Assembly: GCA_017882305.1 (NCBI GenBank) | Contig: JADGPU010000018.1 | Span: forward strand, 1-41,065 | Origin: Bacteroidales bacterium | Lineage (GTDB): Bacteria > Bacteroidota > Bacteroidia > Bacteroidales > VadinHA17 | Length of the DNA stretch: 41,065 bases | Direction: 5' to 3' | Shown: positions 1 to 41,065 of the stretch, one piece after another | Layout: the number at the start of each line of letters is the position of its first letter | Position numbering within the stretch: position 1 is the stretch's first letter | The notes under the pieces: generated by a model | Databases searched by the model: none | Told to the model about the DNA's origin: nothing | What the model saw: only the letters and a program-made list of their open reading frames with translations | Position numbers and translations under genes: made by a program

Positions 1-1
1 A

Positions 2-238
2 AGAATTTGTCAGGTTACAGGGAAAAAGGCGATGGTCGGAAACAACGTTTCGCACTCTAAGAGAAGGACTAAGAGGAAATTCTATCCTAATCTTTTTGTT
101 AAAAAATATTATCTTCCGGAAGAAGAAAGGTGGATTTCGCTTAAAATTTCAGCTTCAGGTATTCGTCTCATCAGCAAAAAAGGACTCACCTCAGCACTAA
201 AAGAAGCAAAAGAAAAAGGTTACATTTTGAATTATTAA
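2..238 (+). CDS. rpmB: 50S ribosomal protein L28 (5' end cut by window edge)
   Basis: Large-subunit ribosomal protein L28. The reading frame is open from base 2 and gives [19 protein letters not shown], the typical L28 start lacking only its first one or two residues, so the true start lies just outside the window; the ATG at 32 is internal. The conserved [13 protein letters not shown] stretch and the end in KGYILNY fit bacterial L28 over its whole length. It is followed 13 bases later by rpmG and then a DUF4295 gene, a cluster conserved in Bacteroidota. Identity is secure; only the start is missing. Confidence 0.96.
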
Positions 239-251
239 AACAGGGTAGAAA

Positions 252-440
252 ATGGCAAAGAAGGCTAAAGGTAACAGACAACAAGTAATCCTGGAATGTA
301 CTGAACATAAGGAGAGTGGACAACCGGGCACATCAAGATATATTACAACAAAAAACAGGAAGAACACTCCTGATCGTCTTGAAAGGATGAAATACAATCC
401 TATTCTTAAAAAACATACACTTCACAGAGAAATCAAGTAA
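252..440 (+). CDS. rpmG: 50S ribosomal protein L33
   Basis: Large-subunit ribosomal protein L33, 62 residues. It begins [20 protein letters not shown] and carries the L33 signature around [17 protein letters not shown], ending [10 protein letters not shown]. One CTEH cysteine is present, but the paired CxxC zinc knuckles of zinc-type L33 are absent, so this is a zinc-independent form. The ATG follows the rpmB stop by 13 bases and the next gene starts 13 bases after its stop, so the three small genes are probably co-transcribed. Confidence 0.96.
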
Positions 441-453
441 ATAAGTTTAAACC

Positions 454-609
454 ATGGCAAAGAAAGTTGTTGCATCACTTAAGACGGGAGCGGGTAAATC
501 ATTTACAAGATGCATTAAAATGACCAAATCAGATAAATCCGGTGCATATCTGTTTAAAGAAGAGATCGTTCATAATGATCACATTAAAGATTTCTTTTCA
601 AAGAAGTAA
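454..609 (+). CDS. DUF4295 family small basic protein
   Basis: A 51-residue lysine-rich protein beginning MAKKVVASLKTGAGKSFTR and ending VHNDHIKDFFSKK. This matches the DUF4295 family, found in Bacteroidota directly after rpmB and rpmG. Its function is not established; size, charge and position suggest a ribosome-associated protein, which is inference. It starts 13 bases after rpmG and is closed by a strong intrinsic terminator at 639-669, making it the last gene of the ribosomal protein operon. Confidence 0.9.
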   Translation: MAKKVVASLKTGAGKSFTRCIKMTKSDKSGAYLFKEEIVHNDHIKDFFSKK

Positions 610-638
610 CCGCATTTATTACTCATAAGATATTCAAG

Positions 639-669
639 GCTTTCTTCTTAGCGGGAGGAAGCTTTTTTT
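639..669 (+). terminator. Intrinsic terminator of the rpmB-rpmG-DUF4295 operon
   Basis: A 9-bp stem (639-647 with 654-662, three G-T pairs) around a 6-base loop, followed by seven T at 663-669. It lies between DUF4295 and ftsY, so ftsY should have its own transcription start. Confidence 0.85.
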
Positions 670-696
670 ATATTTACATTTCATATTAATCATTAT

Positions 697-1656
697 ATGA
701 TGGCTTTGATGGGATTTCTGGGGAAAGATAAAAAGGAGAGCCTGAATAAGGGCCTCGAGAAAACTAAGGAGAGCGTTTTTCATAAGCTGTCCAGAGCTGT
801 TGCAGGGAAATCAAAAGTTGATGATGAAGTCCTTGATAACCTTGAGGAAGTTCTTGTATCATCGGACGTCGGTGTAGCAACAACTCTAAAGATTATCGAA
901 CGTATCGAAACCAGAGTAGCTAAAGATAAATATTTAAATACCAGCGAACTAAATACAATCCTTAAAGAAGAGATAGTTGCTCTGCTCGAAAAAAATCAAA
1001 ATGATTCAGAATCAGACTTTTCACTTACATTAAAAAATGTTCCGTACGTTATTATGGTTGTTGGAGTGAATGGTTCAGGTAAAACGACCACTATTGCCAA
1101 ACTAGCTTATCAGTTCAAATCAGCCGGCAAAAAAGTCCTGATAGGAGCAGCTGATACCTTCAGGGCAGCAGCAATTGATCAACTTCAGATCTGGGCCGAC
1201 AGAGTAGGAGTTCCGGTTGTTAAGCAACAAATGGGATCTGACCCTGCATCAGTGGCATTTGATACTCTAAGATCAGCGGTCTCATCGCAAACAGATGTTG
1301 TTATTATTGATACTGCCGGACGACTTCACAATAAGATTAACCTTATGTCTGAGCTGTCGAAGATAAAAAGGGTTATGGAAAAAGTCATCCCGGAAGCACC
1401 ACATGAGGTTCTTCTTGTACTGGACGGATCTACCGGCCAAAATGCATTTGAGCAGGCCAAGCAATTCACATCAGCTACAGATGTCACTGCCCTGGCAATT
1501 ACCAAACTTGATGGTACGGCAAAAGGAGGAGTAGTAATCGGCATCTCTGATCAGTTTAAAATACCGGTAAAGTATATTGGTGTCGGTGAAAAACTTGAAG
1601 ACCTTTTGATATTCAACCGGTTTGACTTTGTCGATTCTTTGTTCAGTTCAAAATGA
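697..1656 (+). CDS. ftsY: Signal recognition particle receptor FtsY
   Basis: SRP-GTPase that docks the SRP-ribosome complex at the inner membrane for co-translational insertion of membrane proteins. The 319-residue product has a helical N domain (about 10-95) and a GTPase NG domain: P-loop GVNGSGKTTT from residue 123, then DTFRAAAIDQL, DTAGR and TKLDGTAKGG, with the closing YIGVGEKLEDL. It lacks the long acidic A domain of enterobacterial FtsY, as is usual in this phylum. Starts at 697, 700 or 709 are all possible; MGFLGKDKK at 709 is an equally natural N-terminus. It lies between the ribosomal gene terminator and rimO. Confidence 0.96.
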   Translation: MMALMGFLGKDKKESLNKGLEKTKESVFHKLSRAVAGKSKVDDEVLDNLEEVLVSSDVGVATTLKIIERIETRVAKDKYLNTSELNTILKEEIVALLEKNQNDSESDFSLTLKNVPYVIMVVGVNGSGKTTTIAKLAYQFKSAGKKVLIGAADTFRAAAIDQLQIWADRVGVPVVKQQMGSDPASVAFDTLRSAVSSQTDVVIIDTAGRLHNKINLMSELSKIKRVMEKVIPEAPHEVLLVLDGSTGQNAFEQAKQFTSATDVTALAITKLDGTAKGGVVIGISDQFKIPVKYIGVGEKLEDLLIFNRFDFVDSLFSSK

Positions 1657-1829
1657 CTTTTTTTTAACCACAGAGCACGCAAAGCCCACCTTCGCCAAAG
1701 CTGTTGTGGATAAAAAGGCGCAAAGTGCGCAAAGTCAGTATCATATAATTCAGTTCTTTGCGATCTTTGCGTAAAATGCTACCTCTGCAGTCTGGCCCCT
1801 TAGCGGTTAATGGATTTTGCCTCTTCAAT
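1657..1829. repeat. CGCAAAG-type intergenic inverted repeat between ftsY and rimO
   Basis: The spacer has short repeated words on both strands: CGCAAAG-TG-CGCAAAG near 1719-1735 faces CTTTGCG-AT-CTTTGCG near 1757-1773, so the RNA could fold into a long hairpin. It opens with TTTTTTTAACCACAGAGCACGCAAAGC, whose relatives occur near 3130, 14205 and 20554. Inside lies a small CACCTTCGCC...TTGTGG palindrome. No gene is seen; an upstream ATG at 1758 in the rimO frame falls inside the repeat and is not a credible start. Confidence 0.6.
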
Positions 1830-3125
1830 ATGAATAACAAAAAAATCAATATAGTCACTCTCGGTTGCTCCAAAAATGTTGTCGATTCGGAAAAGCTTCT
1901 GAAACAACTAAATGTCGGAGGATTTGAAGTCTTTTACAATTCAGAAGATTTCCAGGGGGGTACTGTTATTATTAATACATGTGGCTTTATTAACGATGCC
2001 AAGGAAGAGAGTGTAGACACCATTCTAAGGTTTGTCAAAGCTCAGAAGTCGGGAAATATTGACAATTTATATGTAATGGGCTGCCTTTCAGAGCGTTATG
2101 CTGATGCACTCAGATATGAAATACCCGAAGTAAAGAAATATTTCGGTGTAAATAACATGAGTGATATCTTAAATGAGCTGGGGTTAAATTTACGTGCTGA
2201 TCTAACGACCGAGAGAACACTTTCCGGACCAGCCCATTATGCATATCTAAAAATATCTGAAGGTTGCGATCGTACTTGTGCTTTCTGTGCGATTCCAGCC
2301 ATACGCGGGAAATATATATCCCGACCAATTGAGGAGCTTGTAAAAGAAGCAACACAATTGGCCGGGAGTGGTGTCAAAGAATTAATTCTGATTGCTCAGG
2401 ATCTGAGTTATTATGGACTAGATCTTTACAGGAAACAGGCATTGGCTGAGCTTGTCACTCAATTGCTAAAAATTGAATCACTGGAATGGATCAGGCTACA
2501 TTATCTATATCCTGCAAATTTTCCGCTGGAGTTAATTCCTCTGATCAGGGAAAACCCAAGGATATGCCGTTATATAGATATTCCTATTCAACATATAACA
2601 GATAATATGCTTGGTTTAATGAAAAGATCGCATGACAGGAAAGAAACTGTGACAATCCTCAATACACTTCGGAATGAAATCCCTGATGCAGTTATAAGAA
2701 CAACTCTCATTGCCGGGCATCCCGGGGAAACTGAAAAGGATTTTCTTGAGCTGAAAGAATTTATTACTGACTTCAGGTTTGACAGGCTGGGTGTCTTCGC
2801 TTATTCACATGAGGAGGACACTTTTTCATATAATGAGTATAAAGATGAAATTCCTGAAGATGTTAAGGAATCAAGAGTTGCGGAACTAATGGAGATACAG
2901 CAAAATATTTCGGCAGAATTGAATGAGTCATATGTTGGTAAGTTGTTCAAAGTTATTATCGATAGAAAAGAGGCTGAGTTTTTCGTGGGTAGAACGGAAT
3001 TCGACAGTCCGGAGGTAGATCAGGAGGTACTTATTACAGCTCAACATAATTTGAATCCAGGTAGCTTCTATAACATCCTTATAACAAAATCAACTGAATT
3101 TGATTTGTACGGGGAGCCTGTTTGA
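1830..3125 (+). CDS. rimO: Ribosomal protein S12 methylthiotransferase RimO
   Basis: Radical-SAM enzyme that adds a methylthio group to the conserved aspartate of ribosomal protein S12, using two [4Fe-4S] clusters. From the ATG at 1830 the product is 431 residues. The N-terminal UPF0004 domain has cluster cysteines C13, C51 and C85 (LGCSKN, NTCGF, MGCLSERY); the radical-SAM domain has SEGCDRTCAFC (C146, C150, C153); a TRAM domain closes the protein. LGCSKNVVDSE and IPAIRGKY favour RimO over MiaB. The start at 1830 is chosen because an in-frame ATG at 1758 would add 24 residues translated from an intergenic repeat. It converges on clpC with a shared terminator. Confidence 0.95.
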   Translation: MNNKKINIVTLGCSKNVVDSEKLLKQLNVGGFEVFYNSEDFQGGTVIINTCGFINDAKEESVDTILRFVKAQKSGNIDNLYVMGCLSERYADALRYEIPEVKKYFGVNNMSDILNELGLNLRADLTTERTLSGPAHYAYLKISEGCDRTCAFCAIPAIRGKYISRPIEELVKEATQLAGSGVKELILIAQDLSYYGLDLYRKQALAELVTQLLKIESLEWIRLHYLYPANFPLELIPLIRENPRICRYIDIPIQHITDNMLGLMKRSHDRKETVTILNTLRNEIPDAVIRTTLIAGHPGETEKDFLELKEFITDFRFDRLGVFAYSHEEDTFSYNEYKDEIPEDVKESRVAELMEIQQNISAELNESYVGKLFKVIIDRKEAEFFVGRTEFDSPEVDQEVLITAQHNLNPGSFYNILITKSTEFDLYGEPV

Positions 3126-3129
3126 TTTT

Positions 3130-3213
3130 CTCTGTGTAACTCAGTGTCAGTTCTTAATTATAGTTACACAGAGCGACACAGAGTATCCACAGAGGGCCAC
3201 GGAGAAACAAAAT
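3130..3213. repeat. CACAGAG-type intergenic repeat downstream of rimO
   Basis: An 11-bp inverted pair (3130-3140 CTCTGTGTAAC with 3163-3173 GTTACACAGAG) is followed by further CACAGAG-like words up to about 3205 (GACACAGAG, CCACAGAGG, CCACGGAG). It resembles the element at 1657-1829. No gene is visible here. Confidence 0.6.
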
Positions 3214-3252
3214 AAAAAGAGAGGCTGCCAATTTTTGACAGCCTCTCTTTTT
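3214..3252. terminator. Bidirectional intrinsic terminator shared by rimO and clpC
   Basis: A perfect 9-bp GC-rich stem (GAGAGGCTG 3219-3227 with CAGCCTCTC 3239-3247) is flanked by an A-run at 3214-3218 and a T-run at 3248-3254, so it can terminate both convergent genes. The T-run touches the clpC stop codon at 3253-3255. Confidence 0.9.
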
Positions 3253-5796
3253 TTAAGTCGGAGTATCCGATTTTTCCGGAAGCTCTATCTTTTTCTTATA
3301 AATTTTAATCTTGATTTCCGATTTGGCACTATTAAATCCAACGTTGATAGTATCACCTTCTTTAAGGTTTGCTTTAATAAGTACTTCAGCCATCGGATCC
3401 TCGAGATATTTCTGAATTGCACGTTTAAGCGGCCGTGCACCATAGTTTGCATCAAAGCCTCTTTCGGCAATAAAATCCCGTGCAGCGTTTGCTATTTTCA
3501 ATTGGTACCCAAGTGATTTGACCCTGTCATAAAGACCCCTCAATTCAAGATCGATAATTTTATTAATCTGTTCTTTTTCCAAAGAATTGAACATTATCAC
3601 ATCATCAATTCTATTTAGGAATTCAGGTGCAAATGTTTTCTGGAGAGCTTTTTGCAGGATACTTTTCGTTTGTTCATCTCTTGAAGCCTTCTTGGCCGTC
3701 GTATCAAAACCCATCCCATGTCCGAATTCATTTATTTGTCGGGTTCCGATATTTGAAGTAAGAATTACAATCGTATTTCTGAAATCGACTCGCCGTCCAA
3801 GGCTGTCAGTTAATTGTCCTTCATCCAGCACCTGAAGCATGATATGAAATACATCCGGATGAGCTTTTTCTATCTCATCCATGAGAACTACGGAATATGG
3901 TTTCCTGCGGACTTTCTCGGTAAGCTGGCCACCCTCTTCGTAGCCAACATATCCCGGAGGAGCTCCAACAAGTCGTGAAACGGAGAATTTTTCCATATAT
4001 TCACTCATATCAATCCTTACCAGATTATCTGTTGTATCGAAAAGGAATTTGGCAAGGACTTTTGCAAGTTGAGTTTTTCCTACTCCGGTGGGACCCAGGA
4101 ATATGAATGTTCCTATAGGCTTGTTTGGATCTTTAAGACCAGCCCTGTTCCTCTGGATCGATTTAACTACCTTTTGTATAGCCTCATCCTGACCAATAAT
4201 GCTTCCTTTAAGTTCTTCAGCCATATTCAGTAAACGGGTTCCTTCTGTCTGGGCAATTCTCTGAACAGGAACTCCTGTCATCATTGCAACAACTTCGGCA
4301 ACTTTGTCAGCATCAACTGTTTCACGGTTCACCGCGAGTTCTTTTTCCCACTTTTTCTTCTCCTGATCAATCAGATCGAGCAGGTCCTTCTCGCGATCGC
4401 GGAAACTGGCAGCTTTCTCGAAGTTCTGATTCTTTACTGCCATCATTTTTTCCTTTTTGGTCTCTTCGAGTTGTTTCTCAAGGGAAAGGATTTTTTCAGG
4501 GACAATAATATTTGAAATATGAACTCTTGAACCTGATTCATCAAGGGCATCAATTGCCTTGTCGGGAAGGTGCCGGTCCGAAATATAACGGTTTGTGAGT
4601 TTAACACAGGCATCGATAGCATCATCAGTATAAATTACATTATGGTGCTCTTCATATCTCTCTTTAATGTTATGGAGAATATGAATAGTCTCTTCGATTG
4701 ACGTAGGCTCTACAATTACTTTCTGGAATCGTCTCTCAAGGGCTCCGTCTTTCTCAATATGCTGACGGTATTCGTCGAGTGTGGTTGCACCGATACATTG
4801 AATTTCACCGCGTGCAAGAGCAGGTTTCAGCATATTGGCAGCATCGAGAGAACCGGTTGCTCCGCCGGCTCCGACAATTGTGTGAATCTCATCAATAAAA
4901 AGAATAATATTGTCATTTTTTGAAAGCTCATTAAGTATTGCTTTCATCCTTTCCTCAAACTGTCCGCGATATTTTGTTCCGGCAACTATTGAAGCAAGAT
5001 CAAGTGCAACTACCCTTTTATTAAAAAGTACTCTTGAGACGTTCTTTTTAATTATCCTTAAGGCAAGACCTTCTGCAATTGCAGATTTTCCAACTCCTGG
5101 TTCACCGATCAGGACAGGATTATTTTTTTTCCGTCTTGACAATATCTGAGCCAGTCTCTCGATCTCCCTCTCCCTGCCAACAACGGGGTCTAACCGACCC
5201 TCTTCAGCGGCTTTTGTAAGATCAATTCCGAAATTATCCAGTACAGGTGTATCAGAGGAAGATTTTGAGGAGGAAGGAGAGGAGGGCTGCCCTTTTCCGG
5301 GGCCACTAAAACTCTGACCTTCATCATCTTCGTCTCTTGGATAATCAGCTTTCGAAGTTGGGGATTCAGACTCAACCATTTTACGAACTGATTGGTAATC
5401 AACGTCCAATTCTGAAAGAAACCTGGTTACCAGAGCATTTTCATCTTTAAGTATTGCCAGAAGCAGATGTTCCGTATCAATAGTGTTGCTTTTGAGAGCC
5501 TTCGCTTCGAGATAAACAAGTTTAAGTATTCTTTCTGTGCTCCTCAAAAGAGGAATAACCTCATGATCAGCAACAGGAACAGGACTTTCAACCTTTATGC
5601 TCTTCTCAAGAGACCCTTTAAGAACCAAAAGGTCAATCCCCTGGTTCATCAGGATTTCTATGGCCACGCTCTCTCCATCTCTGAGTATTCCAAGAAAAAG
5701 ATGTTCGGGACTTATGTGACTGTTACCCAGTCTTATTGCCTCCTCCTTGGAATAACCCAGAATGTCTTTAACCCTTTGTGAAAATTGTGAATCCAT
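3253..5796 (-). CDS. clpC: ATP-dependent Clp protease ATP-binding subunit ClpC
   Basis: Class-1 Hsp100 AAA+ unfoldase that feeds substrates to ClpP in the cytoplasm. The 847-residue product has two N-terminal Clp-N repeats (1-145), a Ser/Gly-rich linker (about 145-185), first AAA+ module with Walker A GEPGVGKS (231-238) and Walker B LFIDE, a UVR-type middle segment (about 447-480, KNQNFEKAASFRDREKDL) and second AAA+ module with Walker A GPTGVGKT (568-575) and VLMDEIEKAHPD. The short UVR middle domain, rather than ClpB's long coiled coil, identifies ClpC. An FGHGMGF loop is where a ClpP-docking tripeptide would be expected (inference). It is monocistronic; TAnnTTTG-like boxes lie upstream at 5860-5867 and around 5815, without a clear -33 partner at normal spacing. 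Confidence 0.95.
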   Translation of the reverse strand: MDSQFSQRVKDILGYSKEEAIRLGNSHISPEHLFLGILRDGESVAIEILMNQGIDLLVLKGSLEKSIKVESPVPVADHEVIPLLRSTERILKLVYLEAKALKSNTIDTEHLLLAILKDENALVTRFLSELDVDYQSVRKMVESESPTSKADYPRDEDDEGQSFSGPGKGQPSSPSSSKSSSDTPVLDNFGIDLTKAAEEGRLDPVVGREREIERLAQILSRRKKNNPVLIGEPGVGKSAIAEGLALRIIKKNVSRVLFNKRVVALDLASIVAGTKYRGQFEERMKAILNELSKNDNIILFIDEIHTIVGAGGATGSLDAANMLKPALARGEIQCIGATTLDEYRQHIEKDGALERRFQKVIVEPTSIEETIHILHNIKERYEEHHNVIYTDDAIDACVKLTNRYISDRHLPDKAIDALDESGSRVHISNIIVPEKILSLEKQLEETKKEKMMAVKNQNFEKAASFRDREKDLLDLIDQEKKKWEKELAVNRETVDADKVAEVVAMMTGVPVQRIAQTEGTRLLNMAEELKGSIIGQDEAIQKVVKSIQRNRAGLKDPNKPIGTFIFLGPTGVGKTQLAKVLAKFLFDTTDNLVRIDMSEYMEKFSVSRLVGAPPGYVGYEEGGQLTEKVRRKPYSVVLMDEIEKAHPDVFHIMLQVLDEGQLTDSLGRRVDFRNTIVILTSNIGTRQINEFGHGMGFDTTAKKASRDEQTKSILQKALQKTFAPEFLNRIDDVIMFNSLEKEQINKIIDLELRGLYDRVKSLGYQLKIANAARDFIAERGFDANYGARPLKRAIQKYLEDPMAEVLIKANLKEGDTINVGFNSAKSEIKIKIYKKKIELPEKSDTPT

Positions 5797-6056
5797 ATTT
5801 TATTTTATCAAATTACAAATTTATAAAAGCAATCCGACATTCTGTCAGATGCTGTTTGACAAAAGTACATATAACTACTCTTTCAAAGTTAAATTATACA
5901 TAATATATACATGGCAATTTTCGTGCCCATTTATGAACAATGAGTGTTAAAAATTCACAGCCTTAGAAGCTCCAAAGTAACCAAATTTTGATTACTTTCG
6001 TAAATCTAAACCCGGGTTTTGAGGTTTATTTGTAAATACTTAATTAATAATCTGTT

Positions 6057-8579
6057 ATGTCAGAGAGAGAGAGAATCATAAAGGTTAATATCGAGGAGGA
6101 GATGAAGTCAGCATATATCGATTATTCGATGTCGGTTATTGTGTCGAGGGCATTACCTGATGTGAGAGATGGTCTCAAACCGGTTCATCGCAGAGTACTT
6201 TTTGGAATGTCTGAACTTGGAGTCCTTTCTAACAAACCTTTTAAGAAGTCAGCAAGAATAGTGGGAGAGGTGCTGGGAAAATTTCATCCGCATGGGGACA
6301 CTTCTGTTTATGATGCAATGGTAAGAATGGCCCAGGAATGGTCATTAAGGTATCCTCTGGTAGACGGACAGGGTAACTTTGGGTCAGTCGATGGTGATAG
6401 CCCGGCTGCAATGCGATACACTGAAGCAAGACTTAAAAAAATTGCTGAGGAAACTCTTGCCGATATTGACAAGGATACTGTTGATTTTCAACCCAACTTT
6501 GATGATTCATTAACTGAGCCTTCGGTTTTACCAACAAGGATACCTCAACTTCTCGTGAACGGTGCTTCAGGTATAGCAGTTGGAATGGCAACCAATATGC
6601 CACCTCATAACCTCTCGGAAATTATTGAGGCAACAATCGCCTATATTGATAATAATAATATTACAACAGAAGAAATTTTACACTTTGTAAAGGGGCCTGA
6701 TTTTCCAACTGGTGGGATAATCTATGGCGAACAGGGAATAAGAGATGCGTTAGAGACCGGAAGAGGCAGAATAGTTGTTCGTGCGAGGACTGAAATTGAA
6801 TTAACACATTCCGGCAGGGAATGTATTATTGTTAATGAGATTCCTTATATGGTCAATAAGGCCGAGATGATCCGTAAAATTGCTGATCTCATAAATGAGA
6901 AAAAACTTGATGGGATATCATATATAAATGATGAATCGGATCGCAACGGGATGCGAATTGTAATCATTCTTAAGAAAGATTCCAGTGCAAATGTTGTTCT
7001 GAATAACCTCTACAAGTTTTCCTCACTTCAGACATCTTTTAGTGTTAATAACATTGCTCTGGTTAAAGGTCGTCCAAGAATGCTAAATACAAAGGAGCTG
7101 ATACATTATTTCGTGAAGCATCGTCATGAAATAGTCATCAGAAGAACAAAATTTGATCTTGATCAGGCGGAAAAAAGAGCACATATCCTTGAGGGATTGA
7201 TCATTGCAAGTGATAACATCGATGAGGTAATAGCAATAATCAGAGCATCTCAGACTCCGGATATGGCAAGGGAGAGACTTATGGAACGTTTCGACCTCTC
7301 TGAAATACAGTCGAGGGCGATCGTAGAAATGCGTCTGCGTCAGCTTACTGGTCTGGAACAGGCGAAACTAAGGTCAGAATATAAGGAGATTATGGAATTG
7401 ATTGAATACCTTAAAAGTGTTCTTGCAAATGTTGATCTTCAAATGAAAATTATCAAGGATGAACTTCTTGAGATAAAAGAAAAATATGGTGATAAAAGAC
7501 GAACTTTAATAGTTCCGAACGCGGAAGAGATTAATCCTGAAGATTTTTATGCAGATGATGAGATGGTAATCACTATTTCTCATATGGGCTATATAAAAAG
7601 AACGCCATTAACCGAGTTCAGGAGGCAAAACCGTGGTGGAACAGGAGCTAAAGGAGGTGCTACCAGGGACGAGGATTTCATCGAACACCTTTATATTGCC
7701 ACAATGCACAATACCATGCTCTTTTTTACAAGAAACGGAAAATGCTACTGGCTGAAGGTTTACGCCATTCCAGAAGGTTCAAGAACTTCAAAAGGAAGGG
7801 CAATGCAGAACCTTATAAATATAGAACCTGATGATAATGTCAGAGCATTCATTAATGTTAAGAACCTGAACGATGAAGAATACATTAATAATAATTTCAT
7901 TGTTCTCTGCACTACTAAAGGAATAATAAAGAAGACATCTCTTGAAGCATATTCACGACCCAGGATTAACGGGGTGAATGCTATTACTATTAGGGAGGGA
8001 GATGAACTTCTCGAAGCAAGAATGACTAACGGACAACATCATATTATGCTGGCTATTAAATCAGGACGCGCAATTCGCTTTCCTGAGGCATCAGTAAGGC
8101 CTATGGGACGGACTGCATCGGGAGTAAGAGGCATCAAACTGGCAAGCGAAAAGAATGATTTCGTAATTGGCATGATAACCGTGGAGAATAAAGAAAAAGA
8201 TATTCTGGTTGTTTCTGAGAAAGGATATGGTAAAAGATCAGATATAGATGGTTACAGAATCACTAACAGAGGTGGAAAAGGAGTAAAAACTATTAATGTA
8301 ACTGAAAAAACCGGAACACTGATTGCATTGAAAGATGTTACTGATAATCATGATCTTATGATTATTACACAATTTGGAAATATTCTCAGAAGTCCGGTAT
8401 CGGCATTAAGAGTAATGGGAAGAGCAACCCAGGGAGTAAGGTTGATCAATCTGAAGGAAAGTGATATTATTGCATCAGTAGCTTGCGTGCTGGTTGAGGA
8501 AGAAGAAGAGGAGGAGAAACCCATTTCTGAAGAAAATGATATAATTGCTGAGGAAAATGGCAAAGAATTTGATGTTTAA
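6057..8579 (+). CDS. gyrA: DNA gyrase subunit A
   Basis: Breakage-rejoining subunit of gyrase, which introduces negative supercoils with GyrB. The 840-residue product begins [26 protein letters not shown]... with the winged-helix/tower region intact. The catalytic tyrosine is Y121 in MRYTEAR. In the quinolone-determining region [10 protein letters not shown], threonine stands where E. coli has Ser83 and the Asp87 equivalent is kept, so no obvious resistance change is seen. The C-terminal wrapping domain contains a GyrA box, [10 protein letters not shown], which marks gyrase rather than topoisomerase IV. The protein ends in an acidic tail with a run of seven glutamates. gyrB is not in the window. 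Confidence 0.97.
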
Positions 8580-8598
8580 TAAGAATATTATAAATTTG
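8568..8598 (+). promoter_or_regulatory. Consensus Bacteroidota promoter for the TPR gene
   Basis: TTTG (8568-8571), exactly 19 bases, then TAAATTTG (8591-8598): a full match to the phylum's TTTG-N19-TAnnTTTG promoter. The -33 box lies inside the last codons of gyrA, and the start would fall about 30 bases before the TPR gene's ATG. Confidence 0.75.
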
Positions 8599-8636
8599 GA
8601 AAAATTTTTACGAACAATTAAATTAAAACTATAATC

Positions 8637-9797
8637 ATGAAAAAGTTTATTTTGCTGATAGCAGCTGTTAGTATTTCCTTTGGAGCCATGGCCCAGAAGG
8701 GCAAGGTAACAAGTGCCCTCAATTACATTGACCAGGGAATTCTTGATAAAGCAAAAGACGCCATTGATCTGGCTTTGGCCAATGAGAGTACAAAAGACTG
8801 GTTTAATACTTATTTTGCAAAAGGCAAACTCTGTCAGGCAACATTTGACTCTAAAGATCCAAAAATAAAAGCTCTTTATCCTGATCCGCTTGCAGAAGCT
8901 TATACTGCATATCAAAAAGCGATGGAACTTGATCCAAAAGGTACTGTGAAAAAGAGAATAATTACTGGTTCCATCTATAACAACCTGGCTATTAGCTTGT
9001 ATAATCAGGGAAGCACAAGATTTGAGGCTAAGGATTATACGGGAGCACTTCAATCATTCCAGACGCAGATTAAAATTACTGAAAGTGATATATATGTGGG
9101 AGCTGTTGATACGGGAATGTATTATAATGCAGGTCTTGCTGCAGTAAACTCAGCTAAATATAATGATGCTATCAAATATTTTGAGAAATGCGCTGAAATG
9201 AAGTATATGGGAATTTCTCCATATTTCCAGATGTCTGAAACTTATCTCAGTTTAGGCGATACGGCAAAAGCTGAGTCGGTTCTGACAGGATTAAGCAGTA
9301 AGTTTCCGAATGATAAAAACGTTACTCTGCAGTTAATTGATCTTTATATAAAGAGCGGTAAAAATGAAGAGGCTCAGAAATATATCAAAGTTGCCAAGGA
9401 GAATGACCCTAATAATTTCAGTTTGTATTTTGCAGCAGGGATAATATTTTTGAACCAAAACAAGTATGATGAGGCAATACCTGAACTTATCAAATCAATT
9501 GAGATCAAAGGAGACTTATTTGATACACAGTATGGACTTGGTGCTGCCTATATCAATAAAGCTGCTGAAATGTTTAAAGCAGCTAATGAAATTATGGATG
9601 TAAAAAAATACAGTGATGCTATTGACCAGGCAAACTCGGTTTATGCCAAAGCTCTTCCTTATATGGAAAAAGCACATGAGCTTAAACCCGACGATGTATA
9701 TGCTATGAGAAGTCTGCAGGAGTTATATTACAGACTCAAAATGACAGACAAGTATACAGTTATCAAAGCCAAGCTTGATGCTATTGACAAAAAATAA
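8637..9797 (+). CDS. Secreted tetratricopeptide repeat protein
   Basis: A 386-residue exported protein. Residues 1-19 form a signal peptide (MKKFILLIAA core, cleavage after AMA before QKG). The rest is helical TPR-like repeats: AFQ-type pairs are visible near 95-130 (YTAYQKAMELDPKG), 155-215 (YNDAIKYFEKCAEM), 230-300 (YDEAIPELIKSIEI) and 335-370 (YAKALPYMEKAHELKPDD). No catalytic motif is seen, so a scaffolding role in the periplasm or envelope is inferred. Position behind gyrA is common in Bacteroidota, but here it has its own promoter (8568-8598) and terminator (9820-9850), so it is probably transcribed alone as well as by read-through. Confidence 0.85.
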   Translation: MKKFILLIAAVSISFGAMAQKGKVTSALNYIDQGILDKAKDAIDLALANESTKDWFNTYFAKGKLCQATFDSKDPKIKALYPDPLAEAYTAYQKAMELDPKGTVKKRIITGSIYNNLAISLYNQGSTRFEAKDYTGALQSFQTQIKITESDIYVGAVDTGMYYNAGLAAVNSAKYNDAIKYFEKCAEMKYMGISPYFQMSETYLSLGDTAKAESVLTGLSSKFPNDKNVTLQLIDLYIKSGKNEEAQKYIKVAKENDPNNFSLYFAAGIIFLNQNKYDEAIPELIKSIEIKGDLFDTQYGLGAAYINKAAEMFKAANEIMDVKKYSDAIDQANSVYAKALPYMEKAHELKPDDVYAMRSLQELYYRLKMTDKYTVIKAKLDAIDKK

Positions 9798-9819
9798 AAT
9801 TGATCTTATGTTTTACAAG

Positions 9820-9850
9820 AAAGGGATGCATTAGTTCACATCCCTTTTTT
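9820..9850 (+). terminator. Intrinsic terminator after the TPR gene
   Basis: AAAGGGATG (9820-9828) pairs with CATCCCTTT (9839-9847) around a 10-base loop; a T-run continues to 9850. Confidence 0.88.
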
Positions 9851-10574
9851 ATTTGTGCCAAATGATGAATCTGATTATCATTCAACTATACATAAGTTAC
9901 ATCGGTTAAAGAATTCAAGAACAGAAACAGTAGGTTAGGAGTTTCTTACTTTTTAGCTGGTTTTCCTTCAAAGTTAATTATGCTATTTTACATAATATTA
10001 ATTATAGGCTTTTAAAGAGAATTTCCGTTCAGCTTGCTGATTGACATAAAATCAGATATAGCGACGAGGCAAAGCCGAGTCCTATATCGGTAATGATTTT
10101 ATGTCAAAGGAAATTCTCGATTCATTTTTAACCATTCCCAGCTTGCTAGTTTACATAAAATCAGATATAGCGACGAGGCAAAGCCGAGGCCTATATCGGT
10201 AATGATTTTATGTCAAAGGAAATTCTCGATTGATTTTAACCATTCTCAGCAAGCTGATTGACATCTGCCTTCGCCTTCGCTACAGCAGACACAGTAAAAT
10301 CAGATATAGCGACGAGGCAAAGCCGAGTCCTATATCGTTAAAGATTTTATGTCAAAAGAAATTCTCCACCCTTGGTGGTAAAACAAATTCATTTAACCAT
10401 AAAGTATCTCGAAGTACAAATCAAAATAATACAAAGGAAATACACGACAATTAATAAATGTACCCTACCCTACAACAATCCTGTTTTCGAAACATTATGT
10501 CAAATAGAGCTTTCCAATAATAATAGATATGTTAAGAAGTTTCAAAACTCCGTAAAATACTCTTATTCTTTTTA
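9851..10574. other. Gene-free spacer holding a three-copy palindromic repeat
   Basis: More than 700 bases without a credible gene between the TPR terminator and the epimerase stop. The middle third is the repeat array described separately (10017-10368). The flanks 9851-10016 and 10380-10574 are AT-rich and show nothing I can identify; short open frames here run through repeat sequence and have no family features. Confidence 0.7.
10017..10368. repeat. Three tandem copies of a long palindromic repeat
   Basis: Copy 1 (10017-10118) is a nested palindrome: GAGAATTTCC/GGAAATTCTC outermost, then a perfect 14-bp pair (TTGACATAAAATCA 10041-10054 with 10094-10107), then GATATAG/CTATATC, and a GGC-AAA-GCC core. 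Copy 2 lies 109 bp on (core about 10151-10227). Copy 3 lies a further 139 bp on because about 31 bases (around 10265-10295, containing CTGCCTTCGCCTTCGC) interrupt its left arm. The right arm GAAATTCTC is present in all three. Copies are joined by a conserved linker with TTAACCATTC. No reading frame is shared. Confidence 0.9.
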
Positions 10575-11720
10575 TTATGTTTTGTTTTTAATGATTCCTA
10601 TTCCAGGACGATCCGGCAGAATTATTTTGCCATCATTTATTGTAACACCTGTAAATATATCATTATCAATCAGAAGATTCCCATCCAGATCGGCCCAATC
10701 GACCAAAGGAGAAAGCTGAGCTGCAGCTGTTACAGCACATGATGTCTCTGTCATACAACCGATCATTACTTTCATACCAAGAGCTCTTGCCATCTTTATC
10801 ATTATATATGCCGATCGCAACCCCCCGCACTTCATCAGTTTGATATTTATACCGCTGTAAACTCCCTGTACCTTACTGAAATCGCTGATTGTCTGAAAAG
10901 CTTCATCAGCTATAATTGGTAACGGACTATTTTGCGTCAGCCATGCAGTATCTTCAGATGAAGTTTTGGACATCGGTTGTTCAATAAAGACAACACCCTG
11001 ATCTTTAAGCCAGTATGACATTTCAAGTGCCATTTTTCTGTCTGTCCATCCCTGGTTTATATCGACACAAATTGGTTTATCTGTTTCGCTTCTTACTGCC
11101 TCAATCATTTCCTTGTCATTTCCCTGACCAAGTTTAACCTTTAGAATTCTGTAAGGCGCTGCTTCCCTCACTTTAGCTTTGACGACTTCCGGCTTATCTA
11201 TACCTATTGTAAATGAAGTATTTGGAGTTCTATCCGGATTAAGCCCCCAAATCTTGTACCAGGGCTGCTTCATAAGCTTACCTACCAGATCATGAAGCGC
11301 AATATCAACGGAAGCCTTTGCAGCATAGTTCCCGGGAACCAGTTTATCTACATATGCTAATATATCCTCCATAAGAAAAGGGCTTTCAAACCTGGTCAGA
11401 TCAACCTTACTTAGAAAGGATGTTGCGGTTTCATAATTCTCGCCCAGATAAGGGGGCATAGATGCCTCTCCGTAACCAACAATGTTGTCAAATTCCAGTT
11501 CAGTAAGCATGACCGGTGTCGTACTTCTCGATCCGGATGCAAGTGTAAAAACATGTTTCAAATGCAGTTCATATGGCTTAAAACGCAAGGTCAGTCCTGA
11601 ACTTTTCTTCGATTTTTTAGTAATTTCTGCCCAATCATGACGACCTAATGCCAGATATGAAAATCCTGCACTGCCGGCAAGGACTCCACAATCTGTCAGA
11701 AATTTTCTCCTCGAACTCAT
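10575..11720 (-). CDS. Exported L-Ala-D/L-Glu (dipeptide) epimerase, enolase superfamily
   Basis: Muconate-lactonizing-type enolase-superfamily enzyme expected to epimerise L-Ala-D-Glu from murein to L-Ala-L-Glu. From the ATG at 11720 (preceded by AGAGAG) it has 381 residues. The N-terminus SSRRKFLTDCGVLAG is a twin-arginine signal, so it acts outside the cytoplasm. Catalytic features are present: KVK (K194, K196), metal ligands D220 (CVDIN), E247 (IEQP), D272 (IADEA), second lysine K294 (INIKL), and the DLD motif (344-346) typical of Ala-Glu epimerases. A longer frame back to 11789 overlaps the upstream gene and is unlikely. Third gene of an operon with an NlpC/P60 peptidase and a MEMO-like lipoprotein. 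Exact dipeptide preference is inferred. Confidence 0.88.
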   Translation of the reverse strand: MSSRRKFLTDCGVLAGSAGFSYLALGRHDWAEITKKSKKSSGLTLRFKPYELHLKHVFTLASGSRSTTPVMLTELEFDNIVGYGEASMPPYLGENYETATSFLSKVDLTRFESPFLMEDILAYVDKLVPGNYAAKASVDIALHDLVGKLMKQPWYKIWGLNPDRTPNTSFTIGIDKPEVVKAKVREAAPYRILKVKLGQGNDKEMIEAVRSETDKPICVDINQGWTDRKMALEMSYWLKDQGVVFIEQPMSKTSSEDTAWLTQNSPLPIIADEAFQTISDFSKVQGVYSGINIKLMKCGGLRSAYIMIKMARALGMKVMIGCMTETSCAVTAAAQLSPLVDWADLDGNLLIDNDIFTGVTINDGKIILPDRPGIGIIKNKT

Positions 11721-11739
11721 AACTATAATTTTTCTCTCT

Positions 11740-12939
11740 TCAATACCATGGATGTTTAATAAAAGGCACAATTCCCGGATCATTATCAACCCCGATAATT
11801 CGTTTGGCTGCCAAAAGAGAATTCATTCTAAAACTGCTGTAATTGATTTGTGTTGAATCGAGACTGTTTATCATTACTCTTCCAGATGAATTAATATACT
11901 CATTATTTCCTATATATATGGCAACATGAGTAACATGAGAGCTTCCATTTTTTTTTGAACCAAAGAATAACAGATCTCCGTTTCTAAGCCGTTTAAAGTC
12001 ATTTGTAATGTCAATTGTGACACCATGAAGTGCCTGTAAAGAGGCATCTCTCGCTAGAATCAGTCCGCTCATAATGTAGACGGACTGTACAAAACCACTG
12101 CAATCTACTGCTTTTGATGAAGTGCCGCCCCATAAATAAGGCAGACCCATGAAGGTCTTAGCAACCTTACAGATGCTTTCTTCTGTACATGGCACACTAC
12201 CTTTCCAATCATCAAAATCCTTAACCTTTTGCTTCTCAACAAATCCCTTACGGCCATCAGGTAAAACAACGCAGACATAACCATTTAGTTCTCCAGTCTT
12301 TTCTATTATGCTACCTCCTACTAAATCGCCTACAACTCCTGAATTATAAGATGGAGTATCGTATAACCATCCTGCATTCTCCAGGTAGATTACCCTTTTT
12401 GCGTTTTTCCATCCAGCCAAATCCATCCTGTTCAGAAGCTTTACCGAAGATTCTTCAGTCCACGAAATATAGTTGTCAGGAGTTTGGATCTGAACCCATG
12501 AGTTAACGTTTTTTAATATTAAAACCGGAGTACCAAGTCTTGCCTGTGACACCAATTCTGACCTGTGATCAGGTTCTTTTCTAAGGTTAATAACACTTAT
12601 AGTAACTAATCCAAAATATTTTTTGTTTTTTAAAGTATCTGGAAGAATTACAATGCTGTCAATAAGCGATTTATCTCGATTATATAAAGCTTTAATTATC
12701 TCATTTTTTGCAGCCTGATTTGTAGTTTCTCCGGTAAGAATTAATGTTCCTTTTTCTCCGGATTTTAGTTTAACGCTACAAATTCCGACTCTATGATCAG
12801 GGACCATTTGTGCAGCAATATGATCAATTACAGATTGCAGTTTTTTTTCATTGGTTTCCCGACAACTGCTTATAATAAAAAGAAGTACGATAATTGTACC
12901 AAAACAATTAAAGAGTCTTTTAAATTTTGTTCTTTTCAT
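11740..12939 (-). CDS. SH3-domain NlpC/P60 lipoprotein endopeptidase (YkfC-like)
   Basis: Predicted gamma-D-glutamyl-diamino acid endopeptidase that cuts murein stem peptides. The 399-residue product has a lipoprotein signal with lipobox cysteine C26 (IISSC), a linker domain, two bacterial SH3-like domains (about 108-170 and 180-240), and a C-terminal NlpC/P60 domain: LPYLWGGTSSKAVDCSGF with nucleophile C280, H338 in HVTHVAIYIG, and N350 where the third residue is often His (EYINSSG). This domain order matches YkfC. It ends 19 bases before the epimerase start and follows the MEMO-like gene by 9 bases, so the three are co-transcribed. Peptide product and epimerase substrate fit one pathway. 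Confidence 0.9.
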   Translation of the reverse strand: MKRTKFKRLFNCFGTIIVLLFIISSCRETNEKKLQSVIDHIAAQMVPDHRVGICSVKLKSGEKGTLILTGETTNQAAKNEIIKALYNRDKSLIDSIVILPDTLKNKKYFGLVTISVINLRKEPDHRSELVSQARLGTPVLILKNVNSWVQIQTPDNYISWTEESSVKLLNRMDLAGWKNAKRVIYLENAGWLYDTPSYNSGVVGDLVGGSIIEKTGELNGYVCVVLPDGRKGFVEKQKVKDFDDWKGSVPCTEESICKVAKTFMGLPYLWGGTSSKAVDCSGFVQSVYIMSGLILARDASLQALHGVTIDITNDFKRLRNGDLLFFGSKKNGSSHVTHVAIYIGNNEYINSSGRVMINSLDSTQINYSSFRMNSLLAAKRIIGVDNDPGIVPFIKHPWY

Positions 12940-12948
12940 TTTACAAGA

Positions 12949-14025
12949 TTATCTGTATCCTAATGCGGCATAGCCAACCCAGTGACAATCAGTCGCGATA
13001 GCTGTTCTGCCCATTCCGATATCATCAACGGGAATATGTGCTGAAGTGATACTTGTGGAATATCCAACCAGTTCACCTGATAGTAGGCTGCCATTGTTAA
13101 GATAATATGAAGTATACAATGCGACCGGCACACTATACCTTCCGCACCATGTCCATTTATATTCCCTGAAATTTTCAGGTTTCAAGGTATAACTGCTGAA
13201 TAAACGGATTTTTTCAGGTACTAACTCACCTTTAAGGCAGCTGTCAATTATCCCTGACTCATGCTCACGGGCTTTATTATTTCCCGCTTCATCGCAACCA
13301 AAATATGCCCGGTTAATCCCACCCCAATCTTCATTACCATAATGTACTGCATCGGTTGTAGATACAATTGCAAAGTCAGTTCCCCACTCCCACTTATGAT
13401 TTATTGCAACGGTCCGGATAGCATCTGCAAGTGCTTTTCCACAGGCCTCCATCCTGTCCGGGTTCATAGCAGGCACAAGTATTGATACTATAGTAATATT
13501 CCTGTTAAAATACTGCAGGAAGGGAATCATAGCTTCCACTGAATGTTCAACTTTTTGCATTGTATCATTTATGATGGCAAATTTTTTTGTGAGTAATTTG
13601 TAAATTTCTTCTCTTACAGGAGAAACTTGAATATTTTTCCAGGGGCCTTTCCAGACGTTGTAGCTGTCAAATACCAGTGAATCTTCTATTCCAAGCTGGG
13701 CTGCCTTATGTGCTACGCCAATAAGAATCAGATTGGGCGCCTTTACGTTTTGAAGCAACTCAGGGTATAGTGTGCCAACATAAGCATAATCATCATGCGG
13801 GCAAATAACAAATTTCCAGGGCAATCCTGCAGATTTTTTCCATCCCTTCCGGTCCAACCTCGCCATAAGGCTGTCCATCTGCCAGGAATACTGAGCAAAT
13901 CCGATAGTATCTTTCAGTGGTCTGATTTTACCTGTTTCCTTATTGTCCAATTTACCGGTCATGCATGATAATAAAATGATTAACAGTACACTTAGTGAAA
14001 TATAAAGATTCTTCGATATCTTCAT
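12949..14025 (-). CDS. MEMO1-family (AmmeMemoRadiSam protein B) lipoprotein
   Basis: A 358-residue MEMO-family protein with lipoprotein signal: hydrophobic LSVLLIILLS followed by lipobox cysteine C21. Family motifs are in place: CPHDDYAYVG (H77), GVAHKAAQLG (H106), EHSVEAMIPFLQ (161-171), STTDAVHYG (222-230) and WCGR with C294. The H-H-C set matches the metal site of human MEMO1. The biochemical function of bacterial members is unsettled. The usual AMMECR1 and radical-SAM partners are absent; it instead heads an operon with NlpC/P60 and epimerase genes, suggesting an envelope role in peptide handling (inference). The ATG at 14025 fits a signal peptide best; one at 14043 overlaps the stop of a zinc-ribbon fragment as ATGA. 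Confidence 0.85.
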   Translation of the reverse strand: MKISKNLYISLSVLLIILLSCMTGKLDNKETGKIRPLKDTIGFAQYSWQMDSLMARLDRKGWKKSAGLPWKFVICPHDDYAYVGTLYPELLQNVKAPNLILIGVAHKAAQLGIEDSLVFDSYNVWKGPWKNIQVSPVREEIYKLLTKKFAIINDTMQKVEHSVEAMIPFLQYFNRNITIVSILVPAMNPDRMEACGKALADAIRTVAINHKWEWGTDFAIVSTTDAVHYGNEDWGGINRAYFGCDEAGNNKAREHESGIIDSCLKGELVPEKIRLFSSYTLKPENFREYKWTWCGRYSVPVALYTSYYLNNGSLLSGELVGYSTSITSAHIPVDDIGMGRTAIATDCHWVGYAALGYR

Positions 14026-14039
14026 AACATTAGGATAAG

Positions 14040-14102
14040 TCATAAAGATACAATTTCAAATGGCATCCCGCAACTCTGGCAGAATCTGTCGAACTTTCCC
14101 AT
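14040..14102 (-). pseudogene. Stump of a Zn_ribbon_2-type gene (FCQSCGMP motif)
   Basis: A 20-codon frame starting at 14102 encodes FCQSCGMPF, the highly characteristic first knuckle of small zinc-ribbon proteins (FCQSCGMPL), then stops with TGA overlapping an ATG of the MEMO gene. Full-length members continue for tens of residues with a second Cys pair, which is missing, so this looks like the 5' remnant of a gene truncated at the MEMO boundary. It might still be translated and coupled to MEMO. Too short for certainty. Confidence 0.5.
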
Positions 14103-14111
14103 AATAGATTT

Positions 14112-14130
14112 TTGATTAATTTATGATCAA
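14112..14130. promoter_or_regulatory. Possible third copy of the S24-repressor operator
   Basis: TTGATTAATTTATGATCAA matches the operator at 22053-22071 at 17 of 19 positions (differences at positions 12 and 14) and keeps the TTGAT-N9-ATCAA arms. It lies between the divergent MEMO operon and the PQQ-like gene. In such AT-rich DNA chance remains possible. Confidence 0.35.
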
Positions 14131-14155
14131 ATTTGTTTGTGATAATATAATCCTC

Positions 14156-14191
14156 AATTCTGAAAAAGTCAAGTTTTTCAGAATTTTTTTT
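14156..14191 (+). terminator. Orphan terminator-like hairpin in a divergent spacer
   Basis: A perfect 12-bp stem (AATTCTGAAAAA 14156-14167 with 14174-14185), 6-base loop, and a T-run to 14191 on the plus strand. No plus-strand gene ends here, since the flanking genes diverge, so it may end a short RNA or act as a leader attenuator. Confidence 0.6.
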
Positions 14192-14288
14192 GAGTTTGTG
14201 TTTTTTAATAGCATTTTGCGTGCTTTGCGGTTAAGAAGTTCCTTCTGACAATCCCGGACAAATAAAAATGACTTTTTTCATTCTTTCG

Positions 14289-14319
14289 ACCAATTAATTG
14301 GTTGATGAAATTATCTTTG
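14289..14319 (+). promoter_or_regulatory. Possible promoter with palindrome before the PQQ-like gene
   Basis: ACCAATTAATTGGT (14289-14302) is a perfect 14-bp palindrome directly before a TATCTTTG -7 box (14312-14319). No TTG sits at normal -33 distance; the palindrome covers that zone, as an activator or repressor site could. Inference only. Confidence 0.4.
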
Positions 14320-14349
14320 GAATTTAAAATTTGAATTAATTGATATATA

Positions 14350-15591
14350 ATGAAAAATGTTTCAATACTTTTTGCCCTGATCCTTCTACTCACGTCCTCT
14401 TCAGGAAAAAATAAAATTTATGAATGGCGCGGGAATGACCGCGAGGGTATCTACTATGAATCGGACCTTCTTAAAAAGTGGCCTGCCGAAGGACCAAAAG
14501 AACTTTGGGCAATAGGAAATATTGGAAACGGATTTGTTTCTCCGGTATTTACAGACGAAAATTTTTATATCACTGGAGAGATTGACTCAATGGAAATTCT
14601 TTTCAGCTTTAATCTTAAAGGTGAGAAACAATGGCAAACAACTCTTGGAAAAGAATGGATGAAATCATATCCCGGTTCAAGATCAGCCCCTACTATTGTA
14701 GACGATCTGCTTTACGTTGGCACCGGATTAGGTAACCTTTTCTGTGTTAACAGAACCGACGGGAAGATTATCTGGTCAAAAGATCTTGTGACTGATTTTA
14801 ATGGAGCTCTTCCGCTTCACGGGCATTCAGAATCTGCACTCATTCAGGCAGAAAAGATATTCTGGACCACAGGTGGGAAGAATAATAACGTAGTTGCTTT
14901 GAATCGCTTCACAGGTAGATTGATCTGGTCAAATAAAGGATTTGGTGAACGTTCTGCTTATAACTCTCCAAAGCTAATTGAGCTTCCATCACGGAAAATA
15001 CTTATTACATTTTCTGCCTATCATCTGATGGGGCTTGATATTGCAACGGGGAACTTATTATGGGCACATGAACAGGACAATTATTCACCTGAAAAAAGAC
15101 TCCCTGGATACGGAGATACACACTGCAACACAGTTCTGTATGATAATGGCTCAATTTATTACGTTGCCGGTGACGGAAACTGTGGTGTAAAACTTAAACT
15201 TTCGGATGACGGGATGAAGATTACAGAAGTCTGGCGTAACCGAGATTTTGACAGTTTTATGGGTGGTATTGTAAAAATTGGTGATTGGCTGTATGGCTGT
15301 GGGACGGTCACGCCGGACTTGCGTGCAATAAATGCATCCACAGGCAAGTTGACTGATTCATTGAGAGTAGGAAGCGGGGCCATTATTGCTGCAGATAATA
15401 TGTTGTATTACTATACCCAAAAGGGAGATATGATGCTTCTGAGTTATAGCCAGGGCAAAATTGAAAAAGTCAGTTCCTACAGGATTAAAGAAGGGAATAT
15501 GCAACATTTTTCACATCCGGTAATACATGAAGGTGTTTTGTACCAGCGACATGGAAATACTTTGATGGCATTTGATATCCGTAAAAAATAA
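14350..15591 (+). CDS. Exported PQQ-like beta-propeller repeat protein
   Basis: A 413-residue protein with a signal peptide (MKNVSILFALILLLTSSSG) and a run of PQQ-type blades. Typical blade strings are VDDLLYVGTGLGNLFCVNRTDGKIIWSK, NNVVALNRFTGRLIWSN and MGLDIATGNLLWAHE, with others to the C-terminus (TLMAFDIRKK). No PQQ-enzyme active-site residues or cytochrome motif are evident, so a non-enzymatic scaffold is more likely than a PQQ dehydrogenase. The start is the only ATG giving a signal peptide. A -7-like box and palindrome lie about 40 bases upstream. Substrate and partners are unknown. Confidence 0.85.
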   Translation: MKNVSILFALILLLTSSSGKNKIYEWRGNDREGIYYESDLLKKWPAEGPKELWAIGNIGNGFVSPVFTDENFYITGEIDSMEILFSFNLKGEKQWQTTLGKEWMKSYPGSRSAPTIVDDLLYVGTGLGNLFCVNRTDGKIIWSKDLVTDFNGALPLHGHSESALIQAEKIFWTTGGKNNNVVALNRFTGRLIWSNKGFGERSAYNSPKLIELPSRKILITFSAYHLMGLDIATGNLLWAHEQDNYSPEKRLPGYGDTHCNTVLYDNGSIYYVAGDGNCGVKLKLSDDGMKITEVWRNRDFDSFMGGIVKIGDWLYGCGTVTPDLRAINASTGKLTDSLRVGSGAIIAADNMLYYYTQKGDMMLLSYSQGKIEKVSSYRIKEGNMQHFSHPVIHEGVLYQRHGNTLMAFDIRKK

Positions 15592-15680
15592 TTTTTAAGC
15601 TATTTTTGGTTATTCAATATATAAACAACAACATAGTCACAGTTGTTTTTCATAATAGTTAATTAAAAAACGTAATTAAA

Positions 15681-16343
15681 ATGGAAACTATTAAAAAGTC
15701 AACACTCGATTTCCTAACCGCTATAAAATGTAATAACAACCGTGAGTGGTTTATCGGGAACCGTCACATTTATTTAGATGCCAAAGATAACATCGAATCT
15801 TTTGTTCAGGAGATCATAAATAAAATAATCTTATTTGAGCCGATTATGAAAGGTCTGGAAGCTAAAAGCTGTGTTTTCAGGATTAACCGCGATATTCGTT
15901 TTTCTAAAGATAAATCGCCTTATAAATCGCATTTTGGTGCTTTTATTGTCCAGGGCGGGAAAAAAAACGTAGATAAATTTGCCGGTTATTACTTTCATAT
16001 TGAGCCGGGTAAAAGTATTATGGCTGGCGGAGCATATACACCACCAGGCCCATGGTTATCAGCCATAAGGGAAAAGATCAGTGATAGTCCGGATGAGTTT
16101 ATTAAAATCACTAATTCAAAAGAATTCATTAAATACTTCGGTTCAATTGACGGAGAAAAGCTTAAGACTGCACCAAAAGGATACCCTTCAAACCATCCAC
16201 ATATAGAGCTTTTAAAGTTTAAAAGTTACCTTGTTGTTAATGAAGCATCAGATAAAATGGTACTCAGCAATGATTATTCTGATCACGTAATCAACGTATT
16301 TAAAGCTATGAAGCCCTTAAATGATTATCTGAATGAGTATTAG
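15681..16343 (+). CDS. DUF2461 domain protein
   Basis: A 220-residue cytoplasmic protein of the DUF2461/TIGR02453 family. The family hallmark is visible in the middle: SCVFRINRDIRFSKDKSPYKSHFGAF, followed by GYYFHIEPGKSIMAGGAYTPPG. The N-terminal TLDFLTAIKCNNNREWF also matches the typical 'FL..L..NN.reWF' opening. The family has no established biochemical role. A TATTTTTG box lies about 75 bases upstream. It is followed 38 bases later by the methyltransferase-like gene on the same strand. Confidence 0.88.
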   Translation: METIKKSTLDFLTAIKCNNNREWFIGNRHIYLDAKDNIESFVQEIINKIILFEPIMKGLEAKSCVFRINRDIRFSKDKSPYKSHFGAFIVQGGKKNVDKFAGYYFHIEPGKSIMAGGAYTPPGPWLSAIREKISDSPDEFIKITNSKEFIKYFGSIDGEKLKTAPKGYPSNHPHIELLKFKSYLVVNEASDKMVLSNDYSDHVINVFKAMKPLNDYLNEY

Positions 16344-16381
16344 AAAGTGCGTCCCCTGGCCGCGAAGAAAATCAGTAATGT

Positions 16382-17392
16382 ATGACAGGTCTTGAAAGAA
16401 CACTCTCATTTTTGAATGGGGAATCTGTTGACCATCCTCCATTTCACCCTATAATCATGCGATGGGCGGCTAAATATGCTGGAATAAAGTACCGTGATTT
16501 TTGTCTTGATCCTGTTTCAAAATGTAAAGCAATGATTCTCTGTGCAAGAGATTTTAACATAGATTGGGTTACTGTAATGTCCGATCCATGGGCTGAAGCA
16601 TCTGCCTTTGGAATTCAGGTGGAATATCCTGAAAATAGCCTTCCGATTGATAAAAGCGGACACTTGCCGGATGCAAAAACAGCATCGATGATAAAACATT
16701 ATAATCCTTTTAAAAACCGTCGGTGCAATAACAGGCTGATTGAGATAAGGGAATTCAGGAAATCTATTGAGGAAGATCTTTTTGTTGTTGGCTGGGTAGA
16801 AGGACCTGTAGCTGAATATGTCGATCTTCGTGGAGCTTCCGATGCCTCAATAGATTTTTTTCTGGAACCCGAAGCTGTCGAAAAGTCAATGGATATAATC
16901 GTTGAATGTGCCATGAATTTTATTTCTCTACAAATCAAAGCCGGTGCTCACTGTATTGGTATTGGAGACGCATTCTGCTCACAGATCGGGCCTGAATTAT
17001 ATACCCAGTTTGCGTATTCCAGGCAGAAAAAACTTGTAGACCATATTCATTCTGAAGGAGCTCTTGCCAAGCTTCATATCTGTGGAAATACAGAATCAAT
17101 TCTGAAGCAGATGATACAAACAGGAGCTGATATAATTGATATTGACCATCTTGTACCTTCAATGGAGGATTTTGTACCATTAATAAGTAAGTATCAGGCC
17201 TTTTCAGGGAAGTCCGATCCCGTGACTATAATTCAGGACGGAACACCGGAAACTATAAAACAGTCAGTTGTTGATGATTTTAAACAAGCCAAAGGACGTT
17301 GTATAGTTTCGGCAGGTTGTGAAATTACTCCCGGAACTGATTGTGGAAATATGAGAGCATTCGGCTTAGCTGCCTGGGATTTAATTGAATGA
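16382..17392 (+). CDS. Uroporphyrinogen decarboxylase-fold methyltransferase (MtaA/MtbA-like)
   Basis: A 336-residue UROD-superfamily protein. Unlike heme-pathway HemE it carries the zinc-thiolate signature of corrinoid/thiol methyltransferases: H232 and C234 in LHICGNT and C313 in SAGCEI. The N-terminus (MTGLERTLSFLNGESVDHPPFHP) is the usual opening of this group. Methyl donor and acceptor are not predictable: no corrinoid-binding protein, methyltransferase I or reactivase lies nearby. It may serve a partner encoded elsewhere. It ends 10 bases before the convergent thioredoxin-like gene. Confidence 0.8.
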   Translation: MTGLERTLSFLNGESVDHPPFHPIIMRWAAKYAGIKYRDFCLDPVSKCKAMILCARDFNIDWVTVMSDPWAEASAFGIQVEYPENSLPIDKSGHLPDAKTASMIKHYNPFKNRRCNNRLIEIREFRKSIEEDLFVVGWVEGPVAEYVDLRGASDASIDFFLEPEAVEKSMDIIVECAMNFISLQIKAGAHCIGIGDAFCSQIGPELYTQFAYSRQKKLVDHIHSEGALAKLHICGNTESILKQMIQTGADIIDIDHLVPSMEDFVPLISKYQAFSGKSDPVTIIQDGTPETIKQSVVDDFKQAKGRCIVSAGCEITPGTDCGNMRAFGLAAWDLIE

Positions 17393-17402
17393 TTATGGAT
17401 CC

Positions 17403-18083
17403 TTACAATGCGGGTCCGAGGTTTCTTAACATCCACTTTACTGAAGCTCTGTTTTTGTAATCAGGATCAAACTGAACAGCAACAATAATTCCTTCCTTAT
17501 TAATTATATAGGTAGCCGGAACAGGCAAATGTGCAGCATCTCTCCCGTTATTTTTAGCAATATCAATAGAAAAGCTGGATAAAATCTTATCCTGATAAGC
17601 TCTTGTTACATTAAACATAAGATCATAATCTTTCATTATTTTTTCCTGACAATCATATATTACCGCAAATGTTAAATTATGAAGTTTGACAGTATTCTCG
17701 ACGTTTTCAATTGATTCAGGTGTAATTGCAACGACATTAAAACCCTGGTCCGTCAGTACTTTAAGTGAATCCTGGTAATTCTTTAAATATCTGTTACATA
17801 AAGGACACCAATTGCCCCTGTAAAAGAAAAGTATTAAAGGTCCCTGTTCAAGAAATTTTTTCAATTCTACCTGTTTGCCGGTCTGATCATACCCGGTAAA
17901 ATCTGGTGCTTTGTCACCAACTTTAAGTCCATGAGGAACATTGCTGTCTTTCGTTTCCATACCAAACCTGGCATAATCAGTTACTTGTCCGTAAGCGATA
18001 GACATTATTGATATTGCAATAACAATTATTAAAAAGCAATTCAACTTCAATTTTCTGATAAAATCACTTTTAATGTAAGACAT
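17403..18083 (-). CDS. Exported AhpC/TSA-type thiol-disulfide protein
   Basis: A 226-residue thioredoxin-fold protein with an N-terminal membrane signal (LNCFLIIVIAISIMSIAYG). The redoxin domain has VGDKAPDF and FFYRGNWCPLCNRYL; the cysteines C93 and C96 form a CxxC pair, so it resembles periplasmic TlpA/ResA-like or PrxQ-like proteins more than classical 2-Cys AhpC. A cis-proline is likely in PVPATYIINKEG. Expected role: thiol reduction or peroxide removal in the envelope. It begins 10 bases after the typA stop, so it shares typA's transcript. Confidence 0.85.
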   Translation of the reverse strand: MSYIKSDFIRKLKLNCFLIIVIAISIMSIAYGQVTDYARFGMETKDSNVPHGLKVGDKAPDFTGYDQTGKQVELKKFLEQGPLILFFYRGNWCPLCNRYLKNYQDSLKVLTDQGFNVVAITPESIENVENTVKLHNLTFAVIYDCQEKIMKDYDLMFNVTRAYQDKILSSFSIDIAKNNGRDAAHLPVPATYIINKEGIIVAVQFDPDYKNRASVKWMLRNLGPAL

Positions 18084-18093
18084 CTGTTAGCTT

Positions 18094-19875
18094 TTAAGCG
18101 AATTTATAACCAGGGATCTTTCTCATTCTCAGACTTAAAGGAGTTACTTCAAGATACTCATCGTCTTTTATTTGCTCCATGGCTTCTTCCAATGAGAATT
18201 TAAGTTTTGGAGCAATCCTGAGGCTGTCATCAGATCCCGAGGCCCTCATATTAGTAAGTTTTTTACCTTTAACAATATTTACTTCAAGATCACCAAGTCT
18301 GGTATGTTCTCCGATAACCTGACCTCTGTAAACCTGTTCTCCCGGATCAATATAGAATCTGCCCCTGTCCTGCAGACGATCAATTGCATGACCTGTTGCC
18401 ATTCCCATGTCGAGTGAAATCAACGATCCGTTCTGTTTAGGCATAAGTTCATCTCCTTTATATTTGTCATAAGCCCTGAAACGGTGATGCATCACAGCCT
18501 CGCCTGAAGTTGCTGTAAGCATGTTATTCCTTAATCCGATCAAGCCTCTTGATGGAATATCAAATTCGATATGGGTCAGGTCTCCCTTTGGTTCAATGAC
18601 TATCATTTCGCCTTTTCTCTGGGTAACGAGCTCAATGGCTTTGCCCGAGAATTCGGGAGGGACATCAATAGTCAGTGTCTCATAAGGTTCAGATTTAATG
18701 CCATTTATATCTTTAAGAATAACTTTTGGTTTTCCGACCTGGAATTCGTAGCCTTCACGCCGCATCGTCTCGATGAGTATTGATAGATGGAGTATTCCAC
18801 GGCCAAAGACATTGAAAGTATCTTCAGATTTTGTTTCTTCAACTTTCAGGGCAAGGTTTTTCTCAGTCTCTCTTATCAGTCTTGTTCTCAGGTGCCGTGA
18901 TGTAACAAACTTTCCTTCCTTGCCATACATTGGAGAATTATTGATAGTAAAAACCATACTCATTGTAGGTTCATCTACCTCAATTCTCTGCAGAGCTTCA
19001 GGAGCAAGAAGATCGGCGAGGGTATCCCCTATTTCAAAATCTTCCAGTCCGATAACAGCACAAAGATCACCACATCTTACACTTTCAGTTTTTACTCTTC
19101 CGAGTCCTTCAAAAACATAGAGTTCCTTTACTTTTACTTTCCTAACTTTACCGTCCCTTTTACATAAGGTATAGTCTAACCCGGTTGTAATGTCTCCTCT
19201 GAATACACGGCCAATTGCAATTCTGCCTACATAGCTTGAGAAATCCAGTGAAGCAACCTGCATCTGAGCAGTACCTTCAATATATGGAGGTTCGGGAATT
19301 TCCTTTAGAATTGTATCCAGAAGATACTTAATGTCAGTTGTTGGTTTTTTCCAGTTACCGCTCATCCAGCCATATTTAGAAGAACCAAAAACTGTCGCAA
19401 ATTCAAGCTGGTCATCTGTAGCATCGAGGTTGAACATGAGTTCATAAACATCTTGCTGAACTTCATCAGGTCTGCAGTTATCTTTATCTACCTTATTGAC
19501 AACGACAATTGGCTTAAGACCAAGGGCTATTGCTTTTCCGAGTACAAATCTTGTTTGGGGCATAGGGCCTTCGAGCGCATCAACAAGTAACAGAACACCG
19601 TCAGCCATCTTAAGTACTCTTTCAACTTCACCTCCAAAGTCAGCGTGACCCGGGGTATCAATAATATTAATTTTAACTCCTTTATAGTTTGCCGAAACAT
19701 TTTTTGAGAGGATAGTAATCCCTCTTTCCCGCTCAAGATCATTGCTGTCAAGAATAAGATCAACTGCCTCCTTCCTTTGGTCAAGTACCTGGCATTCCTG
19801 TATAATACGGTCAACCAGAGTAGTTTTACCATGATCAACATGCGCAATGATCGCAATATTTCTTATTAATGGCAT
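18094..19875 (-). CDS. typA: Ribosome-binding GTPase TypA/BipA
   Basis: Translational GTPase of the EF-G-like family that helps 50S assembly and stress adaptation. The 593-residue length is normal. G-motifs: [10 protein letters not shown] (11-20), switch regions around [18 protein letters not shown] and NKVDK. The C-terminal region has the TypA-specific [13 protein letters not shown]-like segment ([15 protein letters not shown]), EPYE...[10 protein letters not shown] and the end domain [31 protein letters not shown] -7 box lies about 20 bases upstream (19893-19900). It forms a two-gene unit with the thioredoxin-like gene. Confidence 0.96.
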
Positions 19876-19991
19876 ACAAATTAATTAGACCGCAAAAGTA
19901 ATATTGTTGTGGGGATAAATGATAAAAACTTCGAAAATTAATTAATGGTAAAAAATTCATATATTAGGCAATAAATTTTAAAAGACGACTT

Positions 19992-20531
19992 ATGAAAAAA
20001 ATGACCATCACCCTCGTTTTCAGTTTATTTGCCGCAACCGGAATCTTCGGACAGCAGAATGTCAATCTGGCTGTAGGAATTAAAGCTCCGGACTGGATGT
20101 TTACTGATGCTGATAAAAAGGAATTCACACTGAATTCATGGCCAGGTAAAGTACTTCAGATCAATTATGTTGACCCGGATGAATCAGATCTTAATGATCC
20201 ATTCAATGATGTTGTGAAGAAAGCAACTGATGTAGATAAGACTCTTAGCAAAGATCTGTTCAAGGGATTTGGTATTGTCGATTGTAAATCGACCTGGAAA
20301 CCTAATGGTTTGATTAGAATGATTGCCGGTAATAAGGCAAAAAAATACGACACTACAATACTTTTTGATTATAAGGCTACTCTGCAGAAAGAATGGGGTT
20401 TACCAAAAGATAACTATACTGTGGTAGTTCTTGATAAAAACAGGGTATGCAGATTTATTTATAAAGGACATATTCCTGAATCAGAAAACCAGAAGATAGT
20501 GGACCTGTTAATTGCCCTTACCAAAGAATAA
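19992..20531 (+). CDS. YtfJ-like exported thioredoxin-fold protein
   Basis: A 179-residue protein with a signal peptide (MKKMTITLVFSLFAATGIFGQ). The mature part resembles YtfJ: a PGKVLQINYVDPDES strand, CKSTWKPNGLIR, DYKATLQKEWGLPKDNYTVVVLDKNRVCRFIYKGHI, with ESENQKIVDLLIAL at the end. It has the thioredoxin-like fold elements but no CxxC, so redox catalysis is doubtful. Role unknown. Closed by a terminator at 20554-20603. Confidence 0.75.
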   Translation: MKKMTITLVFSLFAATGIFGQQNVNLAVGIKAPDWMFTDADKKEFTLNSWPGKVLQINYVDPDESDLNDPFNDVVKKATDVDKTLSKDLFKGFGIVDCKSTWKPNGLIRMIAGNKAKKYDTTILFDYKATLQKEWGLPKDNYTVVVLDKNRVCRFIYKGHIPESENQKIVDLLIALTKE

Positions 20532-20553
20532 AAGGTTCCGTCTTAATCTTTTT

Positions 20554-20603
20554 AACCGCAAAGGCCTCAAAAATACTACTTTTTGTTCTCTGCGGTTTTT
20601 TTT
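20554..20603 (+). terminator. Terminator-like hairpin built from the CGCAAAG repeat family
   Basis: AACCGCA (20554-20560) pairs with TGCGGTT (20591-20597) around a 30-base arm, with a T-run to 20603. Its TTTTTAACCGCAAAGGCC opening is like the elements near 1664 and 14205, so a mobile repeat seems to have become the terminator. Confidence 0.6.
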
Positions 20604-20621
20604 AATTTTTTAACTACAAAT

Positions 20622-21158
20622 ATGTTTATCCCAAATCTTTTACTGCTTGCCGGTACCGGCACTAAGTCGGGGAAAACATCAATGGCGTGCAGGATAATTG
20701 AGCAGTTCATGAATTTAAACATTACTGCAATTAAGATAAGCCCTCATTGCCATGAGACTACTCCTGGTTTGAAAACCATTTATGAGGAAACAGGATATGC
20801 GATATATGAAGAGACAAACAGGAATACATCAAAGGACACTTCACGGATGCTCAATTCCGGGGCACATAAGGTTTACTTTGCCAAAGTCATGGATGACCGG
20901 CTGCAAATTGTTTTTGACAAAATAATGGATCTTATACCGGCAGGTACTCCGATAATATGTGAATCCCCTGCTCTGCGAAATTACATTGAACCGGGAGTAT
21001 TTATTATGATGATATCTGAAACTATCAATAAACGCAAGAATATAAATCATTTACAACATTTACCTCATGTAATGTTCAAGCTGGAAGAGCTGAATGATAT
21101 CAGGAAATTGCCTATTGAGTTTGCAGATGGTAAGTGGCATCATGATGCATCAATGTAG
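20622..21158 (+). CDS. MobB-like P-loop NTPase
   Basis: A 178-residue protein with Walker A GTGTKSGKT at residues 11-19 on a short hydrophobic strand (LLLLAGTG), then ITAIKISPHCHETTPG, KDTSRMLNSGAHKVYFAKV and IICESPALRNYIEPGVFIMM. The pattern of P-loop, histidine-rich strand and late acidic strand resembles MobB (molybdopterin-guanine dinucleotide) proteins, but similarity is weak and no other Mo-cofactor gene is near. The start at 20622 is chosen because an upstream ATG at 20583 lies within the terminator hairpin. Function is open. Confidence 0.6.
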   Translation: MFIPNLLLLAGTGTKSGKTSMACRIIEQFMNLNITAIKISPHCHETTPGLKTIYEETGYAIYEETNRNTSKDTSRMLNSGAHKVYFAKVMDDRLQIVFDKIMDLIPAGTPIICESPALRNYIEPGVFIMMISETINKRKNINHLQHLPHVMFKLEELNDIRKLPIEFADGKWHHDASM

Positions 21159-21193
21159 GGATAGGTCGCGACTGATCCCTACATTGATTTCCT

Positions 21194-22021
21194 CTATTTC
21201 TCCTCATTGATATCAGCTATATCTTTTCCCAGCCTGGCTTTTATCCTTTCAAGATCATGCTTCATTCCGGCAACTGCCTGAATCAGTTGTTTTTCCGGTA
21301 ATACAGGATCGGGTAATTCACTGCTGATATAATTAACAAATTTCCAAATCTCTTTGACCTCATTTATGTGTACTTCATATGGTTCATAAACAGTATTTAG
21401 GGAATATAAAACCAGTTTACCGTCAGCTCTGATGTTGTTCTCAACCACCTTGAAAACAATTCCGTCATCCAGTGTAAATACAATATAGGCTTTACCGCTG
21501 ATTATCTGCATCCAGTCCTGGAGGTATTCCCCTGTTACCCATGAACCGTCGGGTATCGGAAGCATGGAATCACCTTTCAGCTGAAAAGTTCTGTATTTCT
21601 TTTTACTGGAAAGAAACGGTAATGTGAATACAGGAAGCTCACCGATGTATTCCGGATCGGCATATCCGGTTGTATAGCCTGCTTTAGCTTTCTCTGGCAC
21701 CAGTTCAATATTTTCCCGGTTGCTGGAATTGACGGTTGTTGTCAATACTCTGAGATTGCTTCCTCTGACGTAAGCATCATATCCTCTTTCGAGTTCACCA
21801 AGCTGACTTTCCGACAACTTTGAAATATCCAGTTTAAGGATTGTATCGATAGCAATATTAAAATAGCCGGAAAAGGATATCAGGATTTCTATCCCGGGCT
21901 GGGCAACACCGTTCTCATAACCGCTCAGGGTTGAACGTTTAAGGTTAAGGGCAAATGCCACATCATCCTGTGTTCGGCCCCTCCTTTTTCTTAAAAATTT
22001 TATGTTCGATGCAAAGTACAT
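21194..22021 (-). CDS. CI/LexA-like self-cleaving repressor (XRE HTH + S24 peptidase)
   Basis: A 275-residue repressor: XRE helix-turn-helix (about 5-62, RTQDDVAFALNLKRSTLSGYENG) and a C-terminal S24/LexA-UmuD peptidase domain (about 125-240). Self-cleavage elements are present: Ala114-Gly115 in KAKAGY, nucleophile S152 in LKGDSMLP and general-base K191 in DGIVFKVV. Such proteins cleave themselves on RecA filaments, releasing promoters after DNA damage. It diverges from dinB, and its own promoter is overlaid by two palindromes (22031-22071), so autoregulation and control of dinB-dnaE are inferred. Its XRE N-terminus separates it from true LexA. A basic/Glu-rich tail (LERIKARLGKDIADINEEK) follows the peptidase domain. 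Confidence 0.9.
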   Translation of the reverse strand: MYFASNIKFLRKRRGRTQDDVAFALNLKRSTLSGYENGVAQPGIEILISFSGYFNIAIDTILKLDISKLSESQLGELERGYDAYVRGSNLRVLTTTVNSSNRENIELVPEKAKAGYTTGYADPEYIGELPVFTLPFLSSKKKYRTFQLKGDSMLPIPDGSWVTGEYLQDWMQIISGKAYIVFTLDDGIVFKVVENNIRADGKLVLYSLNTVYEPYEVHINEVKEIWKFVNYISSELPDPVLPEKQLIQAVAGMKHDLERIKARLGKDIADINEEK

Positions 22022-22030
22022 AATGAAAAT

Positions 22031-22047
22031 TGATTATATTGTAATCA
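22031..22047. promoter_or_regulatory. Repressor operator 1 (TGATTA-N5-TAATCA)
   Basis: TGATTA at 22031-22036 and TAATCA at 22042-22047 form a perfect 6-bp inverted repeat around TATTG. It lies 9 bases upstream of the repressor ATG, inside the likely leader, and is 23 bp from operator 2. Confidence 0.75.
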
Positions 22048-22052
22048 GTAAG

Positions 22053-22071
22053 TTGATTAATTTCTAATCAA
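22053..22071. promoter_or_regulatory. Repressor operator 2 (TTGATTA-N5-TAATCAA)
   Basis: A perfect 7-bp inverted repeat around ATTTC. It covers the predicted transcription start and overlaps the end of the -7 box of the repressor promoter, the classical place for autorepression. Confidence 0.78.
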
Positions 22072-22100
22072 AAGTAAAACTTAATTGTTATATATGCAAG
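22069..22100 (-). promoter_or_regulatory. Promoter of the S24 repressor gene
   Basis: On the minus strand: CTTG (22100-22097), 20 bases, TACTTTTG (22076-22069), a good match to the Bacteroidota consensus. It overlaps operator 2 by three bases. Confidence 0.7.
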
Positions 22101-22135
22101 AAATGTGAAATATTTTTTAAATAATTCGGACTAGG

Positions 22136-22267
22136 GAGTTGGAGATTGCTTTGCTTCGCTCGCAATGACGGTGCAGGTAAGCATATTTCAGGTTGGGAGC
22201 TTAACCGAAGTTAGTAAAAGCCACAGTCATTGCGAGAAGCGAAGCGACGAAGCAATCTCACCATCCC
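22136..22267. repeat. MITE-like inverted repeat between operators and dinB
   Basis: Left arm GAGATTGCTTTGCTTCGC...GCAATGAC (22142-22169) is an imperfect reverse complement of the right arm GTCATTGCGAG...GCAATCTC (22226-22259), with about 56 bases between. The right arm has 6 extra bases. The arms belong to the widespread AGATTGCTTCG...GCAATGAC repeat type. No coding capacity. Confidence 0.85.
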
Positions 22268-22291
22268 AGTACGACTATTAAAATTTACATT

Positions 22292-23560
22292 ATGATCCTC
22301 TCCGGCACTATAGACCGATCAGTTCTGCACCTCGACCTCGATACTTTTTTTGTATCGGTTGAGAGGCTTAAGAACAGCCGCCTGAATGGTAAGCCGGTTA
22401 TAATAGGTGGTATGTCGGACCGGGGAGTGGTATCGAGCTGCAGCTATGAGGCACGTAAGTACGGTGTAAGCTCCGCTATGCCGATGAAAATGGCCAGGAA
22501 TATGTGTCCCGATGCCATTGTTATAAGAGGCGACATGGAGCTTTACAGCAACTATTCAAACATAGTGACCGGCATAATTGCCGAAAGGGCACCACTATAT
22601 GAGAAAGCATCTGTTGATGAACACTACATCGATCTCACCGGAATGGACCGTTTCTACGGATGCTACAAATGGTCGCATGAATTGCGCCAGTATATAATTA
22701 AAGAGACAGGCCTGCCTATATCAATCGGACTTTCAGTCAATAAGACCGTATCAAAAATAGCAACCGGCGAGGCAAAGCCAAACGGAGAAATAGAGGTTCA
22801 AAAAGAGATTGTGCTTCCGTTCCTCGATCCGCTTTCGATAAGAAAAATACCAATGATCGGTCAGAAGACTTATCAGGTGCTCCGCTCGATGGGGATTGCT
22901 ACAATTTATACCCTGAGGAATATCCCTGTTGAGATGCTTGAAAAATTAATGGGTAAAAATGGTATTGAAATGTGGAAGAGAGCCAATGGCATCGACTCTA
23001 CTCCCGTCATCAGCTATTCGGAACAGAAATCGATAAGTACCGAACATACTTTCGAAAAAGATACCACCGACCTGTTGAGGTTGAATCAGCTGTTGGTAAG
23101 CATGGTGGAGAAGATTGCGTTCGAGCTGAGAAAACAGGAGAAACTCACTTCATGCATTACTGTCAAGATAAGGTATTCTAACTTCGATACCCATACACTG
23201 CAGAAACGAATACCATATACATCATTTGACCATGTTCTTGCCGATATCACCAAAGAGCTCTTTGCCAGACTCTACCAGAGACGTATGCTTATCAGACTTA
23301 TTGGTGTAAGGTTCAGCCATATGGTAAGAGGAGTCCAGCAGCTTGACATGTTTGACGATACTCCTGAAAAGGTCAGCCTGTATATGGCAATGGACAGGAT
23401 CAGGAAGCGTTTCGGGCGAAATGCGGTCAGGAGAGCTTCCGGAGTGATGACGGTAAGTGAAAAAGAAGAAAAAGCCCTTAAACAGCTTGAAAATGCCGTT
23501 AATGAGCAGAATATGATGGAGGAACGGCTTAAGAAGTATATGATGTATGGAGGAAGGTAA
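22292..23560 (+). CDS. dinB: Y-family translesion DNA polymerase (DinB/UmuC type)
   Basis: Error-prone polymerase that copies past damaged bases. The 422-residue product retains catalytic residues: D15 and D17 in HLDLDTFF, D109-E110 in ASVDEHYIDL, with F20 at the steric gate. A beta-clamp motif QQLDMF lies at residues 349-354. The C-terminal DRIRKRFGRNAVRRASG recalls UmuC/DinB ends and is followed by a charged, possibly coiled-coil tail. Because the acidic triad is intact, it is not an inactive ImuB. It faces the S24 repressor and precedes dnaE by 84 bases, so the pair is probably one damage-inducible transcript. No clear promoter of its own was found; a repeat lies in the leader. Confidence 0.93.
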   Translation: MILSGTIDRSVLHLDLDTFFVSVERLKNSRLNGKPVIIGGMSDRGVVSSCSYEARKYGVSSAMPMKMARNMCPDAIVIRGDMELYSNYSNIVTGIIAERAPLYEKASVDEHYIDLTGMDRFYGCYKWSHELRQYIIKETGLPISIGLSVNKTVSKIATGEAKPNGEIEVQKEIVLPFLDPLSIRKIPMIGQKTYQVLRSMGIATIYTLRNIPVEMLEKLMGKNGIEMWKRANGIDSTPVISYSEQKSISTEHTFEKDTTDLLRLNQLLVSMVEKIAFELRKQEKLTSCITVKIRYSNFDTHTLQKRIPYTSFDHVLADITKELFARLYQRRMLIRLIGVRFSHMVRGVQQLDMFDDTPEKVSLYMAMDRIRKRFGRNAVRRASGVMTVSEKEEKALKQLENAVNEQNMMEERLKKYMMYGGR

Positions 23561-23644
23561 AAAGGCAACGGGCGGCAGGCAACAGGCGACAGGGAAAAAA
23601 GACAAAAGTAATAAAATACCTGACGCCTGACGCCACAAAAGAAT
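23561..23644. repeat. Low-complexity GGCAACAGGCGACAGG/GACGCCTGACGCC spacer
   Basis: The dinB-dnaE spacer holds related words GGCGGCAGGCAACAGGCGACAGGG and, near its end, CTGACGCCTGACGCC, which are partly complementary. It looks like debris of another intergenic repeat; no gene or terminator with T-run is seen. Confidence 0.5.
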
Positions 23645-26581
23645 ATGTACCTTAATTGTCACTCATATTACAGTCTCCGCTACGGAACCATGTCCGTTGA
23701 ACAGCTTGTGCAGAAAGCTCTGGCTGCCGGGACAGATACTATTGTTCTCACTGATATTAACAACTCAACGGGAATTCCGGAATTTGCAGGCGAATGCAGC
23801 AAAAACAATATCAGGCCTGTTGCTGGCATAGAATTCAGAAATGACAATGAACTTCAGTATATCGGGATTGCACGTAATAACAGAGGTTTGCAGGAGTTGA
23901 ATGAATTTCTTTCGGATCTGAATTTCAACAAGTCATCAATTCCCTTTCCGGCACCTCAATTCTCAGAATCGTATATAATATATTCCCTTAAGAAAATTCC
24001 ATCGCGGAAACTATTTGATAATGAACGCATAGGAATAAGACTACACGAATTAAACAGTCTGTTGACACTGACTCTGTCATTAAACAGGAATACTATGGTT
24101 ATACTGCAACCGGTCACATTTGCAGAGACAGATGACATTTTTATTCACAGAAGTCTCAGGGCTGTTGACAACAATATTCTCCTGAGTCACCTGCTGCAAT
24201 GGCAGTGCGCCGGAGAAGATGAATTTTTCAAAAATACTGCCGATTTTGAAAAAATCATGAAAGAATACCCATGGTTAACAAGTAATACAAAAAAGCTCCT
24301 GGATGATTGTAATTTACAGTTTGATCGTGAAAGTCTTAAAAACAAAAAGATCTATTCAGCCAGTAGATATGATGACAAGCTGCTTCTCGAAAAACTCGCC
24401 TGGGACGGAATGATATACAGGTATGGCAGGCAGAATAATGAGGCAAAGAAAAGGGTAAAGCATGAACTTGAGATAATCGACAGGCTTGGTTTTTCTGCCT
24501 ACTTTCTGATAACATGGGACATCGTAAGATATTCAATGGCCCGTGGTTTTTACCATGTTGGTCGTGGAAGCGGCGCAAATTCGGTTGTTGCTTATTGCCT
24601 GAAAATCACCAATGTTGACCCTATTGATCTAAACCTTTACTTCGAAAGATTCATTAATCCGAAACGAAGCAGTCCTCCCGACTTCGATATAGATTATTCC
24701 TGGAAAGAGCGGGACGAGGTCATCGATTATATTTTCAAGCGATATGGTTATGGGCATACCGCACTGCTTGGCACTATGAGCACCTTCAGGGGTAAGTCGA
24801 TCGTACGTGAACTCGGTAAGGTATATGGTTTGCCCAAGGAAGAGATTGATTCGCTTATTGATAATCCTTCCGCAGAGACAAACCGGAATGAGATAACCAA
24901 TCTTATTTTCTCAACTGGCCTGAAGATCGCTGACTTTCCAAATATACGGAGTATCCATGCCGGGGGTATACTCATCTCCGAAGATCCTATTACCTGTTAC
25001 ACCGCTCTCGATATGCCTCCGAAAGGTTTTCCGACCACCCAGTGGGATATGTACACCGCCGAAGAGATTGGCTTTGAGAAACTCGACATTCTGAGCCAGC
25101 GGGGAATTGGCCATATCCGCGAGAGTGCGGAAATAATTCTGCGTAACCGTGGTATCGATGTTGATGTTCATACAGTACAGAAATTTAAGAACGATGAAAA
25201 GGTAAAAGAGTATCTGAAGATCGGTGAAACAAAAGGATGCTTCTATATTGAAAGTCCTGCGATGCGCGGCCTTCTGAAAAAGCTGAGATGCGATAACTAC
25301 ACTACTCTTGTGGCTGCCAGTTCTGTGATAAGGCCAGGTGTTGCACGTTCCGGCATGATGAAAGAATATATTTACAGGTTCCATAATCCGGGAAAATTCG
25401 AATATATACATCCGGTTATGAAGGAACAGCTTGAAGAGACATTCGGTGTTATGGTCTACCAGGAAGATGTTCTGAAAGTCTGTCATCACTTTGCAGGATT
25501 GGATCTTTCTGATGCTGATACCCTGCGCCGGGCTATGAGTGGTAAATACCGGTCAAAACAGGAGATGCAACGTATTATTGAAAGGTTCTTCTCAAACTGC
25601 CGCGAAAAGGGCTACAGCGATGAGGTCACAAAAGAGGTATGGAGACAGATTGAATCTTTTGCCGGGTATTCGTTCTCTAAAGCCCATTCTGCGTCATATG
25701 CCGTTGAAAGCTTCCAGAGTCTTTATCTTAAAGCGCATTATCCGCTTGAGTTCATGGTAGCTGTTATAAATAACTTTGGAGGTTTTTACAGGACCTGGGT
25801 TTATGTACATGAAGCAAGAAGGTGCGGAGCAACTATTCAGCTACCGTGTGTGAACAAGAGCAATTATAAGACAACGATATATGACACAGATATATACATT
25901 GGCTTCATTCATATTATGAGCCTTGAATACAAGCTTGCACAGTCAATTGAAGAGTTACGCAATGCAGAAGGCCCCTTCTCCGATCTGAACGATTTTGTTA
26001 CCAGGGTAAATCCCGGACTTGAGCAGGTAATTCTTCTTATAAAAGCAGGGGCATTCAGATTTACGGGAAAGAAGAAGGCTGTTCTTTTATGGGAAGCTCA
26101 TATGATGATAAACAAAAACAAACCGGATAATATTCGTCCACTCTTCTCCTCTCCTGTCCGTAATTTCTCACTTCCCGATCTTGTTCAGGGAAAGATCGAA
26201 GATGTATATGATGAAATCGAACTCTTCGGTTTTCCTGTCACAATGAGCTGGTTCGATATGCTTGAAACATCTTTCCGCGGCGAAGTATCTGCAAGAAGGA
26301 TGAGCGAATATACCGGAAGGAAAATCAGGATGGTCGGACACCTGGTTACCATAAAGTATATCAAAACAATAAAAAATGACTGGATGAATTTTGGATGCTT
26401 TATAGATGCTGAAGGTAATTTCTTTGATACAACCCATTTCTCTCAATCTCTTAAAAACTGGCCTTTTAAAGGAAGCGGCACATATCTGATCCTTGGAAAA
26501 GTCGTCGAAGAGTTTGGGTTTCCTTCACTTGAGGTAGAGAAAATGGCAAAACTTCCTGTCAAACCCGATCAGAGGTATTGA
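23645..26581 (+). CDS. Short DnaE-type DNA polymerase III alpha (DnaE2/ImuC-like)
   Basis: C-family polymerase, 978 residues, clearly shorter than the replicative DnaE. The polymerase core is complete: PPDFDID with D348 and D350, third aspartate D481 in KLDIL, GRGSGANSVVAY and a C-terminal OB-fold region (RKIRMVGHLVTIKYIK). The N-terminal PHP domain is degraded: the opening H-x-H is NCHS (residues 4-7), and the TDH motif reads LTDINN, so metal-dependent proofreading is unlikely. The C-terminal tau-binding part of replicative DnaE seems missing. Encoded directly behind dinB and under a self-cleaving repressor, it fits an error-prone partner polymerase. Its last 23 bases overlap the convergent rel gene. 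Confidence 0.88.
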   Translation: MYLNCHSYYSLRYGTMSVEQLVQKALAAGTDTIVLTDINNSTGIPEFAGECSKNNIRPVAGIEFRNDNELQYIGIARNNRGLQELNEFLSDLNFNKSSIPFPAPQFSESYIIYSLKKIPSRKLFDNERIGIRLHELNSLLTLTLSLNRNTMVILQPVTFAETDDIFIHRSLRAVDNNILLSHLLQWQCAGEDEFFKNTADFEKIMKEYPWLTSNTKKLLDDCNLQFDRESLKNKKIYSASRYDDKLLLEKLAWDGMIYRYGRQNNEAKKRVKHELEIIDRLGFSAYFLITWDIVRYSMARGFYHVGRGSGANSVVAYCLKITNVDPIDLNLYFERFINPKRSSPPDFDIDYSWKERDEVIDYIFKRYGYGHTALLGTMSTFRGKSIVRELGKVYGLPKEEIDSLIDNPSAETNRNEITNLIFSTGLKIADFPNIRSIHAGGILISEDPITCYTALDMPPKGFPTTQWDMYTAEEIGFEKLDILSQRGIGHIRESAEIILRNRGIDVDVHTVQKFKNDEKVKEYLKIGETKGCFYIESPAMRGLLKKLRCDNYTTLVAASSVIRPGVARSGMMKEYIYRFHNPGKFEYIHPVMKEQLEETFGVMVYQEDVLKVCHHFAGLDLSDADTLRRAMSGKYRSKQEMQRIIERFFSNCREKGYSDEVTKEVWRQIESFAGYSFSKAHSASYAVESFQSLYLKAHYPLEFMVAVINNFGGFYRTWVYVHEARRCGATIQLPCVNKSNYKTTIYDTDIYIGFIHIMSLEYKLAQSIEELRNAEGPFSDLNDFVTRVNPGLEQVILLIKAGAFRFTGKKKAVLLWEAHMMINKNKPDNIRPLFSSPVRNFSLPDLVQGKIEDVYDEIELFGFPVTMSWFDMLETSFRGEVSARRMSEYTGRKIRMVGHLVTIKYIKTIKNDWMNFGCFIDAEGNFFDTTHFSQSLKNWPFKGSGTYLILGKVVEEFGFPSLEVEKMAKLPVKPDQRY

Positions 26582-28523
26582 CAGGGCTGCTCTTTGATTG
26601 AGTCCAGTGTACTGCAACAATCCTGTAAGGGAATCTGGTTATCATATAGTGTGCATTAGGGCAATTTTTCCTGTGGATCTTTATTCCCTCCAATATGGTG
26701 ACAAACCCAAAAACGCTAACCCCGAATACCGGATTGCAGCATTTTGAGAGTTTATAATCAAGCCCCTCAACCCTGTCTTCAATAATAAGGTAATCTGAAA
26801 TCTGGGAATCAGCCTGTTCTTTTGTCTCCTTCCCCGGCAATACTGTTTCAGTAAAATATTCTTCCAGCGATTCCTCCTTTAATAAAACCTCTTTAATCTG
26901 AAGCAGTTCTATCTTTTCTGTTGCAATAAGATAATACAGATCCTGAGCTGTTTTCAGACTAAAAGAATTGAGTAGTTTTTGTATCAGAGTATCACCGTAA
27001 ACTATCTTCCAATTCTTCATCCGGCGCATAAGGATCTCTTTTCCTTCTGCAGCTGCTTTGGTTTTTTCTTCATTCAGTACCTGTTTAATTTTCGTTTTTG
27101 CCTTTGTGGTAACTACAAATGACAACCAATCCTGCTTAGGCTTCTGGTTCTTTGACCTTATTATAGAAACGTGATCTCCATTTTGCAAAACATATCTTAT
27201 TGTCACATTCTTCCCATTGACTTTTCCTCCCACACACGAAGCTCCGACAGCAGTATGAATATCGAAGGCAAAATCGAGAACTGTCGCGCCGGCAGGCAAT
27301 TGGCGCAGATCACCTTTTGGAGTAAAAACAAAAACTTCATCAGTATATAAACCTGACCGCACCTGATCAAGAAATGCAGTATCCTCCTTCTCAGACGATT
27401 CCAGTATCTCCCGCATCTTTGACAACCACGAGTCAAGTCCTCCTTCTCCTTTAATTCCTTTATATTTGAAATGAGCTGCAAGTCCCTTTTCAGCAATCTC
27501 ATCCATCCTGGTGGAACGAATCTGCACTTCAACCCATTTTCCTCTTGGTCCCACAACTGTAGTATGAAGTGATTCGTACCCGTTAGATTTTGGTACTGAG
27601 ATCCAGTCACGTAATCTGCTTGGATTAGGTTGATATATGTCGGTTACAACAGAATAGGCCCGCCAGCAATCAGATTTTTCGTTTTCTCCCGGACTGTCAA
27701 TAATAATTCTTACTGCAAATAGATCATATACTTCATCAAATTCCACTCCCTGCTTTTTCATTTTCAGCATTATGGAATGTATTGATTTTGTGCGGCTTTT
27801 AATCGTGAATCTAAAGCCTTGCTTTTCCAGTTTTTCTTTGAGCGGAGCCGAAAAGTCGCGTATCAGTTTATTCCTTGAAGCTGTTGTTTGTTTCAGACGG
27901 CAATCGACATAAGTGTATTGTTCCGGCTCAAGATATTTTACAGCAAGGTCCTCCATTTCCGATTTAATATTATAAAAGCCCAGTCTGTGAGCAAGAGGTG
28001 CGTAAAGGAAATAGGTTTCAGAAGCCAAAGGTATCCTCTCCTTCTCCGGAGCATTTTCAAGGTTACGCATGTATTCGAGCCTTTCTATTAGCTTAATTAG
28101 GATTACCCTTACATCATCAGCAAGACTCAAAAGCAGTTTGCGGAAATTTTCTGCCTGGTAAGAAGATTGCATTGAATCGATACTGGTAATACGTGCAAAA
28201 CCACTCAATATCTCGACAACTTTTTTACCAAACTCCTTTTCCAGTTCTTTTGGGGTCAGACTAAGATTATTATAAGAATCATGCAATAAAGCAGTGATAA
28301 TTGAAGTAAGTCCAAGCCCCATCTCTCCGGCTATAATTCGTGCCACAGACAGAACATGAATAATTTCAGGTTCGCCAGTGAGAATTTTTCTATCACCACA
28401 AACTTCTATTGCGAGATCAAGCGCTCTTCTTATTTTAACATTATCTTCAGGAGCAACTGTATTCTTCGCAGCCAGAAGTAAGGCTCGGTATCCACTGTTT
28501 ATCTTCTTTGTATCAGTAATCAT
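26559..28523 (-). CDS. relA: Rel-family (p)ppGpp synthetase with degraded hydrolase site
   Basis: Stringent-response enzyme, 654 residues. The hydrolase HD domain keeps H56 and H81-D82, but the catalytic E-D pair is replaced by N85-N86 (HDSYNN), the later metal aspartate by E147 and the RLHNMR asparagine by Y151 (IERLEYMR), so hydrolysis is probably lost. The synthetase looks active: SRTKSIHSI, D267 in YDLFAVRI, Y316 in NGYESLH and E332-x-QIR. A TGS domain (EVFVFTPKGDL...) and a zinc-finger-like segment (SKCCNPVFG...HRKNCPN) follow, and the protein ends without the usual C-terminal ACT domain. A RelA-type, synthesis-only enzyme is inferred; a second Rel/SpoT gene would be expected elsewhere. 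Confidence 0.88.
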   Translation of the reverse strand: MITDTKKINSGYRALLLAAKNTVAPEDNVKIRRALDLAIEVCGDRKILTGEPEIIHVLSVARIIAGEMGLGLTSIITALLHDSYNNLSLTPKELEKEFGKKVVEILSGFARITSIDSMQSSYQAENFRKLLLSLADDVRVILIKLIERLEYMRNLENAPEKERIPLASETYFLYAPLAHRLGFYNIKSEMEDLAVKYLEPEQYTYVDCRLKQTTASRNKLIRDFSAPLKEKLEKQGFRFTIKSRTKSIHSIMLKMKKQGVEFDEVYDLFAVRIIIDSPGENEKSDCWRAYSVVTDIYQPNPSRLRDWISVPKSNGYESLHTTVVGPRGKWVEVQIRSTRMDEIAEKGLAAHFKYKGIKGEGGLDSWLSKMREILESSEKEDTAFLDQVRSGLYTDEVFVFTPKGDLRQLPAGATVLDFAFDIHTAVGASCVGGKVNGKNVTIRYVLQNGDHVSIIRSKNQKPKQDWLSFVVTTKAKTKIKQVLNEEKTKAAAEGKEILMRRMKNWKIVYGDTLIQKLLNSFSLKTAQDLYYLIATEKIELLQIKEVLLKEESLEEYFTETVLPGKETKEQADSQISDYLIIEDRVEGLDYKLSKCCNPVFGVSVFGFVTILEGIKIHRKNCPNAHYMITRFPYRIVAVHWTQSKSSPVNTSDRV

Positions 28524-28586
28524 TAATCCCTTTGTATTTAGATTTTATCTATTAACTCTAAAATCCTCTAAATAGTTCTGTAATTT

Positions 28587-28625
28587 AAAAAAAAATCCCC
28601 GGAATTGTTTGGGATCCGGGGATTT
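28587..28625 (-). terminator. Intrinsic terminator of the DUF6588 gene
   Basis: Read on the minus strand, an 11-bp stem (28615-28625 with 28593-28603, containing ATCCCCGGA) is followed by a T-run (A at 28587-28595 on plus). Confidence 0.88.
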
Positions 28626-28644
28626 CAGAATAAACCTGTTAATT

Positions 28645-29727
28645 TTATCTGATGGAGATTCCCAAACCTGCTGTGATAACATTATATTGGGCCCTTGTAT
28701 AATCAGCATGAATTGTGACAACTGCAAGTTTAATCCTGAAGCCGACATTGGCTCTGAGACCTGAGAAGTTTTCAATATTCATTGAAGGAAATTTGTTACC
28801 TGTTATTACACCATTATCGGCATATTCAGCATGAGGATTAGTCGGTACAACTGTATTTAATGTGGGTGTCGGGAAATTACCCTCAAATTTCATAAATGTT
28901 TTTGTTTTACTATAACCAAGTCCGCCATAGAAAGTTATCACCGGAAGATTAAGTGATGCGATGGCGCTGATATTCAGGGCTCCTACCGCTACATTTAAAT
29001 TCTGATCTTTAAATGATGTTGCTAAATTGAAAGTGGTATAGTTGGTTGGAGTGCCTGGCGGCAGACTTAACGGAACATTTGCAGTCAGTCTGGTATATCC
29101 TCCGAAAACTGAAACATCGAAAGGTAATGTTTTCTCACCCGGCAGATATTGCATAATGCTGTGAACAAGACCTACGCCCCAGAGAGAAATATTTCCATCT
29201 TTAATATTTATTTTGGGAACGAACCTCACTTTAAGTTCTGTACCAAATGGCAGACCGACTCCAACCTGGGCAGAAGGCACAGGTATGTATCTCCAGTCGA
29301 CGCCCTGCGGTGCATTAAAAGTGGCAAGGATCACCCCGCTAGCCTTATCTGTATAGCTTATTATCGGTCCATCGGTCTTGGGACCAGCTACAGTAGATGC
29401 CATTCCGGCACCTGATATAGCAGATGAAAGTCCGATTTTCGATATATCGAAAGTTTGAGCAGATGTAGGAACAATTCCCATACTTGCATTTATCGTTATG
29501 TCAAATCCACCTAATTTATGGGGTTTTGCAGTATTATACCAGCCACCATTCAGACCGGCTCCGAAAGCATTTGCCCATGGAGAAACATAAGCCTGGAGGT
29601 ATTTTACACCATCGGATGGAATGCTTCTCAGGAAATCAGTATTATCAAATTGTGAAAAGGTTAAAGATGAAAACATAAACAGACTTATCATCAGTACCAC
29701 GGAGCGTTTTGTAATTTGATTGTTCAT
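28645..29727 (-). CDS. DUF6588 outer-membrane beta-barrel-like protein
   Basis: A 360-residue secreted protein with a signal peptide (VVLMISLFMFSSLTFSQ). The pattern YVSPWANAFGAGLNGGWYNTAKPHKLGGFDITI fits the DUF6588 family; alternating hydrophobic strands and a C-terminal strand ending in aromatic/hydrophobic residues (VITAGLGISIR) suggest an outer-membrane barrel. Conserved glycine-rich turns are frequent (VGVGLPFGTELKVRF). Function unknown. A TATATTTG -7 box lies at 29762-29769, about 35 bases upstream. It stands alone and ends in a strong terminator. Confidence 0.78.
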   Translation of the reverse strand: MNNQITKRSVVLMISLFMFSSLTFSQFDNTDFLRSIPSDGVKYLQAYVSPWANAFGAGLNGGWYNTAKPHKLGGFDITINASMGIVPTSAQTFDISKIGLSSAISGAGMASTVAGPKTDGPIISYTDKASGVILATFNAPQGVDWRYIPVPSAQVGVGLPFGTELKVRFVPKINIKDGNISLWGVGLVHSIMQYLPGEKTLPFDVSVFGGYTRLTANVPLSLPPGTPTNYTTFNLATSFKDQNLNVAVGALNISAIASLNLPVITFYGGLGYSKTKTFMKFEGNFPTPTLNTVVPTNPHAEYADNGVITGNKFPSMNIENFSGLRANVGFRIKLAVVTIHADYTRAQYNVITAGLGISIR

Positions 29728-29870
29728 AGCAGTTTTATTGATTCATAATTCGAATTAGACACAAATATAAAAAAATGAATATGCAAATTCTCTGGTTTTT
29801 GCATGTCCAACCAAGCATTTAACGAAGTTCTATGAAAAATTGTTGCTTTGAATAAAGAAAAATATATATT

Positions 29871-30398
29871 TTATTCTTCAGGACTTTTCTTTTCAATCTT
29901 ATCAAGGCTTTTAAGCTCTTGTATATCAATACTTTTTGACATATCTGAAATACTTTTAAGATTGAGCTCCCCTTTTATCGAAATCAGAGAATTCCCTCCC
30001 GGACCACCTTTAATAACAAGTAATTCCGAAATAATATTACCGCTTTGTTTTATTAGAAATTTAGTAATATCCTGTCCTTCTTTCACTACCATAAGTTCTT
30101 CATAAACTGATAAATCAAGCTTTTTACTGAGTTCAGTATAAAAATTCAGGTTTTTATTAAGCAGCGAATCTTCGACAGATAGAATCTTTATTGATTTCAG
30201 TCTGTTTATAATATCACCCGCATCTTTATTTTCCGCATCCTTATTCGCGAACATGCTGAACATTTTACTTGAGATGGACACAACTGTGAATCCCTGTTTT
30301 TCAGAGTACTTATTAAACATCTCATCAACAGGATTACTTTGAGACTGCATCATCAGAGTCAGGCAAAGTGCGGTGAAGGAAAGAAAAATCTTTTTCAT
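29871..30398 (-). CDS. DUF4252 exported protein (second copy, end of ECF operon)
   Basis: A 175-residue protein with a signal peptide (MKKIFLSFTALCLTLMMQSQ). It shows the DUF4252 pattern: NPVDEMFNKYSEKQGFTVVSISSKMF, then SIKILSVED, YEELMVVKEGQDITKFLIK and ELLVIKGG. It starts 11 bases after the anti-sigma stop, so it is the last gene of the sigma operon, and it is paralogous to the product of 31548-32048. The family role is unknown; linkage to ECF sigma factors suggests an envelope-stress function (inference). Confidence 0.85.
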   Translation of the reverse strand: MKKIFLSFTALCLTLMMQSQSNPVDEMFNKYSEKQGFTVVSISSKMFSMFANKDAENKDAGDIINRLKSIKILSVEDSLLNKNLNFYTELSKKLDLSVYEELMVVKEGQDITKFLIKQSGNIISELLVIKGGPGGNSLISIKGELNLKSISDMSKSIDIQELKSLDKIEKKSPEE

Positions 30399-30409
30399 AT
30401 CATTGATTT

Positions 30410-30997
30410 TTATTTGTTTATATTCTTCTCAACAGGAACATGAGATATTTCAATTGCCCGTTGAAGATAATTGAGGTTCTTCAGGTTCTTCTCAACAATT
30501 TTTGTGGATTTATTTATAGATTCAAAACTTTTTCTTTTAATCTCATTTATTTTACCGACTGGTTCCAGAACCTGGGCTCCATGATTCAGTTGAGTTGAAA
30601 CATCCCTGAGAATTTTTATTGTTTCTGCATATGCAATTTCAGGATCTGTAAATGTATCCCCGGATACAGCTCTGTTAGTAAAGAAAAAGTAAGATCCCGC
30701 AAGTATAAGCAAACCGGCGGCTGTGCTGAGTAAAGGAAGAAGATATTTTTTAATCTTATGTGATCCTCTTTTTATTTCAGAAGCGTCAATCCCGGCTAAA
30801 ATCCTTGCTTCAAAGTCAAGCGATGGATCGGGAAGCTCTGCTGATTCAGTATAAAAACTGAAAATGAGCTTTTCGGCTTCATAACCTTCAGGGATATTAT
30901 TCTTCCTGAAATAATCTCTTAAGATACTTTCCTCTTCTTCAGTACTTTCTCCGTTATAGTACTTTTCGATTAACCTCTTTAATTCCTCTTCGTTCAT
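30410..30997 (-). CDS. Single-pass membrane protein, likely anti-sigma factor
   Basis: A 195-residue protein: acidic N-terminal cytoplasmic part (MNEEELKRLIEKYYNGESTEEEE, typical of Bacteroidota anti-sigma-like proteins), one transmembrane helix around residues 86-107 (YLLPLLSTAAGLLILAGSYFFF) and a C-terminal periplasmic helical region. No zinc HxxxCxxC motif is present. Its start overlaps the sigma gene by 44 bases, implying translational coupling. Role as anti-sigma is inferred from context and layout. Confidence 0.75.
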   Translation of the reverse strand: MNEEELKRLIEKYYNGESTEEEESILRDYFRKNNIPEGYEAEKLIFSFYTESAELPDPSLDFEARILAGIDASEIKRGSHKIKKYLLPLLSTAAGLLILAGSYFFFTNRAVSGDTFTDPEIAYAETIKILRDVSTQLNHGAQVLEPVGKINEIKRKSFESINKSTKIVEKNLKNLNYLQRAIEISHVPVEKNINK

Positions 30998-31496
30998 ATT
31001 GATATTTATTAAATTCTTCTCTGATCATTTTCCTGGCTCTTGACAAAGTTACTCTCAGTGTATTAATATTCTGTTCAGTTTTATCAGCTATCTCTTCATA
31101 AGATAACCCCTCAATCTCCCTGAGTCTTATCGCATTCTTATATATGTCCGGCAATTGCTCAATAATATGATGCAGAATATCTTCTGATTCTCTTCTTTCC
31201 ATGAGTTCATAAGGAGATACATTCTCTCTGTTTTGAAAATCCTGTTGCTCGTTTTCATCCTGAATAAAGTGCTTTTTTTTTCTGATTTGATCAATGCAAA
31301 AATTTTTAATCATCGTGGTTGCCAAAGCACCGATACTATTATATTCATCAAGTTTGCTTCCCATGTTCCAGAGTTTAATGAAAACCTCCTGAACAGCATC
31401 TTCCGCCTCCTCCTGATTCCTGAGGATGCGGAAGGCATAACCATATAGATTTCGGTTAAGCTGCCGAACCAGATCATTAAAATCAGCCCTTGTCAT
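30954..31496 (-). CDS. ECF RNA polymerase sigma factor
   Basis: Sigma-70 family ECF factor of 180 residues from the ATG at 31496 (a longer frame would need TTG at 31514). Region 2 shows LNRNLYGYAFRILRNQEEAEDAVQEVFIKLW and IKNFCIDQIRKKK; region 4 shows LPDIYKNAIRLREIEGLSYEEIADKTEQNINTLRVTLSRARKMI. It overlaps the putative anti-sigma gene. Operon order is DUF4252, sigma, anti-sigma, DUF4252, a layout seen in Bacteroidota ECF systems. Confidence 0.92.
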   Translation of the reverse strand: MTRADFNDLVRQLNRNLYGYAFRILRNQEEAEDAVQEVFIKLWNMGSKLDEYNSIGALATTMIKNFCIDQIRKKKHFIQDENEQQDFQNRENVSPYELMERRESEDILHHIIEQLPDIYKNAIRLREIEGLSYEEIADKTEQNINTLRVTLSRARKMIREEFNKYQYERRGIKEVNRKVL

Positions 31497-31547
31497 TCCT
31501 GCTTTTAGCAACAAATAGAGTGCTTATAAAGATAGCTACATTATTAA

Positions 31548-32048
31548 TTACTTATTTTTTTCCGTGAAGCTGAGTTTATGGTTTTTCTCAGCGTCTTTTG
31601 AAAACTTTTTCGCGTCTTCATAAGTCATATTGCCTTTAATCTGAATAAGGGCATTATCTTCTCCTCCGGCTATCAGAAGAAATTCTTTGAATTTATTCCC
31701 TTCTGACCGCACAAGCATTCTGAGATCCTGATCCGATTTTTTTACCCTCATGAACTCATCATAGTTCTTCAGGTCAATGTCATTAATGACAAGGTTATAA
31801 AAGTTATCGACTTTCATACTCTTATCCTCCTGGGCAAGAATCCTTATCTCTGTAATACTTGCAGGAAGTGAGTTTTCATCATCATTATCACCCAGGCAGT
31901 GAGCCAGTTTAAGCAGGTTGCCGTTTATTGTTACTGTCGTAAAACCATCTCTGCCGGCATATCTATCAAATAGGTCATCGATAGATTTCTGACCGAAAGC
32001 AAATGTTGCTGTAATCGTTAAAACGATAAATACCAATAGTCTTTTCAT
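31548..32048 (-). CDS. DUF4252 exported protein (first gene of ECF operon)
   Basis: A 166-residue protein with signal peptide (MKRLLVFIVLTITATFAFGQ) and the DUF4252 core KSIDDLFDRYAGRDGFTTVTINGNLL, IRILAQEDKS, YDEFMRVKKSDQDLRMLVRSE. It resembles the 29871-30398 product over its length, so the two are paralogues bracketing the sigma and anti-sigma genes. It lies about 50 bases upstream of the sigma ATG on the same strand. No terminator separates them. Confidence 0.85.
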   Translation of the reverse strand: MKRLLVFIVLTITATFAFGQKSIDDLFDRYAGRDGFTTVTINGNLLKLAHCLGDNDDENSLPASITEIRILAQEDKSMKVDNFYNLVINDIDLKNYDEFMRVKKSDQDLRMLVRSEGNKFKEFLLIAGGEDNALIQIKGNMTYEDAKKFSKDAEKNHKLSFTEKNK

Positions 32049-32138
32049 TGTTTTGTATTTAAATTATTGATTGTTTTAAATACATGACGAAGAATAATGG
32101 AATTCATTACAAATAAAAATATCATGACAGGACTGTAA

Positions 32139-32275
32139 AAAGGTTGAGGTTGAGGCTGAGGTTGAGGTTGAGGCTGAGGTTGAGGCTGAGGCTGAGGTTG
32201 AGGTTGAGGCTGAGGCTGAGATAAGTATCATGGAACTTAACCGTAACCTTAACCTTGACCTTGACCTCAACCTTT
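32139..32275. repeat. Hexanucleotide satellite with inverted degenerate half
   Basis: Thirteen consecutive hexamers at 32143-32220, only GTTGAG (T) or GCTGAG (C), in the order TTC TTC TCC TTC C. After a 13-base gap, 32234-32269 holds about six degenerate units in the opposite orientation (reading GTTGAG, GTCAAG, GTCAAG, GTTAAG, GTTACG, GTTAAG on minus). The outer ends AAAGGTTGAGGT (32139-32150) and ACCTCAACCTTT (32264-32275) are perfect inverted 12-mers. The rest of 32049-32380 holds nothing recognisable. Confidence 0.9.
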
Positions 32276-32341
32276 ATCCTTATTATTTCAAAGGTGATTC
32301 AGGCTCTTTTGACAATCAAACAGGCTCATTATAAAAGACAT

Positions 32342-32369
32342 AAAAAAAGGAATTAATTTTAATTCCTTT
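32342..32369 (-). terminator. Intrinsic terminator after tRNA-Lys
   Basis: Minus-strand stem AAAGGAATT/AATTCCTTT (32361-32369 with 32346-32354) followed by T-run (A at 32342-32348), 12 bases beyond the tRNA 3' end. Confidence 0.8.
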
Positions 32370-32380
32370 TGCTGTTTTAG

Positions 32381-32453
32381 TGATCCAGCTGGGATTCGAA
32401 CCCAGGACCCCATCCTTAAAAGGGATGTGCTCTACCAGCTGAGCTACTGAATC
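32381..32453 (-). tRNA. tRNA-Lys, anticodon UUU
   Basis: A 73-base cloverleaf on the minus strand: acceptor stem GATTCAG/CTGGATC, D arm GCTC-AGCTGGTA-GAGC, anticodon stem CATCC/GGATG with loop CTTTTAA (anticodon TTT), T arm CTGGG-TTCGAAT-CCCAG, discriminator A. CCA is not encoded. It has a consensus promoter 20 bases upstream and a terminator just downstream, so it is a single-gene transcript. Confidence 0.97.
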
Positions 32454-32473
32454 CTCCTCTATTTTTGCGAGTG

Positions 32474-32503
32474 CAAATGTATGATAATTTTATTTTAAAG
32501 CAA
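32474..32503 (-). promoter_or_regulatory. Consensus promoter of tRNA-Lys
   Basis: Minus strand: TTG (32503-32501), 19 bases, TACATTTGC with the -7 box at 32481-32474. Full match to the Bacteroidota consensus; the tRNA 5' end lies 20 bases downstream of the box. Confidence 0.78.
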
Positions 32504-32592
32504 TAGAATGGAACCATTTTTCCTGCTAATTGATCCATTTTTCGGACAATATAAATTGTGCGATTTGTAAGTGATTAATTATTAGACATATT

Positions 32593-33063
32593 CTACTTCG
32601 AAAGAACTGGTATCTGTCGGTTTATTGATTCTTCAAGGGATATTAAAGTTTCGGTCCGAACTATACCCTGAATGTTCTGAATAGTATCAGTCAATATCAT
32701 GCGAAGATGTTCATTATCACGCGTATATACCTTTATAAACAGCGAATAATTGCCTGTAGTGTAATGACATTCAATAATCTCCGGAATATCCCGGAATTTT
32801 GCAATTACCTCCCTGAAATGACCCGGATGGTCGAGAAATATACCAATATAAGCACAGGTCTTAAAACCTACCATCACAGGATCAACTTTAAATTCAGATC
32901 CTCTTATAACACCTATTCTGATCAGGCGCTGAACACGCTGATGGATAGCTGCACCTGAAACACCACACTCTCTTGCAACTTCAAGGTATGGAATCCTTGC
33001 GTTTTTTGTAATAATGTCGAGAATCTTCTTATCAAGATTATCAATTTGTAAATTTTCTGACAT
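32593..33063 (-). CDS. Lrp/AsnC family transcriptional regulator
   Basis: A 156-residue regulator: N-terminal winged HTH (about 8-60, LDKKILDIITKNARIPYLEVARECGVSGAAIHQRVQRL) and a RAM/AsnC effector-binding domain (about 68-145, VGFKTCAYIGIFLDHPGHF...GNYSLFIKVYTRD). Such proteins sense amino acids and form octamers or dimers on DNA. No biosynthetic target is directly adjacent; pyrDK lies upstream but is separately expressed. A TAAATTTG box is seen in the spacer upstream. Confidence 0.92.
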   Translation of the reverse strand: MSENLQIDNLDKKILDIITKNARIPYLEVARECGVSGAAIHQRVQRLIRIGVIRGSEFKVDPVMVGFKTCAYIGIFLDHPGHFREVIAKFRDIPEIIECHYTTGNYSLFIKVYTRDNEHLRMILTDTIQNIQGIVRTETLISLEESINRQIPVLSK

Positions 33064-33190
33064 TTTTAAAGTAATTAATTAATAGATTGAAACAATATGT
33101 ATTTATCTTCTTACAAATTTAAAGGAAAAATAAGAGATGGAGATAATCGGATAAAAAATGTTTAAACTTTTTTTTTGTAGTCCAGGGTAT

Positions 33191-34108
33191 TTAGATAGTA
33201 CGATTTATATAACCGACAATATCTTTGATATCGGAAAACCCCTTTTTAACAAGATAATTTTCAATTCCTTCAAGTATTTTTACAGAGGCCTGTGGATCAA
33301 TGAATGAAGCAGTTCCAATCTGAACTGCACTTGCTCCGGCCAGGAGAAATTCCAGAGCATCGGAAGCAGACATGATCCCTCCCATTCCGATAACCGGGAT
33401 CTTTACTGCATTAGCCACCTGCCATACCATTCTTAGTGCAACCGGTTTTATTGCCGGACCTGAAAGCCCTCCTGTAATAGTTGATAAAGAAGGTCTCATG
33501 TTTTCAACATCAACAGCCATCCCAAGTAATGTGTTAATCAATGACAATGAATCGGCACCTTCCTCTTCAACAACCCTGGCAAAATCGACAATATTTGTAA
33601 CATTCGGAGATAATTTAACAATAAGCTTTTTAGAATAAACAGACCTAACTTCCCTGGTCACTTCCCGTGCCGAATCAAGATTGATTCCAAAAGCCATTCC
33701 TCCCATTTTTACATTCGGACAGGAAATATTAAGCTCTATCGCCGGTATTTTTTCAAGTTTGTTAATTCGTTCAGCCAAAGCAACATAATCTTCAATATAA
33801 CTCCCGTTTATATTTGCAATAATGTTAGTTTCATAATTCAGGATGCGGGGATAGATAGATTTTTCGAAGTAATCGATGCCTTTATTCTGCAAACCAACTG
33901 TATTAAGCATCCCGGAGGGTGTTTCAGCCATCCGGGGATATAGATTACCTTCTCTCGGTTCAAGTGTAGTTCCTTTAAGGACAATCCCTCCCAGCCTTGA
34001 AACATCTAGAAAATCATCAAACTCCGATCCATATCCGAATGTACCTGAAGCTGTTAACACCGGATTCTTGAAACGCAAATCACCAATAGAAAAACCAAGA
34101 TTCACCAT
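33191..34108 (-). CDS. pyrD: Dihydroorotate dehydrogenase B, catalytic subunit
   Basis: Class 1B dihydroorotate dehydrogenase oxidising dihydroorotate to orotate with FMN, in partnership with PyrK that passes electrons to NAD. The 305-residue TIM barrel has [13 protein letters not shown], the catalytic cysteine C130 in ELNISCPN, and the FMN phosphate site [29 protein letters not shown]. Its start overlaps the pyrK stop by 7 bases, confirming the 1B pairing. The enzyme type works without quinone, compatible with anaerobic life. Confidence 0.96.
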
Positions 34109-34869
34109 TTTAAATCATTTACATTGAAAACCGGTCCGTCAATGCAGGTGCAAAGGTTGCCATTAACCGTATCCACAATACAACACAGACAGGCACCTAT
34201 GCCGCATGCCATGAGGTTTTCGAGTGATACTTCACATATTATATTCCTGTTTTTACAGTAAGCTGCTAATGCTTTCATCATTGAATCGGGTCCGCAACAA
34301 TAGATTCTGTTATACTGGTGTGTTGAAAAAACAGAATGGCTGGTGACATAGCCCTTTTCTCCCATGGAGCCATCTTCAGTTGTAACGAATACGTTTCCGA
34401 TTTTAAGATATTCGTCAAATTCAATAATCCTTTCTCTGTTTCTGAACCCAAGAAGGATATCAGGAATATTGCTATTTGATTTTAAGTATCTTCCCAGAAA
34501 TAACAACGGTGCTATCCCACATCCGCCTCCCACAAGCAGTACCTTCTCGTTTTCGGAAGGTAATGAGAACGAATTGCCTAAAGGGTAAATAAGATTCAGA
34601 ATATCGCCATTTTCAAGTTCTGAAAGAGTCCTGGTACCTTTTCCCGCTATCTGAATGAGTATTTTAAACGTATTTTTCTCATAATCAACATCATGTATAG
34701 AAAATGGCCTGCGAAGAAATGTCTCCGGGCTACCGTCTACTCTTACCTGCGCAAACTGACCCGGTTTAAAATCGGGAATTTTCTTATCCCCTGAAAGCTC
34801 AAGAATGTAAAAATCATTATTAAGGCGCTTATTTGCAATTACTTTGAGATCTTCAATACGCTTTGCCAT
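34102..34869 (-). CDS. pyrK: Dihydroorotate dehydrogenase B, electron transfer subunit
   Basis: Iron-sulfur flavoprotein of the DHOD-B complex. The 255-residue product has an FAD site RRPFSIHD (53-60), NAD-binding [13 protein letters not shown] (114-126), and a [2Fe-2S] site with C222, C227 and C230 in [10 protein letters not shown] plus C242 in CIDGPVF. It precedes pyrD with a 7-base overlap. A promoter (34887-34915) sits directly upstream, so pyrK-pyrD is a two-gene operon. Confidence 0.95.
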
Positions 34870-34886
34870 TTAAAATGCGTTTATGG

Positions 34887-34915
34887 CAAAGATAATTTTA
34901 ATGACTGATTTCAAA
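34887..34915 (-). promoter_or_regulatory. Probable pyrK-pyrD promoter
   Basis: Minus strand: TTTG (34915-34912), 17 bases, TATCTTTG (34894-34887), at the short end of the accepted spacing; the pyrK ATG lies 18 bases downstream of the box. Confidence 0.55.
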
Positions 34916-34968
34916 AAATTTAAACAGAGGATAATTCTTAACCATCTAAAATCATGCTTAAAACATCA

Positions 34969-35403
34969 TCAGCGTGGAAAAAACTCCTCAAAACTATTAT
35001 TTTCAAAGAACCAGACAATTTTAACAACTTCTGAGGTTGATTTATCGGCGGGAGCAGCAGAATCCTTCACTAATTTATCTTTTATGACATCCTGAAACTC
35101 TAATTCCGGTTTCATTTGCTCGCCTTTAGTCTGTCTTTCATCGCTTTCTCTGTTATTAACCAAATCATAGCCAAACAGATTTGGCATCTTAGGCTCCTTA
35201 TACATGGATCCTTTGCCAAATAACAGCCAATCTGTTGAAAGGAATTGATATTTCTCAAGCATTTTCAATACAAAATCAAGGCTTGGATTGTTCCTTCCTG
35301 AAAGTATATGGGAGATACCTGATGCCTGAACACCAATTTCGTCGGCTAACTGGGCAGAAGATTTGTTCTCATTCTTTAAAAATTCAAGTAAACGTTCTTT
35401 CAT
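34969..35403 (-). CDS. XRE-family HTH regulator with unknown C-terminal part
   Basis: A 144-residue protein. Residues 1-65 are an XRE helix-turn-helix (SSAQLADEIGVQASGISHILSGRNNPSLDFVLKML) followed by STDWLLFGKGSMYK, typical of phage-type and Bacteroidota Cro/CI-like regulators. The remaining polar region ends KIVWFFENNSFEEFFPR, with no recognised domain and no S24 peptidase. It stands alone before a 670-base AT-rich spacer that carries repeated palindromes, the first overlapping its likely -7 box, which suggests autoregulation (inference). Confidence 0.85.
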   Translation of the reverse strand: MKERLLEFLKNENKSSAQLADEIGVQASGISHILSGRNNPSLDFVLKMLEKYQFLSTDWLLFGKGSMYKEPKMPNLFGYDLVNNRESDERQTKGEQMKPELEFQDVIKDKLVKDSAAPADKSTSEVVKIVWFFENNSFEEFFPR

Positions 35404-35420
35404 TGTAACAATAATTAGTA

Positions 35421-35478
35421 TTACAAATGTAAATAATATATAGTTGCCATTTGTAACTTAATATAGTTACATATGTAA
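35421..35478. promoter_or_regulatory. Palindrome cluster next to the XRE gene
   Basis: TTACAAATGTAA (35421-35432) and the perfect palindrome TTACATATGTAA (35467-35478), 46 bp apart, with a half-site TTTGTAA near 35450. On the minus strand the first contains TACATTTG, a perfect -7 box 20 bases before the regulator's ATG, so binding there would block its promoter. Confidence 0.6.
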
Positions 35479-35776
35479 TTCAAGTAAAAGTAACAGTTTT
35501 AGACTAAACCTAATCTATTTGTATAGTCTTGATTTAATGATAATTATAATAAATACATATATGAAGCCCTACAATAGTTTAGTTTTATAACACTATAGTA
35601 TACAATATTTTAACAATAATATCTAAATACATCTGCCATTTTAGTCACTTTAATTATATGAAACAGGCGCCAATTACTTTAACTGACCACATTTATAGTA
35701 TTGATTTATTGTTTATTATATTCTGCTTTACAAAATTTGTAAGATTATTTAACTCTGTAATCTGAATTTTGTAATA

Positions 35777-35829
35777 ATGTAATTACATCCGTAAATATTT
35801 ACATAAAATTCTTTGATTACAAATGTAAT
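35777..35829. promoter_or_regulatory. Second, distal palindrome cluster
   Basis: ATGTAATTACAT (35777-35788, perfect), GTAAATATTTAC (35791-35802, perfect) and ATTACAAATGTAAT (35816-35829). The last repeats the exact 12-base word found at 35421, nearly 400 bp away. Confidence 0.55.
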
Positions 35830-36071
35830 GCTGGTTGTTTCCACATTGCAAATGCAGTTTTGGCTGGAGCAGTAAGATTTCCTGAAGTTTTAAGAAATCA
35901 CTATTAAAGAGTGTTTACTTTAAAAATTGAATATTCAGGACTCTTCTGCTGTCTCAGGCTGAATATTCGATTCTGGAGAGGTTTCGACATGACGTTTCCC
36001 GCAGATTACGCTGATCTACGCAAATCAAATTATTGCCATCTGCGATAATCTGCGCGATGTTTGACAGAATT

Positions 36072-37457
36072 CTATTCCGGTTTGAAGTTCCTTGCTGTCA
36101 CTTCATCAAATTCATTCTCAGAGCGTGCAATTACAGCCGTAGCGAGGCAATTGCCGATTACATTGACTGATGTACGTGCCATATCCATTAAAACGTCGAT
36201 CCCAAGTATTATAAAAACAGGTTCAACCGGCAAACCAAAACTAACTACTGTTCCAAGTAAAATCACAAGGGCAGCCCTTGAAACTCCTGCTACCCCTTTG
36301 CTGGTAAGCATCAGGGTAAAGCAGATCACAATCTGTTTTACAATTGGAAGGTCAATGCCGGCAGCCTGGGCAACAAAAATTGATGCCAGTGAAAGATATA
36401 ATGTTGTGCCGTCGAGATTGAAACTGTAACCCGTTGGTATAACGAATGCAACAATTTTTCTTGGAATTCCGAACTTCTCCATTGATTCCATTGCAGAAGG
36501 CAATGCAGATTCGGAGTTTGAGGTTGCGAATGCGATTGTTGCAGGTTCTGAGACTGCCTTAATAAATGGTCTTATGGGTATTCTGTAAATCAATGCAACC
36601 GGAACCAGGACAAAACCAAGGAATACGATCAGGGCTACATATAATGTGGCCAGTAGTTTAAAGAGATTATAAAGAATATCCAGTCCCATGTGTCCTACAG
36701 TATAAGAAATAGCTGCAAATACTGCGACAGGAGCATAGTACATTATGATATTAGTGAACTTAAACATAACTTCTGCGAGACTTTCACTAAACCGGATCAT
36801 TGGTGTCCGGTATTTCTCTTTAACCATCGCAACTGCGATCCCGAAAATAATACTGAAGACAACAATCTGAAGTATCTGTCCTTCGAAAATTGATTTCGCT
36901 ATATTCTCCGGAAAGATGTGAAGTATAAAATCGCTTGCCGATTGGGTTTTAATAGCTGCAATTGGAGATAATTCAGGATTTGGAGGCAACACTACTCCCA
37001 CACCTGCTTTACCAATGTTTATTGCCAGAAGTCCGATAAATAAGGCAAGAGTTGATACTATTTCGAAATACAGAAGTGATTTCCATCCCATTCTTCCTAT
37101 CTGCTTGATATCTGCATGTCCTGCAATACCAACGACAAGAGTTGAAAACAGCAGAGGGGCGATAATGGTTTTTATCATCCGAAGGAAAATATCGCTCATT
37201 ACCTGAAGTTTTTTTGCTACTTCCGGAACGTCATATCCGAATTCAGCACCGGCAACCATACTAACAAGAATCCATGTTGTAAGAGATCTCTTTCGTAAAG
37301 CATGAATAAACAGGAGAATAACAGTTAAAATTCTAAATATCAGCGGTATAGTTGAGGGAATCTCAAGTAGATTGTTGGCTTTTACAACTATTAGAACCAA
37401 TGTAATGCTAATGGTACTCAGAAGCAAATAAGGAAATACTTTCCAGGCTTTTTGCAT
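36072..37457 (-). CDS. Dicarboxylate/amino acid:cation symporter (DAACS family)
   Basis: Inner-membrane secondary transporter of the GltP/DctA family, about 461 residues, with the elevator-type fold of eight helices and two hairpin loops. Motifs are visible: ATSNSESALPSAME (hairpin 1 serine-rich), YSFNLDGTTLY (NMDGT-like), SKGVAGVSRAALV (hairpin 2) and DVLMDMARTSVNVIGN (helix 8 substrate site, with the substrate-coordinating D and R-T-x-x-N). Substrate is an acidic amino acid or C4-dicarboxylate; not decidable here. The ATG at 37457 is chosen; a GTG at 37496 would add 13 residues. It lies 44 bases after the FKBP gene on the same strand, with no terminator between. Confidence 0.92.
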   Translation of the reverse strand: MQKAWKVFPYLLLSTISITLVLIVVKANNLLEIPSTIPLIFRILTVILLFIHALRKRSLTTWILVSMVAGAEFGYDVPEVAKKLQVMSDIFLRMIKTIIAPLLFSTLVVGIAGHADIKQIGRMGWKSLLYFEIVSTLALFIGLLAINIGKAGVGVVLPPNPELSPIAAIKTQSASDFILHIFPENIAKSIFEGQILQIVVFSIIFGIAVAMVKEKYRTPMIRFSESLAEVMFKFTNIIMYYAPVAVFAAISYTVGHMGLDILYNLFKLLATLYVALIVFLGFVLVPVALIYRIPIRPFIKAVSEPATIAFATSNSESALPSAMESMEKFGIPRKIVAFVIPTGYSFNLDGTTLYLSLASIFVAQAAGIDLPIVKQIVICFTLMLTSKGVAGVSRAALVILLGTVVSFGLPVEPVFIILGIDVLMDMARTSVNVIGNCLATAVIARSENEFDEVTARNFKPE

Positions 37458-37501
37458 CAAATAATTTTTATTATGCAAACTGAAATAACTGCTCACTAAA
37501 A

Positions 37502-38038
37502 TCAGCTACAACCGCCTGAGCAATCTGAATGTACCTTGCTGCCACAACCAGAACATAAGTTCATTCTCGCGGCTAATTCATGTTCAGTGGCTTCGCGGAC
37601 CTCAACAATTTTACCAGAAAAAAACAGATCAAGTCCGGCCATAGGATGATTGAAATCCATTCTAACGTAAGTTTCTGTAATTTCATTAATAATTCCTGTC
37701 AAAGGATTCCCGTCTGAATCCGTCATCGGAACCTCATTACCTACCCTGCAAATGTCTTCATTGATCTTTCCATCATTTTCAAAAACGGCAACAGGAACAT
37801 TTATTATCATTTCTTCCCTTTTATCACCATAAGCCGTTTCAGAATTAAGGGTAAACCTGAAAATATCTCCTGCTTTCAATAAACTGATATTTGATTCAAA
37901 AACCGGTAGTAGCCTGCCGGTTCCATAAATAAATGTCAGAGGTCTGATCTCATCCAGTGCTTCAATGATTCTACCCTTCGAATCATTTTCCCTCAGTTCA
38001 TAAATCAGAGAGACCATTCTATTATTTTCAATTTTCAT
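37502..38038 (-). CDS. SlyD-like FKBP-type peptidyl-prolyl isomerase
   Basis: A 178-residue prolyl isomerase/chaperone. It has the split FKBP domain (RPLTFIYGTGRLLPVFES, GLDLFFSGKIVEVREATEHEL) with an inserted flap (about 75-130) as in SlyD, and the hallmark NHPMAG at 130-135. The C-terminal tail is Cys-rich (C162, C165, C173, C177 with H170), suggesting metal binding as in SlyD, although short. Co-directional with the downstream symporter. A TATATTTG box lies about 25 bases upstream (38060-38067). Confidence 0.92.
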   Translation of the reverse strand: MKIENNRMVSLIYELRENDSKGRIIEALDEIRPLTFIYGTGRLLPVFESNISLLKAGDIFRFTLNSETAYGDKREEMIINVPVAVFENDGKINEDICRVGNEVPMTDSDGNPLTGIINEITETYVRMDFNHPMAGLDLFFSGKIVEVREATEHELAARMNLCSGCGSKVHSDCSGGCS

Positions 38039-38154
38039 CTAAGCTCAATTTTTAAAGCGCAAATATAATTTAAATTACTGGCTGGTAAAGCATGCAATAA
38101 TTATTTTCAGGATAACTTTTGAAATTATTATCGGAAATCAATAACATTATGGCA

Positions 38155-38353
38155 GGAGATTCCTCGTCCGCAATATGGCGGACCCGGAATGACATTGTCG
38201 TTTTGGGGTGAAGAGTAAGCAGAGGCGATTCGCCAAAGCGAATCGCCTCTGCTTACTCTAACTAAAATTAAATTGTCATTTCGAATGAAGTCCCGATTTA
38301 TTGGGACGGAATGAGGAACCGAGCAGAATGCGAGCTCACCGAAGGTAATCTCC
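38155..38353. repeat. Composite palindromic element with 22-bp perfect hairpin
   Basis: The 199-bp unit opens GGAGATT (38155-38161) and closes AATCTCC (38347-38353). The left part runs GGAGATTCCTCG...GGAATGACA with internal hairpin GTCCG/CGGAC; the right part TGTCATTTCG...GGAATGAGG has GTCCC/GGGAC. At the centre, 38212-38233 and 38238-38259 are exact reverse complements (22 bp) around loop CAAA. It fills the 38039-38368 spacer, which carries no credible gene. Confidence 0.9.
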
Positions 38354-38368
38354 AAATAGTAAAAACTG

Positions 38369-39001
38369 CTAGAAATTGAAACTGACTCTTATTTCAGGCT
38401 TACTGTAGATATCATATCCTGAATCATTTAATGGCCATAAAACCATAAAATTTAATGAGGCTCTCCGTCCTATTTGTTGGCTTAAACCTCCTCCGACAAG
38501 GACTGTGTTTACGTAAAACCTGTCAGAAGTGTATGGAAGGGGGTATTTCCAAAATGATGACTTAAGACTAAGCAATTCATCCTCCGCATGAAGAAAAATT
38601 CCTGTATGTGCTCCCATCGGAAGGAATGAACTAAGATCCTGAATAACAACTAACTGTAAATATCCTTTCCCCCCATAAAGAGTGGTTGCAACATCCACAT
38701 CTTTATAGTACCTGTAAGTTGGCCCTGCAGCTACTGCCACTCTTGGCAGAATCCAGAATCCAATGACCGGTGAAATCTGTATATCAGTAATTGTCCCGAA
38801 TTGCAATCCGAAATTTCCGCCAAAGAATAGTCTCTCTTTAATGGGTGGTGTTTCTTCCTTGCTCGTTTGATCATAGGGCAGTTGTTCTTCTTTGCCTTTC
38901 TGAGCAGATATTATTGAAAATGACATAAATAAGAGCAAATTAATTAGAAGAAGAGTTCTTGATTGATGGATTTTTGCTGTTATTTTATTTTTGAGGATCA
39001 T
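38369..39001 (-). CDS. Small outer-membrane beta-barrel-like protein
   Basis: A 210-residue protein with a signal peptide (LLLINLLLFMSFSIISAQ). After a charged linker (KGKEEQLPYDQTSKEETPP) alternating strands begin: LFFGGNFGLQFGTITDIQISPVIGFWILPRVAVAAGPTYRYY, ending in PEIRVSFNF with terminal phenylalanine, as in outer-membrane barrels. I do not recognise a named family; homologous short Bacteroidota barrel proteins are common. No operon partner is evident. Confidence 0.72.
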   Translation of the reverse strand: MILKNKITAKIHQSRTLLLINLLLFMSFSIISAQKGKEEQLPYDQTSKEETPPIKERLFFGGNFGLQFGTITDIQISPVIGFWILPRVAVAAGPTYRYYKDVDVATTLYGGKGYLQLVVIQDLSSFLPMGAHTGIFLHAEDELLSLKSSFWKYPLPYTSDRFYVNTVLVGGGLSQQIGRRASLNFMVLWPLNDSGYDIYSKPEIRVSFNF

Positions 39002-39109
39002 TTTTACAAATTTGTTATTTTAATTATAAACGATACAAATAAACGAAAAAATGCATTTTTTAATATAAAATAAATCCACTCTTTTTATAGAATAAGACAG
39101 AAGACATAA

Positions 39110-39160
39110 GAGATTCCTCATTGCGCTATGCTTCATCCGGTCAGAATCTTTGATTAGGTT
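39110..39160. repeat. Degenerate copy of the GAGATTCCTCA repeat
   Basis: GAGATTCCTCATTGCG at 39110 resembles the left end of the element at 38155, and a faint CTTCATCCGGTCAGAATC follows. Decayed, no palindrome left. Confidence 0.4.
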
Positions 39161-39196
39161 GGGATCGTGTTGCTCTACGATTTCGGACTTCTATCT

Positions 39197-40009
39197 CTAA
39201 AGATAAAAAGACTTTGTCTCAATTTTTTCGAAGGAAGCAACCAGCCCTTTTATGAGGGAGGAGCTGAAACCATTATGCTCCATTTCATTTAATCCTACAA
39301 TAGTACATCCTTTAGGAGTGGTCACCTTATCGATCTCAAATTCCGGATGTTGATGTCTTTCTATTAATAGTTCTGCGGCTCCCTTTACTGTTTGATTAAC
39401 TATTGCGCTTGCTGTTGCGGCATCAAAACCAATCTGAATACCTCCCTGAATCATTGCCCTTATAAACCTGAGAACATATGCGATTCCGCAAGCTCCTAAA
39501 ATAGTTGCTGATTCCATCAGATCTTCATCAATGGTCATAGTGGTTCCGATTATATCAAACAGAAGTTTTACTGATTCAAGGTCTTTGAGCTTTTCTCCGT
39601 TATGACATATACATGTAACCGATTTGCCGACACTTGCAGATATATTTGGCATTGCCCTGAAAACCGAAACCCTGGTACCAATTACATCCTGAATCTTACT
39701 TATTGTTACACCCGCAGTTACAGATATGAGAAGTTGTCTCCCTGGTTTGAAGTGATCCTTTAATTCCTCCAGAACACCTACAATGTTATAGGGTTTTACC
39801 GCTATTATTATAAGATCGGATTCCTTTATGGCCTCTATATTATCTGACATTAACCTTACTCCGGATTCTTTCAGGTGGGCAAGTTCTTCTATATTTCTCC
39901 TGGTCGCAGCAATATTATTAGCAGGAATTGTCTGCTGTTTCAGTAACCCTTGCAATAAAGATATGCCAATATTTCCGCATCCTATAATTGATACTCTTTT
40001 GTTTATCAT
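39197..40009 (-). CDS. proC: Pyrroline-5-carboxylate reductase
   Basis: Last step of proline synthesis: NAD(P)H-dependent reduction of pyrroline-5-carboxylate. The N-terminal Rossmann motif INKRVSIIGCGNIGISLLQGLL and the C-terminal dimer domain signature (AASAIVNQTVKGAAELL...TPKGCTIVGLNEMEHNGF) identify ProC. The ATG at 40009 gives 270 residues starting at the Rossmann strand; in-frame ATGs at 40033 and 40060 would add 8 or 17 residues. CRAMPNISASVGKS-type motif (FRAMPNISASVGKS) is intact. No other proline gene lies adjacent. Confidence 0.93.
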   Translation of the reverse strand: MINKRVSIIGCGNIGISLLQGLLKQQTIPANNIAATRRNIEELAHLKESGVRLMSDNIEAIKESDLIIIAVKPYNIVGVLEELKDHFKPGRQLLISVTAGVTISKIQDVIGTRVSVFRAMPNISASVGKSVTCICHNGEKLKDLESVKLLFDIIGTTMTIDEDLMESATILGACGIAYVLRFIRAMIQGGIQIGFDAATASAIVNQTVKGAAELLIERHQHPEFEIDKVTTPKGCTIVGLNEMEHNGFSSSLIKGLVASFEKIETKSFYL

Positions 40010-40346
40010 CTCAGCTATTTTTAATTCTGTCATAAATTCGAAATATTGTATATATCCCATTCAAATTTTTCACTTTAACAATTATTTGATTAATTATAAT
40101 ACAAATAATCGCAAATATAAGACTATTAGTTATTAACATTACATATTAACAGGATGTTCAATTGAATTCTTGCAATCTGAGGTAGTTTAATTATTAATGC
40201 CACGGAGTGGTATACGATGAATAAGGTAATAATTTTAATCATAATTGTGAATAATCACTTGCCAGGCAGAATATGAGACTGGCTTATTATAGAAAATCAA
40301 TAAATTTATATTTTAAAAATAAATTGAAATTAAAGAAAATACTAAA
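40010..40346. other. Divergent spacer between proC and SDR gene
   Basis: AT-rich DNA in which I see no gene, hairpin or clear operator. A TATATTTG -7-like box occurs on the minus strand at 40112-40119, about 100 bases before proC; no -33 partner is seen. Confidence 0.5.
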
Positions 40347-41036
40347 ATGAATATCATTGTAAACGGAGGAACAAGGGGTATCGGGAAGGAGGTCGTAAAT
40401 TATCTGGCGCAAGATATTAATAATCAAATCATTGTAACTGGAAGGAATGAAAGGACTTTAAATAGTCTTTCAAACAGATTTAAAAATGTTAAACCATTTT
40501 CTTTAGACATGTCACTTTTTGACAGTCAGTGCGAGAAGTTCAGAGAGACGGTTTCCTCTCATTTCGGAAGAGTTGATATTCTCATTAATATTGCTGGTTT
40601 GCTTATATCCAAAGATTTCCTGGACATGGCAAATGATGAAGCCAGACTGATGATGGAAACAAATTTTTGGGGACCTGCTTCACTAATCAGAGTTTTAAGA
40701 CCAATGATGTTCGCAGGATCTCATATAGTGAATATCTCAAGTATGGGAGGTTTTCAGGGAAGCACAAAGTATAAAGGGCTCTCCTACTATAGTTCATCCA
40801 AAGCTGCATTAGCGTGTCTTACTGAGTGTCTTGCAAATGAATTCGCAGAATATGGAATCAGCGTGAACTGTCTGGCCCTGGGTGCAGTACAAACAGAGAT
40901 GTTTGATGAAGCATTCCCTGGTTATAAAGCTCCTGTTGATGCAAAACAAATGGCGGAATTTATTTCTGGCTTTGCACTTACAGGGAATAAGTTTTTTAAC
41001 GGGAAGATATTGCCGGTAGCAACCGGTAATCCATAA
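40347..41036 (+). CDS. Short-chain dehydrogenase/reductase (SDR)
   Basis: A 229-residue classical SDR. The cofactor motif NGGTRGIGKE lies at the N-terminus, NIAG in the middle (ILINIAG), and the catalytic Ser, Tyr and Lys occur in NISSMGG and YYSSSKAALACL. RNERTL after the second strand suggests NADP(H) preference (inference). The end PVATGNP is intact. Substrate unknown; no neighbours inside the window help. Confidence 0.88.
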   Translation: MNIIVNGGTRGIGKEVVNYLAQDINNQIIVTGRNERTLNSLSNRFKNVKPFSLDMSLFDSQCEKFRETVSSHFGRVDILINIAGLLISKDFLDMANDEARLMMETNFWGPASLIRVLRPMMFAGSHIVNISSMGGFQGSTKYKGLSYYSSSKAALACLTECLANEFAEYGISVNCLALGAVQTEMFDEAFPGYKAPVDAKQMAEFISGFALTGNKFFNGKILPVATGNP

Positions 41037-41049
41037 TTTTACCCCTCAA

Positions 41050-41065
41050 CCCCCCATTTGGGGGG
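41050..41065. repeat. GC hairpin cut by the window end
   Basis: CCCCCC (41050-41055), ATTT, GGGGGG (41060-41065): a 6-bp perfect stem at the very edge, 13 bases after the SDR stop. It may be a terminator or the start of a repeat; the continuation is not visible. Confidence 0.4.

Follow-up and report, generated by a model that had tools for sequence, protein, structure and literature searches.

The DNA window analysed here, a stretch of 41,065 nucleotides from a Bacteroidales genome (3.45 Mb, 92% complete), carries at positions 21194-26581 an XRE-S24 repressor gene on the minus strand, divergent from genes for a Y-family polymerase (PolY) and a short DnaE. This locus is likely to be a single-locus, SOS-type mutagenesis switch, whose repressor would control both itself and polY-dnaE2 and would be relieved by RecA-triggered cleavage. 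Part of the same explanation, and covered by the same confidence in the whole, is that, within the published non-canonical LexA family, the repressor forms a third branch centred on Bacteroidales, with an operator of its own.

The concept is already in print for Bacteroidota. The available portions of Sanchez-Osuna et al. 2021 (PMC8565304) predict non-canonical S24 'LexA' proteins as the regulators of dinB-dnaE operons in Bacteroidetes, describe a predicted GGA-N5-TCC network dominated by dinB (often in operon with dnaE), and report that mitomycin C induces a regulator of this family in E. anophelis together with its opposite error-prone polymerase. PolY2+DnaE2 in Bacteroidetes is presented, in the accessible parts of the work of Timinskas and Venclovas (PMC6511836, PMC12926913), as a pair of active polymerases without ImuA. 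What the locus adds is its Bacteroidales carriers, a predicted GATTA-N5-TAATC operator that is often tandem, and the confinement of exact 12-base sites to one locus in the source genome. The first-pass annotation had proposed a Bacteroidota SOS mutasome with a CI-like repressor and a live Y-polymerase: its domains, live PolY, lack of ImuA at the locus and conserved triple stand, and the operator now comes in their support, but its contrast with other phyla overlooks the Bacteroidota literature cited above.

The repressor and the two polymerases

The three reading frames lie where they had been placed before, with the repressor at 21194-22021 (minus strand), PolY at 22292-23560 and DnaE at 23645-26581 (both plus strand). 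The repressor (275 aa) matches Pfam Peptidase_S24 and HTH_3 (PF01381, E 9e-13), which is the CI-type HTH and not the winged one. The cleavage site Ala114-Gly115 and the dyad Ser152 and Lys191, all noticed in the first-pass annotation, are present and are conserved almost without exception in 225 distinct homologous repressors (A 224, G 221, S 225, K 225). In its AlphaFold model (pLDDT 84.4, pTM 0.60), the C-domain resembles LexA (Z 13.4), while residues 3-63 form five helices and the N-domain resembles P22 c2 (Z 9.9, rmsd 1.5 over 65 residues), a score that a shared helix arrangement can already give in small helical domains. The model also predicts an extra C-terminal helix past the S24 fold (residues 243-274). 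When the repressor profile was searched against PDB sequences, only HTH domains were matched. Judged by sequence and predicted fold, the repressor combines a CI-like HTH with an S24 domain resembling that of LexA. A defence-system reading was discarded, as the PADLOC matches of the repressor concern the HTH only and the three other proteins submitted gave none.

PolY (422 aa, Pfam IMS and IMS_C) keeps Asp15, Asp109 and Glu110, which we take to be the catalytic residues after E. coli DinB, as do all 142 distinct PolY sequences compared (142/142). The motif QQLDMF, presumably of the beta-clamp-binding type, occupies residues 349-354 (23336-23353), its second Q being conserved in 141/142 and its F in 140/142 aligned sequences. 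It is followed at about residues 362-381 (23375-23434) by a stretch resembling the RecA N-terminus; the match is weak in the window protein alone (E 0.17, with 92 of 2000 shuffles scoring as high), and over 176 PolYs (142 distinct) the profile finds any match in 114, the best one falling at the same place in 112. The 978-residue DnaE (Pfam PHP, DNA_pol3_alpha, finger and HHH_6) is a short DnaE2-type polymerase whose Asp348, Asp350 and Asp481, assumed to be catalytic after E. coli DnaE, are kept in 90/90 sequences. The intact active sites and the clamp motif agree with what had been read from the sequence earlier. In the DnaE tree, the window protein sits in a 22-row clade of Bacteroidota PolY-linked DnaE (100/100), apart from ImuA/B-linked DnaE2 and replicative DnaE (DnaE1), the published DnaE2B references being outside this tree.

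No recognisable ImuA or ImuB-like gene is found at the locus, as the first-pass annotation had stated for ImuA. Over the source genome, as far as its 92% completeness allows, an ImuA profile matched RecA itself only (no control genome exceeded the cut-off either), and PF00817 recovered two Y-family proteins, the active site being intact in each. Judging from these residues, a catalytically live Y-polymerase stands in ImuB's place.

Predicted operators and conserved arrangement

The 22022-22291 intergenic region contains two predicted operators with the exact sequence TGATTA-N5-TAATCA, O2 (22031-22047) proximal to the repressor start and O1 (22054-22070) at a distance of 23 bp from it; GGA-N5-TCC, CTAA-N5-TTAG and TTAC-N5-GTAA do not occur in this region. 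A regex scan based on what we take to be the Bacteroidota-type promoter consensus revealed a putative repressor promoter on the minus strand (22069-22099, TTG-N20-TACTTTTG), whose -7 element (22069-22076) overlaps O1 by 2 bp. The layout TTG-N17..23-TAnnTTTGATTA is found in 14/14 close intergenics, the window included. Between the operators and polY lies a stretch (22120-22275) with a dispersed inverted-repeat element, which is partially matched 9 more times in the source genome, at 8 places, and is missing from the intergenics, 93-97 bp long, of three relatives (L062, L070 and L081). This repeat falls within the 221 bp that separate O1 from polY, and the window intergenic has no TAnnTTTG element directed towards polY. 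For these two reasons, it is in the source genome itself that a direct control of polY is least certain.

Exact GATTA-N5-TAATC occurs in 50/70 repressor-polY intergenics of order relatives (1/3500 shuffles) and in 62/68 of those from named contigs (5/3400 shuffles), two sets that overlap by at least 8 identical loci. Successive operators are spaced by 23 bp in 48 of 50 pairs and by 24 bp in the other 2. Within 200 bp upstream of branch repressors, the motif was found in 49/100 and 60/74 cases (two sets), against 0/100 and 0/74 for CTAA-N5-TTAG; GGA-N5-TCC is upstream in 2/100 and 0/74. Conversely, among 49 homologues that are 35-48% identical to the window repressor (a comparison that leaves the published reference proteins themselves outside), 23 have CTAA-N5-TTAG upstream and none has GATTA-N5-TAATC. 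The two motifs exclude each other between branches, and the split between these branches is moderately supported in the repressor tree (86/81). Of 164 distinct upstream regions, 65 lack the exact operator, and 47 have none even with one mismatch allowed. None of the four operator motifs was seen in the relatives on Emticicia, Chryseobacterium, Dyadobacter and Runella plasmids (0/4).

A repressor homologue is present in 128 of the 295 genomes of the order that were searched, the source genome included; sequences were retrieved for all of these but ten (G037, G038, G052, G062, G069, G082, G164, G176, G238 and G275), which gave partial or fragmentary matches. The neighbourhood search that the first-pass annotation had suggested for Bacteroidota, made here across relatives in the order, bears out the arrangement. 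A divergent polY lies within 2.5 kb of the repressor in 69/90 assessable relatives, the complete repressor-polY-dnaE triple is found in 43/78, and polY stands without dnaE in the stretch seen in 16 of the latter 78. In three relatives of one family, polY is replaced and the tandem operators face an SOS-response-associated peptidase (SRAP); one of these three repressors is a shortened frame of 209 aa.

Proposed switch, regulon extent and alternatives

In the proposed switch, a repressor dimer would bind the tandem operators between its own gene and polY, the contact of O1 with the -7 element providing autorepression, and the divergent polY-dnaE2 pair would most probably be repressed too. Upon DNA damage, RecA filaments would stimulate self-cleavage at Ala114-Gly115 by Ser152/Lys191, as the conserved residues and the fold suggest, and both transcripts would be released. 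By analogy with the published PolY2/DnaE2B group, PolY, with its clamp motif and probable RecA-binding stretch, would then carry out translesion synthesis together with DnaE2 and RecA, replacing ImuA-ImuB-DnaE2. For this locus, we infer damage induction, RecA-triggered cleavage and mutasome assembly from sequence and from homologous systems. Besides the conserved residues, neighbourhood and operators, we count in favour of the switch the like triads on one Emticicia and one Chryseobacterium plasmid, the SRAP that faces the tandem operators in three relatives, and the exact site before one of 30 recA genes in carriers. Against it weigh the relatives with no divergent polY or no exact operator, and the source recA, which, at variance with a classical SOS regulon, has no close site.

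Could the locus be only the strongest target of a canonical SOS regulon of wide reach (recA, uvr, ssb and others), controlled through degenerate sites that escape a search for the exact motif? We consider this unlikely, even if the available part of PMC8565304 attributes multi-gene regulons to the non-canonical LexA family and the source genome holds 461 operator sites at up to 2 mismatches versus 213 in the reversed control. The exact 12-base form occurs there twice, both times at this locus (reversed control, 0). In the 300 bp upstream of the source recA, every candidate site has 3 mismatches or more, the second dinB has no close site, and among 18 one-mismatch sites, 15 were inspected and none convincingly precedes a recognisable repair gene. 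Among carriers, 29/30 recA promoters are without an exact or one-mismatch operator; the exception, G042, has an exact one 45 bp upstream of recA, which is the only exact site of its genome and speaks for the wide reading. A LexA in the functional sense proposed in PMC8565304 would govern a canonical SOS network of several genes; at the sequence level such control was not found, exact full-form sites being at this locus only and none at recA.

Several candidate targets were set aside. A one-mismatch site 267 bp before a RuvC-like ORF (named by eye) lies inside the preceding ORF. The 15 exact sites of G110 could have indicated regulon expansion, but the extra ones, as a set, do not precede recognisable repair genes, and those of G117 and G172 gave nothing clearer. 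One G110 site precedes a gene that itself precedes a UvrB-like ORF (also named by eye), which we did not count as evidence.

Slightly less probable still is that the repressor senses a signal other than damage or regulates mainly itself, its adjacency to the polymerases being loosely coupled. In 21/90 assessable relatives no divergent polY is nearby, and among the closest kin the best-conserved intergenic part is the repressor's own promoter/operator module, the polY side being variable and interrupted by repeats. Against this loose coupling stand the conserved divergence with polY, a cleavage site and dyad that nearly all members keep intact, the SRAP that can take the place of polY, and the published damage induction of homologues (PMC8565304, as available). 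That a prophage or plasmid repressor carries the polymerases as mobile-element cargo appears very improbable. The CI-like HTH would fit such an origin, as would related triads on one Emticicia and one Chryseobacterium plasmid (the latter with a repressor annotated 'LexA family'), but the window neighbours are ordinary chromosomal genes (an SRP54-type GTPase, a radical-SAM/TRAM protein, a Clp ATPase, gyrase A, TypA/BipA and RelA/SpoT), homologues are spread over the order as counted above, and only three phage records match, all partially (31-37% identity over the S24 part). Finally, we give hardly any credit to a standard ImuA-ImuB-DnaE2 cassette with ImuA lost or displaced. Functional analogy, and a Dyadobacter plasmid on which a related repressor (43% identity) diverges from a true ImuA-ImuB-DnaE2 cassette, could suggest it; the intact active site of PolY and the placement of DnaE in the PolY-linked clade argue otherwise. 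Two ImuA and two ImuB queries also found no match in 150 neighbourhood records, which is a modest test because these queries are few and distant.

The single-locus switch may be extended into a more tentative proposal, to which we give slightly less than even weight. Bacteroidales would possess a third non-canonical LexA branch with its own tandem GATTA-N5-TAATC code, and in many lineages its regulon would have shrunk to one mutagenesis locus. Such a 'private SOS' would leave recA and accurate repair constitutive and error-prone synthesis alone inducible, with two live polymerases sharing bypass.

Relation to known systems and significance

According to the available portions of PMC8565304, the window repressor shares with non-canonical LexA proteins the CI-type HTH joined to S24 with Ala-Gly and Ser-Lys, the extra C-terminal helix (here modelled), a palindromic operator whose arms stand a constant 5 bp apart within the regulator's own promoter (here predicted from sequence), and an error-prone polymerase opposite the regulator, as reported for E. 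anophelis. It differs by its arms (GATTA/TAATC instead of GGA/TCC, CTAA/TTAG or TTAC/GTAA), by the tandem sites 23 bp apart often seen in its branch, by its Bacteroidales carriers and, in the source genome, by the restriction of exact full-form sites to one locus. In the survey of complete genomes given there, both non-canonical LexA groups are absent from Bacteroidales, although its taxonomy may differ from that of our genome sample. The present counts would extend the family to a large order listed as lacking it in 2021.

The polymerases resemble the DnaE2B-PolY-RecA system (PMC6511836, PMC12926913, as far as available) in the two apparently active enzymes side by side, the shortened DnaE2, the lack of recognisable ImuA/ImuB genes at the locus and the RecA-NT-like stretch of PolY, the score of which is weak in the window protein. 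No difference from PolY2+DnaE2 was seen in the polymerases, and the accessible text of these papers does not name an S24 regulator. In environmental Bacteroidales that are uncultured, the locus links this two-polymerase arrangement with one particular regulator. Like the ImuA-ImuB-DnaE2 mutasome, it sets a repressor of the damage type next to an additional DnaE and a Y-family protein, but it is without ImuA, has a live Y-polymerase instead of a dead ImuB, and uses another DnaE2 clade.

Besides, the locus supplies a defined operator that can be put to the test, and it is a candidate for a natural SOS-type switch reduced to nothing but mutagenesis. As such, it may help to understand what makes SOS regulators switch operators and to what size their regulons can shrink. 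Other phage-like S24 repressors with compact SOS-like networks are FddR of Francisella, which autoregulates and controls divergent genes (PMC13148647), and HdiR of Streptococcaceae (PMC8565304); in the available portions of both sources, their S24 clade differs from that of the Bacteroidetes regulators.

Genes of the locus and their polymerase partners

The first-pass annotation had described an S24 repressor diverging from an active-site-intact Y-family polymerase and a DnaE, and all three genes, with the features ascribed to them, were borne out: the repressor at 21194-22021 on the reverse strand, PolY at 22292-23560 and DnaE at 23645-26581, both on the forward strand. The repressor combines HTH_3 (E 9e-13) and Peptidase_S24 (E 2.9e-6) domains. 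PolY scores 281 bits on the DNA polymerase IV model PRK02406 (cut-off 256), and DnaE scores 523 on the polc superfamily model (cut-off 434) and 474 on the "error-prone DNA polymerase" subfamily model, under its cut-off of 939. Between the two polymerase genes lie 84 bp; a RelA/SpoT gene converges on dnaE, and the 3' ends of these two share 23 bp. A 191-aa ORF downstream of the repressor (20583-21158) is without Pfam, NCBIfam or PADLOC match.

Pairs of this kind are described in earlier reports: a Bacteroidetes system with PolY2 and DnaE2, both apparently active and accompanied by neither ImuB-C nor ImuA (PMC6511836), and DnaE2B-PolY-RecA named in Bacteroidetes (PMC12926913). DnaE2 proteins with reduced PHP and thumb domains have been noted mainly in Bacteroidetes (PMC3919608). 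In our DnaE tree, a 22-row clade (support 100/100) unites the window protein with DnaE linked to PolY in Emticicia, Chryseobacterium, Adhaeribacter and Bacteroidales; ImuA/B-linked DnaE2 and DnaE1 stand apart from it, and the Desulfosarcina and DnaE1 rows are long-branched. The PolY tree was left unused because its outgroup branches are very long and the DinB of the same genome is placed unreliably. In a profile scan of 176 PolY sequences, 112 of the 114 best hits place a RecA-NT-like stretch at the same position; in the window protein this stretch is weak (E 0.17; 92 of 2000 shuffles as high in pairwise comparison).

The genome itself (3.45 Mb in 186 contigs, 92% complete) encodes two Y-family polymerases (PolY and a 354-aa DinB elsewhere), two DnaE (that of the locus and one of 1161 aa) and a single RecA. 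Its second S24 match is weak and lies in a 163-aa protein that, in our reading, does not look like a repressor. The lack of ImuA claimed initially for the cassette is likely to extend to this whole genome, where the ImuA profile found RecA only, below cut-off; this is a weak test, since control genomes likewise gave nothing above cut-off.

Putative tandem operators between the repressor and polY

Two putative operators, perfect TGATTA-N5-TAATCA dyads spaced at 23 bp, lie between the repressor and polY in the window. Among homologues of at least 50% identity, 99 of 164 distinct upstream regions have an exact GATTA-N5-TAATC no more than 150 bp from the start, and 117 have one when a single mismatch is allowed, versus 5 exact occurrences in 8200 mononucleotide shuffles. 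Between repressor and polY, the exact operator is found in 50/70 intergenic regions of the order sample (shuffles 1/3500) and in 62/68 of the named contigs (shuffles 5/3400), two overlapping sets in which at least 8 named loci share their repressor with an order-sample locus. Forty-eight of the 50 successive operator pairs are spaced at 23 bp and the other two at 24 bp.

At 33/66 sites of the order sample and 48/96 of the named contigs, a -7 element of the form TAnnTTTG that extends into the operator faces the repressor; one faces polY at 1/66 and 11/96. All 14 closest intergenic regions, the window counted, keep a TTG-N17..23-TAnnTTTGATTA layout; the promoter consensus behind this reading is one that we take to be of the Bacteroidota type. 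The predicted direct repression of polY is least obvious in the window, since a 156-base stretch holding a dispersed, REP/MITE-like inverted repeat (22120-22275) lies between the operators and polY. This repeat has nine further partial matches at eight places in the same genome, and the stretch is absent where the intergenic region of relatives measures 93-97 bp. Near relatives carry different inserts in this gap.

Conservation and exchange of neighbours

Of 295 genomes in the order, 128 have a repressor homologue (E <= 1e-20); in a phylum-wide sample of 395 the number is 80, and both counts include the window's own genome. The S24-dinB-dnaE neighbourhood proposed as a check of the initial reading does recur in relatives. 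For 90 of the 100 fetched genomes of the order (match of ~50% identity or more), the upstream sequence was long enough to judge, and in 69 of these 90 a divergent polY lies within 2.5 kb of the repressor (within 300 bp in 43); the triple is found in 43 of the 78 genomes assessable for it. The 80 nearest named contigs, a close and biased set, gave a divergent polY in 61/63 and the triple in 40/42, and order loci at 35-48% identity gave 3/20 and 2/17. Several homologues (loci L019, L025, L035 and other matches in the order) contain an in-frame stop as assembled, suggesting occasional repressor loss or assembly error.

Two named plasmids, one from Emticicia oligotrophica and one from Chryseobacterium shandongense (the L345/L346 pair of loci), carry the divergent triad as well; PLSDB types them as conjugative and mobilizable, respectively, so that the arrangement may travel. 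Adhaeribacter swui shows the order SRAP-dinB-dnaE. On a Dyadobacter plasmid (L356, 779-7167), a repressor of the same family diverges from a true ImuA-ImuB-DnaE2 cassette; one regulator family thus adjoins both kinds of mutagenesis cassette. In three relatives from one family of the order, a gene for an SOS-response-associated peptidase (SRAP) replaces polY opposite the repressor (L199:5051-5701, L202:5069-5710, L232:2169-2819), and one of the three repressors has a shortened reading frame. The same tandem operators lie between the two genes, a placement that would link the operator to DNA-damage genes.

A proposed third regulator branch and its reach

Motifs were counted in the 200 bp upstream of each regulator. 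In the branch of the window repressor, GATTA-N5-TAATC is present in 49/100 regions of the order sample and 60/74 of the named contigs, and CTAA-N5-TTAG in 0/100 and 0/74. Homologues at 35-48% identity have CTAA-N5-TTAG in 8/20 and 15/29 (shuffles 3/1000 and 12/1450) and GATTA-N5-TAATC in 0/49; none of the motifs lies upstream of the four regulators on plasmids. On an 82-row repressor tree, the CTAA label requires 6 changes versus 20.3 for shuffled labels (0/500 as low) and marks 0/34 rows on the window's side of a split supported at 86/81.

PMC8565304 describes an E. anophelis regulator with an error-prone polymerase opposite and states that both its regulator groups are absent in the order Bacteroidales. 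CTAA-N5-TTAG does lie upstream of regulators in some genomes of the window's order (loci L041, L042, L045, L047-L050 and L052), which is at odds with that statement, although the taxonomies may differ. Compared with the non-canonical LexA of that report, the window repressor shares the architecture, with the additional C-terminal helix in its model, but its operator fits neither of the defined clusters. The most fitting description is therefore a third branch of the family. The accessible open-licence literature, supplementary tables aside, contained no report of a GATTA-N5-TAATC operator or of such regulators in Bacteroidales; PMC8565304 lists further diverged palindromes in its supplementary tables.

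The 12-base operator form occurs twice in the window's own genome, both times at the locus (reversed control 0); with up to two mismatches, 461 sites compare with 213 in the control. The 100 fetched carriers contain 179 exact sites, 71 of them inside the repressor regions that were fetched (736 kb in total); 57 carriers have at least one site there and 26 have all of theirs. The recA promoters of 30 chosen carriers yielded one exact operator and no further one-mismatch site. Shuffled recA promoters contain the operator with up to one mismatch in 70/3000 cases, so one one-mismatch site is expected by chance and an exact one hardly. The carrier concerned, genome G042, has its sole exact site there, and its repressor has no adjoining polY. 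Another genome, G110, has 15 exact TGATTA-N5-TAATCA sites versus 0 in the reversed control (loci L313, L323 and L329-L339), mostly not ahead of repair genes, and carries a tandem pair at 23 bp (C79) away from its repressor locus.
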